Positions 1-64,000 of a stretch of DNA of 64,000 nucleotides are shown piece after piece (position 1 is the first letter of the stretch; every line of letters begins with the position of its first letter). Under the pieces are notes generated by a model that saw only the letters and a program-made list of their open reading frames with translations, did no database searches and had not been told where the DNA came from. The DNA is from Pelomonas cellulosilytica (GTDB lineage Bacteria > Pseudomonadota > Gammaproteobacteria > Burkholderiales > Burkholderiaceae_C). The DNA lies in assembly GCF_021353265.1 (NCBI RefSeq), contig NZ_JAJTWU010000005.1, positions 372,001-436,000 of the forward strand, read 5' to 3'. The translations under genes were made by a program, and so were the position numbers.

Positions 1-669
1 ATCGAGGTCACCCGGCTGGGCCTCGCACTTGGAGAAGTCGATCGTGCGGCCGTCGATGCGCGGGGGCGTACCGGTCTTGAGCCGGCCCTGGGGCAGCTTC
101 AATTCCTTTAGCCGTGCTGACAGCGACACGGCGGGCGGGTCACCGGCGCGGCCGGCGCTGTAGTTCTGCAGGCCGACGTGGATGCGGCCGTCCAGGAAGG
201 TACCGGCTGTCAGCACGACAGCGCGTGCGCGGAACCGGATGCCGGCCTGCGTGACGGCGCCGACGACGCGGTCTCCCTCGACCATCAGGTCGTCCACGGC
301 CTGCTGGAACAGCATCAGGTTGGGTTGGTTTTCCAGCCGGCGGCGGATGGCGGCCTTGTAGAGGATGCGGTCGGCCTGGGCACGGGTGGCGCGCACGGCC
401 GGGCCCTTGGAACCGTTGAGGATGCGGAACTGGATGCCACCTTCGTCGGTGGCCAGTGCCATCGCGCCGCCGAGCGCATCGACCTCCTTGACGAGGTGTC
501 CCTTGCCGATGCCGCCGATGCTGGGGTTGCAGCTCATCTGGCCCAGGGTTTCGATGTTGTGGGTCAGCAGCAGCGTCTGGGCCCCCATGCGGGCGGCGGC
601 GAGGGCGGCTTCGGTGCCGGCATGTCCGCCACCGACGACGATGACATCGAATTCCTTGGGGTAGAGCAT
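1..669 (-). CDS. mnmG: tRNA uridine-5-carboxymethylaminomethyl modification enzyme MnmG (GidA), 5' part
   Basis: This is the FAD-dependent subunit that, with MnmE, adds the carboxymethylaminomethyl group to wobble uridine 34 of certain tRNAs in the cytoplasm. The visible 223 residues begin [12 protein letters not shown], followed by the FAD-binding [10 protein letters not shown] at residues 13-22, the family-typical [12 protein letters not shown] near residue 47, and a TAGTFL motif near residue 153. The full protein is usually about 630 residues, so roughly the C-terminal two thirds lies beyond the window edge. The ATG at 669 fits the known N-terminus of the family. The next gene upstream is divergent. 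A perfect DnaA-box nonamer sits in the 200-base gap between them, as discussed separately. The identification is secure; only the truncation limits it. Confidence 0.97.
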
Positions 670-732
670 CTCGATCCTGCAAAGAGCGGCCCGGGCAGGG
701 GCCCGGGCGAGCCGCTGATTTTACGAACCGGC

Positions 733-741
733 TGTGGATAA
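733..741 (-). promoter_or_regulatory. DnaA-box-like nonamer
   Basis: The minus strand reads TTATCCACA, the consensus DnaA-binding nonamer, about 65 bases upstream of the mnmG start. mnmG (gidA) often lies near the chromosome origin. Only one perfect box was seen, so this is not evidence for a complete oriC; chance or a regulatory DnaA site is possible. Confidence 0.35.
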
Positions 742-869
742 GTCACCCGCAGGGCCGATGCGCACGCGCAGCCTCCTGAAGCAGACGCCTGCATGCTGTG
801 GCCGCCACCTTAGGGACAGCTGAAGGCGGGTCCATCGCCGCCGGCCGCGCGCCGTGCTGCAATCGCGCC

Positions 870-1508
870 ATGCCATTCCCTGCCGACCCCGTCCTCGCGC
901 CGCTCGCGGAGCTGGCCGCACGCGCCCAGCCGATGCGCGTGCCGGCGGGCACGCGGCTGTTCGACGCCGGCCGGCCGTGTCCGGGCTTCCCGCTGGTCGA
1001 TGAAGGCAGCGTGCGCGTCTCGCTGGCCTCGCCGGACGGCCGCCAGCTGGAGCTCTACCGCGTCGAGCCGGGCGAAGTCTGCGTCGTGTCGGCCACCTGC
1101 CTGTTTGCCCACCGCGTGGCCACGGCCAGCGGCGAGGCGCGCACGGAGACAGCGCTGCGGCTCATCTCGCCCGCCGACTTCGAGGCGGTGTGCGAAAGCG
1201 ACCCGGTGCTGCGCCGCTACGTCATGGGCCTGATGGCCGAGCGGCTGGCCGACCTGATGGCGCTGGTGGAGGCCGTGGCCTTCCAGCGGCTGGACCAGCG
1301 CCTGGCCGCGCTGCTGTGCGCCCGCGGGCCGCAGCTGCACACGACGCACCAGCAACTGGCCGACGAGCTGGGCACCGTGCGCGAGATCGTCAGCCGGCTG
1401 CTGCGCCGCTTCGAGCGCGACGGCTGGGTGGCGCTGGGCCGCGAGCGCATCGACATCGCCGACCGCGCCGCGCTGCAGCGGCTTTGCGTTGCATCAAGCG
1501 CTGTGTGA
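870..1508 (+). CDS. Crp/Fnr-family transcriptional regulator
   Basis: This is a 212-residue DNA-binding regulator. An N-terminal cyclic-nucleotide-binding-type beta barrel spans about residues 10-120 (FPLVDEGSVRVSLASPDGRQ, EPGEVCVVSATCLF). A C-terminal winged helix-turn-helix follows at about residues 160-205 (HQQLADELGTVREIVSRLLR). No Fnr-type N-terminal cysteine cluster is present, so the ligand may be something other than oxygen via a 4Fe-4S cluster; one Cys pair near CVVSATC might be redox active, which is inference. I chose the ATG at 870 because the preceding in-frame residues do not resemble the family. A small DUF2892 membrane protein gene starts 64 bases downstream, a pairing often seen with this regulator type, so it is a likely target. 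Confidence 0.9.
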   Translation: MPFPADPVLAPLAELAARAQPMRVPAGTRLFDAGRPCPGFPLVDEGSVRVSLASPDGRQLELYRVEPGEVCVVSATCLFAHRVATASGEARTETALRLISPADFEAVCESDPVLRRYVMGLMAERLADLMALVEAVAFQRLDQRLAALLCARGPQLHTTHQQLADELGTVREIVSRLLRRFERDGWVALGRERIDIADRAALQRLCVASSAV

Positions 1509-1572
1509 CCGTGGTCACCGACGCGCGGCGCCGTGCCGCGCAGCATGAAGGCATCACTTCAAGGAGCGCTTC

Positions 1573-1767
1573 ATGTTCAAGACCAATGTCGGCGGCATCG
1601 ACCGAATCGTCCGCATCCTGGCCGGCCTCGTGCTGCTGGGGCTGGCCGTCACCGGCACCATCGGCGTGTGGGGCTACGTCGGCGTAGTGCCGCTGGCCAC
1701 TGGCCTGCTGAGCACCTGCCCGCTGTACTCGGTGCTGGGCTTCAACACCTGCCCGATGAAGGGCTGA
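1573..1767 (+). CDS. Small DUF2892 inner-membrane protein
   Basis: The 64-residue product has two hydrophobic helices, roughly residues 14-30 and 34-50, and ends FNTCPMKG. The opening [18 protein letters not shown] and the closing [14 protein letters not shown] are typical of the DUF2892 (YgaP-like membrane domain) family. The family has no settled biochemical role but is often linked to rhodanese domains and sulfur stress. A clear Shine-Dalgarno AAGGAG lies 7 bases before the ATG. It follows the Crp/Fnr regulator on the same strand and may be controlled by it. Confidence 0.88.
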
Positions 1768-1795
1768 AGCCCTCGCGGAGACCGACAATGCCGCC

Positions 1796-2086
1796 ATGGA
1801 TTGCCGCCCCCGCTGCGCCGCCTGCTGCATCGCGCCGTCGATCAGCTCGCCCATTCCCGGCATGCCCGACGGCAAGCCGGCCGGCGTGCGCTGCGTGCAG
1901 CTGGACGACGACGACTGCTGCCGGCTCTTCGGCCGGCCCGAGCGCCCGGCTGTCTGCGGCTCGCTGCAGCCCAGCGAGTTGATGTGCGGCGACAGCCGCG
2001 AGCAGGCGATGCGCTGGCTCGGCTGGATGGAGCGCGAGACTGCCCCGGTCACGCCGCCTGCACCCGCCTCTCGCGCGGGCGGCTGA
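1796..2086 (+). CDS. YkgJ-family cysteine-cluster protein
   Basis: A 96-residue cytoplasmic protein starts [11 protein letters not shown] and carries further Cys in [20 protein letters not shown] and LMCGD. The spaced Cys pattern matches the YkgJ family, thought to bind zinc or an iron-sulfur cluster; the exact role is unknown. An alternative ATG at 1789 is in another frame, so 1796 is the start. Its 3' end overlaps by 38 bases the 3' end of the convergent DUF2061 gene. Confidence 0.85.
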
Positions 2087-2273
2087 AGCGCTCGCGCCAG
2101 GCCTCGGCGCGCGGGTGGTCCCAGTACTTATCGAAGAAGTAGTGCAGCACCGTGTTGCACAGCGGCTCGACGAAGGTCACCGCGCCCGCCACGGCGACGC
2201 TGCCGGTCAGCGCATAGGTGACGCCAAAGGAGGTGCCCAGATGCAGGATGCCGAAGCTGACGGTCTTGGCCAT
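2049..2273 (-). CDS. DUF2061 membrane protein
   Basis: This 74-residue protein starts [20 protein letters not shown] and contains two hydrophobic segments (about residues 5-25 and 28-45). The [20 protein letters not shown] and HYFFDKYWD stretches are typical of DUF2061, a small integral membrane family of unknown function. An in-frame TTG at 2288 would add five residues, but the ATG matches the family N-terminus better. The gene is convergent with, and overlaps, the YkgJ-type gene. Confidence 0.85.
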
Positions 2274-2346
2274 GATGTCTATCGCCAATGCTTTGAAGAT
2301 AGCTAAATGCTAATTGTTCGCATCTGCCGCGGCCAATGGCTTGTCG

Positions 2347-5163
2347 CTATGCCGGCGATTGGGTGTCACAGATCTTCCTGAGAGAAAACACGGTGCATGC
2401 CCGCTTCGGTGGCAGCGCCTCCGGCGCGTACCACCCGGCCGACGAGGCTGCCGCCTGTGCCTGCAGGGCTTGTGCGTCGGCCGTCCGGCCCTGGTGGCGC
2501 CATAGCTCGCCCTGAACCGCCCACAGGTAGCTTTGCAGGCGCACTTCGCGGCTGGCGGGCAGCGAGGACCATGCGGTCTGCGCCTGCGCCACGGCCTGGG
2601 CGGCCGCCGGCAGATCGTGCCTGAGCAGCGCGACCCGTGCCAGCCCCAGCTGGGCCAGCATTTGCGCGGCGATGGCGCGACGTGGCTCGGCGGCCGGCCC
2701 CGGCTGCGCCGCCTGGCGCAGCAGCGCCAGCCCCTGGTCCAGGGCCTGCGGATCGCCTTGATCCAGCAGAAAACGCGCCCATCGCTCGCGTGCGGCGGCC
2801 AGCGCCGCGGAATCCGGCGCGTCGTGCGCCTCGCTGGCCTGAAGCGCTGCCCACAGGTGATGGCGGGCGGCAGCCGCGTCGCCGGTTTGCGCCAGCGCCG
2901 TGCCCAGCAGGCCGTCCAGGCGGCGTTGGTCGGCTTCGTGGTTCACATGCGCGGCATAGTCCTTCTGAACGCCGCGCAGGATGGGCAGGGCGAGGTCGGG
3001 TCGACCGTCCATGAGCAGTGCAGCCCCGCGGTACTCTCGCGCCGTGTCGTCGCCGGGGCCGCCGCCGCCCGAGGGCGTGGGCAGGGACTCGAACATCGCC
3101 AGTGCCCGGCGCCGCTCGCCCAGGCGGTGCAGCCAGCGGGCGTGGTTGCCTACCGCGTGGAAGTGGTTGTTGTGGTTGGGGCCATAGGTGCTGAGCGCCT
3201 GGGCCGTCGCGGTCTCGAAATGCTTCAGCGCAGCGGCTACCTGTCCCTGCTCCATCAGCGACATCGCCAGGTTGGTGTTGATGACCGACAGGTTCTCCTC
3301 GCTGGCACCAGGGGCCAAGGGGATGGCCAGTGCCTCCTCGTACAGCGCCTGCGCCTGCGGCCACGCCTCGCGGGCGTTGTGCACGTTGGCCAGGTTGGCC
3401 AACGCCGCCGGGTAGTCCTCGGACTGGGGTGCATGGCGACGGTACAGCGCAATGGCGCGCTCCAACGCCTGGATGCGCTGCGCGTGGGCGCCGGGCACGC
3501 CGCGCAGCACTTCGCTTTGCGCCATCCACCAGGCCGCGCGCTGCTCGGAAGCATCCAGGCCCGCCCGGTGGATGAGATCGTCCACCCGCGCCAAGGTGGC
3601 CTTGGCGGCGTCCGGATGCAGGTTGTAGATGTCGCCGTAGGCATCGACCAGCAGGCCCTGGATATACACCGGATCGGTCACGCCAAGGTACTTTTCGGCC
3701 AGCGCCATTTGGCGGCGATGCAGCACCTCGTAGCGGTCGTCTTCGGCGAGGTAGCCGTACACATTGGCCACGACGCCGAGGAGTTCGATCCGCAACGCGG
3801 GGTCGTGTTCGAAGTCACGGTCGATGCGCTCCGAGGCCAGGTCCATCAACTGCCTGGCGGTGATCTGGCCGCGCGGTTGGTCGGACGGGCGGCGCGGGTC
3901 CACGGCGTTGAAGATGCCCAGCACGAAGCCCTTCACCGCTTCGGCGCGACGCGCCTCGGCCTTGGCTCGCTGCCCCTGCCACACCACGCCCGCGACGCCT
4001 GCCACGAGGCTCATGGCCAGAAGGCCTGACAAGGCCACACCGACGCGGTGACGGCGCGCAAAGCGGGCCAGTCGCACCCAGCCCGTAATGCGCCGCGCGT
4101 GGATAGGCTGGGTGCGGCGATGACGCGCCAGGTCCTCCGCCAGCGCGGCGACGGACTGGTAGCGGTCGGTCGGGCGGGGCTGCAGCGCGCGGTCGACGAT
4201 GGCGTCGAGGTCGCCGCGCAGCGCCTTGCGGCGGCTTGCCTGCGTCGTGGTGTGGGACGGCGGGGGCACGGGCTCGCCGGGCGGCGGGGGCGGCGCGTCG
4301 GTCAGCAGCTCGAACAGCATCAGGCCCAGCGCGTAGACGTCGGTCGCGACGCTCACCGGCCCGCCGGCCAGCTGCTCGGGCGCGGCATAGCGCGGCGTGG
4401 CGAGCAGGCCCTGGGCGCGGGTCAGCGCGGTGCTGTCGGCGGGCGTACCGTCCTCACCGGCCAGCAACTTGGCTATGCCGAAGTCCAGCAGCTTGACCTG
4501 GCCGCCGGCCGTGACGAGCACATTGGCCGGCTTCAGGTCGCGGTGGGCGATGAACTGACCGTGGGCGTGGCTGACGGCGTCGGCCATCTGCGCGAACAGG
4601 TCCAGCCGCGCGGCTAGTGGCAGCGCCTGCTCGCGGCACCAGTCGGTGATGGGCCGGCCGTCCACCGCCTCCAGCGCGAGGTAGGGCTGGCCGTCGGCGG
4701 CCAGGCCCGCGTCGTAGAAGCGCGCGATGTGCGTGTGGTCCAGCGCGGCGAGGATGTCGCGCTCGCGGTCGAAGCGCTCGCGCAGCGAGCCCGCCAGCAG
4801 GTGGGCGTGAGGCAGCTTCAGTGCCACGTCGCGGGCGAAGGCGCCGTCCGAGCGGCGCGCCAGCCACACGATGCCCATGCCGCCGCGGCCCAGCTCGCGC
4901 ACCAGCGTGTAGGGACCGACGACATCGCCCGGCGCCGCCCCTGACGGCGCCGTAACCGGTGGCAGTGTGGGCGGGCCGTCCAGGAACGCACCACCTGCAC
5001 CGGGCAGCCCGTCCAGCACGGCGGCCAGGCCGTCGCGCAGGTCGGCATCGGCCTCAGGCAGTGCCGCGAGCCAGCCGGCGCGTTCGGCCTCGGGCAGCGC
5101 CAGCAGCTGGTCGAGCCGCGCCGAGAAGCGCGGCCACTGGTCGGGGGGGCAGGGCAGCTTCAT
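2347..5163 (-). CDS. Membrane-anchored Ser/Thr protein kinase with TPR-like C-terminal domain
   Basis: This 938-residue protein is a Hanks-type kinase. After an N-terminal extension of about 80 residues the kinase domain shows the glycine loop GRGGMG (about 92-97), catalytic lysine in VALKLPH (116), HRDLKPAN (207-214), DFG (227-229) and APE (261-263), so it looks catalytically intact. One transmembrane segment follows at about 374-396, and the rest is a helical extracytoplasmic region with TPR-like repeats. I chose the ATG at 5163; an upstream in-frame TTG would add four residues. The gene directly follows an ECF sigma factor gene, a conserved pairing (TIGR02999-type sigma factors with such kinases) in which the kinase is thought to act on the sigma pathway. 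The signal and the phosphorylation target cannot be read from the sequence. Confidence 0.93.
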   Translation of the reverse strand: MKLPCPPDQWPRFSARLDQLLALPEAERAGWLAALPEADADLRDGLAAVLDGLPGAGGAFLDGPPTLPPVTAPSGAAPGDVVGPYTLVRELGRGGMGIVWLARRSDGAFARDVALKLPHAHLLAGSLRERFDRERDILAALDHTHIARFYDAGLAADGQPYLALEAVDGRPITDWCREQALPLAARLDLFAQMADAVSHAHGQFIAHRDLKPANVLVTAGGQVKLLDFGIAKLLAGEDGTPADSTALTRAQGLLATPRYAAPEQLAGGPVSVATDVYALGLMLFELLTDAPPPPPGEPVPPPSHTTTQASRRKALRGDLDAIVDRALQPRPTDRYQSVAALAEDLARHRRTQPIHARRITGWVRLARFARRHRVGVALSGLLAMSLVAGVAGVVWQGQRAKAEARRAEAVKGFVLGIFNAVDPRRPSDQPRGQITARQLMDLASERIDRDFEHDPALRIELLGVVANVYGYLAEDDRYEVLHRRQMALAEKYLGVTDPVYIQGLLVDAYGDIYNLHPDAAKATLARVDDLIHRAGLDASEQRAAWWMAQSEVLRGVPGAHAQRIQALERAIALYRRHAPQSEDYPAALANLANVHNAREAWPQAQALYEEALAIPLAPGASEENLSVINTNLAMSLMEQGQVAAALKHFETATAQALSTYGPNHNNHFHAVGNHARWLHRLGERRRALAMFESLPTPSGGGGPGDDTAREYRGAALLMDGRPDLALPILRGVQKDYAAHVNHEADQRRLDGLLGTALAQTGDAAAARHHLWAALQASEAHDAPDSAALAAARERWARFLLDQGDPQALDQGLALLRQAAQPGPAAEPRRAIAAQMLAQLGLARVALLRHDLPAAAQAVAQAQTAWSSLPASREVRLQSYLWAVQGELWRHQGRTADAQALQAQAAASSAGWYAPEALPPKRACTVFSLRKICDTQSPA

Positions 5164-5217
5164 CGGTGGAGCCAACGGGTTGTCGGGCTGCGGGCGGACA
5201 TGTCGCGCCGCGTCAGC

Positions 5218-5748
5218 TCACAGCATCGTGCGCAGCAGCGCGCGAGCCTTGTCCCAGTCGCGGCGCACGGTGCGGTCGGTCAGCCCGAGGGCCGTGGCGA
5301 TCTCGGCGTCGGTCAGCCCGCCGAAGTAGCGCATCTCCACCACTTGGGCCAGGCGCGGCTCCACCTGGGCCAGCGCGGTCAGCGCGGCGTCCACCTGCAG
5401 CGCCTCGCCGTCGGCCGGCCCGGGCTGTTCGGCCGCGCGCGTGTCCAGCGTCACGTGCTCGATACCGCCGCCGCGGCACTCGGCATGGCGCGCGCGCAGC
5501 TCGTCCACGATGACCGACCGCATGACCTGCGCCGCATAGGCGTAGAAGTGGCCGGGGCTGGCGAACGCCAGCTGGTCCACGCGCGGGGCCAGGCGCAGGT
5601 AGCTCTCGTTGACGAGCGCCGTGGTGTTGAGCCCCGCCTGCGGGCCGCTGGCATGGAGCCGGGCGCGGGCGATCTTCTTCAGCTCGGGGTAGGCCTCTTG
5701 CCATGCAGCGGGCCAGCTTGAAGGCTCAGGCGACGGGTAGGCTGGCAT
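5218..5748 (-). CDS. ECF-type RNA polymerase sigma factor (TIGR02999-like)
   Basis: This 176-residue sigma factor has an N-terminal sigma-70 region 2 (NTTALVNESYLRL, HFYAYAAQVMRSVIVDELRA) and a C-terminal region 4 helix-turn-helix (QVVEMRYFGGLTDAEIATAL, TDRTVRRDWDKARALL). The wording of region 2 and the lack of an obvious anti-sigma factor gene nearby fit the sigma subgroup that travels with Ser/Thr kinases. The ATG at 5748 was preferred over a TTG 27 bases upstream. The stop lies 54 bases before the kinase start, so the two are probably one transcript. The next gene upstream is a divergent PEP-CTERM protein gene, a possible target, which is inference. Confidence 0.92.
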   Translation of the reverse strand: MPAYPSPEPSSWPAAWQEAYPELKKIARARLHASGPQAGLNTTALVNESYLRLAPRVDQLAFASPGHFYAYAAQVMRSVIVDELRARHAECRGGGIEHVTLDTRAAEQPGPADGEALQVDAALTALAQVEPRLAQVVEMRYFGGLTDAEIATALGLTDRTVRRDWDKARALLRTML

Positions 5749-5900
5749 GGGCCGGCATGTTCGCACGCAGGCCAACCCCGCTGCGGCCTACCGACGTGGT
5801 GCGCCGCCCCCTTGTCTAGGGAGGCGGTGTCCGGCTTGGCGCGGCGGCGGCGTTGGCTTGGGGGCAGGTCGAGTGTTCGACCGCCCATCAAGGAGTCTCC

Positions 5901-6548
5901 ATGCAACGCTTTGCCTTTCCCCATGCGCTGGCCCTGGCAGCGGCGCTCGCCGCGCTGCCGGCACTGGCGGCCAACCCCGGCCCCTACAACACCGGCGTCG
6001 ATGCCAGCGGCGCGCCGTTGGCGCAGGACGCCGTCGACGCGCACTACGAGATCGTCGACTCCGCCGCCTTCGGCCCGGCCGCGTACGCCAAGACCACCGG
6101 CGCGCCGATCGACAACGGGGCCTGGATCAACAACTCGTCCGCCTCGCGCTGGCTGGTGCCCACGACGGACTTCTTTTTCACCGACCAGCCCGGCATCACG
6201 GACACCATCACCTACCGCACGACCTTCGACCTCGGTGCCTACAGCGCGCCCGGTTGGCGCATCGATGGCCGCTGGGCCGCCGACGACAGCGGCCTGACGG
6301 TCCGGCTGAATGGCGTCGTCGTGCCCGGCTTGGGCATTGCGCAGGCCGACGCGTGGACGCCGTTGCACATCACCAGCGGCATCCTGCCGGGGCTGAACAC
6401 GCTGGAGTTCAGCACCTCGTCCACACTCAGCCCCACCGGGTTTCGCGCGGAGATGGTGACCACGCCGGTGCCCGAGCCGTCGACTTGGCTGCTGCTGGCC
6501 GGTGGCTTGGGGCTGGTGGCCCTGCGCCGCCGCGGAGGTGCGCAATGA
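5901..6548 (+). CDS. PEP-CTERM secreted protein
   Basis: A 215-residue exported protein with a signal peptide (MQRFAFPHALALAAALAALP, cleavage after about ALA) and a C-terminal sorting signal: VPEPSTW, a hydrophobic stretch, then an arginine-rich tail RRRG. Exosortase recognises the VPEP motif, removes the tail and directs the protein to the cell surface or exopolysaccharide. The central part is beta-rich and resembles sugar-binding-like PEP-CTERM domains but no catalytic motif is visible. The Shine-Dalgarno AAGGAG at 5890-5895 fixes the ATG. The stop overlaps the start of the next PEP-CTERM gene, so the two are translated together. Confidence 0.9.
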   Translation: MQRFAFPHALALAAALAALPALAANPGPYNTGVDASGAPLAQDAVDAHYEIVDSAAFGPAAYAKTTGAPIDNGAWINNSSASRWLVPTTDFFFTDQPGITDTITYRTTFDLGAYSAPGWRIDGRWAADDSGLTVRLNGVVVPGLGIAQADAWTPLHITSGILPGLNTLEFSTSSTLSPTGFRAEMVTTPVPEPSTWLLLAGGLGLVALRRRGGAQ

Positions 6549-7381
6549 AGGCCGCGCTGCGCTGCGGCGCTGCTGTGCTGGGGCTGGTGGCCCTCGCGCT
6601 GTCCGGGGCGGCACAGGCGGGCGGCTACGGCCTGACTGCCAACGTCATCACCGAGGTGACGAACTTCCCTGCTGCCGACCGCAAGGACGGCAACCTGTGG
6701 TTCGATCGCGAGCCGCAGGCGGGCCAGTTGCAGGCCGTCGACCGCACCGCGCAGCTGGGTCCGGGCGTGGCAGCCGTGGGCAGGTTCCTCGGCTCGACCG
6801 GCCTGCTCAAGGCCTACGCCGGGGCCAGCTACCCGTTCGGCGGTAGCGGCCTGGCCACGTCCACCGTCAGCAGCAGCTTCTACGACACCGTCATGGTCAC
6901 GGGCGCCGGCCTGGCTGTCGGCACGCCGGTCAGCTACCGCGTGGATTTCAGCATCGAAGGCACGGTGCTCGGCGCAGCCCCGGACCCCACCTTCGGCGCC
7001 ATCGCCGAGGCCTCGGTGACGCTGCAGGACGATTACACCTACCAGTCCGTCAAGCTCAACTGGGGCAACCGCACGCAGAGCCCCGGCGTGTACTCGTTGG
7101 TGCTCGACACGAAGGTCGGGAGTGCCGTCGTGATCTACGGCTCGCTTGCCGTCGGCGCGCGGGTGCAGGGCAACTCGGTCACCGCGCGCTCGGCGGCGGC
7201 GGACTTCTACAACTCCGCGCATTACTACATCACGCCCTCGGTCGCCGGGCTCAACACCGTGGGCCTGAGCGGGCATGACTTCACTGCGGCCCCCGTGCCG
7301 GAGCCGTCGACCTGGGCGCTGATGGCGCTGGGCCTGGGCTGGGTGGCGGTGCGGCAGCGGAGGGCATCGCGCCGCGGTTAG
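6545..7381 (+). CDS. PEP-CTERM secreted protein, coupled to the preceding one
   Basis: The 278-residue product has a signal peptide (MKAALRCGAAVLGLVALALS, then GAAQAGG) and a C-terminal VPEPSTW signal, hydrophobic helix and basic tail (RQRRASRRG). The body is rich in Thr, Ser, Gly and Asn, as in extracellular beta proteins. Function is unknown beyond surface sorting by exosortase. Its ATG overlaps the preceding stop in an ATGA tetranucleotide. The two proteins share only the sorting signal, not evident sequence similarity, so they may form parts of one extracellular structure, which is inference. Confidence 0.9.
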   Translation: MKAALRCGAAVLGLVALALSGAAQAGGYGLTANVITEVTNFPAADRKDGNLWFDREPQAGQLQAVDRTAQLGPGVAAVGRFLGSTGLLKAYAGASYPFGGSGLATSTVSSSFYDTVMVTGAGLAVGTPVSYRVDFSIEGTVLGAAPDPTFGAIAEASVTLQDDYTYQSVKLNWGNRTQSPGVYSLVLDTKVGSAVVIYGSLAVGARVQGNSVTARSAAADFYNSAHYYITPSVAGLNTVGLSGHDFTAAPVPEPSTWALMALGLGWVAVRQRRASRRG

Positions 7382-7391
7382 GCTGGCGGGC

Positions 7392-7895
7392 ATGAGCCCG
7401 CCGGACCGACCCACCCCACCCAACAGCCTGCTCCGCCATCAGGCCCGCCAAGGCGCCTTCACTGATGCTTATGCGCGGCAGGTCCCGCGGACGGTGAGCC
7501 TGGCCGAGTTCGTCGAGGCCTTCTACACGACGCGACTGTTCAGGTTCGAACTGGCGCTGATCGCGCTGCTGGGCAAGCCGTCCACGGCGGCCATGGTGCG
7601 CGCCGTGGCCACTGGCGGGGGGCGCCGCCTGGCTGTGTGGACGGCCGAGGCTCGCACGGCCGACGAGCTGCTGATGCGCGACGATAGCGGCGCGACCTGC
7701 TCATGGTTCAAGGTGGAGTCGGCCGCGGGTGGGCAGACGCTGCTGTGGTTCGGCTCGGCGATCCAGCCGCGCCGGCGCGGGGCCGACGGGCAGCTGCGCT
7801 TCTCCTTGGGGTTCCACGCGCTGCTGGGCTTTCACCGCCGCTACTCGCGGGCGCTGCTGCGCGCCGCGGTGAGGCGCCTGGAGATGGCGTGCTAG
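7392..7895 (+). CDS. Protein of unknown function
   Basis: I do not recognise this 167-residue protein. It has no signal peptide; a hydrophobic stretch near FELALIALLG is too short for a confident membrane helix. The C-terminal half (TCSWFKVESA, QTLLWFGSAI, LRFSLGFHALLGFHRRYSR) resembles a soluble mixed fold ending in a basic helix. It starts with ATG 10 bases after the preceding PEP-CTERM gene and could share its transcript. Its 3' end overlaps the convergent lipoprotein gene by 4 bases. Coding quality (uniform frame, GC-rich third positions) supports a real gene. Confidence 0.72.
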   Translation: MSPPDRPTPPNSLLRHQARQGAFTDAYARQVPRTVSLAEFVEAFYTTRLFRFELALIALLGKPSTAAMVRAVATGGGRRLAVWTAEARTADELLMRDDSGATCSWFKVESAAGGQTLLWFGSAIQPRRRGADGQLRFSLGFHALLGFHRRYSRALLRAAVRRLEMAC

Positions 7896-8401
7896 GGCTT
7901 CGTGCCGCGGCCGCTGACCTTGTCGGTCACCGGCTGCTGCGTCGCGAGGTCCTCGATCCAGGCCTCGCAGGCCTCGGGCGCGATGCGGCCCGCCACGCGG
8001 TAGGCCTTGCCGGCCTCGGGTGTGAAGTCCACGTCGCCCAGTACCTGGCAGTTCGGGTTCGTCAGCGCGAGGATGGGCGCGGCGTACTGCGTGGCCACCT
8101 GCAGCGTCACGCGGGCCGGGCGCAGCGGCAGCTCGTTCGTCAGCGCGACGGGCGTCACCGAGAAGCCGCGGCCCTTGTTGGCCTGCACGGTGGCCAGGCT
8201 GGTGGACGCCAGCCGCCGTCCGTCCACACGCGTCAGCTCGAAGACATGCAGCAGCGAACTGCCGATTGGCACCGCCTGGTCGGCTACGTTGGCGGTGGGG
8301 CCGGTGTAGTCCGGCGGCGTGGCGGGCTGGAGGCTGGCGCAGCCGGCGAGGGCGGCGAGCAGCAAGGGCACGAAGCGAAGGGTGTGGCGGGGCGCGGTCA
8401 T
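7892..8401 (-). CDS. Predicted lipoprotein
   Basis: The 169-residue product opens MTAPRHTLRFVPLLLAALAG followed by Cys: a signal peptide with an LAGC lipobox, so it should be lipidated and membrane-anchored in the envelope. The mature part contains two further cysteines (NPNCQVLG, APEACEAW) that could form a disulfide. I do not recognise the family. The ATG at 8401 was chosen because longer in-frame N-termini would bury the signal peptide. It begins 31 bases after the ABC permease gene on the same strand and may be the last gene of that operon. Confidence 0.8.
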   Translation of the reverse strand: MTAPRHTLRFVPLLLAALAGCASLQPATPPDYTGPTANVADQAVPIGSSLLHVFELTRVDGRRLASTSLATVQANKGRGFSVTPVALTNELPLRPARVTLQVATQYAAPILALTNPNCQVLGDVDFTPEAGKAYRVAGRIAPEACEAWIEDLATQQPVTDKVSGRGTKP

Positions 8402-8432
8402 GTCTGGAGTCTCGCCCATGCCGGCCCGGTGC

Positions 8433-9611
8433 TCACCGCGCCACCGCCGCCCGCATCGACCGCGCCACATAGGCCAGCGTCACCGCCGCCAGCGCAAAGC
8501 CCACCACGACGCCAGGCACCACCTGGCTCCAGCGCAGCGCCTCGCCCTTGAGAACCTGCAGCATCAGCGTGTTCTGCGCGAGGCCGGGCACCCACAGGTA
8601 CCAGGGTGCTTCGCCGCCGGGGTTCAGCACGCTGACCATCGGGGCCAGGCTCACGGCGGTGACGACCAGGGCGCTGCCGGCCTGCGCCTCCTTGAAGCTC
8701 TTGGAGCGGATGGCCAGTGCCATCAGCAGGCCCGACAGGCCCGCGGCCAGCGGCACCTGCAGCAGCCAGAAGGCCAGCACCTCGGGCAGCCCGAAGCTGA
8801 ACTGTGCCTGCAGCACGTCGCTCTTCAGCAGCCATTGCGCGGGCACGAAGCTCAGGGAGGACAGCAGCGCCACGGCCATGCCCAGCAGCGCGACGGCGCC
8901 CCACTTACCCGCCACCAGCGCGCCGTGGGGCACAGGGTTCATCAGCAACGGTTCGAGCGAGCCGCGCTCGCGTTCGCCGGCCGTGCTGTCCAGCGCGGCG
9001 GTCAGCGCGCCGTAGAGCACGGCCATGATGATGAACATCGGCAGGATGCTGGTCAGCCGCGTCGCGCGGGCCTGCGCGCTGGCGAGGTCGCGCTCCTGGA
9101 TGTCGATGGGCTCCAGCAGGTCCACCGACACGCCCCGCATCGCGAGGTTGAGCGAGGCGCGCTCGTGGTTGAAGGCGTAGAGCAGGCCCTTGATCATGCC
9201 GACGCCAGCGCTGGCGCGCTGGTTGGCGCTGTCGCTGACGACCTCCACGACGGGCGCCTCGCCGCGCAGCAGCTGCGCCTCGAAGTCCTTCGGAATGACC
9301 AGCATCGGCGCCGTGGCCTTGCCGTCGCGCAGCAGCGCTTCGTATCCCTCGCGGTTGGTCGCGCCCTTCATGCCGACGAGGGTGTAAGTCTGGCGCTCGA
9401 TGAAGTTGACGAGCGTCGGTCCGTTGTCACGGCCCTCGACCACCACCTCGCGCTTTTCGGCCTGCGCCTCGAACGACGCGATGAGCCCCGACAGCGCCGT
9501 CAGCAGCAGCGGCCCCATCAGCAGCGCGGGCAGCAGGATGCGCAGCAGCGTGCGGCGGTCGCGCAGCGCGTCGTTGAGCTCCTTGGCGAAAACGATCAAT
9601 GCCTGTCTCAT
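8433..9611 (-). CDS. ABC-2 type transporter permease (NatB-like)
   Basis: This 392-residue membrane protein has one N-terminal helix after MRQALIVFAKELNDALRDRR (about residues 22-45), a large extracytoplasmic domain of roughly 130 residues, and a cluster of five or six helices in the C-terminal half. That layout and the KELNDALRDRRTLL opening fit NatB/ABC2_membrane_3 permeases, which export Na+, lipids or peptides with a NatA-like ATPase. The start overlaps the stop of the upstream ATPase gene by ATGA, so the two subunits are translationally coupled. Substrate is not evident. Confidence 0.9.
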   Translation of the reverse strand: MRQALIVFAKELNDALRDRRTLLRILLPALLMGPLLLTALSGLIASFEAQAEKREVVVEGRDNGPTLVNFIERQTYTLVGMKGATNREGYEALLRDGKATAPMLVIPKDFEAQLLRGEAPVVEVVSDSANQRASAGVGMIKGLLYAFNHERASLNLAMRGVSVDLLEPIDIQERDLASAQARATRLTSILPMFIIMAVLYGALTAALDSTAGERERGSLEPLLMNPVPHGALVAGKWGAVALLGMAVALLSSLSFVPAQWLLKSDVLQAQFSFGLPEVLAFWLLQVPLAAGLSGLLMALAIRSKSFKEAQAGSALVVTAVSLAPMVSVLNPGGEAPWYLWVPGLAQNTLMLQVLKGEALRWSQVVPGVVVGFALAAVTLAYVARSMRAAVAR

Positions 9612-10390
9612 GCGGCCACCTCTTGCGGGAATGCGAGCTTCACGAACGCGTCTTCAAAGCGGGTCTCGCCGGCTTGTTCCAGCAGCGCCGGCACGCTGCC
9701 GCGCGCCACGCTGCGACCCTGCGACACGACGACGACCTCGTCGCACAGCTGCTCCACCTCCTGCATGATGTGCGTGGAGAAGACGATGCACTTGGCGCCG
9801 CCTTCGGGGCTTCGCAGCCAGCGCAACGCCTCGCGCAGGCCGCGCGTGGCCAGCACGTCCAGGCCGTTGGTGGGCTCGTCGAGCACGATGTTGGCGGGGT
9901 CGTGCACCAGCGCACGGGCCAGCGCCGTCTTCATGCGCTCGCCCTGGCTGAAGCCGTCGGCGCGCCGCTCCAGGATGGACTGCATGTCCAGCAGCTTCGC
10001 CAGTGCCTCTGCGCGCGCATGTGCCGCGTCGGGCGCCATGCCCTGCAGCCGACCGTAGTAGACGATGTTCTCCCGCGCGCTCAGCCGCGGATACAGGCCG
10101 TGCGCATCACCGAGGATGCCCATGCGCGCCAGCGCCTTCAGCGGCTGCTCCCGCACGGGGATGCCGTCGACGGTGATGTGACCCGAATCCGGTGGGAAGA
10201 GGCCGGCCAGCATGCGCAGCGTCGTCGTCTTCCCCGCGCCGTTGGCGCCCAGCAGCCCGGTGATGCGGCCATCGGCGGCGGTGAGGCTTACGCCCTGCAC
10301 CGCGTGCACGACTCGCTTAGCGCCGCGCTTGAACAGCCCGCCGCCCGCCTGGGCGGTGAACTGCTTGTGAACGTCCTGGATCTCGATCAT
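9608..10390 (-). CDS. ABC transporter ATP-binding protein (NatA-like)
   Basis: The 260-residue ATPase shows Walker A GANGAGKTTT (about residues 49-58), the signature FSQGERMK, Walker B NIVLDEPTNGLD, and a switch His in FSTHIMQEVE. It should energise the permease encoded immediately downstream. The start overlaps the stop of the alpha/beta hydrolase gene by 4 bases and the stop overlaps the permease start by 4 bases, so the three genes form a tight operon. The drug, sodium or peptide specificity cannot be told. Confidence 0.95.
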   Translation of the reverse strand: MIEIQDVHKQFTAQAGGGLFKRGAKRVVHAVQGVSLTAADGRITGLLGANGAGKTTTLRMLAGLFPPDSGHITVDGIPVREQPLKALARMGILGDAHGLYPRLSARENIVYYGRLQGMAPDAAHARAEALAKLLDMQSILERRADGFSQGERMKTALARALVHDPANIVLDEPTNGLDVLATRGLREALRWLRSPEGGAKCIVFSTHIMQEVEQLCDEVVVVSQGRSVARGSVPALLEQAGETRFEDAFVKLAFPQEVAA

Positions 10391-11871
10391 TTCGCGGCGC
10401 CTCCCTGCGCGGGTGCTTGAACGGGCTGGAAGGCCACCGGCCGCGGGATGCGCACCGCGCAGGCCCCGTCCTGCGGCAGCGCCTCGGCGTCAGCCTTGGC
10501 GTCGATGAAGCGGAACATCAGGTCGCGCACGCAGTTGACCGCCGACACGCCGTGGCCGGCCTCCGGCACGACGAGGTGCTGCACCCGCTCGGGGTGGCCC
10601 ACGGCCAAGGCCTTGGCGACGCGCTCGCCGTGGCGCGGCGGTGTAGCTGGGTCCGCGCCACCGCTCATCAACAGCACCGGGCTGGGCGCGGGCGGGATCC
10701 TGTAGAAGTCCGCAGGCACGTCGCCCCGGGGCCAGGTCTTGCACATACGGGCGTAGCCCTCGGCGTCCATGCGGGCGAAGTCCTTGCCCGGCGAGTCGGT
10801 GGCGTCGGCCAGCCGCGGCACGTCCTCCGCGCACATGACGGCGAAGTGCATGCCCATCGCCAGCTTCATGCCCTTGCCGCTGCCAAAGGCCGAGGTCAGC
10901 CCGAACAGGCCATCGAAGCGACCCTCCGTGGCCGCGATGTGCAGCGCGGCCGGCAGCGCTGCAGCCAGCGCTGGCTGGTACAGCGGCGGCCGCACGGCGC
11001 GCAGCAGCAGCTCGCGGTCGACCATGAAGGTCTCAGGCGCGCCGGTCAGCGGCTGGGCCACGGTGACGCGGCGCGGCAGCGAGGCGAGCAAGCGCTGCCA
11101 GTCGTCACGCAGCGCCGGGTGCGTCTTGGCGTTGGCGTCGAAGAGCTTGTCCAGCGCGGCCTGCGTGTCGGTCGAGAAGCTGGCCGGCAGGACCATGTCC
11201 GGCGGCGCGACGCCGTCGATGACGGTGCGGCGCACCCGGCTCGGGAACTGGCGCAGGTACTCCAGCGCGGCCCGCGTGCCGTAGCTGGCACCGACGAGGT
11301 TCCACTGCGGCACACCCAGCGCCTCGCGCACGGCCTCCATGTCCTGCATCGCGATCGTCGTCGTGAAGAAGCGCAGGCCGCCGTCGCGGCCATAGAGCAG
11401 CGACTCCAGCTGGTTGCGGCAGGCTTCCAGCCGGCGCAGCTGGGCGCCGGCTTCGAGCTGCTCGGTGATGGGCAACTGACTGTCGTCGGCGCACTCCAGC
11501 GGCGCGGACTTGCCGGTGCCGCGCTGGTCGATGAAGACGAGGTCACGCCGGTTGTTCAGCCGGGCCAGCCGCGGCAGCACGCGCGCGGCGACGTTGATCG
11601 CGCTCTGGCCAGGGCCGCCGGCCAGCAGCAGCACGGCATCTGGCTGCTTGTTGCGGGCCAGCGCCGGCACGACGACGTAGTGCACATCGATGCTCACGCC
11701 GTCCGGCCGCGCCGGGTCCAGCGGGCGCTTCAGGCTGCCGCACTGCAGCTCGTTAGGAATGCCGTCGAGCCGGCAGGGCTTGAGGGGGGCGCCGGCCAGC
11801 GCCGGCCTGACCAGCAGGGCCAGAGCCAGCAGGGTCGACAGCGTGGTGATTCGGCCTAGAGTTCGCAGCAT
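10387..11871 (-). CDS. Secreted alpha/beta hydrolase, tripeptidyl-aminopeptidase/prolyl-iminopeptidase-like
   Basis: This 494-residue protein has a signal peptide (MLRTLGRITTLSTLLALALL, cleavage after ALA). The alpha/beta-hydrolase core shows the oxyanion region LAGGPGQSA, the FIDQRGTGKS motif typical of S33 peptidases, nucleophile Ser in VGASYGTRAA, an acid in SGGADPATPP, and His in PEAGHGVSAVNC. A C-terminal TAP-like segment with paired cysteines follows. S33 enzymes remove N-terminal residues from peptides. The gene is first in an operon with an ABC ATPase and permease, whose starts overlap. A periplasmic peptidase made with an exporter suggests peptide processing or self-protection; that is inference. 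Confidence 0.9.
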   Translation of the reverse strand: MLRTLGRITTLSTLLALALLVRPALAGAPLKPCRLDGIPNELQCGSLKRPLDPARPDGVSIDVHYVVVPALARNKQPDAVLLLAGGPGQSAINVAARVLPRLARLNNRRDLVFIDQRGTGKSAPLECADDSQLPITEQLEAGAQLRRLEACRNQLESLLYGRDGGLRFFTTTIAMQDMEAVREALGVPQWNLVGASYGTRAALEYLRQFPSRVRRTVIDGVAPPDMVLPASFSTDTQAALDKLFDANAKTHPALRDDWQRLLASLPRRVTVAQPLTGAPETFMVDRELLLRAVRPPLYQPALAAALPAALHIAATEGRFDGLFGLTSAFGSGKGMKLAMGMHFAVMCAEDVPRLADATDSPGKDFARMDAEGYARMCKTWPRGDVPADFYRIPPAPSPVLLMSGGADPATPPRHGERVAKALAVGHPERVQHLVVPEAGHGVSAVNCVRDLMFRFIDAKADAEALPQDGACAVRIPRPVAFQPVQAPAQGGAAK

Positions 11872-12005
11872 GCGGGCGCTCTTGGTGACAGGGGGCGCCC
11901 AGTATCAGCGCCGCCCCTGCGCTGTCCGCGCGCTGGCCGCCGGATGGCCGGCGGCGTGTCATGAACGGTCAGCCGGGCGGATGAATGGCGCCGGCCCCGA
12001 CTCGT

Positions 12006-13031
12006 TCAGCTGCCAGCCAGCGCGCCCACCATAGCCAGCACGAGGAACCCCAGGCCCAGGATGAACCAGTGCATGACGGCCAGCAGCCCGGCCCGCATGA
12101 CTGTCGTCCACCACGAGGCCGCATGCACACGCTTCAACGCGATGACCGGGTAGACGTTGGACCAGATCCACAGCACGAAGGCCACGAGGCTCCACGGCAG
12201 CATCACCGCCAGCAGCAGCATCGCGTACCAGGCGGCGTGCAGGTGCATCGCGAACACGAAATGCGCGCCGTAGGGCTGGCGCCAGAACAGCAGCTTCAGC
12301 AGGCCGGCGAAGAACGGCAGCGAGCACAGCACCGCATACGGCGCGAGGCCCAGCATCGTCGCGCCCATCGCATGCGCGGTGCCCTTGGGATCGGCGCGCC
12401 AGTGCGCTTCAGCGCGCACGATGCGCTCCTGCATGCTGAGCGGCAGCCGGGCGGCGAGATCGGGGTGCAGGATGTGCATCTCCACCGTCGTATTGCCCAG
12501 CTTCTTGCGGACGGTGGCCACCTTGCCCGCCACCGTGTCCACGGCCGAGGCCGCCGAGGCTGCCGTTTCCACCGCCTCGGCGACCTCGACGTCGTTGTCG
12601 TCGTCCAGCCCCAGCGTGTGCGTGCCACCGGGCATGAGCTTGAGCGAAAGGAAGAACAGCAGGCCCAGCGTCAGCAGCAGGCGCAGCGGCAGCACATAGC
12701 GCTGCTTGCGGCCGGCGAGGTACTCGCGCGTCAGGAAGCCCGGGCGCAGCAGCAGGCCTCGCAGGCTCTTCCACAGCGTGCCTTCCACCGCGATGTAGTG
12801 GCTGACGAACTCATGCACGAACTCGAACAGCGACGGCGGGTGGTTGGCCGTGTCCTGCCCGCACTGGCTGCAGAAGCGTGCTGCGGGCACCAGCGTGGCG
12901 CCGCAGTTCAGGCAGGCGCCGCTGTGGCCATGCCTGCCATGGCCGCCGCCTGCAGCCAGGCCGGCCAGCTCCGCCGAAGCCGCCACGGCGGCCGTACCTC
13001 CGGTCAGGCCGTTCAAGCCTGCGTCGTCCAT
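12006..13031 (-). CDS. DUF3667 membrane protein with N-terminal zinc ribbon
   Basis: The 341-residue product has a Gly/Ala-rich start, then a two-knuckle zinc ribbon CLNCGATL...FCSQCGQD (about residues 40-60), a conserved SLFEFVHEFVSHYIAVEGTL segment, and four or five membrane helices in the C-terminal two thirds. This order is that of DUF3667, a family of unknown function. A charged, DDDNDVEVAE-containing loop and an Ala-rich helix separate the first and later helices. A good Shine-Dalgarno AAGGAG precedes the ATG. No operon partner is obvious on either side. Confidence 0.85.
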   Translation of the reverse strand: MDDAGLNGLTGGTAAVAASAELAGLAAGGGHGRHGHSGACLNCGATLVPAARFCSQCGQDTANHPPSLFEFVHEFVSHYIAVEGTLWKSLRGLLLRPGFLTREYLAGRKQRYVLPLRLLLTLGLLFFLSLKLMPGGTHTLGLDDDNDVEVAEAVETAASAASAVDTVAGKVATVRKKLGNTTVEMHILHPDLAARLPLSMQERIVRAEAHWRADPKGTAHAMGATMLGLAPYAVLCSLPFFAGLLKLLFWRQPYGAHFVFAMHLHAAWYAMLLLAVMLPWSLVAFVLWIWSNVYPVIALKRVHAASWWTTVMRAGLLAVMHWFILGLGFLVLAMVGALAGS

Positions 13032-13228
13032 GTGTGCTCCTTCCCTGCGTCGGTCATCCGCCCGCCAGCGCCAGCGGCCGAGGCGACGTCATCGTCGGCG
13101 TGGAGTTTGCCGCAGGTGACGGTGAGGGATTGTGGTGGTGACCTGCCGAAGGCGGCAGCTGTCGGTCGGCAGCAGACGACGGGCTAAGGCTTGTGACGCC
13201 ACGTGCGGGAGCTAAGCATTCCTGCTCC

Positions 13229-14773
13229 TCACGCCTTCTTCATCAAGCCCTGGCACGACGACTTCGCCCTGGCGTCGCTGCCGTCCAGCTTGCCGCAGAC
13301 GCCGTCGAGCTGCGCCTTCAGCCGGCCGACCGTGGCGGCCTGGGTGGGTGTCTTGTTCCAGCCGGCCAGCAGCGTCGCGACCTTCTTCAGCGAGCGTTCG
13401 CTGCGCTCGTAGAACGCGCCGGGGTCCTTCTCGGCCTCGGTGAACAGCTGGGACGCAGCCCTCTCGATGCGCGGCGCGTCTTCGGGACTAAGCTCGATCA
13501 GCGCGGCGACATAGTTGGCGCCCCATTGCAGCCGCGTCGCCGGCCCTTCGCTCTTGTTGAACGCGTCCTCTGCCCAGCGCAGCGCCTCGGCTTTGCGGCC
13601 CTGCGTCTTCGCATTGCCCGCCAGCTGGCTCATCAGGTAGTAGGGCGAGTGGCTGCGCGCCAGCGCGGCCTTCAGCAGCTCATCGCTTTCCTTCCACAAG
13701 CCCGCGCGGCCCAGCAGGTAGGCGGCCTCGGTAACGACGGCCTGGCGCTCGTAGCCGTCGCTGATCTCGCGGTGCGCGCGGCCGGCCTGGTCGCGGGCCT
13801 GGTCCAGCAGCGCGGCAGGCAGGTTTTTCGGGTAAGGGTCGGCATGCGGCGTGTCGACGCGGGCCAGCTCGATGCGCGCCTGCAGCGCGTTGAGCCGGTC
13901 GGCGCGGGACAGCGTGGCGTCCTCATTGAGGCGCTTGAGCGCGGAGTCGAACTCGGCGACGAGGGCGTTGCGCGCCTCGCCGGCTTGCGGCGCGAAAGCC
14001 TTGACGAGATCGGGCGCCTCGTTGGTCAGCACATCCATCTGCGCGCGCGCCTGCGCCGGATCGGCCAGCACGGCGCGCAGACGCGGCAGGCCGGCGGCAT
14101 CGGCGGTCTTGCCTTCGGCCAGCGCGCCGACGGACTTCAGCCACAGCCGCGTCGCCGTCTCGGCGTCCACGCCGTCGCTGGCCTTGGCAAGTTGGGCCAG
14201 CACGGCGGCGCGCTGGTCGGCCGGCACGAGCTGCTGCTCATCGGTCTCCCAGCCGTAGAAGCCCAGCAGCCGCCATTCGTTGGCGGACAGGCGCTTGCCG
14301 GCGCGGGCGTCGGCCAGCACCGCCTTGGCCGGCCGGCCGCTGGACAGGCCCAGCTGCAGCACCTGCATGACCTGGGCGGCGTCGGCCTCGCCGGGCAGGC
14401 GGGTGAGTTCGGCGCCGGCGGGGCTGAAGAGGATCAGAGTCGGGTAGCCGCGCACCTTGAAGCGCGTGCCCAGCTTCTGCGCGCCGGGTGCGTCGCCGTC
14501 GATGCCCACGGCGATGAAGGCCTTGCTCTGCTCGATGAAGTCGGCGCGGTTGAACAGCGTGGCCTTGAGCTGGTTGCAGGGCGGACACCACTTGGCGCCC
14601 CAGTACAGCAGCACGGGCTTCTTCTCGGCTTTCGCCTGGGTGAAGTAGCGGTCGATGTCGCTGTCGGCCGCGGCGGCCTGCCAGGCGACGCCGGCGCCGG
14701 AGGTAGCAGAGGCCGGCGCGGCGGTGAGCGACAGGGCCAGGGCGAGCGACAGGAAGAGGGGTTGCAGCTTCAT
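13229..14773 (-). CDS. Periplasmic thioredoxin-fold protein with long C-terminal helical domain
   Basis: The 514-residue protein has a signal peptide (MKLQPLFLSLALALSLTAAP, cleavage near ASA-T) and an N-terminal thioredoxin fold with active-site WCPPC at residues 62-66 and the cis-proline region VRGYPTLILF. The remaining 350 residues are helical, TPR-like and of unclear role. It probably acts as a thiol:disulfide oxidoreductase or folding assistant in the periplasm. Standard thioredoxins are only about 110 residues; the large appendage sets this family (thioredoxin_7-like) apart. The gene stands alone, divergent from a PEP-CTERM gene. Confidence 0.87.
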   Translation of the reverse strand: MKLQPLFLSLALALSLTAAPASATSGAGVAWQAAAADSDIDRYFTQAKAEKKPVLLYWGAKWCPPCNQLKATLFNRADFIEQSKAFIAVGIDGDAPGAQKLGTRFKVRGYPTLILFSPAGAELTRLPGEADAAQVMQVLQLGLSSGRPAKAVLADARAGKRLSANEWRLLGFYGWETDEQQLVPADQRAAVLAQLAKASDGVDAETATRLWLKSVGALAEGKTADAAGLPRLRAVLADPAQARAQMDVLTNEAPDLVKAFAPQAGEARNALVAEFDSALKRLNEDATLSRADRLNALQARIELARVDTPHADPYPKNLPAALLDQARDQAGRAHREISDGYERQAVVTEAAYLLGRAGLWKESDELLKAALARSHSPYYLMSQLAGNAKTQGRKAEALRWAEDAFNKSEGPATRLQWGANYVAALIELSPEDAPRIERAASQLFTEAEKDPGAFYERSERSLKKVATLLAGWNKTPTQAATVGRLKAQLDGVCGKLDGSDARAKSSCQGLMKKA

Positions 14774-14909
14774 GGCGGGGTGGGAATACGGCGGTGGGCC
14801 GATTCTCGGCCCTGGTGCCCCTCAGGGCCGGTGGTCTGCAGCGGCATAGGGAGAGCCGGCGGTCGGCGCCGTCCCTACACTGCGCCGCGTCATTTGTGAG
14901 GGTTGCCCC

Positions 14910-15524
14910 ATGAAAACTGTCATTGCCGCTGCGCTCTTGTCCCTGTCCGGCGCCTGCGCCTTCGCTGCGGGGCCCAATCTGGTGGCCAACGGTAGCTTCG
15001 AGGTCGTTGACGGCCCCACCAACTACTGGCTCATCACCGAGAAGCTGTCCGGCTGGCAAGTTAACCCGGACATCGAGGTACAGAACGATTTCGAGGGCAA
15101 CTTCGCCCAGGACGGCAAGTACTTCATCGAGCTGGACACTTTCAACAACAGCACGATGACGCAGACCATCCACGCCACCGGCTGGGTCGAGCTGAGCTTC
15201 TGGTATTCCGCGCGCGCCAACCGCACCGGCGGGGCCACGCAGACGTTGGGCTACAGCTTCGGCGCGCTGTCGGGCACGGTGCTGTCGGACGCGGTGAGCG
15301 GCGCCACGACGCAGTGGCAACACTTCACCGGGCTTGTGGACGTTGGCAAGAGCGGCAGTGCCGAGCTGCGCTTTGCGGCGCTGGGTCCGTCGGACCAATT
15401 CGGCGGCCTGCTCGACAACGTGTCGGTCACCGCGGTGCCCGAGCCGGCCAGCGGCTGGCTGGCGCTGGCCGGTGCCGCCGTGCTGGGCGGCTGGCATCGC
15501 CGTCGCCGCGCCGCCGGCCGTTGA
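14910..15524 (+). CDS. PEP-CTERM secreted protein, DUF642-like
   Basis: This 204-residue exported protein starts with a signal peptide (MKTVIAAALLSLSGACAFAA) and then GPNLVANGSFEVVD, a phrase typical of DUF642/carbohydrate-binding-like jelly rolls. The pattern continues with LSGWQV, FIELDTFNNSTMTQTI, ELSFWYSARANR and GGLLDNVSVTAV. The C-terminus carries the sorting signal VPEPASGWLAL, hydrophobic helix and HRRRRAAGR. Exosortase would process it during export to the surface or matrix. The function beyond probable glycan contact is unknown. The DNA-repair gene starts 19 bases downstream. Confidence 0.9.
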   Translation: MKTVIAAALLSLSGACAFAAGPNLVANGSFEVVDGPTNYWLITEKLSGWQVNPDIEVQNDFEGNFAQDGKYFIELDTFNNSTMTQTIHATGWVELSFWYSARANRTGGATQTLGYSFGALSGTVLSDAVSGATTQWQHFTGLVDVGKSGSAELRFAALGPSDQFGGLLDNVSVTAVPEPASGWLALAGAAVLGGWHRRRRAAGR

Positions 15525-15543
15525 GCGTCGCGAGAATGGGTGC

Positions 15544-16209
15544 ATGAACGGCACCCGCCTGGACGACGGCCTCGCCCGCCTGCGTGCGCTGGCGCGGCCG
15601 CAGGCTCTGGCCGGCATGGCCGGCTTCGGGCTCACCGGCGACGCGCGCCTGGGCGTTGCCGTACCGGCGCTGCGTGCGCTGGCGCGCGAACTGGGCCGCG
15701 ATCACGCCCTCGCACTGGCACTGTGGGACACCGACATCCCCGATGCGCAGATCCTGGCCGGCATGGTGGCCGAGCCAGCGCGGTTGACCGTGGCCGAGAT
15801 GGACCGCTGGGTCGCCGGCATGCGGAGCTGGGACGTCTGCGACCAGGTCTGCCTGAACGCCTTCGTCAGGAGCCCGCTGGCGTGGGACGCCATCCCGCGC
15901 TGGGCGGCGCGCGAGCCGGAGTTCGAAAGGCGCGCCGGTTTCGCGCTGTTGGCGGTGGCGGCGGTTCACCAGAAGCAGCGGGCGGACGCGGACTTCATCG
16001 CCCGGCTCCCCCTCATCGAGGCCGCCGCGTGCGACGACCGCAATTTCGTCAGGAAGGCCGTCAACTGGGCGCTGCGGCAGATCGGCAAGCGCAGCGGGCC
16101 GCTGCGTGAGTCGGCGCTCACTGTGGCGCAACGGCTGTGCGATCGCTCGGAGAAGTCGGCGCGCTGGATTGGCACGGACGCCCGGCGGGAGCTGCTGGCG
16201 CGCCGCTGA
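15544..16209 (+). CDS. DNA alkylation repair protein (AlkD-like)
   Basis: A 221-residue, cytoplasmic, all-helical HEAT-repeat protein of the AlkC/AlkD DNA glycosylase superfamily. Family features are the GVAVPALRALARELGRDH start, LWDTDIPDAQILAGM, WVAGMRSWDVCDQVC, ERRAGFALLAVAAVHQKQ, and DDRNFVRKAVNWALRQIGKR near the C-terminus. The last segment carries the Trp and Arg/Lys residues that contact damaged DNA in AlkD. It should remove bulky or positively charged alkylpurines. The length matches the family. It follows the PEP-CTERM gene closely, but a functional link is unlikely. Confidence 0.92.
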   Translation: MNGTRLDDGLARLRALARPQALAGMAGFGLTGDARLGVAVPALRALARELGRDHALALALWDTDIPDAQILAGMVAEPARLTVAEMDRWVAGMRSWDVCDQVCLNAFVRSPLAWDAIPRWAAREPEFERRAGFALLAVAAVHQKQRADADFIARLPLIEAAACDDRNFVRKAVNWALRQIGKRSGPLRESALTVAQRLCDRSEKSARWIGTDARRELLARR

Positions 16210-16297
16210 ATGCGGCGTGCAACCGCCGCGCTGACGACCGCGCGTGGAGCCGCGCTGGCAAGGACTGCCAAAAAAGCGACTCTGACCCCACTTTCCA

Positions 16298-16374
16298 TCC
16301 CTCCTTGGAGGGAGGCGCGGGGGATGTGCCGGCGGGCGTCCCCCGTGGCTCCGCCCTCTGGGCGATGTCCCCCG
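16298..16374. repeat. REP-like cluster of short inverted repeats
   Basis: In the 233-base gap after the AlkD-like gene there is a hairpin TCCCTCC/GGAGGGA (16298-16313, two-base loop), then CGGGGGA (16318-16324) paired with TCCCCCG (16339-16345), and a second TCCCCCG copy at 16368-16374. Two GGGCG...TCCCCCG units lie 26 bases apart. The arrangement resembles a repetitive extragenic palindrome. No transposase is near. Confidence 0.5.
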
Positions 16375-16442
16375 AAAGGACCGGCCGCGATGCTGACGGC
16401 GTGACGTTGTTCACGACGTTCCAGCACGACACGGAGCCCGCC

Positions 16443-16646
16443 ATGCAATTCTTCAGCTCGTCGCAGTTCTCCTGGACCTCTTCCAAGGCGCCCGCCGCCA
16501 TGCCCGTGCGCCCCGGCAGTGCCGCTGGCGTGACCAAGCCCGACAGCTGCGGCTGGTTCGACTCCAGTTTCGACCTCGCCTGCGGCCTGGAGGTCAGCGA
16601 GCACGACAGCACGCTGTACCAGCTCTGGGAACTGTCCCAGCACTGA
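16443..16646 (+). CDS. Small protein of unknown function
   Basis: I do not recognise the 67-residue product. It starts MQFFSSSQFSWTSSKAP and has a striking CGWFDSSFDLACGLEVSEHD block with two cysteines, ending LYQLWELSQH. There is no signal peptide or membrane helix. A GGAG sequence 7-10 bases before the ATG and a clean downstream stop support translation. The conserved-looking acidic/aromatic block suggests a real small protein and not a chance frame. It lies downstream of the REP-like cluster and convergent with the YpfH-like gene. Confidence 0.6.
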   Translation: MQFFSSSQFSWTSSKAPAAMPVRPGSAAGVTKPDSCGWFDSSFDLACGLEVSEHDSTLYQLWELSQH

Positions 16647-16666
16647 GCGTGGCCGCGATGGCCGCC

Positions 16667-17335
16667 TCAGCCCACCGGCCGCTCGCTCTCCTGCGCGGCG
16701 ATGACCGCCTCGCGCCACAGCCGCGCCGGGATGAAGGTACGCAGTTGCTCCATCGCCTTGGCGATCAGCGCCGGATGCAGGCCGTGGTCCAGGTGGGGCA
16801 GCAGATCGGCCGTGACGTCCGCGCCCAGGTCCACCAGCGATTGCGCGGCGTCCACGACGTGGTGGTAGGAGAAGCGCGTATCCGCCAGGCCGTGCAGCAG
16901 GTGCACGCAGACGTCCTGCGGCGCGTGCTCGGGCCGCGACAGGTAGCCGCCGGCAAAGGCCAGCACGCGGCCCACGAGCGCCGGCTCGGCCTGTACGGCC
17001 TCCAGCGCCAGCAGCGCGCCGTCGCCCACGCCGGCCAGCGCGACGCGCTGCCAGGGCAGGTCCAGCTTGCGGGCTTCCAGCCGAAGGCGGTCGATGAGAT
17101 GCGGCAGGGCTGCCGCCACGTTGTCGGCCGTGGGCGCCGGCTCGTCCCACCAGCGGCAGCGGCCTTCGGCGTCGCGCAGCGGCGGGTGCAGCGTGATGGT
17201 GACGGCCCGCGGGTACTGGGCCTGCAGGGCGGCGGCCAGCGGCGCGAGCGTGTCGGGGCCATCGGGCGCGATGCCGCTGTCGGTCAGCAGCGCAAACATC
17301 AGGTCGGGCTTGGCGGCGTCGGGTTCGGGCGTCAT
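16667..17335 (-). CDS. YpfH-like alpha/beta hydrolase without the catalytic serine
   Basis: The 222-residue protein follows the carboxylesterase/phospholipase (YpfH) fold from end to end: HPPLRDAEGRCRWWDE, the nucleophile-elbow position, the acid-loop HLLHGLADTRFSYHHVVDAA, and the histidine region LPHLDHGLHPALI. In relatives the elbow reads like GFSQGA; here it reads AGVGDGALLAL, so the expected Ser is Gly. The Asp and His positions remain. The protein may be a non-catalytic binder or use another residue. The ATG at 17335 fits the family length. Coding strength is good and there is no frameshift. Confidence 0.85.
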   Translation of the reverse strand: MTPEPDAAKPDLMFALLTDSGIAPDGPDTLAPLAAALQAQYPRAVTITLHPPLRDAEGRCRWWDEPAPTADNVAAALPHLIDRLRLEARKLDLPWQRVALAGVGDGALLALEAVQAEPALVGRVLAFAGGYLSRPEHAPQDVCVHLLHGLADTRFSYHHVVDAAQSLVDLGADVTADLLPHLDHGLHPALIAKAMEQLRTFIPARLWREAVIAAQESERPVG

Positions 17336-17382
17336 ATGGGGATTGTCCGCCGCGGTGCCTCGCCGTGGCCCGGGCGGCCGGC

Positions 17383-18096
17383 CTACACCTTGATCGTGAA
17401 CGGGTTGAAGTTCGTGTCGCGGTCGTAGAAGTCCACGCCTTCAGCACGTTTCAGGAAGGCCACGACCTTGGCCGTCGCCGGGTACATCACGGCCTCCCAG
17501 ATCGTCTTGAACAGGTACTGCGTGATGATGACGGCGAACAGCTGCTCGTTGGGCCAGATGCCGTAGAACGCGATCAGGAAGAACACCCCCGTGTCCACCA
17601 GCTGACCTACAACCGTCGAACCGACGATGCGGGCCCACAGGTACTTGCCCTGCGTGGCGATCTTCATCTTGGCCAGCACGAAACTGTTGGCGAAGCTGCC
17701 GCAAGCGAACGCGATCATCGAGCCGGCGACGATGCGCCAGGTGTTGCCGAACACGGCCTCCAGCTGCGGCTGGTAGGCGGCCATGAAGTCGTTCTGCGCC
17801 GGCGGCAGGTGCACGACGACGAAGGCCATGAAGGCCGAGAACAGCAGCGCGCCGAAGCCGGCCCACACGACGCGCCGGTCGCGGCCGTAGCCGTAGACCT
17901 CGGTCAGGATGTCGCCAAAGATGTAGCTGATCGGGAAGAAGAACAGGTCCGCGCCGAACGTGACGGTGCCGATGACCGGCAACGTGAGCTGGGCCGCCTT
18001 GGCCGCGCCGATGAGGTTGGAGCAAAGCAGCACGCAGACGAAGGCCGCCATGATCAAGTCGTAGTACTTGAAGTTGCGCGGGGCGGAGGCGTTCAT
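17383..18096 (-). CDS. yhhQ: Queuosine precursor transporter YhhQ (VUT family)
   Basis: A 237-residue inner-membrane protein with about six helices. Family-defining stretches are KYYDLIMAAFVCVLLCSNLI near the N-terminus, FFFPISYIFGDILTEVYGYG (about residues 52-71), and GSFANSFVLAKMKIATQGK near the centre. YhhQ imports the 7-deazaguanine bases preQ0/preQ1 for queuosine tRNA modification. The upstream 74 bases are too short for, and do not show, a recognisable preQ1 riboswitch. The gene stands apart from the downstream hydrolase by 47 bases on the same strand. Confidence 0.94.
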   Translation of the reverse strand: MNASAPRNFKYYDLIMAAFVCVLLCSNLIGAAKAAQLTLPVIGTVTFGADLFFFPISYIFGDILTEVYGYGRDRRVVWAGFGALLFSAFMAFVVVHLPPAQNDFMAAYQPQLEAVFGNTWRIVAGSMIAFACGSFANSFVLAKMKIATQGKYLWARIVGSTVVGQLVDTGVFFLIAFYGIWPNEQLFAVIITQYLFKTIWEAVMYPATAKVVAFLKRAEGVDFYDRDTNFNPFTIKV

Positions 18097-18170
18097 GGCG
18101 GGGGGCTTTCAATCCTTGTCGATTGGGCCCGCAGTTTGCCCGTTCTTCCCCCGCCCCTCGCGGCAGGTCG

Positions 18171-21473
<3,303 letters not shown>

Positions 21474-21475
21474 GG

Positions 21476-22279
21476 TCAGGCCAGGCTCAGGCGCGTGGCC
21501 TCGGCCACCGCGCGGGCACGCTCGGCGAAGTCGGCGCCGCTGCTGGCATACAGCACAGCGCGAGATGAGTTGACCACCAGCGGCGCCGCGCGGCCAGCGG
21601 CCTGCACGACAGCGGCAGCATCACCGCCCTGCGCGCCGACGCCCGGCACCAGCAGCGGCAGTGTGGGTGCCAGCTCGCGCACTCGGGCGATCTCGCCGGG
21701 GTAGGTGGCGCCCACCACGAGGCCCAGCTGGCCGTTGCGGTTCCACTGCGTCTCGGCCAGACGGGCCAGGTGCTCGAACAGCCGCGGCTGCCCCGGCACG
21801 TCGGCCAGGCGCTGCATCTGCCAGTCGTCACCGCCCTTGTTGGACGTGCGGCACAGCAGGATGGCGCCCTTGCCCTCGTAAGCGAGGTAAGGCTCCACGC
21901 TGTCGAAGCCCATGAACGGCGACAGCGTCACGGCATCCGCGCCGTAGCGTACGAAGGCCTCGCGGGCGTACTGCTCGGCGGTCGAGCCGATGTCGCCGCG
22001 CTTGGCGTCGAGGATGACGGGCACGCCCGGCGCGACCGCATGGATGTGCGAGATGAGGCGTTCGAGCTGGTCCTCGGCGCGGTGGGCGGCGAAGTAGGCG
22101 ATCTGCGGCTTGAAGGCGCAGACCAGGTCCTTCGTCGAGTCGACGATGGCCGCGCAGAAGTCGAAGAAGCGGCTCGCGTCGCCGGCCCAGGCGCCGGGCA
22201 GCTTGCTGGGCTCGGGGTCGAGGCCGACACAGAGGCGGGAGTGGGGTTGGAGGGCCTGGAGTTGGCGGACAAAGGTCAT
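21476..22279 (-). CDS. pyrF: Orotidine 5'-phosphate decarboxylase, PyrF
   Basis: This 267-residue enzyme catalyses the last step of UMP synthesis. It shows the type-2 (longer) OMP decarboxylase arrangement: CVGLDPEPSKLP at the N-terminus, CAFKPQIAYFAAH, the catalytic ILDAKRGDIGSTAEQYA, SPFMGFDSVEPYL, and the phosphate-binding VPGVGAQGGD near residue 212. No essential residue is missing. Its ATG overlaps the stop of the GGDEF-EAL gene (ATGA), and its stop lies two bases from the histidine kinase start, which places a housekeeping enzyme inside a signalling operon. Confidence 0.97.
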   Translation of the reverse strand: MTFVRQLQALQPHSRLCVGLDPEPSKLPGAWAGDASRFFDFCAAIVDSTKDLVCAFKPQIAYFAAHRAEDQLERLISHIHAVAPGVPVILDAKRGDIGSTAEQYAREAFVRYGADAVTLSPFMGFDSVEPYLAYEGKGAILLCRTSNKGGDDWQMQRLADVPGQPRLFEHLARLAETQWNRNGQLGLVVGATYPGEIARVRELAPTLPLLVPGVGAQGGDAAAVVQAAGRAAPLVVNSSRAVLYASSGADFAERARAVAEATRLSLA

Positions 22280-24510
22280 GGGAGGGCGTAGGCCGACACG
22301 GGCGTGGTGCGTGAAAGCACGAATTCTGCAAAAGCCTCGGCCGGCAGCGGCCGGCTGAAGAGGTATCCCTGCACCGCCTGGCAGCCCTGGCGGCGCAGGA
22401 AGGCCAGCTGGCCTTCGGTCTCGACACCCTCGGCCAGCGTCTGCAGGCCCAGTGCCGACGCCATGCGGATGACGGCATCGACGATGGCGCGATCCTCGGC
22501 ATCATCGGTCAGGTCGCGCACGAAGGACTGATCGATCTTCAGTTTGCTGACGCGGAATTTCTTCAGGTAGGCGAGCGACGAGTAGCCGGTGCCGAAGTCG
22601 TCGATGGACAATCGCACGCCGCGGCCGTGCAGCTTGTTCATGACGGTGATGGCGACGCTGGGATTGTCCATCGCGGCGCCTTCGGTCAGCTCCAGCTCCA
22701 GCCGTTCGGCCGGCATGCCGACGTCGGCCAGCGTGCGCTCGACGAGGGCCGGCAGGTCGTCGTGGCGGAACTGCACGGCCGACAGGTTCACCGCCATCGA
22801 CAGCGCCGGCAGGCCGGCCTCGTCCCAGCGGCGCAGCTGCGACAGCGCCTCCTGCAGCACCCATTCGCCGATGGGCAGGATCAGGCCCGAGGCCTCGGCG
22901 ATCGGGATGAACTCGGCCGGCGACACCCAGCCCAGCTCCGGATGCCGCCAGCGCAGCAGCGCCTCGGCGCCGACGACATGGCTTTCGCCGCTGCCTTCCA
23001 GCGCGAACAGCGGCTGGTAGTGCAGGCTCAGCTGGCCGCGCTCCAGCGCCCGGCGCAGCGCGTTCTCCAGCAGCAGCGCGCGGGCCGACTGCGCCTGCAT
23101 CTCGCTCGTGAAGAAGCGGTAGGCATTGCGGCCGTCGCGCTTTGCGCGGTACATGGCCGCGTCGGCGCACTTGCACAGCGTGTCGAAGTCGTCGCCGTCG
23201 GTCGGGAACATCGCGATGCCGATGGACGGCGTGACCGTCAGCTCCTGCTGCTCGACGTGGAACGGGGCGCCGGCCAGCGCCATCAGCTTGGTGGCCAGGT
23301 GCGCGGCGCCGGCCACGTCCGTCAGCGGCAGCACGACGACGAACTCGTCGCCGCCGGTGCGGGCGACGGTGTCCTGCTCGCGCACGGCGGCGCGCAGGCG
23401 CGCGGCCAGCTGGCCCAGCAACGTGTCGCCGACGCGGTGGCCCAGCGAGTCGTTGACGTTCTTGAAGTGGTCCAGGTCCAGGAACAGCACGGCCACCGGC
23501 TCGTCGCTGCGGCGCGCGATGTCCAGCGCCTGCGTCGCACGGTCGGCCAGCAGGTGGCGGTTGGGCAGGCCGGTCAGGCCGTCGAACAGCGCCAGCCGTT
23601 CGGCACGGGCCTCGGCGGCTTGTTGCTCGGCGACCTTCTGCTCGAGCGCAGCGACGGTCTGGCGCAGCTGCTCCGTGCGCTGCTCGACGAGCGCCTCCAG
23701 CTGCGCCTTGGCCGCCACCAGCTGGGCCTCGGCCTGCCTGCGGGCGGTGATGTCATGCACGATCCAGATGGAGCCGCGCGACGGGTCCGCCGGTGCGATG
23801 GCCTTGCTGCGCACTTCGCACCAGACGGGCGTGCCGTCCTTGCGACCCAGCAGCATCTCCCCGTGGAAGGCCTCGCCGCGCGCCAGCGGCGCGTAGCACC
23901 GCTCGCCGGCGGCGCGCCAGTCGGCGTCGCTGAGGTGCCAGGCGCGGGAGAGCTGACCGTCCAGTTCACCGGGGCCATAGCCGAAGAGCTGCTCGAAGGC
24001 CTGGTTGCAGCGCGTTACGCGGCGCTCGCGCAGGAAGGCGATGCCGACCATCGCGTGGTCGAAGATCAGCTGCTGCTCGGCATGCAGCGCGGCCAGCGCT
24101 GCGTCGGCCAGCTTGCGCTCGTGCACGTCTTCGACGATCCAGATCGAGCCGTCGGCCGGGTCCTCGGGGTTGATCAGCCGGCCGGTCAGGTGCGCCCAGA
24201 ACATCTGGCCGTCGCGGCGGCGCATGCGCTGCTCGCTGCGGAAAGTCTCGCCGGCCGCCAGCACGGGGTAGGCGCGCCGGCCGAGGCCGCGGGCCTCCTG
24301 CTCGCTCTCGTAGAGCTCCACGCTGCTGCGGCCCATGGCGGCGGCGGGGCCGTCGAAGCCGTAGATCTCGGCGTATCGCTGGTTGCAGCGCACCAGCGTC
24401 TTGGCCTTCACGTAGACCACACCCACCCCGGCGTTAGCCAGGATGACATCCAGCTCCCGCAACGCCTGCACGAGCGCGGGGTTGTCGCTGGGGTCGGGCG
24501 CGGAGCTCAT
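22276..24510 (-). CDS. PAS-PAS-GGDEF-EAL protein (diguanylate cyclase/phosphodiesterase)
   Basis: The 744-residue cytoplasmic protein has two PAS domains (about 14-130 and 140-260), a short coiled coil (260-305), a GGDEF domain with intact GGDEF at 386-390 and a REQD inhibitory-site motif just before it (377-380), and an EAL domain (GAEALLRWRHPE at about 515-524; DDFGTGYSSLAYLKKF further on). Both cyclic-di-GMP synthesis and hydrolysis motifs are visible; the third EAL block reads LELTEGAAM in place of the usual LELTES. No membrane helix is seen, so the sensed signal is probably intracellular. pyrF overlaps its stop. Confidence 0.95.
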   Translation of the reverse strand: MSSAPDPSDNPALVQALRELDVILANAGVGVVYVKAKTLVRCNQRYAEIYGFDGPAAAMGRSSVELYESEQEARGLGRRAYPVLAAGETFRSEQRMRRRDGQMFWAHLTGRLINPEDPADGSIWIVEDVHERKLADAALAALHAEQQLIFDHAMVGIAFLRERRVTRCNQAFEQLFGYGPGELDGQLSRAWHLSDADWRAAGERCYAPLARGEAFHGEMLLGRKDGTPVWCEVRSKAIAPADPSRGSIWIVHDITARRQAEAQLVAAKAQLEALVEQRTEQLRQTVAALEQKVAEQQAAEARAERLALFDGLTGLPNRHLLADRATQALDIARRSDEPVAVLFLDLDHFKNVNDSLGHRVGDTLLGQLAARLRAAVREQDTVARTGGDEFVVVLPLTDVAGAAHLATKLMALAGAPFHVEQQELTVTPSIGIAMFPTDGDDFDTLCKCADAAMYRAKRDGRNAYRFFTSEMQAQSARALLLENALRRALERGQLSLHYQPLFALEGSGESHVVGAEALLRWRHPELGWVSPAEFIPIAEASGLILPIGEWVLQEALSQLRRWDEAGLPALSMAVNLSAVQFRHDDLPALVERTLADVGMPAERLELELTEGAAMDNPSVAITVMNKLHGRGVRLSIDDFGTGYSSLAYLKKFRVSKLKIDQSFVRDLTDDAEDRAIVDAVIRMASALGLQTLAEGVETEGQLAFLRRQGCQAVQGYLFSRPLPAEAFAEFVLSRTTPVSAYALP

Positions 24511-24581
24511 GGAGTCGTCATGGGGGCAGCGTCGGGCGGGCCGCGGAGTATCCGCGCCTGGACCGTTTATTGTGTGGCTCC

Positions 24582-25088
24582 ATGCCTATCCTCCAGACTC
24601 AACGGCTGGTGCTGCGTGAATTCACACCGCTGGACGCCCCCTTCCTGCTACGCCTCGTCAACGAACCGGGCTGGCACCGTTACATCAACAACCCCGGTGT
24701 GCACGACGTAGACGCCGCGCTGGCTTGGGCCGAGGGTCGGCTCTTCAAGGCCTACCGCGAGCAGGGGCACGGTTTCTGGGCCGTGCAGCGGCGCGACGAC
24801 GGCGTGCTCGTGGGCATGTGCGGCCTGTTCAAACGCGCCGTGCTGCCTGAGCCGGACCTGGGCTACGCGCTGCTGGCCGAGTACGAGGGCCACGGCTACG
24901 CGCTGGAGGCTGCACGGGGCTGCGTCGCGCATGCCCGCGTGCTGGGCTGGCCGGCATTGATGGCCATCACGGCCGTCCAGAACGAACGCAGCGTCGCGCT
25001 GCTGGCCAAACTGGGCTTCTTCGAGCAGGGGCAGGAATGGTTCGAGGGCTACGACGAGCCCTCGCGAGTGTTCCGGCTCGTGCTGTGA
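24582..25088 (+). CDS. GNAT-family N-acetyltransferase (RimJ-like)
   Basis: A 168-residue acetyltransferase of the GNAT_3 type: TQRLVLREFTPLDAPFLLRL at the start, then VGMCGLFKR, the acetyl-CoA-binding loop region DLGYALLAEYEGHGYALEAA (motif A, about residues 86-105), and AVQNERSVALLAKLGF near the C-terminus. It transfers an acetyl group from acetyl-CoA to an amine, possibly a protein N-terminus as in RimJ. The ATG at 24582 is preferred over a start four codons earlier because the family begins with the TxRL strand. It stands alone. Confidence 0.88.
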   Translation: MPILQTQRLVLREFTPLDAPFLLRLVNEPGWHRYINNPGVHDVDAALAWAEGRLFKAYREQGHGFWAVQRRDDGVLVGMCGLFKRAVLPEPDLGYALLAEYEGHGYALEAARGCVAHARVLGWPALMAITAVQNERSVALLAKLGFFEQGQEWFEGYDEPSRVFRLVL

Positions 25089-25161
25089 GCCCTTGATCAG
25101 TTGGGGGCAGAGCTACTCGCTACGCTTGATCGATCCGTCCCGCAATGCCCTCACAATGCCC

Positions 25162-26583
<1,422 letters not shown>

Positions 26584-26590
26584 CTAGGTT

Positions 26591-27616
26591 TCAGCGTTCG
26601 CTGAAGAACCGCACCCGCTCCTCGTCCGCGGGGTGGGTCGAGAACGCGATGGCCACCGGACCGTCCTCCACCTTCGCCTTGTGCCGCTCGGCCAGGCGCT
26701 GGAAGAACACGGCCATGCGCGACGTGTCCACGCCGCCGGCGCGCGCCAGCGCGCGGCCGTAGAGGTCGGCCTGCCGCTCGTTGTCGCGCGAATAGGCGTT
26801 GGTGGCCAGCAGCGCCGGCGCGGCGGCGAGCAGCGATGAGAAGTCGCCAACGATGACCGAGGTCACGACGCTTACCGCGCCCGCGCGCAGCAGCATGCGC
26901 AGGCCGTGCCGGTGCTGCACATGGCCCAGCTCGTGGGCCAGCACCGTCATGACGGCGTCAGGCTCGTCCTTGAGCAGCGCCAGCAGCTCGTCGGTGATGA
27001 CGATGTCGCCGCCGGGCAACGCGAACGCATTGGGCCCGAGCGGTTTGCCGCCGTCGCGGAAGTGGATCTGCGCGTCCTCCGGCACAGCCTGCCCGCCGTG
27101 AGCGCGGGCGCGAGCGAGCGCCGCGTCCCAGCGGCTGCGCCAGGCCTGCTGTTGCGAGGCGCTCAATTGCGTGCGGTGGAGCCATTGGCCGTCCAGGCTG
27201 CTCAGCAGTTGCCGGCTGATGGCGTGCTCGGTCGAGCGCGGCAAGGCATCGACGGTGATGTCCACCGCCCACGGCAGGCCCCAGCGGTAGGCCGCCGCGA
27301 GGCTGGCTATCAGCAGCACCAGCGACAGCGTGGCCAGCCGCCAGCTCTGCTGCCAGCGCACGACCAGGCTGTCGCCACGCCCCGACGAAACGGCCCAGGC
27401 ATCGAACGCCGCAGCATCGGCAAAGCTCAGCAGGCCGCCGCCCGGCAGCAGGATCTGCCGCTGGCCGTGGCGTTGGCGTTCGGGCCAAGTCACGGCGGCC
27501 AGCGGGGCGCTGTGCTCGCCGAAGTGCAACTCGCCGCCTCGTACCCAGGCCTCGACGGGCCGCGGTCGGGCGCTGCGGCCGTCGAACCAGTCGGCGGCGA
27601 GGCGCGGCTCGCTCAT
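26591..27616 (-). CDS. M48-family membrane metallopeptidase
   Basis: The 341-residue peptidase has a small N-terminal domain (beta strands, PVEAWVRGGELHFGEHSAPL), a transmembrane helix (about residues 90-108), and the peptidase domain with zinc motif VLAHELGHVQHRHG and third-ligand region DNERQADLYG. It should degrade or monitor proteins at the membrane, like HtpX/YcaL-type proteins. Its ATG shares one base with the stop of the DUF898 gene (TGATG), so the two are coupled. This pairing of a YjgN-like protein and an M48 peptidase is conserved in proteobacteria as far as I know. I took the ATG at 27616; the in-frame sequence upstream belongs to another frame. Confidence 0.92.
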   Translation of the reverse strand: MSEPRLAADWFDGRSARPRPVEAWVRGGELHFGEHSAPLAAVTWPERQRHGQRQILLPGGGLLSFADAAAFDAWAVSSGRGDSLVVRWQQSWRLATLSLVLLIASLAAAYRWGLPWAVDITVDALPRSTEHAISRQLLSSLDGQWLHRTQLSASQQQAWRSRWDAALARARAHGGQAVPEDAQIHFRDGGKPLGPNAFALPGGDIVITDELLALLKDEPDAVMTVLAHELGHVQHRHGLRMLLRAGAVSVVTSVIVGDFSSLLAAAPALLATNAYSRDNERQADLYGRALARAGGVDTSRMAVFFQRLAERHKAKVEDGPVAIAFSTHPADEERVRFFSER

Positions 27617-28803
27617 CAGAGGCCCATGTCGATGCCGAAGAAGTCGCCGGCGATGTCGCCCGTCGCATCGGCATGGCCCGCATGGGCGGTGGCCACCCAG
27701 TCGGACGGGTCGCCGTCGCTCTCGATCGACACGGCTTCCAGTCGCATCCGCGCCGCCGAGACCGCCGCGAAGGGGCGGTACAGACCCAGCGTCAGCGCCG
27801 TCAGGCCCCAGTTCTTGAGCGTCAGCCAGCACAGCGACGAAAAGCTCAGCGTGCTGTGGAAGCGCAGCGATTCGCTGCGCGTGCCGTTCCACACTAGGTT
27901 CTGCATGCGCGCTGCGGTGTAGGGCATGACGATGGCGAAGTACAGCACGTAGCCCAGCAGCATGCCGACACCGACGGTAATGCTGGATCTCGGGCCGCCT
28001 CCCATCGTCACCGCTAGAGCGCTGAACAAAGACACCAGCACGCCGGCGCCGATGGCCGGCAGCAGCGACACGCCGAACGCCTTCAGGCCGAGAAGGTAGA
28101 CCTTGGCGATCGACAGCTTGATGCGGCTGTGCTGGTCGGCGATGCGATAGCCGTTGTGCTGGTAGCGCTTGAACAAGGCCAGCGAGCAGGGCATCAGCAA
28201 CATCAGTGCGAATGCGGCCGCGATATACAGGCCCATCGCCGGCGAGAACTGCGGCGCGGCTTCCTGCGCATCTCCCGGGGTCATCTGTGTGGCGGTGGCG
28301 ATCAGCACGGCGGCGGGCAAGTAGCTGGGCGCGCAGGCGAGATAGGCCCCCTTCAGCGGCGCCTCGAAGCGCATTCGCAACCCGCGCCAGCTGGTGTTGC
28401 CCAGCCGGAACTGCAGCGAGGCCCGCCACAGCGCCGGCCACACGACACACAGGATCAGGAAAGCGACAAACGCCGCCGCCGGGGACACCTTGCCGGCCCC
28501 CGTGTAGGCGGCCATCAGCACGACCAGCAGCAGGAAGCCGCGAAACATTTTCCACGGGTCGCCGTGGAAGCTCAGCGCCTGGCCGTCCACCAGCGTGTTG
28601 GCATAGAAGTAGCGGATGCGCCGCGCCTTGGCGAAGGGCAGGTATAGCCCGAGCGTCACCAAAGTCAGCAGCAGGTTGACGGCCCAGATGCGAAAGTACT
28701 CGCTGCCGGAGCCCGTGAAGCGGATTTCTAGGACACGCGGCGCAGCGGCTGGCGCGGGCAAAGGGCTTTCCACCGCCATCGGGGCGGTGTTGTCGTCGAG
28801 CAT
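27616..28803 (-). CDS. DUF898 (YjgN-like) inner-membrane protein
   Basis: A 395-residue multi-spanning membrane protein with the repeated DUF898 motifs: EIRFTGSGSEYFRIWAVNLL at the start, LGLYLPFAKARRIRYFYANT, and the mirrored LGLYRPFAAVSAARMRLEAV near the C-terminus. The two-fold repeat is typical of the family, whose role is unknown. A strong Shine-Dalgarno GGGAGAAG precedes the ATG at 28803, which is why the longer open frame was not used. The downstream M48 peptidase is translationally coupled. The opposite-strand glutathione transferase gene is divergent. Confidence 0.9.
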   Translation of the reverse strand: MLDDNTAPMAVESPLPAPAAAPRVLEIRFTGSGSEYFRIWAVNLLLTLVTLGLYLPFAKARRIRYFYANTLVDGQALSFHGDPWKMFRGFLLLVVLMAAYTGAGKVSPAAAFVAFLILCVVWPALWRASLQFRLGNTSWRGLRMRFEAPLKGAYLACAPSYLPAAVLIATATQMTPGDAQEAAPQFSPAMGLYIAAAFALMLLMPCSLALFKRYQHNGYRIADQHSRIKLSIAKVYLLGLKAFGVSLLPAIGAGVLVSLFSALAVTMGGGPRSSITVGVGMLLGYVLYFAIVMPYTAARMQNLVWNGTRSESLRFHSTLSFSSLCWLTLKNWGLTALTLGLYRPFAAVSAARMRLEAVSIESDGDPSDWVATAHAGHADATGDIAGDFFGIDMGL

Positions 28804-28897
28804 GGCTTCTCCCTGGATGCGTGCGCCACCGTCTGGCGCGGTGGGCCGGGCAACACTCTGGAGGCCGCCGACAGCGCTGGCAACCCCTGCTTCCCAG

Positions 28898-28928
28898 GGC
28901 CTGTCGGCCTGGCCCGACAGGCCTTTTT
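28898..28928 (+). terminator. Intrinsic-terminator-like hairpin in a divergent region
   Basis: The plus strand has GGCCTGTCGG (28898-28907), a six-base loop, CCGACAGGCC (28914-28923) and then TTTTT (28924-28928). The ten-base-pair stem plus T run would terminate a plus-strand transcript, yet no gene on that strand precedes it; it may end antisense RNA or attenuate a leader of the glutathione transferase gene at 28995. Confidence 0.6.
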
Positions 28929-28994
28929 CACCGGCCAAGGCGCTAGGGGGCGCTGGCTAGAATCTTTTCGACCTGTGATCCCCGTGTTTGCTCT

Positions 28995-29627
28995 ATGACC
29001 GCGATGAAGTTGATCGGTTCGCTCGCCAGCCCTTACGTGCGCAAGGTGCGCATCGTGATGGCCGAGAAGAAGCTCGACTACCAGCTGGTGCTGGAGGACG
29101 TCTGGGGCAGCGACGCCATCCTGAAGATGAACCCGCTCGGCAAGGTGCCCTGCCTGGTCATGGAAGGCCAGGACTCGATCACCGGCGCGGTGTTTGATTC
29201 GCGCGTCATCGTCGAGTACGTCGACACGCTGTCGCCCGTGGGAAAGCTCATCCCCGAGCGGGGCCGCGAGCGTTGCGAGGTTCGCACCTGGGAGGCGTTG
29301 GCCGATGGCGCCATGGATGCCGGCGTGCTCGTGCGCCTGGAGCGCACGTGGGCGCACCGCCTGGCCGAGCAGCGCAGCGAGGCCTGGATCGATCGCCAGC
29401 TCGTGAAGGTCAACGCCGCGCTGGCTGCGATGAGCCAGGGCCTGGGCGAGAAGGCCTGGTGCTCGGGCAACCATTTCTCGCTGGCGGACATTTCCGTCGG
29501 CTGCGCGCTGGGCTGGCTGGAATACCGCTTCCCCGAGATCGCCTGGCGCGAGACGCACCCGAACCTCGCGCGTCATATGGACAAGCTGTCCCAGCGCCAA
29601 AGCTTCATCGACACCGCGCCGGTCTGA
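28995..29627 (+). CDS. Glutathione S-transferase family protein
   Basis: The 210-residue protein has the thioredoxin-like N-terminal domain (KLIGSLASPYVRKVRIVMAE; Ser in ASPYVRK is the likely active-site residue; MNPLGKVPCLV with the cis-Pro; FDSRVIVEYVD) and an all-helical C-terminal domain (GNHFSLADISVGCALGWLEY, with the N-capping box). It conjugates or reduces electrophiles with glutathione in the cytoplasm. The start at 28995 gives MTAMKLIGS; the second Met at 29004 is equally plausible. A TAGAAT hexamer at 28958-28963 could be the -10 element. Confidence 0.9.
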   Translation: MTAMKLIGSLASPYVRKVRIVMAEKKLDYQLVLEDVWGSDAILKMNPLGKVPCLVMEGQDSITGAVFDSRVIVEYVDTLSPVGKLIPERGRERCEVRTWEALADGAMDAGVLVRLERTWAHRLAEQRSEAWIDRQLVKVNAALAAMSQGLGEKAWCSGNHFSLADISVGCALGWLEYRFPEIAWRETHPNLARHMDKLSQRQSFIDTAPV

Positions 29628-29643
29628 CGCGCAGCGCGGGCAG

Positions 29644-30291
29644 TCAGGCGATCAGCAGCTCGCGCGAGCGCACGTGCAGCAAGCGCACGAGGCGCCAGAT
29701 GCGGCGCTCGATCTCGGCCACGTCCAGCCCCCACAGCGCGCAGATTTCCGGCAGCAGCAGGCCCTGGGCCAGTAGCGTCAGCAGATGGCGGCTGGCCTGC
29801 TCAATCTGGCGGCCGGCGGCCGTCGTGTCCAGCGCCGAGACGGCCTGGCGGGCGATGATCAGCGGGCTGCGCTCGATGCCGAAGGCGGCCAGCGCCTGGC
29901 GGGCGAGCTGGGGGTTGAGCATCGCGCGGCGCGCGTGCAGGCGCTGCAGCGACTCGACGAGGCCCGCGCCGCTGCCATCGTCCACGTGATAGGCGTTGGC
30001 GCCGGCGGCAAGCGCGGCGAAGAGCTGCAGATCGTCGGCCGTGGGCGTCAGCAGCAGAAGCTGGGGCCGCACGGGCAGCCGGCCCAGCTCGTGGGCGACG
30101 CGCATCGCATGGCTGTCCACCAGCCGCAGGTCACTGGCGACGATGTCGGGCGCCAGCGTGACCAGCTCCGGCAGCGCATCGGCCAGCACCGCGTTGCTGC
30201 CGGCCAGCGTCACGCCCTCGGACTTCAACAGCAGCGAGCGCGTGCGCTGAAGCGTGGTCTCGCTCAGACGGAGAAGGTAGACGGTCGGCAT
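29644..30291 (-). CDS. Atypical response-regulator-like protein (pseudo-receiver plus LuxR-like HTH)
   Basis: The 215-residue protein has a receiver-like fold in its first 120 residues (PTVYLLRLSETTLQRTRSLL, PDIVASDLRLVDSHAMRV, RPQLLLLTPTADD, AAGANAYHVDDGS) and a degenerate LuxR-type helix-turn-helix at the end (LLTLLAQGLLLPEICALWGL, VAEIERRIWRLVRLLHVRSR). The Asp in the VASDL strand and the Thr are kept, but the acidic pair after strand 1 and the conserved Lys are missing, so normal phosphorylation is doubtful. I started at the ATG at 30291. It has no adjacent kinase gene. Family assignment is by pattern. Confidence 0.75.
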   Translation of the reverse strand: MPTVYLLRLSETTLQRTRSLLLKSEGVTLAGSNAVLADALPELVTLAPDIVASDLRLVDSHAMRVAHELGRLPVRPQLLLLTPTADDLQLFAALAAGANAYHVDDGSGAGLVESLQRLHARRAMLNPQLARQALAAFGIERSPLIIARQAVSALDTTAAGRQIEQASRHLLTLLAQGLLLPEICALWGLDVAEIERRIWRLVRLLHVRSRELLIA

Positions 30292-30393
30292 GGCGGCTCG
30301 GGGTACAGCGCCGCGCATTGTGCTTGTTTTGACCTCAAAACCCCCTAGGTTGTAGCCGCCATCCCCCATGTCTTGGCGGTTGACCCCCCGGGG

Positions 30394-32046
30394 TCAGGGT
30401 GATCGCTGGATGGGGCCTTGCGGCGCGAAGCTGTGGGCGCTGGCCAGAGGCCAGTAGATGCGGAAGGTCGCATGCGGCAGCTCGCCGCGCAGTACCGCGC
30501 CGGGCTCGACGAACGGCAGCAGGTTGGCCAGCAGCCGCACCTCGTGCTTGTCCAGCCGATGCACGATGTGCTGGGCCGTGATCTCCTGCGGGTGGCACAG
30601 ACCGGCGGCCTCCACCAGCTCCTTCAGCGCCTTGAGCGTGTTCTTGTGGAAGTTGGCCACGCGCTGGGCCTTGTCGGGCACGAACAGTGCGCGCTGGCGT
30701 TGCGGGTCCTGCGTCGTCACGCCGGTGGGGCAGTGGCCGGTGTGGCAGGCCTGGGCCTGAATGCAGCCCAGCGCGAACATGAAGCCGCGCGCGGAGTTGC
30801 ACCAATCCGCGCCCAGCGCCATCAGCCGGACGATGTCGAAGGCCGTCGTCACCTTGCCGGCGCAGCCGATCTTGATCTTGTCGCGCAGGTTCAGGCCCAC
30901 CAGCGTGTTGTGCACCAGCAGCAGCCCTTCCTGAAGCGGCGCGCCGACGTTGTTCGTGAACTCCAGCGGCGCCGCGCCCGTGCCGCCTTCGGCACCGTCG
31001 ACGACGATGAAGTCCGGCGTGATGCCGGTCTCCAGCATGGCCTTGGCCAGCGCGAACCACTCCCATGGGTGGCCGATGCAGAGCTTGAAGCCCGTCGGCT
31101 TGCCGCCCGACAGCGTGCGCAACTGCTCGATGAACCGCATCATCTCGACGGGCGTGGAGAAGGCGCTGTGCCGCGCCGGCGAGATGCAGTCCACGCCCTC
31201 CGGCACGCCGCGCGCCGCGGCGATCTCGGCGGTGACCTTCGGGCCCGGCAGCACGCCGCCGTGGCCCGGCTTGGCGCCCTGGCTGAGCTTGAGCTCGATC
31301 ATCTTGACCTGCGGGTCGCGCGCGCCGGCGGCGAACTTCTCGGTGCTGAAGCTGCCGTCGTCGTTGCGGCAGCCGAAATAGCCCGAGCCGATCTCCCAGA
31401 TCAGGTCGCCGCCGTGCACGCGATGGTGCACGCTGATCGAGCCCTCGCCGGTGTCGTGCGCGAAGCCGCCCGCCTTGGCGCCCTTGTTCAGCGACAGGAT
31501 GGCGTTGGCGCTAAGCGCGCCGAAGCTCATCGCCGAAATGTTGAACACGCTGGCCGAGTAGGGCTGCTCGCGGCCGGCGCCAATGGTGATGCGAAAGTCG
31601 TGGCTCGTGAGATGAGTCGGCACCAGCGAGTGGTTGATCCATTCGTAGCCGCGCTGCTCCACGTCCAGCTGCGTGCCGAAGGGTCGCTGGTCGGGCTCGC
31701 CCTTGGCGCGCTGGTAGACGATGGAGCGCTGGGCGCGCGAGAACGGTGCTGCGTCGTTGTCGCCCTCGACGAAGTACTGGCGGATCTCGGGCCGGATGAA
31801 CTCCAGCAGGAAGCGCAGGTGGCCGATGACCGGGTAGTTGCGCAGGATGGCGTGGCGCTGCTGGCGGATGTCGTGCAGGCCCAGCACAGTCAGCCCCAGG
31901 AAGAGCAGCGTCAGAACGCCGTCCGTCAGGCCGAGGCGCCAGCGCACGGCGAAGAACAGTGCCAGCGCGCCGCACAGCATCCAGCTCGCGTAGCGCAGCG
32001 GGAAATGCTCGTTGAGACGACGGGTCCAGCCAGGCCAGGCAAGCAT
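30394..32046 (-). CDS. FMN-binding glutamate-synthase-family protein
   Basis: The 550-residue protein starts with a membrane-spanning pair of helices (about residues 21-60) and continues with a GltS-like FMN/Fe-S domain: GSISVHHRVHGGDLIWEIGS, MIELKLSQGAKPGHGGVLPG, FIVVDGAEGGTGAAP, IGCAGKVTTAFDIVRLMALG, and the cluster motif GCIQAQACHTGHCPTGV with Cys spacing like the 3Fe-4S site of glutamate synthase. It lacks the amidotransferase domain, so it is not complete glutamate synthase; its reaction is not established. The ATG at 32046 is taken; upstream in-frame residues are not conserved-looking. Confidence 0.9.
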   Translation of the reverse strand: MLAWPGWTRRLNEHFPLRYASWMLCGALALFFAVRWRLGLTDGVLTLLFLGLTVLGLHDIRQQRHAILRNYPVIGHLRFLLEFIRPEIRQYFVEGDNDAAPFSRAQRSIVYQRAKGEPDQRPFGTQLDVEQRGYEWINHSLVPTHLTSHDFRITIGAGREQPYSASVFNISAMSFGALSANAILSLNKGAKAGGFAHDTGEGSISVHHRVHGGDLIWEIGSGYFGCRNDDGSFSTEKFAAGARDPQVKMIELKLSQGAKPGHGGVLPGPKVTAEIAAARGVPEGVDCISPARHSAFSTPVEMMRFIEQLRTLSGGKPTGFKLCIGHPWEWFALAKAMLETGITPDFIVVDGAEGGTGAAPLEFTNNVGAPLQEGLLLVHNTLVGLNLRDKIKIGCAGKVTTAFDIVRLMALGADWCNSARGFMFALGCIQAQACHTGHCPTGVTTQDPQRQRALFVPDKAQRVANFHKNTLKALKELVEAAGLCHPQEITAQHIVHRLDKHEVRLLANLLPFVEPGAVLRGELPHATFRIYWPLASAHSFAPQGPIQRSP

Positions 32047-32132
32047 TGAAAAGTCCTTCAAGACGGGTGACCGACGGATGCTAGCCCGGCGGCCCTGACA
32101 ATCGCCCGGACTCAACCTCCAGGTGGCTGTCG

Positions 32133-34001
32133 ATGAAGTCCTTGTTCTCCAAGATCGGTTGGCTGTTCTCCCGGGCCTGGTGGCTGCTGGACGGCACGCG
32201 TCGCGCGCTGATGAACCTGCTGGTTCTGCTGCTGCTCGTCATCCTGGCCGCCGGCCTGCTCGCGCGCGGGCCGAAGCCGCTGCAGGACAAGACCATCCTC
32301 GTCGTGAAGCTCGACGGCAACCTCGTCGAGCAGTTCTCCGGCAGCCCGCGCGAGCAGCTCATCGCCGAGGCGCAGGGCATGCCGCGGCTGCACCAGACGC
32401 GGCTGCGCGACGTGCTCGCCGTGCTGGACCAGGCGGCGAGCGACAACGCCATCGGCGCCGTCACGCTGGACCTGGACGACTTCGGGGGCGCGGGCCTGGC
32501 GGGCCTGCACGAGGTGGCCGCGGCGCTGCAGCGTTTCAGGAAGAGCGGCAAGCCGGTCTACGCCTACGCCGACAACTACAGCCAGCGCGCCTACTTCCTC
32601 GCCGCCCAGGCCAGCGAGGTATACGTGCACCCGATGGGCATGGTGATGCTGGAGGGCTATGGCCGCTGGCGAACCTACTACAAGGACGCGATGGACCGCC
32701 TTGGCGTCACGGCGCACGTCATCAAGGTCGGCACCTACAAGAGCTTTGCCGAGCCCTACACCGCCAACGGCCCCAGCGCCGCGACGCTTGAAGCTGAGGG
32801 GCTCGTTTACGGCGAGCTGTGGAACGGCTACACCACCGCTGTGGAAGGCGCCCGCAAGCTGCCTGCCGGCAGCATCGCGCAGGCCATCGCCGAGCTGCCG
32901 CAGCGCATGGCCACCGTCAAGGGTGACCCGGCGCAGCTGGCCGTGCAGCTCAAGCTCGTCGACGGCGTCAAGACGCGCGACGAGATGCGCGAACTGCTCA
33001 TCAGCCACGGCGCACGTGACGACCAGGCCCGCAGCTTCCGCCAGGTGTCGCTGGGCGACTACCTTGCGCATGTGAAGGACGCCGGCGCACCCAGCGCCGT
33101 GCAGCCGGGCATCGGCATCGTCGTGGCCGAGGGCGAGATCGTCGACGGCGAGGCCGGCCCCGGCCGTGTCGGTGGCGATTCCACCGCCCAGCTCGTCCGC
33201 CGCGCCCGGGAGGATGCCGCCATCAAGGCCATCGTGCTGCGCGTGAACTCACCCGGCGGCAGCGCGTTCGCGTCCGAGATCGTGCGCCGCGAGCTGGAGC
33301 TGACGCGCCAGGCTGGCAAGCCGGTCGTCGTGTCGATGGGCGACGTGGCGGCCTCCGGCGGCTACTGGATCTCCACCAGCAGCGATGCCGTCATTGCCGA
33401 CCCCGGCACCATCACCGGCAGCATTGGCGTCTTCGGCATCCTGCCGACGGCCGAGGGGCTGATGGACAAGCTGTCGCTGCACACCGGCGGCGTGACGACG
33501 ACCTGGCTGGCTGGCGCCGGCGACCCGCGCCGGCCGCTGGACCCGCGCTACCAGGCCATCGTGCAGTCCAGCGTCGACAACATCTACGCTCGCTTCACGC
33601 AGCTGGCCGCGCAGGCGCGCAAGAGCACGCCGGAGAAGATCGACACCGTGGCGCAGGGCCGCATCTGGACCGGCGCGCAGGCGAAGGAGCGCGGCCTCGT
33701 CGACCGCCTCGGCAGCCTTGACGACGCCGTGCAGGCGGCGGCGCAGCTGGCCAAGCTGGACGTCAAGGCCGGCGAGAAGCCGCGCGTCGCCTACCTGGAG
33801 CGCGAACTGAGCACCCGCGAGCGGCTGCTCGCCTCGCTGGGCGATGTGATGGCGCCATCGCTGCTTCAGTCGTTGGGCCTGGCCGCATTGCCGGCGCCGG
33901 TCATCGAGGAGCTGTCGACGCTGAAGGCACTTGCCCAGGCGTCGGTGCAGGGGCACTGGGAGCGCGCGGCGGTCGTGCACTGCCTGTGCGGGGCGCCTTG
34001 A
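32133..34001 (+). CDS. sppA: Signal peptide peptidase SppA, 67K type (protease IV)
   Basis: The 622-residue membrane-bound serine protease degrades cleaved signal peptides. It has one N-terminal transmembrane helix (about residues 27-46), then two tandem S49 domains. The catalytic Lys is in IKVGTYKSFAEPYT (first domain) and the Ser in TGSIGVFGILPTAEG (second domain); the DVAASGGYWIS block precedes it. Length and two-domain layout match the enterobacterial 67K enzyme. It stands alone, 57 bases before the UPF0149 gene on the same strand. Confidence 0.95.
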   Translation: MKSLFSKIGWLFSRAWWLLDGTRRALMNLLVLLLLVILAAGLLARGPKPLQDKTILVVKLDGNLVEQFSGSPREQLIAEAQGMPRLHQTRLRDVLAVLDQAASDNAIGAVTLDLDDFGGAGLAGLHEVAAALQRFRKSGKPVYAYADNYSQRAYFLAAQASEVYVHPMGMVMLEGYGRWRTYYKDAMDRLGVTAHVIKVGTYKSFAEPYTANGPSAATLEAEGLVYGELWNGYTTAVEGARKLPAGSIAQAIAELPQRMATVKGDPAQLAVQLKLVDGVKTRDEMRELLISHGARDDQARSFRQVSLGDYLAHVKDAGAPSAVQPGIGIVVAEGEIVDGEAGPGRVGGDSTAQLVRRAREDAAIKAIVLRVNSPGGSAFASEIVRRELELTRQAGKPVVVSMGDVAASGGYWISTSSDAVIADPGTITGSIGVFGILPTAEGLMDKLSLHTGGVTTTWLAGAGDPRRPLDPRYQAIVQSSVDNIYARFTQLAAQARKSTPEKIDTVAQGRIWTGAQAKERGLVDRLGSLDDAVQAAAQLAKLDVKAGEKPRVAYLERELSTRERLLASLGDVMAPSLLQSLGLAALPAPVIEELSTLKALAQASVQGHWERAAVVHCLCGAP

Positions 34002-34058
34002 GCGACGCCAGGCGGCCGGCGCTGGCCGCCTGACGCGCATCGAGCAGACAATGCCTGG

Positions 34059-34820
34059 ATGAGCATCCAAGACCTGACCGACGCCGAGTTCGCCGAACTC
34101 GACGAACTCCTGGCCGCCACGCCCGAGCCGCTCCAGCCGCTGGACGCCTCCATGCTGGACGGCTATTTGTGCGGCGTCATCGTGCAGCCCCGCCTCATCG
34201 AGGTGGACGAGTGGCTGCCCAACATCTTCGACTACGACGGCGGCCTGCTGCCCGACACGGTGGACGCCGGCTGGCTGGACCGGCTGACGGCGCTGGTGCA
34301 GCGCCGCCATGCCGCGCTGAACCGCGGTCTGGCCGAGGACGGCTGGTTCGACCCGGTCATCCTCGACGTCGACGAAGACCTGCAACCCGATCCGCTGCCC
34401 GAAGGCGCGAGTGACGACGAACGCTCGGCCCGCGCGAGCTACGACGCGCTGGGCCCGATCTCGCGCGCGTTGATGCCGTGGGTCGCCGGCTTCCAGCATG
34501 CGGCGCTGTGCTTCCCCGAGCTGGCCGAGATGCCCAACGACGACGTGGCAGCGGCGCTCGCCCGGCTGTACCGCCATCTGCCGGCCGAGACCGACGAGGA
34601 GAAGGAAGTCGTCGCGACGCTGGACCGCGAGCATCCGCTGAAGGACCTGGACGACGCGATCGAGGAAATGGTCGTCACGGTCGCCGACCTCGCCGACTTG
34701 ACGGAGACCGAGCGCTACCGCGTCGAGACCATCCGGCGCGACACGCCCAAGGTGGGCCGCAATGACCCCTGCCCCTGCGGCTCCGGCCGCAAGTACAAGG
34801 TTTGCCACGGCAGCAATTGA
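34059..34820 (+). CDS. UPF0149 (YecA-like) protein with C-terminal SEC-C zinc motif
   Basis: The 253-residue cytoplasmic protein has an acidic helical UPF0149/YgfB-YecA domain ([33 protein letters not shown]) and a C-terminal SEC-C zinc finger ([17 protein letters not shown]), the same motif that ends SecA. Proteins of this type may assist at the Sec pathway or ribosome; the exact function is not known. It lies just after sppA, a protein that handles signal peptides, so a link to export is plausible but is inference. Confidence 0.92.
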
Positions 34821-34890
34821 GCCGTCCCGTACCGGCCTCGCTGATTCCACGGCAGCCGCTTGAGGAGGCCCGGCGCCATGCGCGGGCCGC

Positions 34891-35664
34891 ATGTCGTCGA
34901 TGAAGATCCAACTGCTGTCCGACCTCCACCTGGAGACCGAGTCCTACCAGCCGGTTCCGGCACCCGATGCCGAGCTGCTGATCCTCGCGGGCGACATCGA
35001 CGCCACCTGGCTCAGCCTTGAGCTGTTCCGCGGCTGGCCGGTGCCGGTGCTGTTCGTGCCCGGCAACCACGAGTTCGACCGCCGCGACGTGGATGACGCG
35101 CGCGAGGCCCTGCGCCGGCATGTCCAGGGGCTGGGCTTGCGCATGCTGGACGACGAGGCTGTCGTGATGCCCGACGCGCAGGGCCGGCGCGTGCGCTTCG
35201 TCGGCTGCACGCGCTGGTGCGACTTCGACGCCTTCGGCCCCGCGGGCCGCGAGCGGGCGATGCGCGCCGGCGGCTACTTCCAGAAGGTCATGCAGTCCAC
35301 GCGCGATGGCGAGGATTTCGGCGTGGATGCGGTGCGTGCGCTCGCGCTGGACAGCCGCGCCTGGCTGGCCGGCGAGCTGTCGCGCCAGGGCGAGTGGGAC
35401 GCGACGGTCGTCGTCACGCACTTCGCGCCCAGCCTGAAGAGCGCCGACCCGCGCTACGGCCGCCAGCCCGGCACCGCCAGCTTCTGCAACGACGACGAGG
35501 CACTGCTGCCCTTCGCGCAGCTGTGGATCCACGGCCATGTGCATTGCCGGCACGACTACCGGCTGGGCGACACGCGCGTCGTCAGCAACGCCCGCGGCCA
35601 TTCGCGCCGGGGCGAGGCCGACGGCTTCAATGGCCAGCGTGTGCTGGAGGTCTTTCCGGCCTGA
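34891..35664 (+). CDS. Metallophosphoesterase
   Basis: A 257-residue calcineurin-like phosphoesterase with the full dimetal site: IQLLSDLHLE (Asp and His), LILAGDID, FVPGNHEF (Asn-His), VVVTHFAPS (His), and LWIHGHVHCRHDYR (GHxH). It hydrolyses phosphoesters in the cytoplasm; the substrate is unknown. The start at 34891 gives MSSMKIQLL; the second Met at 34900 is also possible. Its 3' end overlaps by 38 bases the convergent DMT transporter gene. Confidence 0.92.
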   Translation: MSSMKIQLLSDLHLETESYQPVPAPDAELLILAGDIDATWLSLELFRGWPVPVLFVPGNHEFDRRDVDDAREALRRHVQGLGLRMLDDEAVVMPDAQGRRVRFVGCTRWCDFDAFGPAGRERAMRAGGYFQKVMQSTRDGEDFGVDAVRALALDSRAWLAGELSRQGEWDATVVVTHFAPSLKSADPRYGRQPGTASFCNDDEALLPFAQLWIHGHVHCRHDYRLGDTRVVSNARGHSRRGEADGFNGQRVLEVFPA

Positions 35665-36607
35665 TGCGCAGCGCCCAGCTGACGCCCGCCACCAGCAGCG
35701 CGATGCCGGCCACCGTGGCTGGCGGCGGCAGGCGCTGGTGCCACATGAAGGCATAGGCCAGCGCGGCCAGCGTCTCGAAGACGATGAGCTGACCCGTGAG
35801 CGATGTGGGCAGCCGCTGGCTCGCCTCGTTCCAGCACAGCGTGCCCAGCCATGACGAGCACAGCCCGATGGCCGCCATCAGGCCCACGTAGGCCAGCGGC
35901 CGCTCGCCCAGCGGGAAGGCGTAGCCCGCGGGCACCAGCGCGCCAGGCAGCGCGACCTGGACGATGGCGAGCAACACCGCGCCCAGCAGCGCCATCGGCA
36001 GCGTGACCAGCCCCTGCGCCGTCGCCCAGGCGCGTGGTGACCTGTCGGTATGGGCGCGCAGCCAGTCAGCGTTGCGGATCGGGTACCACGTCCAGCACGC
36101 GACGGCGGCGATGGCCAGCATGGCGCCTTCGGCGTAGCGGCGCAGGTCGCCCGCCTGTGCCTGCAACACCTGCAGCTCGTCGCGGTTGACGAAGGCCAGG
36201 CCGGCGGCGATCAAGGCCAGCGACGGCGCGAGCCGCAGCCACGGCAGCTGGCCGTCGCGCACACGGTTTCGGTGGTTGGCGCAGACGGCGATGACGACCG
36301 GCAGCGTGCCGATGATCATCGTTGGCAGAGGCGCGCCGGCGCGCTGGATGGCGGCGGACAGGCACAGGTAGTACAGGAAGTTGCCCACCAGGCTCAGCTT
36401 GGCCGCCTCCACCCAGTCCGCCGGTCGCAGCTCGCGCAGCGCGCGCCGGTCCAGTGCCAGCCCCAGTGGCACTGCGATGAGCCCGAAGGCCAGGTAGCGG
36501 CCCACGGTCAACAGCGCCGGCGCATAGCCGGGCAGCATGACCGGCGCGACGAATACCAGCCCCCACATCAGCCCGGCGGTCAGGGCGAACAGCAAACCGA
36601 GAAACAT
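35627..36607 (-). CDS. DMT-superfamily (EamA) transporter
   Basis: The 326-residue protein has about ten transmembrane helices and the EamA repeat pattern (LGLLFALTAGLMWGLVFVAP, NFLYYLCLSAAIQRAGAPL, GLCSSWLGTLCWNEASQRLP, LIVFETLAALAYAFMWHQRL). It probably exports small metabolites; no specific substrate can be read. Three Met codons near the start are possible (36607, 36616, 36619); I used 36607, which begins at the first helix. The gene overlaps the convergent phosphoesterase gene by 38 bases at its 3' end. Confidence 0.88.
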   Translation of the reverse strand: MFLGLLFALTAGLMWGLVFVAPVMLPGYAPALLTVGRYLAFGLIAVPLGLALDRRALRELRPADWVEAAKLSLVGNFLYYLCLSAAIQRAGAPLPTMIIGTLPVVIAVCANHRNRVRDGQLPWLRLAPSLALIAAGLAFVNRDELQVLQAQAGDLRRYAEGAMLAIAAVACWTWYPIRNADWLRAHTDRSPRAWATAQGLVTLPMALLGAVLLAIVQVALPGALVPAGYAFPLGERPLAYVGLMAAIGLCSSWLGTLCWNEASQRLPTSLTGQLIVFETLAALAYAFMWHQRLPPPATVAGIALLVAGVSWALRIRPERPPAHAGH

Positions 36608-36709
36608 GACCGCCATCATCCCGCAGCGTTCACCGGTGCCGGTTGCGGCGGCGCGCCCGGCCGGCGACAGTCCGGAGTTGACCCGGAAACGACCCATACC
36701 CCGACGCCG

Positions 36710-37456
36710 ATGTTCACGCGCCACCGTCTTCGTGCCGCCCCCGCCCGCTGGGGTGCGTGGCTGCTGCTGTGCGGCAGCCCGGCCTGGGCGGCTCACCCGC
36801 TGCAGACCGAAGACACCGGCACGCAGGGCCAGGGCAACGTGGAGATCGAGAAGGGGCTGTCGTGGACGCGCTCCGCCGGCACCACGGTGTTTGCCTTCCA
36901 GCCGCAGCTGTCCTACGGACTGACGCCGGCGCTGGACCTGATCGTGCAGCCGTCGTGGCAGCGGCAGCCTGGCGTGCGCGGCTTCGGCGACACGGCGCTG
37001 GACGCCAAGTGGCGCTTCTTCGCGGTGCCGGGATGGTCGCTGGGGCTGCGCGCCGGCGCCAGCGTGTCATCTGGCGACGCCCGGCTGGGCCTGCCGCGCG
37101 GCACGTTGCAACCGCACGGCCTGCTGGTGGCCACCGTGAGCGACGGCCCGTGGACGCTGCATGCCAACCTGGGCCTGGACCGCAACCCCGCGGCGTCCGG
37201 CCTGCGCCGCCATGTGGCGCATGCGTCGGCTGCCGTCGTGTGGGCAGCCGCCGACGGCCTGGCCTGGACGCTGGACGTGGGCACCAGCAGCGACCCCGAC
37301 CCCGCGCGCCGCGCCTGGCCGGCGACGCTGCTGACCGGGTTCATCTACACGCTGACGCCGCACCTGGACGCGGACCTGGGCTACCAGCGCAGCGCCAACG
37401 CCCGCCCCGCGTCGCGGCAATGGCTGCTGGGGTTGACCTACCGGTTCTCGACCTGA
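36710..37456 (+). CDS. Outer-membrane transporter-like protein (Phenol_MetA_deg type)
   Basis: The 248-residue product has a signal peptide (about residues 1-27, ending SPAWA-AHPLQTEDTGTQGQ) and a series of amphipathic beta strands ending with an aromatic C-terminal residue region (WLLGLTYRFST), typical of outer-membrane beta barrels. The TEDTGTQGQGNVEIE and FQPQLSYGLTPALDLIVQPS phrases resemble the putative phenol-degradation MetA-pathway/transporter family. Its natural ligand is not known. The ATG at 36710 lies within an open frame that runs much further upstream without family-like sequence. It overlaps the convergent glpD by 19 bases. Confidence 0.78.
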   Translation: MFTRHRLRAAPARWGAWLLLCGSPAWAAHPLQTEDTGTQGQGNVEIEKGLSWTRSAGTTVFAFQPQLSYGLTPALDLIVQPSWQRQPGVRGFGDTALDAKWRFFAVPGWSLGLRAGASVSSGDARLGLPRGTLQPHGLLVATVSDGPWTLHANLGLDRNPAASGLRRHVAHASAAVVWAAADGLAWTLDVGTSSDPDPARRAWPATLLTGFIYTLTPHLDADLGYQRSANARPASRQWLLGLTYRFST

Positions 37457-38916
37457 GCGACCTCGCCATACCAGGCCGCCACCGCGGCCCGCTGCGCGGC
37501 CGTGTAGTGCAGGCCCAGCTTGCTGCGCCGCCACAGCACGTCCTCGGCGCTGCGCGCCCATTCGTTGTCGGCCAGGTGGCGCAACTCGGCGTCGCCGAGG
37601 CCTGGCGCGATCTCGCGGCCCGGTGACGCCAGCAGTGCCTCGGCGTAGCTGCCGTAGGCGCGCGCCAAGCGGGCGACGGTGGCCGGCGGCTGCCCGGCAT
37701 GGCGGGCCTGCAGCGCGGCGGTGAAGCCGGCGATGTCCACGCCGTGCCGACCGAGGTCGCCGCCGGGCAGCCGCGCGGTCGCCGTCCATGGCTTGCGCGC
37801 GTCGCCCAGCAGGCCGCCGAGCTGCGAGGCGCCGTCCTCGGCGAGCTTGCGGTAGGTCGTCAGCTTTCCGCCCCAGACGTTGAGCAGCGGCGCGCCGCCG
37901 GCCGCATCGGCCTCCAGCAGGTAGTCGCGCGTGACGGACGAGGCAGAGCCGCCCTCGTCCAGCAGCGGGCGCACGCCGGCATAGGTCCAGCGCACATCGG
38001 CCGGTGTGACGGGCCGCACGAGATAACGGCTGGCCTGTTCGCACAGGTATTCGACTTCCTCGGCCGTGATCTTGGCGCGCGTCGGCGGCGCTTCGTGTTC
38101 AGGCAGCTCCACGTCGGTCGTGCCGATCAACGTAAAGCGGCCCTCGTAGGGAATCGCGAAGACGATGCGGCCATCGGGGTTCTGGAACAGGTAGGCGTGG
38201 TCGTGCGTGAAGCGCTGGTCCACGACGATGTGGCTGCCCTTGACCAGCCGCAGGCCGCGCGCCGGCAGACCTTGCCCGCGCAGGAACACCTCGGCCCAGG
38301 GGCCGGCCGCGTTGACCAGCGCGCGGGCGCGCAGCCGCCGGCCGTTCTGCAGGCCCAGCTGCCAGTGGTCCACGCCGCGCCGGGCCTCGATCACGGCGCA
38401 GCGCGTCAGCACCTCGGCGCCGCGCGCGTGAGCATCGCGTGCGTTGGCGACGACGAGCCGGGCGTCGTCCGCCCAGCCGTCGGTGTAGACGAAGCCGTGT
38501 TTGAACTCGGGCTTCAGCGGCGCGCCGTAGACACTGCCGGTGAGCGTGAGGCCGCGCGAGCCGGGCAGCAGCTCGCGCTTCGCGAGGTGGTCGTACAGGA
38601 ACAGCCCGAGGCGGATCATCCAGGCCGGCCGCAGATGCGGCGCATGCGGCAGCACGAAACTCAGCGGCTGAATCAGGTGCGGCGCGCTCCTCAGCAGCAC
38701 CTCGCGCTCGCGCAGCGCCTTGGCCACCAGCGAGAACTCATAGGTCTCCAGGTAGCGCAGCCCGCCGTGCACGAGCTTGGTGGAGGACGAGGACGTGTGC
38801 GCGGCGAGGTCGTCCGCCTCGGCCAGCAGCACCCGCCAGCCGCGGCCGGCAAGGTCCCGCGCCAGGCCCGCGCCGTTGATGCCGCCGCCCACGACCACCA
38901 CGTCAAAATCATCCAT
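37438..38916 (-). CDS. glpD: Glycerol-3-phosphate dehydrogenase (FAD, aerobic type)
   Basis: The 492-residue enzyme oxidises glycerol 3-phosphate to dihydroxyacetone phosphate and passes electrons to quinone at the inner membrane. It starts MDDFDVVVVGGGINGAGLAR (FAD-binding GGGINGAG), followed by HTSSSSTKLVHGGLRYLE, and has FAIPYEGRFTLIGTTDVE and VWGGKLTTYRKLAE later. I used the ATG at 38916; an adjacent upstream TTG would add one residue. It is divergent from glpK with 97 bases between, so a shared control region (GlpR-type) is likely. A glpF uptake gene is not in the window. Confidence 0.96.
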   Translation of the reverse strand: MDDFDVVVVGGGINGAGLARDLAGRGWRVLLAEADDLAAHTSSSSTKLVHGGLRYLETYEFSLVAKALREREVLLRSAPHLIQPLSFVLPHAPHLRPAWMIRLGLFLYDHLAKRELLPGSRGLTLTGSVYGAPLKPEFKHGFVYTDGWADDARLVVANARDAHARGAEVLTRCAVIEARRGVDHWQLGLQNGRRLRARALVNAAGPWAEVFLRGQGLPARGLRLVKGSHIVVDQRFTHDHAYLFQNPDGRIVFAIPYEGRFTLIGTTDVELPEHEAPPTRAKITAEEVEYLCEQASRYLVRPVTPADVRWTYAGVRPLLDEGGSASSVTRDYLLEADAAGGAPLLNVWGGKLTTYRKLAEDGASQLGGLLGDARKPWTATARLPGGDLGRHGVDIAGFTAALQARHAGQPPATVARLARAYGSYAEALLASPGREIAPGLGDAELRHLADNEWARSAEDVLWRRSKLGLHYTAAQRAAVAAWYGEVAQVENR

Positions 38917-39013
38917 CAAGCTACTCTAGCCCCGCCCAGCCCGACACCGCGGAACGCGGGCCGGCTTGGGGCGGCCGGGCGCCCCGCCCGCAAAACGACG
39001 AATGGAAAGCCAC

Positions 39014-40480
39014 ATGGACGCACTGCTCGCGCTGGACCAGGGAACCTCCAGCTCACGTGCCCTCGTCTTTGATCGCAGCGGCCGGCTGCTCGCCGTCGCG
39101 CAGCGCGAGCTGACGCAGTACTTCCCTCAGCCCGGCTGGGTGGAGCATGACGCGGCGCAGATCTGGGCCGACCAGCTCGCCTGCGCGCGGGAGGCGGTCG
39201 CCAAGGCCGGTGTGAAGCCCACCTCCATCGGCATCACCAACCAGCGCGAGACCGTCGTGCTATGGGACCGCCAGACGGGCGAGCCGCTGCACCGCGCGCT
39301 CGTCTGGCAGGACCGGCGCACGGCGGCCTTCTGCGACGCGCTGAAGCAGCAGGGGCTTGAGCCGCGCATCCGCGAGCTGACCGGCCTGGTCATCGACCCG
39401 TACTTTTCCGCCACCAAGCTGCGCTGGCTGCTGGACTACTTGCCCGGCGCCCGGCAGCGCGCCGAGCGTGGCGAGTTGGCCTTCGGCACTGTGGACAGTT
39501 GGCTGCTGTGGCAGCTGACCGGTGGCGCGGTGCATGCCACCGACGTGACGAACGCGTCGCGCACGCTGCTGTTCGACATCCACCGCGGCGACTGGAGCGG
39601 CGAGCTGCTGGACCTGTTCGGCATCCCGCGCGCACTGCTGCCCGAGGTGCGGCCATCTGCAGGCGTCTTCGGCAAGGCCGTGGAATTCGGCATCCCCATC
39701 GCCGGCATCGCGGGCGACCAGCAGGCGGCGCTGTTCGGCCAGGCCGCGCTGCAGCCGGGCCAGGCCAAGAACACCTACGGCACCGGCTGCTTCCTGCTGA
39801 TGCACACCGGCGCCCGCGCGCATCCGTCCACGCAGGGCCTCATCACGACGCGGGCCGCGCAGGTGGGCGGCGACGCGCAGTTCGCGCTGGAAGGCAGCGT
39901 CTTTGTCGGCGGCGCCGTCGTGCAGTGGCTGCGAGACGGGCTGCGCGCCATCGGCGGCAGCGGCGAGGTGCAGGCGCTGGCCGAGAGCGTGCCGGATGCT
40001 GGCGGGCTGATGTTCGTGCCCGCCTTCGCCGGGCTGGGTGCGCCCTACTGGCGGCCGGATGCGCGCGGTGCCCTGCTGGGGCTGACGCGCGGCACGACGC
40101 AGGCCCACATCGCCCGCGCCGCGCTGGAGAGCATCGCCTTCCAGAGTGCCGCGGTGCTGACGGCGATGAACGCCGACGTCGGCGCGGCCGAGCGGCTGAC
40201 CGAGTTGCGCGTGGACGGCGGCGCCAGCGCCAACGACCTGCTTATGCAGTTCCAGGCCGACCTGCTGGGCATTCCGGTGCTGCGCCCGCAGGTCATCGAG
40301 ACGACGGCACTCGGCGCAGCGCTGCTGGCCGGCATCGGAGCGGGCCTCTACGCGTCGGCCGGCGAGATCGGCGCGATCTGGCAGCTGGACCGCGCGTTCG
40401 AGCCGCGCATGTCGCGCGACGAGGCCGCGGCCCGGCTGGCCGCCTGGGATCATGCCGTTCGCCAGGTGCTGGCCGGATGA
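39014..40480 (+). CDS. glpK: Glycerol kinase
   Basis: The 488-residue enzyme phosphorylates glycerol with ATP. It has the FGGY-kinase pattern: [17 protein letters not shown] at the start, [48 protein letters not shown], the [14 protein letters not shown] segment, and the C-terminal [19 protein letters not shown]. The Shine-Dalgarno GGAAAG (39005-39010) four bases before the ATG at 39014 decides that start over an earlier one. It is divergent from glpD and followed by an SGNH hydrolase gene 29 bases downstream. Confidence 0.96.
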
Positions 40481-40509
40481 CCACCCGCACTTTCACCACC
40501 AGAAGACCC

Positions 40510-41637
40510 ATGTCCCTCAACACGCCCTTCAACACCCTCACCCGTTACACGCTGGCCGCCTGCGCGCTGCTGGCCGCCACGGCCGCCTTCGCCCAGCAGA
40601 TCACGCACTCGGCCAGCGAACCCCCCGGCCTGCACGCGCTGCCGGCGGCGGTGCAGGGCCGCGCCGTGCCCCAGTCGGATGGCAGCCTGCTGCGCCAATG
40701 GCCCGGCACCTATGTCGAGACCGCGTTCCAGGGCGACGAAGTGTTCTTCCGCGTCGGCGCCGGTGACGTGAGCCTGCGCGTGAGCGTCGATGGCGCCGCA
40801 GCCGTGCCGCTCGTCAAGCCGGCGCCGGGCCTGTACCGCGTGGCGGGCCTGAAGCCCGGCGTCACGCATCGGCTGCGCGTCGTCGTGGCCAGCGAGAGCC
40901 AGGCCGGCCCGACCACCTTCGGCGGCTTCCTCGCCGGCGCCGGCACGCAGCCGGCACCGCTGCCGCGCCGCAGCCGGCAGGTCGAGTTCATCGGCGACTC
41001 GCACACCGTCGGCTACGGCAACACCTCCACCAGCCGCGACTGCAGCGACGCCGACGTGTGGGCGACGACCGACAACACGCAGGGCGTCGCGGCGCTGGTG
41101 GCGGCGCACTACGACGCCGATTACCGCGCCAACGCCATCTCCGGCCGTGGTGTCGTGCGCAACTACGATGGCTTCAAGGCTGACACGTTGCCCGAGGCCT
41201 ATCCCTTCGCGCTGTTCGACCACAGCCGCCCGGCGACCGACGACGCCGGCTGGCAACCGCGCGTCATCGCCTTGGCGTTGGGCACCAACGACTTCTCGAC
41301 GCCGCTGAAGGCCGGCGAGATATGGACCACGCGCGAGGCGCTGCGCGAGGACTACGAGGCGACCTACGTGCGCTTCGTCGAGCAGCTGCGCCAGCGAAAC
41401 CCAGGGGCGTATGTCGTGCTGTGGATCGCCGCCGCCGAAGACGCCGAGGTGCGCGCCGAGGTGGCCCGCGTGGCCGAGCGGCTGAAGCGCGCCGGCGTGG
41501 AGCGCCTGGGCTTCGTGCCGGTCGCCGGGCTCAGCCTGGCCGGCTGCCACTGGCACCCGAGCGCGGCCGACGACCGGCAGATCGCGGACGCCATCGTCCG
41601 GCACCTTGACGTGCAGAAGGACGTCTGGGCCCGCTGA
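40510..41637 (+). CDS. Secreted SGNH/GDSL hydrolase (CE2-like esterase)
   Basis: The 375-residue protein has a signal peptide (about residues 1-28, ending AAFA-QQ), an N-terminal jelly-roll-like domain (residues 35-150), and an SGNH domain with FIGDSHTVGYGNTS (Ser), an ALGTNDFSTPL block (Asn) and GCHWHPSAADDRQIADAI (His). The two-domain order and GTND motif fit carbohydrate esterase family 2, which removes acetyl groups from polysaccharides. It sits just after glpK; a role in releasing acetate or glycerol from extracellular polymers is possible, but not shown. Confidence 0.87.
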   Translation: MSLNTPFNTLTRYTLAACALLAATAAFAQQITHSASEPPGLHALPAAVQGRAVPQSDGSLLRQWPGTYVETAFQGDEVFFRVGAGDVSLRVSVDGAAAVPLVKPAPGLYRVAGLKPGVTHRLRVVVASESQAGPTTFGGFLAGAGTQPAPLPRRSRQVEFIGDSHTVGYGNTSTSRDCSDADVWATTDNTQGVAALVAAHYDADYRANAISGRGVVRNYDGFKADTLPEAYPFALFDHSRPATDDAGWQPRVIALALGTNDFSTPLKAGEIWTTREALREDYEATYVRFVEQLRQRNPGAYVVLWIAAAEDAEVRAEVARVAERLKRAGVERLGFVPVAGLSLAGCHWHPSAADDRQIADAIVRHLDVQKDVWAR

Positions 41638-41673
41638 GGCCGCGCTGGCGGCGAACGAGGAAGCTTCGCGGCG

Positions 41674-41994
41674 TCAGGCGCTGACGGTGGCTTCGTCGGT
41701 GCCTTCCTGGGCGAGCAGCACGATCAGGATGATCCAGCCGATGAGCGGCACCAGCGTGATCAGCTGCCACCAGCCGCTGCGTCCGGTGTCATGCAGGCGC
41801 CGGCTGGCGGCGGCGAACTGCGGCACGAGCGTGCCGAGCGCGAAGATCACGCTGAGCCAGTGGCTGACGATTGACAGCACGATGCAGCCGGCGAAGATGA
41901 ACAGGAAGAACCACCAGTACTCCGAGCGGCTCGCGCGGCCGGAGAAGTCGGCGTACTTCTGGAAGCAGACTTGGATGGATTCCTGGAAGGTCAT
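41674..41994 (-). CDS. DUF805 membrane protein
   Basis: The 106-residue protein starts MTFQESIQVCFQKYADFSGR and has three membrane helices (about residues 26-45, 50-67, 82-100) with RASRSEYWWFFLF and SRRLHDTGRSGWWQLI, the two signature blocks of DUF805 (YhaH/YhaI-like), a family of unknown function. A GTG two codons earlier is an alternative start. Confidence 0.9.
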   Translation of the reverse strand: MTFQESIQVCFQKYADFSGRASRSEYWWFFLFIFAGCIVLSIVSHWLSVIFALGTLVPQFAAASRRLHDTGRSGWWQLITLVPLIGWIILIVLLAQEGTDEATVSA

Positions 41995-42056
41995 GGGCAC
42001 TCCGCGTTAGGTTCGACGCCACGATGCTAAGGCGCCACCTCGCCCAGTGCCCTCCC

Positions 42057-42635
42057 TCAGAACCCGAGGCTCTCGCCCGCGCCGGCCAGCGTCAGCACGC
42101 CCAGCACGGCGAAGATCACCGCCGCCACCGTGTGCACCAGCTTGACCGGCAGCTTCTGCGCCAGCTTGCCGCCGATCAGCACGGCCGGCACGTTGGCCAG
42201 CATCATGCCGGCCGTCGTGCCGGCCACCACGCCGACGAAGTCCGCCGGGAAGCGCGCGGCCAGCGCGACGGTGGCGATCTGCGTCTTGTCGCCCATCTCG
42301 GCGAGGAAGAAGGCGATGACGGTTGTCATGAAGACGCCATGGCCGGGCTTGGGAGCGTCGTCGTCGTCGAGCTTGTCGGGGATCAGCATCCAGCCTGCCA
42401 TGGCCAGGAAGGACAGTCCCAGGATCCAGCGCAGCGCGACTGGCCCGATGAAGCCCGTCAGCCAGCTGCCCAGCGCGCCGGCGGCGGCATGGTTGAACAC
42501 GGTGGCCACGAAGATGCCCAGCACGATGGGCCCCGGCCGCTTGAAGCGGGCGGCGAGCATGAAGGCGAGGAGCTGGGTCTTGTCGCCGATCTCGGCGAGG
42601 GCCACCAGGCCGGTGGCGATGAGGAAGGCTTGCAT
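42057..42635 (-). CDS. TMEM165/GDT1-family (UPF0016) cation transporter
   Basis: The 192-residue inner-membrane protein has six or seven helices in two repeats, each with the hallmark acidic motif: ALAEIGDKTQLLAFML (about residues 12-27) and FFLAEMGDKTQIATVALA (about residues 109-126). Members export Mn2+ or exchange Ca2+/Mn2+ for protons. A loop rich in Asp (KLDDDDAPKPGHG) separates the halves. The upstream leader was checked for a manganese riboswitch without a convincing match. Divergent from a VOC-family gene. Confidence 0.92.
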   Translation of the reverse strand: MQAFLIATGLVALAEIGDKTQLLAFMLAARFKRPGPIVLGIFVATVFNHAAAGALGSWLTGFIGPVALRWILGLSFLAMAGWMLIPDKLDDDDAPKPGHGVFMTTVIAFFLAEMGDKTQIATVALAARFPADFVGVVAGTTAGMMLANVPAVLIGGKLAQKLPVKLVHTVAAVIFAVLGVLTLAGAGESLGF

Positions 42636-42739
42636 CGGCGGGATTGTCCTGGAAGGCCTGCGCCCCCTGCTGCTACCGTGCTGCTGACAACCTGTGGCAC
42701 CGGGCCCGCGCAGCATGGCGCCTTTCAGACGGAGAACCC

Positions 42740-43135
42740 ATGCAATTCGCCTACACCCTGATCTATGTCGCTGATGTGGCGGCGTCGCTCGCCTTCTTCG
42801 ACCGCGCCTTTGGCCTGCCTGCGCGCTTCCTACACGAAAGCGGCGCCTACGGTGAGGTGGATACGGGCCCGGGCGGCACGCGGCTCGCGTTCGTGGACCA
42901 CGCCACCGCGCGCGACAGCGTGCAGCACGACTACGTGGCGGCCGACCGCAGCGACAGGCCATTGGGCATGGAGATCGGCTTCACGGTCGGGGACGTGCAG
43001 GCCGCCTTCGACCGCGCCGTTGCCTCCGGGGCCCGTCCGCTAGCCACGCCGCTGACCAAGCCCTGGGGCCAGGTCGTGGCCTATGTGCGCTGCCCGGACG
43101 GCACGCTGGTTGAACTCTGCACCGCGATGTCGTGA
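42740..43135 (+). CDS. VOC-family (glyoxalase/bleomycin-resistance-like) protein
   Basis: A 131-residue single-domain vicinal-oxygen-chelate protein: TLIYVADVAASLAFFDRAFG at the start, a His/Glu-containing middle strand, and VAYVRCPDGTLVELCTAM at the end with the metal-binding Glu. Its substrate is unknown. A GGAG ribosome site precedes the ATG. The stop overlaps the GTG start of the next gene by GTGA. Confidence 0.87.
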   Translation: MQFAYTLIYVADVAASLAFFDRAFGLPARFLHESGAYGEVDTGPGGTRLAFVDHATARDSVQHDYVAADRSDRPLGMEIGFTVGDVQAAFDRAVASGARPLATPLTKPWGQVVAYVRCPDGTLVELCTAMS

Positions 43136-43434
43136 AGGCGGACCGCCCGCAGCGCCCCGCGCCGCCACCTGACGGCAGCGCCGGCTGGCACCACCTCGGC
43201 CCGAAGAGCCGAGAGCACCTCGCGGCCGTAGGCATTCACACGGCCGCGGACTTGCGGGCGCACGACGCGTTCGATGTGTATGCAAGGGTGAAGGCGCGCT
43301 GGCCTGGCGCCAGCCGCAATCTCGTCTACGCGCTGCTGGGCGCTCAGGAGGGGCGCGACTGGCGTGACATCGCCCGCGAGCGGCGCACCGAGGTCTTGCT
43401 GCGCCTGGACGACATGGGGCTGGCGCCGAGGTAG
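43132..43434 (+). CDS. TfoX C-terminal-domain protein
   Basis: The 100-residue protein has the helix-hairpin-helix-like TfoX_C domain: LGPKSREHLAAVGIHTAADL (about residues 22-41), DVYARVKARW, and SRNLVYALLGAQEGRDWRDI. It lacks the N-terminal half of the competence regulator TfoX/Sxy, so it is a stand-alone C-domain whose role is unknown. It starts with GTG, overlapping the VOC gene stop (GTGA); the coupling suggests one transcript. Confidence 0.86.
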   Translation: MKADRPQRPAPPPDGSAGWHHLGPKSREHLAAVGIHTAADLRAHDAFDVYARVKARWPGASRNLVYALLGAQEGRDWRDIARERRTEVLLRLDDMGLAPR

Positions 43435-43548
43435 TGCGGTGTCACGGGCGGCCGAACAGCCCCACTGCGCCGCCCAGTCGGTCGGGCCTGTGGTGAGCGG
43501 ACCATGTCTTCCGCAAGCTGCGGGGCCGCTGCCACAGAATGCGACCCC

Positions 43549-44232
43549 ATGCGCCGCGCCGACCGCCTCTTCCAGATTGTCCAGCTCATCCGCGGACGCC
43601 GCCTCACGACGGCGGATTACCTCGCCCAGCGGCTGGAGGTGTCCATGCGCACGGTCTACCGCGACATCGCCGCGCTGGCCCAGCAGGGCGTGCCCATCGA
43701 GGGCGAGGCGGGCGTGGGCTACCGCATGCGGGCGGGCTTCGACCTGCCGCCGCTGATGTTCAGCAAGCAGGAAGCGCAGGCGCTGGTGGCCAGCGTGCGG
43801 CTGTCCGAGGCGCGGATGGATGCGGCGCTGGCCCGGCAGGCGGAGAACGCGCTGGGCAAGATCCTCGCCGTGCTGCCGCTCGACGCGCGAGCCGCGGCCG
43901 AGAGCCTGGCGCTGTATGCGCCGCTGCCGGCGCTGGACCCAGCCACCAGCGCCCACCTGACGGCGCTGCGCGAGGCGACCGAGACGCGCAGCAAGCTGCG
44001 CATGGGCTACCTGGACCTAGGCGGCGTCAGGAGCGAGCGCATCGTGCGACCGCTGGCCTGCCTGTTCTGGGGCCCGGTGTGGACGCTGGCGGCCTGGTGC
44101 GAGCTGCGCGGCGACTTCCGCAGCTTCCGCGTCGACCGCATCGAGACGCTGGAAGTGCTGGACGAGCGCTTCCGCGACGAGCCGGGCAAGACGCTGGCCG
44201 ACATGCGCCGCCAGCACGAATCCAGGGAATGA
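43549..44232 (+). CDS. HTH/WYL-domain transcriptional regulator (YafY-like)
   Basis: The 227-residue regulator starts MRRADRLFQIVQLIRGRRLT, a DeoR/HTH_11 winged helix with the recognition segment EVSMRTVYRDIAALAQQGVP, followed by a helical linker and a WYL domain (residues about 140-215; KLRMGYLDLGGVRSERIVRP, WTLAAWCELRGDFRSFRVDR). WYL domains bind nucleotides or other ligands. The start at 43549 fits the family. It is the last of the plus-strand genes here and does not obviously belong to an operon with the TfoX_C gene 114 bases upstream. Confidence 0.92.
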   Translation: MRRADRLFQIVQLIRGRRLTTADYLAQRLEVSMRTVYRDIAALAQQGVPIEGEAGVGYRMRAGFDLPPLMFSKQEAQALVASVRLSEARMDAALARQAENALGKILAVLPLDARAAAESLALYAPLPALDPATSAHLTALREATETRSKLRMGYLDLGGVRSERIVRPLACLFWGPVWTLAAWCELRGDFRSFRVDRIETLEVLDERFRDEPGKTLADMRRQHESRE

Positions 44233-44284
44233 CAGGCCCCGCGTCCAGCGCCACTACCGCTAGGCGGCGCCCGGCCGGGCAGCG

Positions 44285-44617
44285 CTACACCGCAACCATC
44301 TGACGGCACGCCTCGGCACATGCGCGGCAGGCGGCCGCGCAGGCCTGGCAGTGGTCGTGCTCGTGACGGCCGCATTCCTCGCCGCAGGCCTCGCAGGCCA
44401 GCACGCACAGGCCGCAGATGCGGCGGGCCAGCTCGCTGTCGCGGGCGATGGCGCCGGCGGCCAGCCGGCACAGCGCGGCGCAGTCGATGTCCAGCGCCAC
44501 GCAGCGGGTCATCGGCTTGGGGTCGGGTTCCTGCAGGCAGGCGGTGGCGCAGCGGTCGCAGGCGTCGGCGCAGGCGTTGCAGGCGTCGATGCAGTCGGTG
44601 GTCAGGTCATGGGACAT
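44285..44617 (-). CDS. Four-helix-bundle copper-binding protein (Csp-like)
   Basis: The 110-residue protein has 19 cysteines in CxxC and CxxxC spacings (DCIDACNACADACDRCATAC; ICGLCVLACEACGEECG; HCQACAAACRACAEACRQ), matching the copper-storage protein (Csp) family that binds many Cu(I) ions inside a helical bundle. No signal peptide is present, so a cytosolic Csp3-type storage or detoxifying role is likely. It is the last gene of an operon with a cupin, a hybrid kinase and the ferritin-like/CDGSH fusion. Confidence 0.9.
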   Translation of the reverse strand: MSHDLTTDCIDACNACADACDRCATACLQEPDPKPMTRCVALDIDCAALCRLAAGAIARDSELARRICGLCVLACEACGEECGRHEHDHCQACAAACRACAEACRQMVAV

Positions 44618-44675
44618 GGCGCGCTCCGGTGGTGATGGAGCCCGAAGCCGGCAAGCCCGATGCCCGGGCGCAGCG

Positions 44676-45035
44676 TCAGCCGGCTGCCGTGTCCACCAGC
44701 ACGAACTGCTTGCGCACCGGCTCCAGCACCTCGAACTCGCCCTCGAATCCCGGCGGGATGACGGCGCCCTGGCCGGGACCGACGTCGGTGGCGCCATGCG
44801 GCCCGTGCAGTCGCACGCGACCGCTGAGCACGTGAAAGAACTCCTGCCGCGTGGCCGGGAAGGCGATGCGCCAGCGGCCCACCTCGCAGCCCCACACGCC
44901 GGCGCTCACGGGCCCGGCCTCATGCAGAGTCCATGTCCGGCGCAGCGGGTTGCCGGCCACCAGGCGATCGGAGCGGGGGCGGTCCAGTGCGGGCTCGGGG
45001 GCCTCGGTTGAATCGATCAGCCTGATGTGTGTCAT
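44676..45035 (-). CDS. Cupin-domain protein
   Basis: The 119-residue protein is a single cupin barrel: ATRQEFFHVLSGRVRLHGPH and GQGAVIPPGFEGEFEVLEPV are the two cupin motifs, of the cupin_3 (DUF861) type. Metal-binding His residues are reduced compared with classical cupins, so it may bind a ligand without a metal. It starts 17 bases after the hybrid kinase stop and precedes the Csp gene, hence cotranscribed. Its role in this redox/metal operon is unknown. Confidence 0.82.
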   Translation of the reverse strand: MTHIRLIDSTEAPEPALDRPRSDRLVAGNPLRRTWTLHEAGPVSAGVWGCEVGRWRIAFPATRQEFFHVLSGRVRLHGPHGATDVGPGQGAVIPPGFEGEFEVLEPVRKQFVLVDTAAG

Positions 45036-45052
45036 GGGTTGTGCTTTCAGCT

Positions 45053-47887
45053 TCAGCCCCGCCCCAGCACGCGGATGACCTCGGCCTCCACGACCGGCTT
45101 CGTAATGAAGCCGTTCATTCCGGCGGCCAGCGCGGCCTGGCGTTCCTGGTCGAGCACCGCGGCGGTGAAGGCGTGGATGGGCAGTGTGGCCGTGGCGGCG
45201 TCGGCGCGCAGCAGCGCCGCAGCCTTGAGGCCGTCGATCTTGGGCATGTGAAGGTCCATCAGCACGCCGTCCAGCCGCCGGCCCTCGGCGCGTGCGATGG
45301 CGACGGCCTGCTCGCCGTCCTCGGCCTCGACGACTTCCGCGCCCAGGCGCTGCAGCAGCGCCGTGATGATGAGGCGGTTGACGGGGTTGTCCTCCGCCAC
45401 CAGCAGGCGCTGCCCGGCCAGCGGGTGGCGCTGCGGCGGCGGCAGGCGGCGCCGCGTGGCGGTGTCGTCAATGGTGAGGCTGGTGGGCAGGGACAGGTCG
45501 GCCCAGAAGGTGGAGCCGGTGGCGCCGTCGCTGGCGACGCCGACATGGCCCGACATGCGCGCTGCCAGCTCGCGGCAGATGGACAGGCCCAGGCCCGTGC
45601 CGCCGAAGCGGCGGGTCGTCGAGTCGTCGGCCTGCGCGAACGGCCGGAACAGCCGCGGCTGCAGGTCCAGCGGCACGCCGATGCCGGTGTCCTGCACCGA
45701 CAGCCGCACGCGGTTCGGCGCAGACTGTGCGAGCTTGAGGCGAACGCCGCCGCGCTCGGTGAACTTCAGCGCGTTGACGAGGAAGTTGGCCAGGATCTGA
45801 CGCACGCGCACCGGGTCGCCGACGACGAGGCGGGGCAGCTCGGGGGCCAGCTCCAGCTGCATGTCCAGGCCCCGCTCTCGGCCCAGCGCCGCGCACCCCT
45901 CGAAGCTCGCCTCGGCCAGCGCATGCAGGTCGAACTCGATCTTCTCCAGCTCCAGGTGACCCGCCTCGATCTTGGACAGGTCCAGCACGTTGGAGACGAT
46001 CTCGTTCAGCGACTCGGCGGCCGTCACGAGGTGGGCCAGGTACTTGGGCCGGCGCGGGTCGTCGGCCTCCACCTGCGCAAGCAGCCGCGCCAGGCCCAGC
46101 ACGCCGTTGAGCGGCGTGCGGATTTCGTGGCTCATCGTCGCGAGGAAGGCGCTCTTGGCGTGGCTGGCGGCCTCGGCCTGCTGCTTGGCGGCCTGCAGCT
46201 CACGCTGCTGGCGGCGGTGTTCGGTCACGTCCTCGGCCACCCACAGCGTGGCGCGGTCGGCCTCGTCTTCGTCATGGCTCGCCAGCCTGGCGGGCAGCGC
46301 CTGGCCGTGCAGGCGCACGGTGATGTGCCGGCCGTCCGGGCGGATGAATTCATGCTCGAATGCCTCGGCGGTGCCCGGGTCGGGCAGGCCCGGCCGGCCA
46401 TCGGCGCGTTTGGGTTCAATGCTGCCGAAAATGTCCTGCCAGTGACGGTTGACGCGTTCGAACAGTTCGCCGCGGGCCAGCGCCAGGCCCACGCTGGCAT
46501 GGTCCAGGATGGCGTCGGCCTCGACGCGGGCGCGCTCGCGGTCGGTGATGTCGCGCGACACCATCATGACCGCCGGTTCACCGTCCCAGTCCAGTGTCGC
46601 GGCGGAGACGAGCACGTCGCGCCACTGTCCGCGCACGAGGATGGCGGAGCGGAAGTCGCGCACGATGCCGTTGGCCGCCAGCGCCTCGCCCAGGCGCCGT
46701 GCCTCGCTCATGTCCGGCCACAGGCCGAGTTCGTGGCCGGTGCGGTCGATCAGCTCGTCGCGGCTGCGGCCCAGCAGCTCGCAGAAGCCGGAGTTGACGA
46801 AGCGGATGCGGCCGTCCTCGGTGCGGGCTACGCAGATGGCGTCCGGGCTGGCGCGCAGAAGCCGGTCGAGCATGCTGGCCGTGCGCTGGTGCTGTTGCAG
46901 AGCGAGCCGCTCGCCGGTGATGTTGTGGCTGACGCCGCGCCAGCCGGTGTGCAGGCCCTCGGCATTGAAGATGGGCTCGCCGGAGCTCAGCGTCCAAAGC
47001 AGCCGGCCTTCGGTCGTCCGAAAGCCGTTGACGCGGTCGCGGTAGGCGCGCTTGGCGCGCACGTCCTCCATCAGCGCAAGGTAGTCGGCGTCGCGCACGA
47101 TGACGGCGCCCAGCGGCTCGCCCATGCGCAGGAAGTCCTCCCGCCGGTGGCCCGACAGCGCCTCGAACTCGTCCGACAGCCAGACGAGCCGGAACCTGTC
47201 GTCCGCCTCCCAGGCCCAGTTGTGCGCGGCTTGCACCAGCCGGGCCAGCCGCTCTTCCTCGTCCAGCGCCTTGCGCAGACCCACGCCGAGGACGCGGTTG
47301 ATGAGCAGCGCCGCCAGAAGCGCCGACGCAAGGTACAGCGCATGTCCGAAGAAGCGGTCGCCCAGCGTGATGCGCAAGGGCGCCGCGGCGCCGGGGATGA
47401 CGCCCTGGGCCTCCAGCACGCCCAGCGTGATGACGACTGCCGCGTACAGCGCGCCCAGCAGCAGCGACGCCCGCGTGCCGGCCAGCCCGCCGCCCAGCGT
47501 GACGAGTAGGCAGGCGACGGCCAGCGACTGCGCATGCACGCCCAGACCCACCTGGTACGTGTGGAACGCCAGCGTCAGGATGGCCACCGCAAGTGCGACG
47601 ACGCTGGCCAGGCCGGGCCGCCCGAGGCGCCTCAGGCCGAAGCCGACGAAGGCCGATATCAGCACGCCGGTACCGATCACCAGCCGCTGGCCGGACAACA
47701 CCGTGACATGACCCGCGAGGAACTCGAAGCCGGCCATCACCACCAGCGCCGCACCCAGGCAGGCCAGCACGAGCACCAGCATGCGCGAGGCCAGCTGCTG
47801 CGGCGACTCGCGCGGGCGCGGGGCGGGCGGCGCGGGCGGTCCGATGCCCTCCGCCGCGGCCGGCGGGCTAGTCGGCCGTGAAGCCAT
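45053..47887 (-). CDS. Hybrid sensor histidine kinase/response regulator with three PAS domains
   Basis: The 944-residue kinase has a membrane region of about six or seven helices (residues 35-200), three PAS domains (about 215-330, 340-450, 455-560), a HisKA site with His near 587 ([17 protein letters not shown]), HATPase_c ([21 protein letters not shown]) and a receiver with Asp near 878 ([13 protein letters not shown]) and Lys in FITKPV. It is a paralogue of the kinase at 18171-21473. Its ATG lies 20 bases inside the 3' end of the CDGSH gene; an internal Met at about residue 36, next to the first helix, is an alternative. The operon context suggests redox or metal signals. Confidence 0.92.
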
Positions 47888-49847
47888 TGCGTGCGTGGGT
47901 GCCGTCGCAGAACGGCTTGGTGGCGCTGCCGCCGCAGCGGCACAGCCGCGCCTGCGCCACGCGGCAGACCATGCGACCCGTGCCGCTGACGACCTCGACC
48001 TGCCCGCGCAGCTGCAGCGGGCCGTTGGGCTCGGGCTCGATGTCGATGCGACCGGCGCGCTCGGCCGGCATGTCGGTGGGTAGGTCCAGCAGGCCGGTTT
48101 CCGGTTCGCCGGTGGCAGCGAAATGGATGTCGTGGTGGCTGCCGTCGCAGAACGGCTTGTTCCTGCTGGCGCCGCAGCGACAAAGCGTGGCGCGCGTGCC
48201 CAGGGGTTCGCCACGCAGGTAGAGCTCCCCGCGGAGGGCGTTCGGGCCGGACTCGCGCACCGACAGCAGGTTGACTGGCGGCGGCGCCTCGTCGGGCTCG
48301 CCGTCCTTGCGGCGGTACTGGATGGCGCCGGAGGGGCAGGCGTGCGCGATGTCGACGAGGCGCTCGACGGGCATGGCGTCCGGGTAGAGCCAGGCGCCCT
48401 TCACATTGGCGAGGAACACCTTGGGCGCGCCGGTCACGCAGAAGCGCGCGTGGATGCAGCGGCGGGCTTCGTAGCGCAGCTCCAGCTTGTCGCCCTGGAC
48501 GACCTCGATGCCGCCGTGCATCTCGCTGGGCGGCGCTGGCGACGCGGGGGCGGTGGACGGAGCGGGCGCTGGAGCGAGCGCGGCAGGTGCGTCCAAGTCC
48601 AGCCCGCGGTCGGCGCGTTCGCGCAAGGCCTGCAGCAGCTGGGCGGCTCGGCCGGTGCGCTCTGCACCCTGGTCGGCATGCAGGCGCGCGGCGGCATCGG
48701 CCAGCTCCCCGAGCCGCTCGCGCACGAAGCGGCGCGCGGCCGGCCCCGGCGGCAGTGCCGCGGCGTCACGCAGCGTCGTGAAGCTCATGCCGGCGTGGCA
48801 GCCGGGGTGGCTGGGGCCTGCCGGCAGCCGGGCCGCATGCTCGGCCAGCGGCGTGACGGCGCGCATCAGCGCCACGGCGAGATCCACGTGCAGGCTCTTC
48901 TCCGCCGACGGGCCGGTCAACGCATAGCTCTGCGCCAGCAGCCGCAGCATCAGCCCGTAGCTGGCGTTGGCGATGTCCACCGTGGTGGCGGCGGCCGGGT
49001 CTTCCAGCCAGATGCGGCCCTCCGGCCGTGGCGGCCGGCGCAGCACGGGGTTGGTCGCCGCCGGCCAGGCGGGTCGGAAGCTCGGGTTGGCGGCGCTCAG
49101 CGCGGCGAGCTCGGTGCGGATGGCGGCGAAGCGCTGGTAGTGCGAGCTCTGTGTGTGGCTGGGCGCGCCTTCACCCTGGGCCACGATGGCGTCGAACGCG
49201 GCCAATGCTGTCTTGGCGCACAGAACCGGGCGGGCGCCGCCCAGCGTCAGCTCACTGGGCCCCAGCTGCAGGCCGCGCGCGCCGCAGAAGCTGGCGGCTT
49301 CGCCATGTTCGGCGACGAAGGCTTGCAGGTCCTCGCTCAGCGTGGCGTAGAAATGGCCCACGGTGTCGTAGTCGCGCGGCATTGGCGTCAGGCGCTCGAC
49401 GGGTGACTGGCGCACGAACAGCCGCTCCACGTCGAAGCCCTCGCCGTCGTGCTCCTGGCTGCCCTCCGGGCGCTCCAGGTAGATGAAGTGCTGCAGCGTC
49501 GCGTCGCTGAACGGCGCCAGCTTGACGATGACGCGCGCCGGCAGGTAGCCCGGGTCCAGCGGGAAGTTGCCACGGCCGATGCGCGGGGCGCCGCCCAGCG
49601 CCGCCGTGATGTTCCAGACCGCGACGAGATGGCCCATCTCCTCGACGGCGACCGCGATGATCTCGCGCCGCCAGCGTTCGATGGCTTCGGCCTCCGCCGC
49701 CGTGAGCCCCTCGGCCTCGCCCTGCCGGAGGCTGAAGGCCGCGTAGAGGTAGGTGCACATCAGGTTGTGCTCCAGCTCGGCGGCCTCGTAGAGGTTGTGC
49801 AGCAGTTGCTCGCGGCTGGGCGCCGCAGCGGTCGGGGGGAGGGTCAT
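47868..49847 (-). CDS. Ferritin-like / 4Fe-4S / double CDGSH fusion protein
   Basis: The 659-residue cytoplasmic protein joins four parts. An N-terminal ferritin-like domain (about residues 10-230) has a diiron-type pattern (EAAELEHNLMCTYLYAAF; IIAVAVEEMGHLVAVWN). A helical linker follows to about 440. A divergent 4Fe-4S domain (Fer4_19, about 450-525) has Cys in RCIHARFC and HACPSG. Two CDGSH domains (CRCGASRNKPFCDGSH and CRCGGSATKPFCDGTH) close the protein; each would bind a 2Fe-2S cluster with three Cys and one His. Such domains store iron or electrons. The gene is first in the operon with the hybrid kinase, cupin and Csp genes. The exact reaction is unknown. Confidence 0.9.
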   Translation of the reverse strand: MTLPPTAAAPSREQLLHNLYEAAELEHNLMCTYLYAAFSLRQGEAEGLTAAEAEAIERWRREIIAVAVEEMGHLVAVWNITAALGGAPRIGRGNFPLDPGYLPARVIVKLAPFSDATLQHFIYLERPEGSQEHDGEGFDVERLFVRQSPVERLTPMPRDYDTVGHFYATLSEDLQAFVAEHGEAASFCGARGLQLGPSELTLGGARPVLCAKTALAAFDAIVAQGEGAPSHTQSSHYQRFAAIRTELAALSAANPSFRPAWPAATNPVLRRPPRPEGRIWLEDPAAATTVDIANASYGLMLRLLAQSYALTGPSAEKSLHVDLAVALMRAVTPLAEHAARLPAGPSHPGCHAGMSFTTLRDAAALPPGPAARRFVRERLGELADAAARLHADQGAERTGRAAQLLQALRERADRGLDLDAPAALAPAPAPSTAPASPAPPSEMHGGIEVVQGDKLELRYEARRCIHARFCVTGAPKVFLANVKGAWLYPDAMPVERLVDIAHACPSGAIQYRRKDGEPDEAPPPVNLLSVRESGPNALRGELYLRGEPLGTRATLCRCGASRNKPFCDGSHHDIHFAATGEPETGLLDLPTDMPAERAGRIDIEPEPNGPLQLRGQVEVVSGTGRMVCRVAQARLCRCGGSATKPFCDGTHARNGFTAD

Positions 49848-49935
49848 GACGGCGTCCTACGGCAGGCGCCGTGACATTAGCATGCTGACCGCGGCGGAAC
49901 GCCGCTGGTTTTCAGCCTCTGAAGGCCGCCGTTGT

Positions 49936-51024
49936 TCAACGGCGCAGGGCCAGCCGCGGTGCGAGCTTGGGCAGCCAGGCCAGCGGGTCCAGTCGTGCGG
50001 CCGGCGCCTCCACCCAACGCTGGAACGGTACGGCCAGCACGTTGGCCACGGCCCAGGTCAGGCCCAGCATCAGCATGCCCAGGGCCGGCGTGGCGGCGTC
50101 CATGCGGGCCAGCACCGCGTTCATCAGCAGCAGCACCGGGAAATGCAGCAGGAACAGCGCATACGACGGCTTGGCCCAGGCGGCCAGCGTGGACGCCCAG
50201 CGCTGCGGCAGCAGCGGCCGGCCGGTTGCCTGCCGCGCCTCGGCACAGGCCAGCCACAGCGCTGTGACCAGCGCCAGCGCCAGGCGGTCGCGCCATTCCA
50301 GCCACAGCGCGGCGGCCACGGCCACAGTCAGCAGCACCAGGCCGGCGCGGCGGTGGCGCCACAGGCCCAGCCAATGCACCAGCGCGCCCAGGCCATAGGC
50401 CGCGAAGAAGTAGGGCGCCCAGGCATCCAGCCCGCCGCGGCGGTTGAACACGAAGGCCGACGCCAGCACGCCGGCGGCCACCAGCAGCGGGCCGACGTAG
50501 AGCCGGCCGGGGTGGCGCCAGCCCTGGCGCGCCAGCCACAGCAGCCCCACCAGGCAGGCGAACAGCTGCAGGTCGATGGCCACATACCAGGCGCCCACTG
50601 TCAGCGCCTCGTAGCCCAGCACATCGTGCAGCAGCAGCGCATGGGCTAGCAGCTGGCCGGCCGTAATCTCCTGCGGCACCATCTCCGGCCAGGACGACGC
50701 GACGAGGCTGCAGGCGCCCAGCGTCAGCGCCAGCGCGGCGAGGAAGGGCAGCGTCAGTCGCAGATAGCGCCGCCACAGCAGCTCGGGCAAGCCGGTCTGC
50801 AACGCCTGGCCCCGGGGCGACAGCCCCCGCGCGCTCAGGAAGCCAGCCACGACGAGGAAGACCTGCACCGCCATGCGGCCGTACTGATGCATTGCGCCTG
50901 CCAGCAGCGGCAGCGCGTCATGGGCGGCCCGTGCGATCGGGCCATAGCTGACGAGGTGATGCAGCACGATGACCTGGGCAGCCAGGGCCTTCAGTGCATC
51001 AATGTGGGGCAGTCGACGAGACAT
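49936..51024 (-). CDS. Acyltransferase-3 family membrane protein
   Basis: The 362-residue protein has about ten transmembrane helices and the acyltransferase-3 signature HIDALKALAAQVIVLHHLVS with the catalytic His near residue 23, and Arg in the LRLTLPF loop. Members add acetyl or other acyl groups to polysaccharides or lipids at the membrane. The ATG at 51024 is preferred; a GTG three codons earlier is possible. It ends 88 bases before the start of the ferritin-like fusion gene on the same strand. Confidence 0.88.
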   Translation of the reverse strand: MSRRLPHIDALKALAAQVIVLHHLVSYGPIARAAHDALPLLAGAMHQYGRMAVQVFLVVAGFLSARGLSPRGQALQTGLPELLWRRYLRLTLPFLAALALTLGACSLVASSWPEMVPQEITAGQLLAHALLLHDVLGYEALTVGAWYVAIDLQLFACLVGLLWLARQGWRHPGRLYVGPLLVAAGVLASAFVFNRRGGLDAWAPYFFAAYGLGALVHWLGLWRHRRAGLVLLTVAVAAALWLEWRDRLALALVTALWLACAEARQATGRPLLPQRWASTLAAWAKPSYALFLLHFPVLLLMNAVLARMDAATPALGMLMLGLTWAVANVLAVPFQRWVEAPAARLDPLAWLPKLAPRLALRR

Positions 51025-51032
51025 GGGGGACA

Positions 51033-51063
51033 CAAAAAGAACGGGCCTGCAGCGCAGGCCCGT
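51033..51063 (-). terminator. Rho-independent terminator of the BON-protein gene
   Basis: On the minus strand a perfect ten-base-pair stem, ACGGGCCTGC paired with GCAGGCCCGT (51041-51063, three-base loop), is followed by TCTTTTTG. It lies downstream of the BON-domain gene (stop at 51147) and just before the acyltransferase start, separating the two transcripts. Confidence 0.85.
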
Positions 51064-51146
51064 CGTTTCGGACTCGTGAAATTGTACCGGTCTCGCCCCC
51101 GGGGAAACCCGGCGGTTTCAGCCTGTCACGAACCGGGCCTTGCGGC

Positions 51147-51470
51147 TTACTTGCTCGTGACGGTCAGCTGGTTGTCGACCGACTTCACGCCCTCCACCGC
51201 CTTGGCGATGCTCTCGGCGCGATCCTTCTCGGCGGCGGAGGCCACCTTGCCGGTCAGCTGAACATAGCCGTCGGCGTCCGTGTCGACGTGCACCATGGCC
51301 AGCGACGAGACCTTGCTGGCGGCGAGCTGGGCCTTGACCTTGGTCGTGACGACCGAGTCCTTGGCCCAGGTGCGGGTCGGGCCGGCGGGCTTGTTGTCTG
51401 CGGCGACGCCGGCGAGCGGCACGGCCAGAGCAGCGGCGACGGCGAGGGAAGCGAGCTTGGAGAACTTCAT
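51147..51470 (-). CDS. Periplasmic BON-domain protein
   Basis: The 107-residue protein has a signal peptide (MKFSKLASLAVAAALAVPLA, cleavage after GVA) and one BON domain (about residues 37-107: DSVVTTKVKAQLAASKVSSL, VQLTGKVASAAEKDRAESIA, GVKSVDNQLTV). BON domains bind membranes or phospholipid in the envelope, often in osmotic stress (OsmY-like). A strong Shine-Dalgarno AAAGGA fixes the ATG at 51470. A good terminator lies 84 bases after the stop. Confidence 0.92.
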   Translation of the reverse strand: MKFSKLASLAVAAALAVPLAGVAADNKPAGPTRTWAKDSVVTTKVKAQLAASKVSSLAMVHVDTDADGYVQLTGKVASAAEKDRAESIAKAVEGVKSVDNQLTVTSK

Positions 51471-51692
51471 GCCAGATCCTTTCAGGGGGTCATCGGAAGC
51501 GGCGGCAGAAGCGACGCACCGCATCACAGGAATTTAGAGAGGGCGCCAGCCGCCGGCTGCCGGACGACGGCCTGCGCGTTTGTAGGAATGCGACGCCTGA
51601 CCACCTGCCGAAGCGCCGATGCCCTCACCGGCGCTGACGCGTGCGGTCGCGTTTACGCTGCGGCCTTTACAGGAAGGAAGGCAAGGAGCGCG

Positions 51693-52673
51693 ATGGACAA
51701 CCTCGATCTGGGCGTGCTGCGCACGGCGGCCGGCTGGCAGGCCGAGGCGCGCGGCGTGGTGCTGGGCACCATCACGCGCACCTGGGGTTCCGCGCCGCGC
51801 CCGGTGGGCTCGCTGGTGGCCGTGCGCGACGACGGGCTGATCGCCGGCTCGGTCTCCGGCGGCTGCATCGAGGACGACCTGATCGCGCAACTGCGCGCCG
51901 GCAGCCTGCAGCTGGAGAAGCCCACGCCGCTACGCTATGGCGTCGGTGCCGAGGAGGCCCGCCGCTTCGGTCTGCCCTGTGGCGGCACGCTTGAGCTGCT
52001 GCTGGAGCCGCTCGGGCCGCAGTCTGCCGTCGACGACCTGCTGGCCCGGCTGAGCCGCGGCGAGCGCGTGCGCCGCACGTTGGACCTGGCGACGGGCGCC
52101 GTCACGCTGGCGCCGGCGGAACGCGGCGCCGACACGCTGCAGCTGACCGACGCCCAGCTCGTGAGTCACCATGGCCCCCAATGGCGGCTGCTCGTCATCG
52201 GCGCCGGTCAGATGACCGACTACCTCGCGCAGATGGCACTGGCGCTCGGCTACGGCGTGACCGTCTGCGACCCGCGCGAGGAGTACGCCGAGGGCTTCGC
52301 GCTGGCTGGCGTCACCCTGACGCGCGACATGCCGGACGACGTCGTGACGGCATTCGACGTGGACGACGCGACCGCAGTGGTTGCATTGACGCACGATCCA
52401 AAGCTGGACGATCTGGCGCTGATGGAAGCGCTCAAGAGTCCGGCGTTCTACGTCGGCGCCATCGGCTCGCGCGTGAACCAGGCCAAGCGCAAGGCTCGTC
52501 TGGCCGAGCATTTCGGCCTGACGGCTGCCGAACTCGATCGCCTGCACGGCCCCGTGGGCCTGCACATCGGTGCCCGCACCCCGCCGGAGATCGCGCTCTC
52601 CATCCTGGCGGAGATGACGGCAGTGCGGTATCGCGCAGGCGGCGCTCGGCCGGAGGTCGGCTGCGCCGTCTGA
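51693..52673 (+). CDS. xdhC: XdhC-family molybdenum-cofactor insertion/maturation protein
   Basis: The 326-residue protein has the XdhC_CoxI domain (GVVLGTITRTWGSAPRPVGS, VSGGCIEDDLIAQL; residues 15-95) with the CGG motif FGLPCGGTLELLL, and a C-terminal Rossmann-like XdhC_C domain (LVIGAGQMTDYLAQMAL; VGAIGSRVNQAKRKARL; GLHIGARTPPEIALSILAEM). XdhC binds and inserts molybdenum cofactor into xanthine-dehydrogenase-like enzymes. No molybdoenzyme gene is nearby. The Shine-Dalgarno AAGGAG before the ATG at 51693 is clear. Confidence 0.93.
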   Translation: MDNLDLGVLRTAAGWQAEARGVVLGTITRTWGSAPRPVGSLVAVRDDGLIAGSVSGGCIEDDLIAQLRAGSLQLEKPTPLRYGVGAEEARRFGLPCGGTLELLLEPLGPQSAVDDLLARLSRGERVRRTLDLATGAVTLAPAERGADTLQLTDAQLVSHHGPQWRLLVIGAGQMTDYLAQMALALGYGVTVCDPREEYAEGFALAGVTLTRDMPDDVVTAFDVDDATAVVALTHDPKLDDLALMEALKSPAFYVGAIGSRVNQAKRKARLAEHFGLTAAELDRLHGPVGLHIGARTPPEIALSILAEMTAVRYRAGGARPEVGCAV

Positions 52674-53303
52674 TCACTTCATCGTGTAGCCCCGGCCGTC
52701 CATGCAAGCCTCCACCGCGCGGTTGAACACGCTGGTATCGGCCTGTGCATTGGGCTGCGTCGTGGCCCAGCGGTTGCACTCGCGGCGGTCGGTCTCCAGC
52801 TGCTCGCTCGACTGGCCGTTGCGCGGGTAGATGATGGGATCAGCCTTGGGCGGAGGTGGGGGCGGTGACGGCTGGACCTGCACCGGCGCCACTTCCACCG
52901 GCGGCGTGACGACGGCATAGCCCTCCGGCACGGCCCGGTAGTACACGCCGTTGGCGTAGTAGTAGGGCAGGCCGCCCAGCGTGACCGTCACGTAGGCCGG
53001 CGGCAGCAGCGGGATGACGACGCCCACCGGCGGCGCGACGACGCGGTAGCGCGGGCCCCAGGGCTCGTACCAGACGCCGCCGTGGAACCAATAGCGGTGC
53101 GGCCCGGCGCCTACGACGACGGCGCCGCGCGGCACGTAGGGCGCCACGTAGCCGGGGGCGGGGTAGTAGTGGTCGTGGTGGTAGCGGTTGTCGAACACCA
53201 TGCCGATGCTGACGCGTGTGTGCACGTCGGCGTGGGCGGGCGAGGTGGCGAGGCCGGCGCACAGGGCCAGCAGCGCAAGGGAGGAGGTGGTGATTGCCTT
53301 CAT
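52674..53303 (-). CDS. Secreted DUF6515-like protein
   Basis: This 209-residue exported protein has a signal peptide (MKAITTSSLALLALCAGLAT, cleavage near AHA-D), a Tyr/Pro/Val-rich middle with repeated PYYYANGVYYR- and HRYWFHGGVWYEPW-type segments, a proline run, and a C-terminal helix with Cys (TDRRECNRWATTQ, EACMDGRGYTM). These are features of DUF6515, an envelope family of unknown role. ATG at 53303 was taken; an ATG three codons earlier is possible. Its stop directly abuts the convergent xdhC stop. Confidence 0.82.
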   Translation of the reverse strand: MKAITTSSLALLALCAGLATSPAHADVHTRVSIGMVFDNRYHHDHYYPAPGYVAPYVPRGAVVVGAGPHRYWFHGGVWYEPWGPRYRVVAPPVGVVIPLLPPAYVTVTLGGLPYYYANGVYYRAVPEGYAVVTPPVEVAPVQVQPSPPPPPPKADPIIYPRNGQSSEQLETDRRECNRWATTQPNAQADTSVFNRAVEACMDGRGYTMK

Positions 53304-53432
53304 GGTCGTCATCGTTCAACGGATGGAAGCCGGCGGTACGGATCCAACGCCGCGAGGCTGCGCCGCGTGGACGGCGGCGGTATTGCGGCCACGTAAAGTT
53401 CGCCGCATCCCGCCAGCCTCGTCGAGCCCGCC

Positions 53433-54059
53433 ATGATCGAACTGCACTACTTCCCGAGCAACGCCAGTTTCGCGCCCCACGTCCTGCTGGAGGAAATGGG
53501 CGTCCCGTTCCAGCTGCGCGTGGTGGACCGGGCGAACCAGGAGCACAAGTCGGCCGCCTACCTGAAGCTCAACCCGAACGGGCTGATTCCGGTGCTGGTG
53601 GACGGCGACCTGGTGCTGTACGAGACGGCCGCCATCCTGATGCACCTGGCCGACTGTCACCCAGGCTTTGCGCCGGCGTCTGGCACGTCCGAGCGGGCCG
53701 AGTACTACAAGTGGATGGTGTGGCTGACGAACACGCTGCAGGCCATGCTGATCCATTACTTCTACCCCGATCGCATGGCGTCGGATGGCGCGGAGGTGAA
53801 AGCCCGGGCCGAAGCGGCGGTGGCGCCGATGCTGGACCAGATGGAGGCACAGCTGGCCCGCCATGGCGGGCCGTGGTTCCTCGGCGAGGCCTACACAGCC
53901 GTGGACCCGCTGGCCTTCATGCTGTGCCGCTGGACGCGCATGCAGGCCCGGCCGGCCAAGGCGCGACCGGGGCTGGCGGCCTACCTGCAGCGCGTGCTGG
54001 CGCGGCCTGCGACGCAGCGCGCAGTCGCGACGGAGCAGCTGGCGGAACCGATCTACTGA
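53433..54059 (+). CDS. Glutathione S-transferase family protein
   Basis: The 208-residue protein has an N-terminal thioredoxin fold (MIELHYFPSNASFAPHVLLE; Ser at the active-site position, LNPNGLIPVLVDGDLVLYET with cis-Pro and the Glu-Thr/Ser glutathione contact) and an all-helical C-terminal domain ending WFLGEAYTAVDPLAFMLC. It should be a cytosolic glutathione transferase; it differs clearly from the one at 28995. It stands alone, convergent with rlmJ. Confidence 0.9.
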   Translation: MIELHYFPSNASFAPHVLLEEMGVPFQLRVVDRANQEHKSAAYLKLNPNGLIPVLVDGDLVLYETAAILMHLADCHPGFAPASGTSERAEYYKWMVWLTNTLQAMLIHYFYPDRMASDGAEVKARAEAAVAPMLDQMEAQLARHGGPWFLGEAYTAVDPLAFMLCRWTRMQARPAKARPGLAAYLQRVLARPATQRAVATEQLAEPIY

Positions 54060-54104
54060 GGCTGGGGACGGCGGCCGGCACGGGCAGCCGGCGCACCGAG
54101 ACCG

Positions 54105-54959
54105 TCAGACGGCCTTCTGCTCCAGCACGTAGTTCGCGCCGTCGTACTGCCCCAGCCGCTCCACCAGCAGCGGCAGGCATTCGGCCAGCTCGTCGTGCAG
54201 CGTGTACGGCGGGTTGGCCACGAACATGCCGCTGCCCATCATGCCGAAGCCGCGCTCGTCCGCCTGGGCCACCGTCAGCCGCACATGCAGCCAGCCTTTC
54301 TTGGCCGCGGCGTCCGCGCTGGCCTTCAGCCGGCCCGCGAGCTGGGTGGACTCCAGCAGCTGCAGCTGCGGATACCAGACCATGGCGACAGTGTCCGGTG
54401 CGCGTTCCAGCGCCTCGCGCAGCGCGGTCAGTACCTTGGCGTAGTCCGTCTTGATCTCGTAGGGCGGGTCCATCAGCAGTGCCGCGCGCCGCGTGGGCGA
54501 TGGCAGCTCGGCCTTGATGGCCGCAAAGCCGTCTCGGTCGCTGACCTGCGTGTTGGGCCGGCTCTCGAGGTAGCTGGCGAGGATGCGGTGATCGGTCGGG
54601 TGCAGTTCGTAGGCGCGCAGCCGGTCGTTCTCGCGCAGCACGAAGTTGGCGATGGCCGGCGAGCCGGGGTACTGGCGCAACTGGCCGTCGGGGTTGAAGG
54701 CACGCACGAGGCCGACGTAGTCGGCCAGCGGCTCGGGCAGCGCCGGGCTGTCGTAGATGCGGGCGATGCCGCCAGCGTATTCGGCGTTCTTCTGCGCGTA
54801 GCGGCCCTCGACGGAGTAGCCGCCGGCGCCGGCGTGCGTGTCGATGAGGGTGTAGGGCTTGTCCTTTTCACCCATGTAGCGCAGCACGCGGGTCAGCACG
54901 AGGTGCTTGAGGACGTCGGCATGGTTGCCGGCGTGGAAGGCGTGGCGGTAGGCGAGCAT
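54105..54959 (-). CDS. rlmJ: 23S rRNA (adenine(2030)-N6)-methyltransferase RlmJ
   Basis: The 284-residue enzyme starts MLAYRHAFHAGNHADVLKHL, the conserved RlmJ N-terminus. Further motifs are IDTHAGAGGYSVEG (SAM binding), RLRAYELHPTDHRI, ALLMDPPYEIKTDY with the catalytic DPPY, MVWYPQ, and MGSGMFVANPPYTL. It methylates A2030 of 23S rRNA. An upstream start adding six residues was rejected because MLAYRH is the family start. It is divergent from the ene-reductase gene. Confidence 0.95.
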   Translation of the reverse strand: MLAYRHAFHAGNHADVLKHLVLTRVLRYMGEKDKPYTLIDTHAGAGGYSVEGRYAQKNAEYAGGIARIYDSPALPEPLADYVGLVRAFNPDGQLRQYPGSPAIANFVLRENDRLRAYELHPTDHRILASYLESRPNTQVSDRDGFAAIKAELPSPTRRAALLMDPPYEIKTDYAKVLTALREALERAPDTVAMVWYPQLQLLESTQLAGRLKASADAAAKKGWLHVRLTVAQADERGFGMMGSGMFVANPPYTLHDELAECLPLLVERLGQYDGANYVLEQKAV

Positions 54960-55047
54960 GGGCCCGATTGTCGCCAAGCCGGCCCTTGCGCCGCGTCAAC
55001 CCGGCCGGCGCGGTTCAGATAGCACACTCCGCAGCAACCGCACATCA

Positions 55048-55088
55048 CGCAAGGCTGCCGCGGATTTCCTAGCCTTGCGGCCGTTTTT
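55048..55088 (+). promoter_or_regulatory. Inverted repeat with T run upstream of the ene-reductase gene
   Basis: CGCAAGGCT (55048-55056) pairs with AGCCTTGCG (55071-55079) across a 14-base loop; TTTTT follows at 55084-55088. The hairpin lies in the 149-base divergent region 21 bases before the ene-reductase start. It may be an operator, a leader attenuator or a terminator-like structure. Confidence 0.45.
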
Positions 55089-55108
55089 CCTTTTCCAGCT
55101 CCCACACA

Positions 55109-56188
55109 ATGACCACTCTTTTCGACCCCGCCCGCTTCGGCGACATCGAGCTCGCCAACCGCGTCGTCATGGCGCCGCTGACGCGCAACCGCGCGGTGCA
55201 GCAGACGCCGGGCGACCTGCACGTCGAGTACTACCGCCAGCGTGCCGGTGCCGGCCTCATCCTGACCGAGGCGACGCAGATCCGCCCCGACGGCCAGGGC
55301 TATTTCGACACGCCCGGTATCCACACGCCCGAGCAGATCGCCGCATGGAAGCGCGTGACCGACGCCGTGCATGCCGAGGGCGGCAGGATCGTCGTGCAGC
55401 TGTGGCATGTGGGCCGCATTTCGGTGAACCGTCTGCAGCCGGGCGGCCAGTCGCCGGTGTCCTCCACGGCTCGCGCCGCGAAGACGCGCACCTATGCCGC
55501 CCACGGCGAGCTGGTGCCGACCGACACGCCGCGCGCCTTGCGCACCGACGAGCTGCCGCAGCTGGTGGCCGACTATGCGCAGGCCGCGCGCAACGCCATC
55601 GCCGCCGGATTCGACGGCGTCGAGGTGCACAGCGCCAACGGCTACCTGCTGGAGCAGTTCCTGCGCGACAGCACCAACGACCGCACCGATGCCTACGGCG
55701 GCTCCATCGAGAACCGTGCGCGGCTGCTCATCGAGGTGATGACGGCCGTGGCCGAGGCCATCGGGCCCGGCCGCACGTCGCTGCGGCTGTCGCCCGTGAC
55801 GCCGAGCAACGACATCGGCCAGGATAGCGACCCGCAGGCCCTGTTCAACCACGTGGCCGACCGCCTCGCACCGCTGAAGCTGGCCTTCCTGGAGGTCGTC
55901 GAAGGCGCGACCGGCGGCCCGCGCGACAACGCGCCGTTCGACTACGCCGAGCTGCGCCGCCGCTTCAACGGCCCCTACATCGCCAACAACGGTTTCGACC
56001 GCACGATGGCGCTGGACGCCGTCGCCAGCGGCCGGGCCGACGCGGTGTCTATCGGCCGGCCGTTCATCAGCAACCCCGACCTGGTGGACCGCCTGCGCGA
56101 CAACCTGCCCTGGGCCGAGCTGCACAAGGAGACGCTGTACGGCGGCGGCGCCGAGGGTTACACGGACTATCCGACGGCGGTGGCGTAG
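55109..56188 (+). CDS. nemA: Old-yellow-enzyme-family alkene reductase (NemA-like)
   Basis: The 359-residue FMN enzyme reduces activated C=C bonds (N-ethylmaleimide, enones, nitroesters) with NAD(P)H. It shows ANRVVMAPLTRNRAVQQTPG at the N-terminus, GRIVVQLWHVGRIS (substrate region), FDGVEVHSANGYLLEQFLRD (His-Asn pair at the flavin), DRTDAYGGSIENRARLLIEV, and the C-terminal phosphate-binding VSIGRPFISNPDLVDRLR. The length matches NemA. A hairpin precedes it. No NemR-type repressor gene is adjacent. Confidence 0.94.
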   Translation: MTTLFDPARFGDIELANRVVMAPLTRNRAVQQTPGDLHVEYYRQRAGAGLILTEATQIRPDGQGYFDTPGIHTPEQIAAWKRVTDAVHAEGGRIVVQLWHVGRISVNRLQPGGQSPVSSTARAAKTRTYAAHGELVPTDTPRALRTDELPQLVADYAQAARNAIAAGFDGVEVHSANGYLLEQFLRDSTNDRTDAYGGSIENRARLLIEVMTAVAEAIGPGRTSLRLSPVTPSNDIGQDSDPQALFNHVADRLAPLKLAFLEVVEGATGGPRDNAPFDYAELRRRFNGPYIANNGFDRTMALDAVASGRADAVSIGRPFISNPDLVDRLRDNLPWAELHKETLYGGGAEGYTDYPTAVA

Positions 56189-56236
56189 CCGCGAGACTGG
56201 CCAGGGCATCACCGGCCGGGTGCCCGGCCGGCGGCT

Positions 56237-57370
56237 TCAGGTCTGGAACGCGCCGGGATGGCGTGTGGGCCCGCCGAGCGCCACGCTGGTGTGCGGGTGC
56301 CGGTACTCGCGCGTCGGCGTGAGCTTCAGGCCCTCGGCCTCGCCGGCGTCCTGCGCCTTGCCGCGCAGTGACGACTCGGGCTTGAGTCGGAAGTCCTCGC
56401 GCTGCGGGCGCACGAACTCGTCCCAGTCGGCGGCGAAGTTCGCGTGCCGCGTCCAGTAGGCGTCGGCCGCCAGCTTGGGCGCGCCGACCAGCAGATTGTT
56501 GGCCAGCGTCACCTCGGTGCGCGGCGGCGTCACGCGCAGCCAGATGCCGCCGCTGGGCCGCTGGTCCACCAGCGTGTTGTTGACGAGGTGGAGCGCATGC
56601 CGGCCGCCACGCGGGCCCTCCACGCCGAAGGAGATCACGTGCGGGTTCTCCGTCGTGGAGGCCTGCATGATGAGGTTGCCCATGACGATGGCGATGCCGC
56701 CGTTGGGGAACTCCAGCTCGTAGCTCGCCCGGCCACCGATCTCGTCGGTCAGCCGGTTGTAGAGGATGTGATTGACGGCTGCGCGGCTCTTCAGCAGGTG
56801 GCCCAGCAGGCCGCCGTGGAAATAGCTGCCCGTGACGGCCAGCCGCTGGATGGCGCCGACGTAGAGGTTGTGCGTGAGGCCGTCGCGCAGCAGGATGGGG
56901 CCGAAGTCGCAGTCGATGATGTCGAGCTCGGCGCTGGCCTCGTTGGAAGCCAGCAGGCCGTTCTCGTTGTCGCGGAACGCGCAGTCCACCAGCGTCAGCG
57001 AGCCCGCGTCCAGTCGGATACCGGCGCCGTTGCGGTCGGGCACCGTGCAGCCGATGAAGTCGAAGCCCTCGATGCGCTGGCGCCGGCCGCTCGTCACGAA
57101 CAGCCCCTTGCCCTGCGCATGGGCGCCGTTGGCGATGACGCGCACCCGTCCGCCCACCGCGCGCAGCGTCAGGTCGTGCTGCGGCCAGCTGGCCACGTCG
57201 GCGACGTAGTCGCCGGCGTCGACTTCGATCACGCTACCGTCACGGGCCTCGCGTGCTGCGGCGGCCAGAGAGCGGATGGCGCGTTGCGGGCCGACCTTCA
57301 TTGCTGGCCCGGCGTGGCTCAAGGCGGGCAGCAGTGCGGCAGTGGCCAGCAGTTGGCGGCGCTGCATCAT
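56237..57370 (-). CDS. Exported right-handed beta-helix protein
   Basis: The 377-residue protein has a Tat-like signal (MMQRRQLLATAALLPALSHA, with a twin-arginine) and then a right-handed parallel beta-helix: repeated short strands such as IEVDAGDYVADV, IRLDAGSLTLVDCAFRDNEN, HVISFGVEGPRGG, and HLVNNTLVDQRPSG. Such helices occur in polysaccharide lyases and binding proteins; the catalytic residues cannot be identified. The start overlaps the MOSC gene stop (ATGA), and a GAGGAAGAG Shine-Dalgarno precedes it. It may act on matrix polysaccharide. Confidence 0.85.
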   Translation of the reverse strand: MMQRRQLLATAALLPALSHAGPAMKVGPQRAIRSLAAAAREARDGSVIEVDAGDYVADVASWPQHDLTLRAVGGRVRVIANGAHAQGKGLFVTSGRRQRIEGFDFIGCTVPDRNGAGIRLDAGSLTLVDCAFRDNENGLLASNEASAELDIIDCDFGPILLRDGLTHNLYVGAIQRLAVTGSYFHGGLLGHLLKSRAAVNHILYNRLTDEIGGRASYELEFPNGGIAIVMGNLIMQASTTENPHVISFGVEGPRGGRHALHLVNNTLVDQRPSGGIWLRVTPPRTEVTLANNLLVGAPKLAADAYWTRHANFAADWDEFVRPQREDFRLKPESSLRGKAQDAGEAEGLKLTPTREYRHPHTSVALGGPTRHPGAFQT

Positions 57371-57933
57371 GAACTCTTCCTCATCTTGGCTTTGAACAGC
57401 TCGGCAATGCCCACCTCGCGCGGGCCCGGCAGCAGCTCGAAGTCCTCGCCGGCAGCCAACGTGCCCTCGCGCCGCACGGCCAGGTAGAAGCCGCAGTAGC
57501 CGCTCTGCGCCATCAACTTGGAGGCCTGGTTGAAGCCCATGTGGGCGTTGAACTTGAAGCAGGGCTGGCGGGGCTCGGAGACGACCAGCTCGCAGTCGCC
57601 GAAGCGCAGCACGTCGCCGATCCACACGCGCGTCTCCAGCAGGCCCATGATCGTCAGGTTCTCGCCCATGTCGCCCGGCTGCAGCGCGCCGGTCACGCGG
57701 GCCTGCTGGCGCACGGTCGTCCAGAAGGCGTAGTGCTCGTGCGGGTAGGCGTAAATGGCCTTGGACAGCCCGCCGTGCACGCTGAGATCGGCCTGCGCGT
57801 CGCCCGCCAGCCCCAGCGGCTGCACGGCGACGCTGCCCTCGCGGGCGCGCTTACGGATGGCGGAGTGGAGGGACTGGCCGTCGGTCGCGACGAAGCGTTC
57901 GACGGCGGCGGTGTTCACGCTGAGCAGCTGCAT
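57367..57933 (-). CDS. MOSC-domain protein (YiiM-like)
   Basis: The 188-residue protein is a MOSC domain: MQLLSVNTAAVERFVATDGQ at the start, GDAQADLSVHGGLSKAIYAY, PGDMGENLTIMGLLETRVWI, and ELVVSEPRQPCFKFNAHMGF with the conserved Cys. MOSC proteins handle molybdenum cofactor or reduce N-hydroxylated compounds (YiiM). I started at the ATG at 57933, where the family begins. Its stop overlaps the beta-helix protein start. Confidence 0.92.
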   Translation of the reverse strand: MQLLSVNTAAVERFVATDGQSLHSAIRKRAREGSVAVQPLGLAGDAQADLSVHGGLSKAIYAYPHEHYAFWTTVRQQARVTGALQPGDMGENLTIMGLLETRVWIGDVLRFGDCELVVSEPRQPCFKFNAHMGFNQASKLMAQSGYCGFYLAVRREGTLAAGEDFELLPGPREVGIAELFKAKMRKSS

Positions 57934-58032
57934 GCCCCGCATTCTGCGAGAGTTATTTCGGCGTGTTCGCCTACAAGGCGACATCCATGGGACGTCTAGG
58001 CTCGCCCGGCTAAGCATTTCAAGGGAGAGCGC

Positions 58033-59286
58033 ATGACTGCACTCGACAGTGGCGCCCGGGTGTGGGCGGGCCTCGCCGTCACGCCATCCAGCGAGTTGAT
58101 GTTCGTCGTTGGTGTGCTGCTGGCCGGCGCGCTGGCGGGCGAATTCATTGCCGCGACGACGCGGCTGCCGCGCGTGGTGGGCTACACGCTGGCCGGCTGC
58201 CTGGCCGCCTCCGTCGGACACGGAGTGGCGCTGCCGCTGTCCGGCGCCGCGCAGACGGTGACCGACCTGGCGCTGGGCCTGCTGCTGTTCGAGATTGGCA
58301 GCCGCGTGAACCTGCGCTGGCTGCGGCGCAACCCGGGGCTGCTGGCCACCAGCTTGGCCGAGGCGCTGTTGAGTGCCGTCGCCGTGGCGGCGGTGCTGCG
58401 GCTATTCGATGTGAACTGGGCCGCTGCCGTGGCTTGCGCCATCCTGGCCATGCCGGCACCGGCGGCCGTGTCTGGCCGTGTGTCGCTGGAGCTGGGCGCC
58501 GAGGGCCAGGTCACGCAGCGCGCGCAGCTGCTGACCGCGCTGAACACCTTCTACGCAGTGGTGGCGCTCACGCTGATGCGCACCTGGTGGGCAGCCGACG
58601 ACGGCGGCAGCCTGCCGCAGGCGCTGGCGGGTCTGGCCATCTCGCTGCTGACGACGCTGGGCGTGGCCGCGCTGCTGGCGGGCGGCACCTACCTGGCCGC
58701 GCGGCGGCTGGATCTGCGCAACGAGAGCGCAGCGCTGCTGCTGTTCGGGCTGGTCGCCTTCGCCATCGTCGCGGCGCGCGCCATCGGCGTGTCCACGCTG
58801 CTGATGCCGCTGCTGGCCGGCCTGCTGCTGCGCAACACCAGCGAGCGGCCGTGGGTGTGGCCGCGTCACTTCGGCACGTCGGGCGGCGCGCTGGTGCTGA
58901 TGCTGTTCGTCATCGTCGGTTCGGCCTGGTCGCCCGCGGTGCTGGTGGCCGGCGGCTTCGCCGCGCTGGCGCTGATGGCGGCGCGCTTTATCGCCAAGAC
59001 GCTGGCCATCAACGCGTTCGCGCCCTGGGCCAAGGCCAGCTGGCGCCAGGGCCTGGCGCTGTCCATCACGATGACGCCGCTGTCCGGCACGGCGCTGGTC
59101 ATGCTCAGCGAGCTGATGCGCGGCGAGCCCGAGCTTGCCGCAGGCGCCGTGCCCATCATCCTGGCCAGCATCGCGGTGCTGGAACTCATCGGGCCCATCG
59201 CGGTCCAGTTCGCGCTGCGGTACGCGGGCGAGCTGCCGCCGGCGCCCCGGCGTGTGCGACGCAACAAACAGGAGGCCGGCGAATGA
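58033..59286 (+). CDS. CPA2-type cation:proton antiporter, membrane domain only
   Basis: The 417-residue protein has about twelve transmembrane helices of the Na+/H+ exchanger fold ([49 protein letters not shown]-like [20 protein letters not shown]). It resembles KefB/KefC but lacks the C-terminal NAD-binding RCK/TrkA-N domain, ending soon after the last helix with a basic tail ([12 protein letters not shown]). A Shine-Dalgarno AAGGGAGAG supports the ATG. The ybdK start overlaps its stop by ATGA. K+ efflux for proton entry is a likely but unproven function. Confidence 0.9.
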
Positions 59287-60398
59287 GCCTGGGCATCTTC
59301 TCCACCTCACAGCCGCTGACGCTGGGCGTCGAGCTGGAACTGCAGATCGTCAACAACGATGACTACGACCTCGCGCCCGTCTCCGGCGACCTGCTGCGGC
59401 TGGTGAAGACGCACAGCATCCCCGGCAACATCACGCCGGAGATCACCAGCAGCATGATCGAGCTGTCGACCGGCGTCTGCACGGGCTTTAACCAGGTGCT
59501 GTCGGAGCTGGGCCAGATCCGCGATGCGCTGGTGGACTGCGCCGAGCGGCTGGACGTGAGTCTGTGCGGCGGCGGCACCCACCCCTTCCAGCACTGGAAG
59601 CGCCAGCGCATCTTTGAGACGCCGCGCTTTCACGAGCTGTCGTCGCTGTACGGCTACCTGTCCAAGCAATTCACGATCTTCGGCCAGCACGTGCACATCG
59701 GTTGCCCAAGCGCCGACGAGGCCCTGGTGCTGTTGCACGGCATGAGCCGCTTCATCCCGCACCTGATCGCGCTCGCGGCCTCGTCGCCATTCGTGCAGGG
59801 CGAGGACACGGGCTTCGACTCGGCGCGGCTGAACTCGGTTTTCGCCTTCCCGCTGTCGGGCCGCGCGCCGTTCGTTCAGACCTGGAGCGAGTTCGAGCGC
59901 TACTTCACCAAGATGACGCGCACCGGCGTCGTCGCGGGCATGAAGGACTTCTACTGGGACATCCGGCCCAAGCCCGAGTTCGGCACCATCGAGGTCCGCG
60001 TGCTGGACACGCCGCTGACCATCGAGAAGGCGGCCGCCATCGCCGGCTTCATCCAGTGCCTGGCGCGCTGGATCACCGTCGCGAAGCCGTTCACGCTCAG
60101 CGAGGACGACTACCTGCCTTACACCTTCAACCGCTTCCAGGCCTGCCGCTTCGGGCTGGACGGCACCTTCGTGGACCCGGAGACCGGCGAGCACCGCGTG
60201 CTGCGCGACGACCTGGACCAGGTGCTGAGCCGGCTCGACCCGCACGCCGCTGACCTGCGCGCCGAGGCGGCGCTGCAATACCTGCGGCGGGAGATCCACG
60301 GCGTGGGCAACGACGCGGCGTGGCTGCGGCGCATCGAGGAGGAGAACCACCTGCTGCCCGAGGTCGTCCGGCGGGCGACGCGGCGGTGGCATGGGTAA
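59283..60398 (+). CDS. ybdK: YbdK-family carboxylate-amine ligase (glutamate-cysteine ligase type 2)
   Basis: The 371-residue ATP-dependent ligase has the GCS2 pattern: [19 protein letters not shown] (Glu residues for Mg-ATP), [43 protein letters not shown], and [17 protein letters not shown]. YbdK joins glutamate and cysteine weakly; its true substrate may differ. It is translationally coupled to the antiporter (ATGA), a notable link because Kef-type antiporters respond to glutathione adducts. It ends 62 bases before the convergent fdxA. Confidence 0.93.
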
Positions 60399-60460
60399 GG
60401 GAGGCGGGACACTCGCGCCTGCGCTCGAGGTGGCTTCCAAGTTAGCGCATCAGGTGACGG

Positions 60461-60796
60461 CTACCAATTGAGCTGCAGATGCGCCAGCTTGCCAGGAACG
60501 CCGACCCAAGCTTCATGATCTGCGAGCGGTGACCTTGAGCGAGTGATTTGCTTCCAGCTCGGATCTTTGGCCAGTTGCGCATTGATTTCTACAAACGCGG
60601 CTTGTTCTTCCGGAATCTCGTTGGCATTGACGATGGCACCAACGGGGCACTCAGGAACACAGACCGAGCAATCGATGCATTCGGCTGGATCGATCACCAT
60701 GAAATTCGGACCTTCTACGAAGCATTCCATCGGACAGACGTTCACGCAGTCTGTGTACTTGCACTTGATGCAGGACTCGGTGACGACGAATGGCAT
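60461..60796 (-). CDS. fdxA: Ferredoxin FdxA (7Fe, 3Fe-4S plus 4Fe-4S)
   Basis: A 111-residue ferredoxin with the cluster motifs CIKCKYTDCVNVCP (residues 9-22) and CIDCSVCVPECP (residues 40-51) and the usual MPFVVTESCIKCKYTDCVNV start. It carries electrons in the cytoplasm. A GAGAGGA Shine-Dalgarno precedes the ATG at 60796. The base composition of this gene is visibly less GC-rich than that of ybdK beside it. Whether it is chromosomal or part of the imported stretch is not clear. Confidence 0.96.
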   Translation of the reverse strand: MPFVVTESCIKCKYTDCVNVCPMECFVEGPNFMVIDPAECIDCSVCVPECPVGAIVNANEIPEEQAAFVEINAQLAKDPSWKQITRSRSPLADHEAWVGVPGKLAHLQLNW

Positions 60797-60846
60797 TGAT
60801 TCTTATTCCTCTCGACCTTGGATTCCCTTTGGCGGTTCCCTCAAGC

Positions 60847-60899
60847 GCCTAACGAATTCACCGGCTGACACTGCCACCTGGTGCAATGAGAGGTTGGGC
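60847..60899 (-). mobile_element. attC-like site at the end of the DUF4259 gene
   Basis: Read on the minus strand, a 53-base imperfect palindrome starts with GCCCAAC (60899-60893) and ends with GTTAGGC (60853-60847), fitting the RYYYAAC and GTTRRRY ends of integron attC sites. Inner arms ATTGCACC and GGTGAAT pair except for one unpaired G, as in attC L boxes. The DUF4259 stop codon lies inside it. The spacing between R and L boxes is uneven (5 and 2 bases), so confidence is moderate. Confidence 0.5.
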
Positions 60900-61370
60900 C
60901 GCATGTGATGACAAACGGCGAAGGAGGTCCTCAACCTGCGCGTGCCAGCGCGCGTTCGACTCCTGCCGCTCACCCCAAAGATGCCTTAGCTCTGAATCCT
61001 GACTGGCGACGCTCCTTACGGCCTTAGTGGCCAGCGGAGCTAGCTGCTTAACGTTTGCCGCGATAGCGGCCGCCGGTTGTTGAATCTCGGCGGGAAGGAG
61101 TTGCGTAGAGCTGGTGACGCCGCTTGCGACGACTTCGGCAGCGGCAAGCGCGGCTTGACCGTGGAGACTATCTATCACTCCATCTGCCAACGCTCGTTCC
61201 AATGACGAGCGAACAAACTCCACAGAGGGTGCTCGTGCGAAATCAATGATCCAGTCCAACGCACCATCGTTCTCGAAGCTCCCCGGACCCCAGGCTCCAG
61301 CGTAGGAAGGAGAAGCAGTCAAGATGGAGAGGGCAGCGATGGCGAAGCGTCGGGTAACCATGCGGCTCAA
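60853..61370 (-). mobile_element. Candidate integron gene cassette (DUF4259)
   Basis: The stretch between the G/TT recombination points of the two attC-like sites, about 518 bases, holds one gene and little else: the start codon follows the upstream GTTGAGC after three bases and the stop is within the downstream site. This compactness, gene orientation and lower GC match integron cassettes. No integrase gene is in the window. Confidence 0.5.
60858..61361 (-). CDS. Exported DUF4259-like protein
   Basis: The 167-residue protein has a signal peptide (MVTRRFAIAALSILTASPSY, cleavage near SYA-GAWGPG) and then GAWGPGSFENDGALDWIIDF, the opening motif of DUF4259, followed by an Ala-rich helical part. 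DUF4259 has no established function. I took the ATG at 61361; a TTG nine codons upstream lies inside the attC-like site and is unlikely. The gene is lower in GC than the neighbours and is bracketed by attC-like palindromes. The added signal peptide is unusual for the family as I know it. Confidence 0.8.
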   Translation of the reverse strand: MVTRRFAIAALSILTASPSYAGAWGPGSFENDGALDWIIDFARAPSVEFVRSSLERALADGVIDSLHGQAALAAAEVVASGVTSSTQLLPAEIQQPAAAIAANVKQLAPLATKAVRSVASQDSELRHLWGERQESNARWHAQVEDLLRRLSSHAAQPLIAPGGSVSR

Positions 61371-61496
61371 CGTTCGAGTGAACCCCAACCGCAGAGGCGA
61401 GCCTTGTAAGGCAGGGCGGCGGCGACGGTACTTGCTATGGCGCCGCCGGGCCTTTCAGGGCTTGCCGTAGCGGGTCGGGGCTTGAACGCGTTAGGC
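61365..61496 (-). mobile_element. attC-like site upstream of the DUF4259 gene
   Basis: On the minus strand a 132-base quasi-palindrome runs from GCCTAAC (61496-61490) to GTTGAGC (61371-61365). The arms continue GCGTTCAAGCCCCGACCCGC on one side and, in inverse complement, GTTCGAGTGAACCCCAACCG on the other, so they pair over more than 15 bases with bulges. Ends fit RYYYAAC/GTTRRRY and size fits long attC sites. The DUF4259 ATG follows after three bases. Confidence 0.6.
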
Positions 61497-61536
61497 ATCA
61501 GTGGCTTCGCGCCGGCGCTTGACTCGCCCAACCAGC

Positions 61537-61800
61537 TCACTCTCTGCGATCCTTGCCGCGCCAGCCGCGAGAGTTTGGATCAATGAGGAGTTGCTCCCCT
61601 TCTCGGACTAGGCGTTGCACCATAGCGCTCGCGTTGTGCGCGCCGTGCTGTGGCTCCATGGCTTGAGCGACTTCAGCTGCGTTCTCGGCAACTCCGACCC
61701 CGTTGTTCAGGCGAACTCTCAAGCCTGTGTCGTGCAAGGCGAGGCCTTCCAGTTGATCAATCTGCCAATTGGCTTGCCAAAGTGAGTGTTTCGAGCCCAT
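61537..61800 (-). CDS. Small ORF of unknown function
   Basis: I do not recognise this 87-residue product (start MGSKHSLWQANWQIDQLEGL; end LLIDPNSRGWRGKDRRE). It has no signal peptide or membrane helix and reads as a soluble, mixed-charge protein. Its base composition is like the DUF4259 gene and unlike the flanks. It ends 40 bases before the longer attC-like site, in the position of a cassette gene, but no GTTRRRY core lies upstream of its start, so it could be a truncated or resident gene. Coding status is uncertain. Confidence 0.45.
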   Translation of the reverse strand: MGSKHSLWQANWQIDQLEGLALHDTGLRVRLNNGVGVAENAAEVAQAMEPQHGAHNASAMVQRLVREGEQLLIDPNSRGWRGKDRRE

Positions 61801-61822
61801 GCAGCATGGTACCGGGTGGCCT

Positions 61823-62167
61823 CTAGGCCTTTGGGGCATTGCGCGGCGGCACGCAGCGACTCGCCCGCCACGCCGCGACCAACGCTCGCGCCAACCCCGG
61901 CAACTCCCCCCGGCCCACACGCTTCGCAAAGCCGAAGCGCTCGCCAGCGTAGATCCGGTCATACGCCAGCCGCGAGACATGCGCCGGCCAGCCCTGGGAG
62001 GCCATCAGCGCGGAGAAGCGCTCCAGCTGCTCCAGAGCAACCGGCACCGGGCGCCCGTCGCAGGGGACGGGCTCGTCGAGCACCAGGCGGTCGGCCTCGT
62101 GATCACGGCGGATGCGGCGTGGCCCGAAGCTGGGTAGCGGACTGGGGCGGGAGCGGCGGTGCGGCAT
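61823..62167 (-). CDS. Hypothetical protein
   Basis: The 114-residue product starts MPHRRSRPSPLPSFGPRRIR, basic and proline-rich, then has a helical part (VALEQLERFSALMASQGWPA; YDRIYAGERFGFAKRVGRGE). No known domain is recognised. The composition is that of the high-GC chromosome. The ATG at 62167 was chosen; an upstream start at 62278 gives an unlikely N-terminus. It lies 22 bases from the small ORF that begins the lower-GC stretch, so it marks the edge of that stretch. Confidence 0.6.
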   Translation of the reverse strand: MPHRRSRPSPLPSFGPRRIRRDHEADRLVLDEPVPCDGRPVPVALEQLERFSALMASQGWPAHVSRLAYDRIYAGERFGFAKRVGRGELPGLARALVAAWRASRCVPPRNAPKA

Positions 62168-62280
62168 GGCCTGCAAGATAGTCCGGCACCGGCCACCGCC
62201 GCTGTCGAAAAGCACCGCTTCCGCCGGCCTGCGGCGCAGGCCGGCGCAGTTTCCGGCGCGGGGCGTGGTTTCGGTCACGA

Positions 62281-63369
62281 TCAGGCTAACGCCACTTCCT
62301 GGCGGCTCGCGTCGCTGGCCACGCCGGCGTCCAGCAGCCGCTGCACGGCCAGCGCTTCATGCGCGGAGACCGGTGGCTGGCCGTGTCCGAGCAGCGCGTC
62401 GCGCAGACCGTCGTAGTAGGCCGGGTAGTCACCGCGCGGCAGCGGCTCGGGTTGGACGGGAGCGTCATCGCCAGTGAAAAGCCGTGCATGCCGCGCCTCC
62501 AGACCCCAATCAGCGGCGCAGGGTGCACGGGCGCCGCTCTTCAGGTCGGCCTCCTGGCCGTCCAGCCCCTCGACCTGCCAGCTGCCGGCCGTGCCATACA
62601 GCAAGAAGCGCGGCCGCGGCGCAGCGGCAAGCATGCTGGCGGCGAGCGTCACGCGCAGGCCGTCGTAGGGCCCACCGGCCCAGCGCAGCCGGGCGGTGAA
62701 GCCGTCGTCCACCGGCGCGCCGTCGCGGGCGCGCACGCGGTCCAGCGTCAGCGCGGCGGGCGGGCCGAACAGCTGCACGGTCTGGTCCAGCAGATGCGGG
62801 CCGAGGTCCATCCACAGGCCGGCGCCAGGTTCGTCGCGCTCGCGCCAGCGGTCGCGCACGGCGGGGCGGAAGCGGTCGAAGTGCGACGCCAGCTCGACGG
62901 GCCGGCCCACGCGGCCGTCCGCCAGCAGCCGGCGCAGCGCGAGGAAGTCGCTGTCCCAGCGGCGGTTGTGGAAGACGCTCAGCAGCCGGCCCTGGCGCTC
63001 GGCCAGCGCCACAAGCCCGGCTGCCTCTTGAGCGTCGAGCGCGAACGGCTTGTCGATGACGACGTGGCGGCCGGCCTCCAGCGCCTGCCGCGCCAGCGGA
63101 TGGTGCGTGCGGTTGGGGCTGGCGATGACGACGAGGTCGATGTCGTCGCGGGCGATGAGCGCGTCGGCCGCGCAGACGGCCACGTCGGGCCCCAGCGCCC
63201 GCGCCACCTTGCCGGCGTCGCTGCTGGCGACGGCGGTGAGCGACAGGCCGGGCGTGGCGCGGATCAGCGGCGCGTGGAAGGTGGCGCCGGCATAGCCGAA
63301 GCCGATGAGGCCGGCGCGCAGCGGGGCCGCGGAAGGGTGCAGGTCGGAGCGGCTTGGCGGCGTCGTCAT
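62281..63369 (-). CDS. Gfo/Idh/MocA-family oxidoreductase
   Basis: The 362-residue NAD(P)-dependent enzyme starts with a Rossmann fold (LRAGLIGFGYAGATFHAPLI, with GFGYAG), continues DLVVIASPNRTHHPLARQAL and HVVIDKPFALDAQEA (the EKP-like IDKP catalytic Lys), and has the C-terminal GFO_IDH_MocA_C domain (LWMDLGPHLLDQTVQLFGPP). It oxidises or reduces a sugar or inositol-type substrate; specificity is unknown. It resembles YdgJ/YvaA-type members. It is divergent from the CAAX protease gene. Confidence 0.93.
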   Translation of the reverse strand: MTTPPSRSDLHPSAAPLRAGLIGFGYAGATFHAPLIRATPGLSLTAVASSDAGKVARALGPDVAVCAADALIARDDIDLVVIASPNRTHHPLARQALEAGRHVVIDKPFALDAQEAAGLVALAERQGRLLSVFHNRRWDSDFLALRRLLADGRVGRPVELASHFDRFRPAVRDRWRERDEPGAGLWMDLGPHLLDQTVQLFGPPAALTLDRVRARDGAPVDDGFTARLRWAGGPYDGLRVTLAASMLAAAPRPRFLLYGTAGSWQVEGLDGQEADLKSGARAPCAADWGLEARHARLFTGDDAPVQPEPLPRGDYPAYYDGLRDALLGHGQPPVSAHEALAVQRLLDAGVASDASRQEVALA

Positions 63370-63396
63370 GTCCGCGAGTGTCCCGTGAATCGGCGG

Positions 63397-63450
63397 CCGG
63401 CTGCCGACCCTGCGCCTCGGGGGGAGGGCCCCGCCTTAGGGGGCAGCCGG
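63397..63450. repeat. Inverted repeat between divergent genes
   Basis: CCGGCTGCC (63397-63405) is inverse-complementary to GGCAGCCGG (63442-63450); the 36-base interior holds further GC-rich self-pairing (GGGGGGAGGGCCCCGCC). It lies in the 123-base gap between the oxidoreductase and CAAX protease genes. It could be a REP-like element or an operator. Confidence 0.45.
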
Positions 63451-63492
63451 CCGTGGGGCTGTCATGGGCCGCCGCTAAGCTGGCCGACGACC

Positions 63493-64000
63493 ATGCCTGC
63501 CGCCCCGCCCGCCCTCAGCCCCGCCGCCCTCGCCCGCAGCATTCCCTTCGCCGTCTTCATGGCCCTGCTCGCGCTGCGCGGCTACTTGCCGGCCGACCTC
63601 GGTCTCGATGCCCGCTGGATCTACGGCGTCCAGGCGCTCGTCGTGGCGGGCCTGCTGGCTTGGTACTGGCGCGGTTATGGCGAGCTGGTGCGGCAGACGC
63701 TGCCCGACGCGCGCGAGGCCGGCTGGGCCGTCGTCGTCGGCATCGCCGTCTTCGCGGTGTGGGTGCGGCTGGACGCTCCATGGATGCAGCTCGGCACCGC
63801 CACGGCCACCTTCGTGCCGCTGGACGCGGCCGGCCAGCCCATCTGGCCATTGATCGCATTGCGGCTGACGGGGGCGGCACTCGTCGTGCCGGTCATGGAG
63901 GAGCTGTTCTGGCGCTCGTTCCTGATGCGCTGGATCCAGCACCCGGGCTTCGAGCGCGTGGACCCGCAGACCGTGGGCCTGAAGGCCGTCGTGCTGTCCA
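63493..64000 (+). CDS. PEP-CTERM-associated CAAX prenyl protease-related protein, 5' part
   Basis: The visible 169 residues start MPAAPPALSPAALARSIPFA and form membrane helices (about residues 17-33, 43-60, 75-93, 125-143) followed by the intramembrane glutamic-protease motif VPVMEELFWRSFLMRWI (EExxxR). The fold and EELFWRSF phrase match the CAAX prenyl protease-related family (TIGR03008 type) found in genomes with exosortase. The gene runs off the window edge. Three PEP-CTERM proteins in this window agree with an exosortase system in the genome; exosortase itself is not here. Confidence 0.87.
   Translation, partial: MPAAPPALSPAALARSIPFAVFMALLALRGYLPADLGLDARWIYGVQALVVAGLLAWYWRGYGELVRQTLPDAREAGWAVVVGIAVFAVWVRLDAPWMQLGTATATFVPLDAAGQPIWPLIALRLTGAALVVPVMEELFWRSFLMRWIQHPGFERVDPQTVGLKAVVLS

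What the first reader, a model, noticed from the sequence alone, without database searches (positions are those of the whole stretch)
60847..61496. Lone integron-type gene cassette (CALIN-like) carrying a secreted DUF4259 protein
Two quasi-palindromes with RYYYAAC/GTTRRRY ends (61365-61496, 60847-60899) bracket one compact gene on the same strand, the start codon three bases after the upstream core and the stop within the downstream site. The DNA is visibly less GC-rich than the flanks. No integrase is visible within the window, so it would be a cluster lacking an integrase or a cassette trapped at a secondary site.
Basis: partly seen in the sequence, partly recalled or inferred. Interest (0 to 1): 0.82.

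Follow-up and report, generated by a model that had tools for sequence, protein, structure and literature searches.

The report
Stranded integron gene cassette, secreted protein
A small foreign gene cassette, flanked by the two hairpin recombination sites that integrons use to swap genes, lies alone in a bacterial chromosome far from any integron enzyme; such strays are a known kind, but its apparently exported cargo protein belongs to a family with no known function that turns up in similar cassettes of relatives.

Summary
60847-60899 and 61365-61496 are both attC sites. A covariance model built from 33 attC sites of integrase-linked arrays finds the first (30.3 bits, E 3.7e-5, best in 64 kb). 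It misses the second, a long attC of another subfamily: homologues (70-81% identity) coincide with attC sites in arrays of other family genomes, one array beside an integrase, and a model of 22 such sites gives it 81.5 bits. Both have the polarity that the minus-strand gene requires. The cargo is DUF4259 with an apparent signal peptide. No intI match lies on this contig; the genome has two elsewhere. So it is a CALIN: one complete cassette, the attC end of an upstream cassette (87-aa ORF, near-orphan), and perhaps a truncated third (second FdxA, no attC after it). Precise excision could not be tested: no relative examined has the flanks. DUF4259 genes lie beside attC sites in three other family genomes, one of the same genus; three of the four carry an N-terminal extension that looks like a signal peptide and ends where relatives start. 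New member of a known kind; cargo function unknown.

The parts
60847..60899 (+). attC site closing the DUF4259 cassette; recombinogenic (bottom) strand is +, cassette reads on -
   Evidence: R1 30.3 bits E 3.7e-5 on +, 9.6 bits on -; arm profile 30.5; fold z 0.06
60858..61361 (-). DUF4259 gene, 167 aa, apparent signal peptide, putative mature start GAWG
   Evidence: Pfam PF14078 2.8e-25, 90.1 bits; homologues; alignments
61365..61496 (+). long (132 bp) attC site, 3' end of the upstream cassette; bottom strand is +
   Evidence: R2 81.5 bits E 9.4e-16 on +, 34.8 on -; 70-81% identical stretches at attC sites of arrays; R1 does not find it
61537..61800 (-). 87-aa ORF, probable cargo of the upstream cassette (start of that cassette not identified)
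   Evidence: position before attC; GC 59%, GC3 0.62; no homologue at E <= 1e-3 in 298 other family genomes; one weak tblastn hit, 27%, E 9e-4, among the loci held (L102)
60461..60796 (-). second, divergent FdxA ferredoxin gene; possibly a terminal cassette that lost its attC
   Evidence: NF045490 148.7 bits, cut-off 135; GC 54%; other copy at C23:336853; no R1 hit in 30 fdxA loci of relatives

Best explanation
A CALIN: a short run of integron cassettes left without an integrase. Shown: two attC sites of different subfamilies, same polarity, 466 bp apart, with one compact gene between them laid out as a cassette (start 3 bp after the upstream core, stop inside the downstream site); no intI match on this contig; two intI genes with attC arrays elsewhere in the genome. 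Inferred: the folded bottom strand (+) of each attC can be cut by an IntI between the G and TT of the core, so the DUF4259 cassette could be excised as a circle and reinserted, in trans, by one of the genome's integrases. Inferred: DUF4259 is exported by its signal peptide and acts in the periplasm or outside; what it does there is unknown. With no leader between core and ATG, expression would depend on transcription from ORF3 or beyond. Inferred history: acquisition from an array with long attC sites, like those of several family members, since the R1 sites of this genome's own two arrays run 43-111 bp (13 of 19 are 56-60 bp) and R2 finds no site of about 130 bp there.
For: R1, 60847 site; R2, 61365 site; both sites top of the window; null calibration; 61365 relatives at array sites; the G295 copy is one of 10 same-strand sites in a 10-kb region that begins with intI, intI placed; intI over the cut-off only on C27 and C29; array sites of this genome; DUF4259 genes beside attC in three other genomes; stretch absent behind gcs2 in relatives; GC.
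Against: Both sites score below all 33 training sites. R1 fails on 61365-61496. R2 was trained on sites that a DNA search with this very element had pointed to, so its E-value measures kinship with them and is not an independent test; what is independent is that those sites are R1 hits in arrays. The 60847 hairpin is weak alone. 61365-61496 lacks three bases of a spacer compared with its family and has an imperfect L box, so it may recombine poorly. In 2 of 13 fetched regions the homologous stretch is not an R1 hit. The 5' end of the ORF3 cassette and any attC after FdxA were not found. In the own-genome R1 search the 60847 site does not appear; only 150 of 14978 candidates were scored there.
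Confidence: 0.93

Rival explanations
1. Single-cassette capture at a secondary (attG-type) site near fdxA: an integrase put one or two cassettes straight into the chromosome, rather than this being the remnant of an array.
For: The genome has two intI genes elsewhere, and three more isolated attC-like hits, C5:56331, C27:49089 and C27:136158. CALINs away from intI are described in Xanthomonas, and attG insertion in E. coli (PMC12444791, passages).
Against: An attC on both sides needs at least two cassettes; no GTT/GAT-type junction was recognised by eye before ORF3; the long attC subfamily differs from the sites found in this genome's own arrays.
Confidence: 0.3
2. Dispersed palindromic repeats or terminators (REP-like) that only resemble attC.
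For: 61365-61496 has diverged copies in two same-genus genomes (G004, G010); its hairpin is strong.
Against: In 11 of 13 fetched regions the homologue coincides with an R1 attC hit, and in several it is one of many same-strand sites at cassette spacing (27 in 18 kb of G430). Polarity agrees with the gene at both window sites.
Confidence: 0.03
3. FdxA is a third cassette of the same element that lost its attC in the rearrangement next to gcs2, rather than resident flank.
For: Same strand; GC3 0.62 like DUF4259 (0.59) and ORF3 (0.62), against 0.95 in gcs2; a divergent second copy (66-73% aa to its best matches in relatives).
Against: No attC follows it, and no R1 hit in 30 fdxA loci of relatives; 50-bp leader.
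Confidence: 0.4

Closest known systems
CALIN (cluster of attC sites lacking an integron-integrase; IntegronFinder 2.0, PMC9024848, passages read)
   Same: Two clustered attC sites, no nearby intI, compact same-strand cargo.
SALIN / attG insertions (PMC12690207 and PMC12444791, passages read; Loot 2024 seen only as a reference)
   Same: Cassette outside any integron platform in a genome that has integrases.
   Different: Two attC sites rather than one; no target core identified.
Long (127-132 bp) attC sites in arrays of family genomes G430, G153, G295 (no names held)
   Same: 61365-61496 aligns over nearly its whole length at 70-81%.
   Different: Three bases missing in a spacer; altered L box; a single copy here.
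DUF4259 (PF14078)
   Same: Full domain match, 90 bits.
   Different: N-terminal signal-like extension; 11 of 14 rows compared start with Met directly before G-[AT]-W under my start choice.

Membership tests
attC site (60847-60899) | R''/R' cores, unpaired spacer, L stem with extrahelical base, polarity matching the cassette | tested here: met
   R1 30.3 bits on +, 9.6 on -; arm alignment
attC site (61365-61496) | match to an attC profile, and homologues inside cassette arrays | tested here: met
   R2 81.5 bits; arrays. Not found by R1
CALIN | at least two attC sites close together | tested here: met
   466 bp apart
CALIN | no neighbouring intI | tested here: met
   intI over the cut-off only on C27 and C29; no match at E <= 0.001 on C25
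Integron cassette | single gene between attC cores, same orientation | tested here: met
Integron cassette | clean presence/absence at the core in relatives | tested here: inconclusive
   Absent behind gcs2 in the relatives examined, but none has the immediate flanks
Integron cassette | recombination by IntI | not testable with these tools
   needs an excision/insertion assay
attG secondary-site insertion | attC only at the 3' side and a GWT-type target core at the 5' junction (recalled) | tested here: inconclusive
   attC on both sides of DUF4259; no core recognised by eye upstream of ORF3
DUF4259 (PF14078) | score over the gathering cut-off | tested here: met
   90.1 vs 22.8 bits
FdxA ferredoxin (NF045490) | score over the equivalog cut-off | tested here: met
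   148.7 vs 135 bits

The most novel reading that the evidence does not exclude
There is a cassette-borne, exported branch of DUF4259: three integron cassettes (this one, Polaromonas sp. A23, and another species of this genus) each fuse a signal peptide, with twin arginines that suggest Tat export, exactly upstream of G-A-W, so that cleavage would recreate the N-terminus that cytoplasmic relatives get by losing Met. That would imply that the free N-terminal glycine is functional, and that integrons carry this family as a periplasmic or secreted effector or protective module.
Probability: 0.4. Interest if true: 0.5.

Novelty: new member of a known kind. Interest (0 to 1): 0.35.

Why it matters
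It adds a clean minimal CALIN whose two attC sites come from different subfamilies, in a genome with two integrases, and it shows that a model trained on short attC sites can miss a long, divergent one that its subfamily recognises. The cargo gives a testable lead on DUF4259, a name that a search of the held open-access library found in one paper only (listing).

Tried and rejected
Rfam found nothing in 60000-62500. PADLOC: no match for any of the three small proteins; PHROGs: only FdxA matched. phmmer of DUF4259 against PDB sequences gave no match below E 0.1. The AlphaFold2 model of DUF4259 (mean pLDDT 77, all helical) gave no Foldseek match at E <= 0.001; the VIA-align rows are designed or seemingly unrelated helical proteins with Z 6.5 or less, taken as uninformative. 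DUF4259 in viral contigs: 36 stretches matched a pattern, no confirmed relative. In plasmids: one distant protein hit; DNA of the stretch matched 49 plasmid records, the 20 listed all within the fdxA part. A half attC after FdxA was considered by eye and rejected on core and spacing. Searches were literature listings; nothing rests on them beyond the papers named.

Training choices: 33 R1 sites. One search gave 33 non-redundant candidates; I dropped two that looked wrong (L012:3683-3756, L164:7360-7421) and added two from L012 by hand; three of the 33 come from the window's own genome. The pre-scan (its output was cut in view) matched both strands almost equally (123 and 121), so training polarity came from intI direction, not from the scan. 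R2: 22 sites chosen by hand, in regions fetched because they resemble the window element, 12 of them from one array (effective number of sequences 1.8), so its E-value is rough and not independent of that choice; sites outside its training also score (L173 70.9, L171 64.4 bits). In one search the ORF3 translation was out of frame, so its negative there is void; ORF3 was searched properly. In one search start codons were assigned by me (for L218, L219, L220 and L225 by a pattern that requires [MVL] before G[AT]W); L223 was not caught by the pattern and L213 (near copy of L214) was left out.

Full report
What is there. The window is C25:372001-436000 of a 6.35-Mb, 29-contig genome. Between a YbdK/GCS2 gene (59283-60398, +) and a Gfo/Idh/MocA oxidoreductase (62281-63369, -) lies a stretch of lower GC (60461-61800) with three small minus-strand genes: an 87-aa ORF, a DUF4259 gene and a second FdxA. 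GC3 is 0.59-0.62 in these three, against 0.95 and 0.90 in the two flanking genes.

Are the palindromes attC? I located intI genes in the family (128 of 300 genomes at E <= 1e-90), asked for the cassette side of 20 of them (some contigs ended early) plus arrays of the window's genus, and built model R1 from 33 sites modelled on the bottom strand. In those sites the named structure covaries: 92.5% of cells paired, 12 of 17 pairs with a change on both sides, slid versions at most 44% paired. R1 over the window: 60847-60899 on + with 30.3 bits; the next place has 14.0; the opposite strand 9.6. On the array strand, the two arrays of this genome give 28.8-66.4 bits, and one further L012 match 17.0, so 30.3 is low but within range.

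R1 gave only fragments of a few bits within 61365-61496. A profile of the two arms only, devised after that and ignoring the middle, put exactly this element second in the window (29.0), after 60847-60899 (30.5), on the same strand. Nulls: 0 of 2 Mb simulated at window composition, 0 of 2 Mb at local composition (both one strand) and 0 of 377 kb of relatives' flanks (both strands) reach 29.0. The DNA search that settled it: 52 of 399 family genomes, the own one included, match the element at E <= 0.01, many by short stretches. I fetched 13 regions from 11 of them, chosen from the top of the list. In 11 of 13 regions the homologous stretch coincides with an R1 attC hit; in the two others (G092, G159) it does not, though R1 sites lie within 0.2 and 0.75 kb. 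G430 has 27 R1 sites on one strand within 18 kb, spaced 401-1640 bases, including the 81% copy. In G295 the copy is one of ten same-strand sites in a 10-kb region that begins with intI; its contig C6, also fetched, carries sites of the same scores and may be the same array assembled twice. A model from 22 such sites (R2) gives 61365-61496 81.5 bits, E 9.4e-16 on +, and 34.8 on -; the next place in the window has 16.1. R2 is trained on kin of the element, so this states kinship, not an independent test. Compared with the family it lacks three spacer bases and has a changed L box.

Homologues in the same genus: G004 C36 has an R2 hit of 98.1 bits near a contig end, with the outer core on one side not standard by eye; G010 C38 has a degenerate copy (R2 22.6 bits) after a PIN-domain-like gene (by eye).

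Integrase. intI genes over the cut-off are at C27:114110 and C29:338765; lower-scoring matches on C12 and C24; none on C25. Further isolated attC-like hits: C5:56331, C27:49089, C27:136158 (in which only 150 of 14978 candidates were scored).

Locus history. GCS2 at 87% identity or more is present in 16 of 19 same-genus genomes. Behind it, blastn finds nothing of 60.42-63.43 kb in 16 same-genus loci (3.7-6.3 kb) or in 14 same-genus and 6 other family loci (6.6-19.8 kb). In three (G009, G001, G015) the next conserved gene (63435 on; CPBP-like by my reading) is found 4.7-9.3 kb behind gcs2, with other DNA between. R1 finds nothing above 14.3 bits in those 20 loci. So the interval is variable, but the exact empty site cannot be shown.

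Neighbours. ORF3 has no homologue at E <= 1e-3 in 298 other family genomes; among the loci held, one weak hit, 27% over 84 residues, E 9e-4, in L102 (G034). FdxA passes its equivalog cut-off and has no R1 hit after it nor in 30 fdxA loci of relatives.

Cargo. DUF4259 is rare in the family: 8 of 339 genomes, own included. With R1 on these eight loci, three lie beside attC (own, G211, G218) and five do not. G211 looks like the same locus as Polaromonas sp. A23 (L209: same protein and same site scores). A fourth case, G010 of the same genus, was met by chance through the attC search and is not among the eight; whether G010 was in that sample is not shown. Its gene, 1631-2092 (-) of L227, is followed by an attC (R1 22.2 bits, 1572-1629). 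Three of the four (own, Polaromonas/G211, G010) have an N-terminal extension with RR near the start and a hydrophobic stretch, ending at A|G-A-W; the 11 other rows of my 14-row tree start M-G-[AT]-W under my start choice. The three extended ones group with support 92/96 (below the starred level and drawn as an open fork). Tat and signal-peptide readings are recalled motifs, not predictions by a tool.

Literature. CALIN and SALIN definitions from passages of PMC9024848 and PMC12690207; CALINs away from intI in Xanthomonas from passages of PMC12444791. The word-start search for DUF4259 returned one paper, seen only in the listing, on a lanthipeptide.

Verdict. It is a member of a known kind (CALIN), with an uncharacterised, apparently exported cargo.

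Noticed in passing
L227:1572-2092 (G010:C38) and L209:2501-3043 (Polaromonas sp. A23): Other DUF4259 genes with a signal-like extension, each followed by an attC site.
   Followed up: partly
L260 (G430:C22:1-18000): Large array of 127-132 bp attC sites, 27 R1 hits in 18 kb, all on one strand.
   Followed up: partly
G000:C5:56331, C27:49089, C27:136158: Isolated attC-like hits (27.6-38.2 bits) away from the array sites next to the two intI genes.
   Followed up: no
window 60399-63434: The interval behind the YbdK/GCS2 gene is a variable spot in this genus, with DNA of different kind and length in the relatives compared.
   Followed up: partly
window 60461-60796: Second, divergent FdxA copy; the other copy is on C23.
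   Followed up: partly
contig ends of G011 C3, G010 C10, G009 C29 (L113-L115): Contigs end within 0.7 kb of intI on the array side, so arrays of this genus are probably under-assembled.
   Followed up: no
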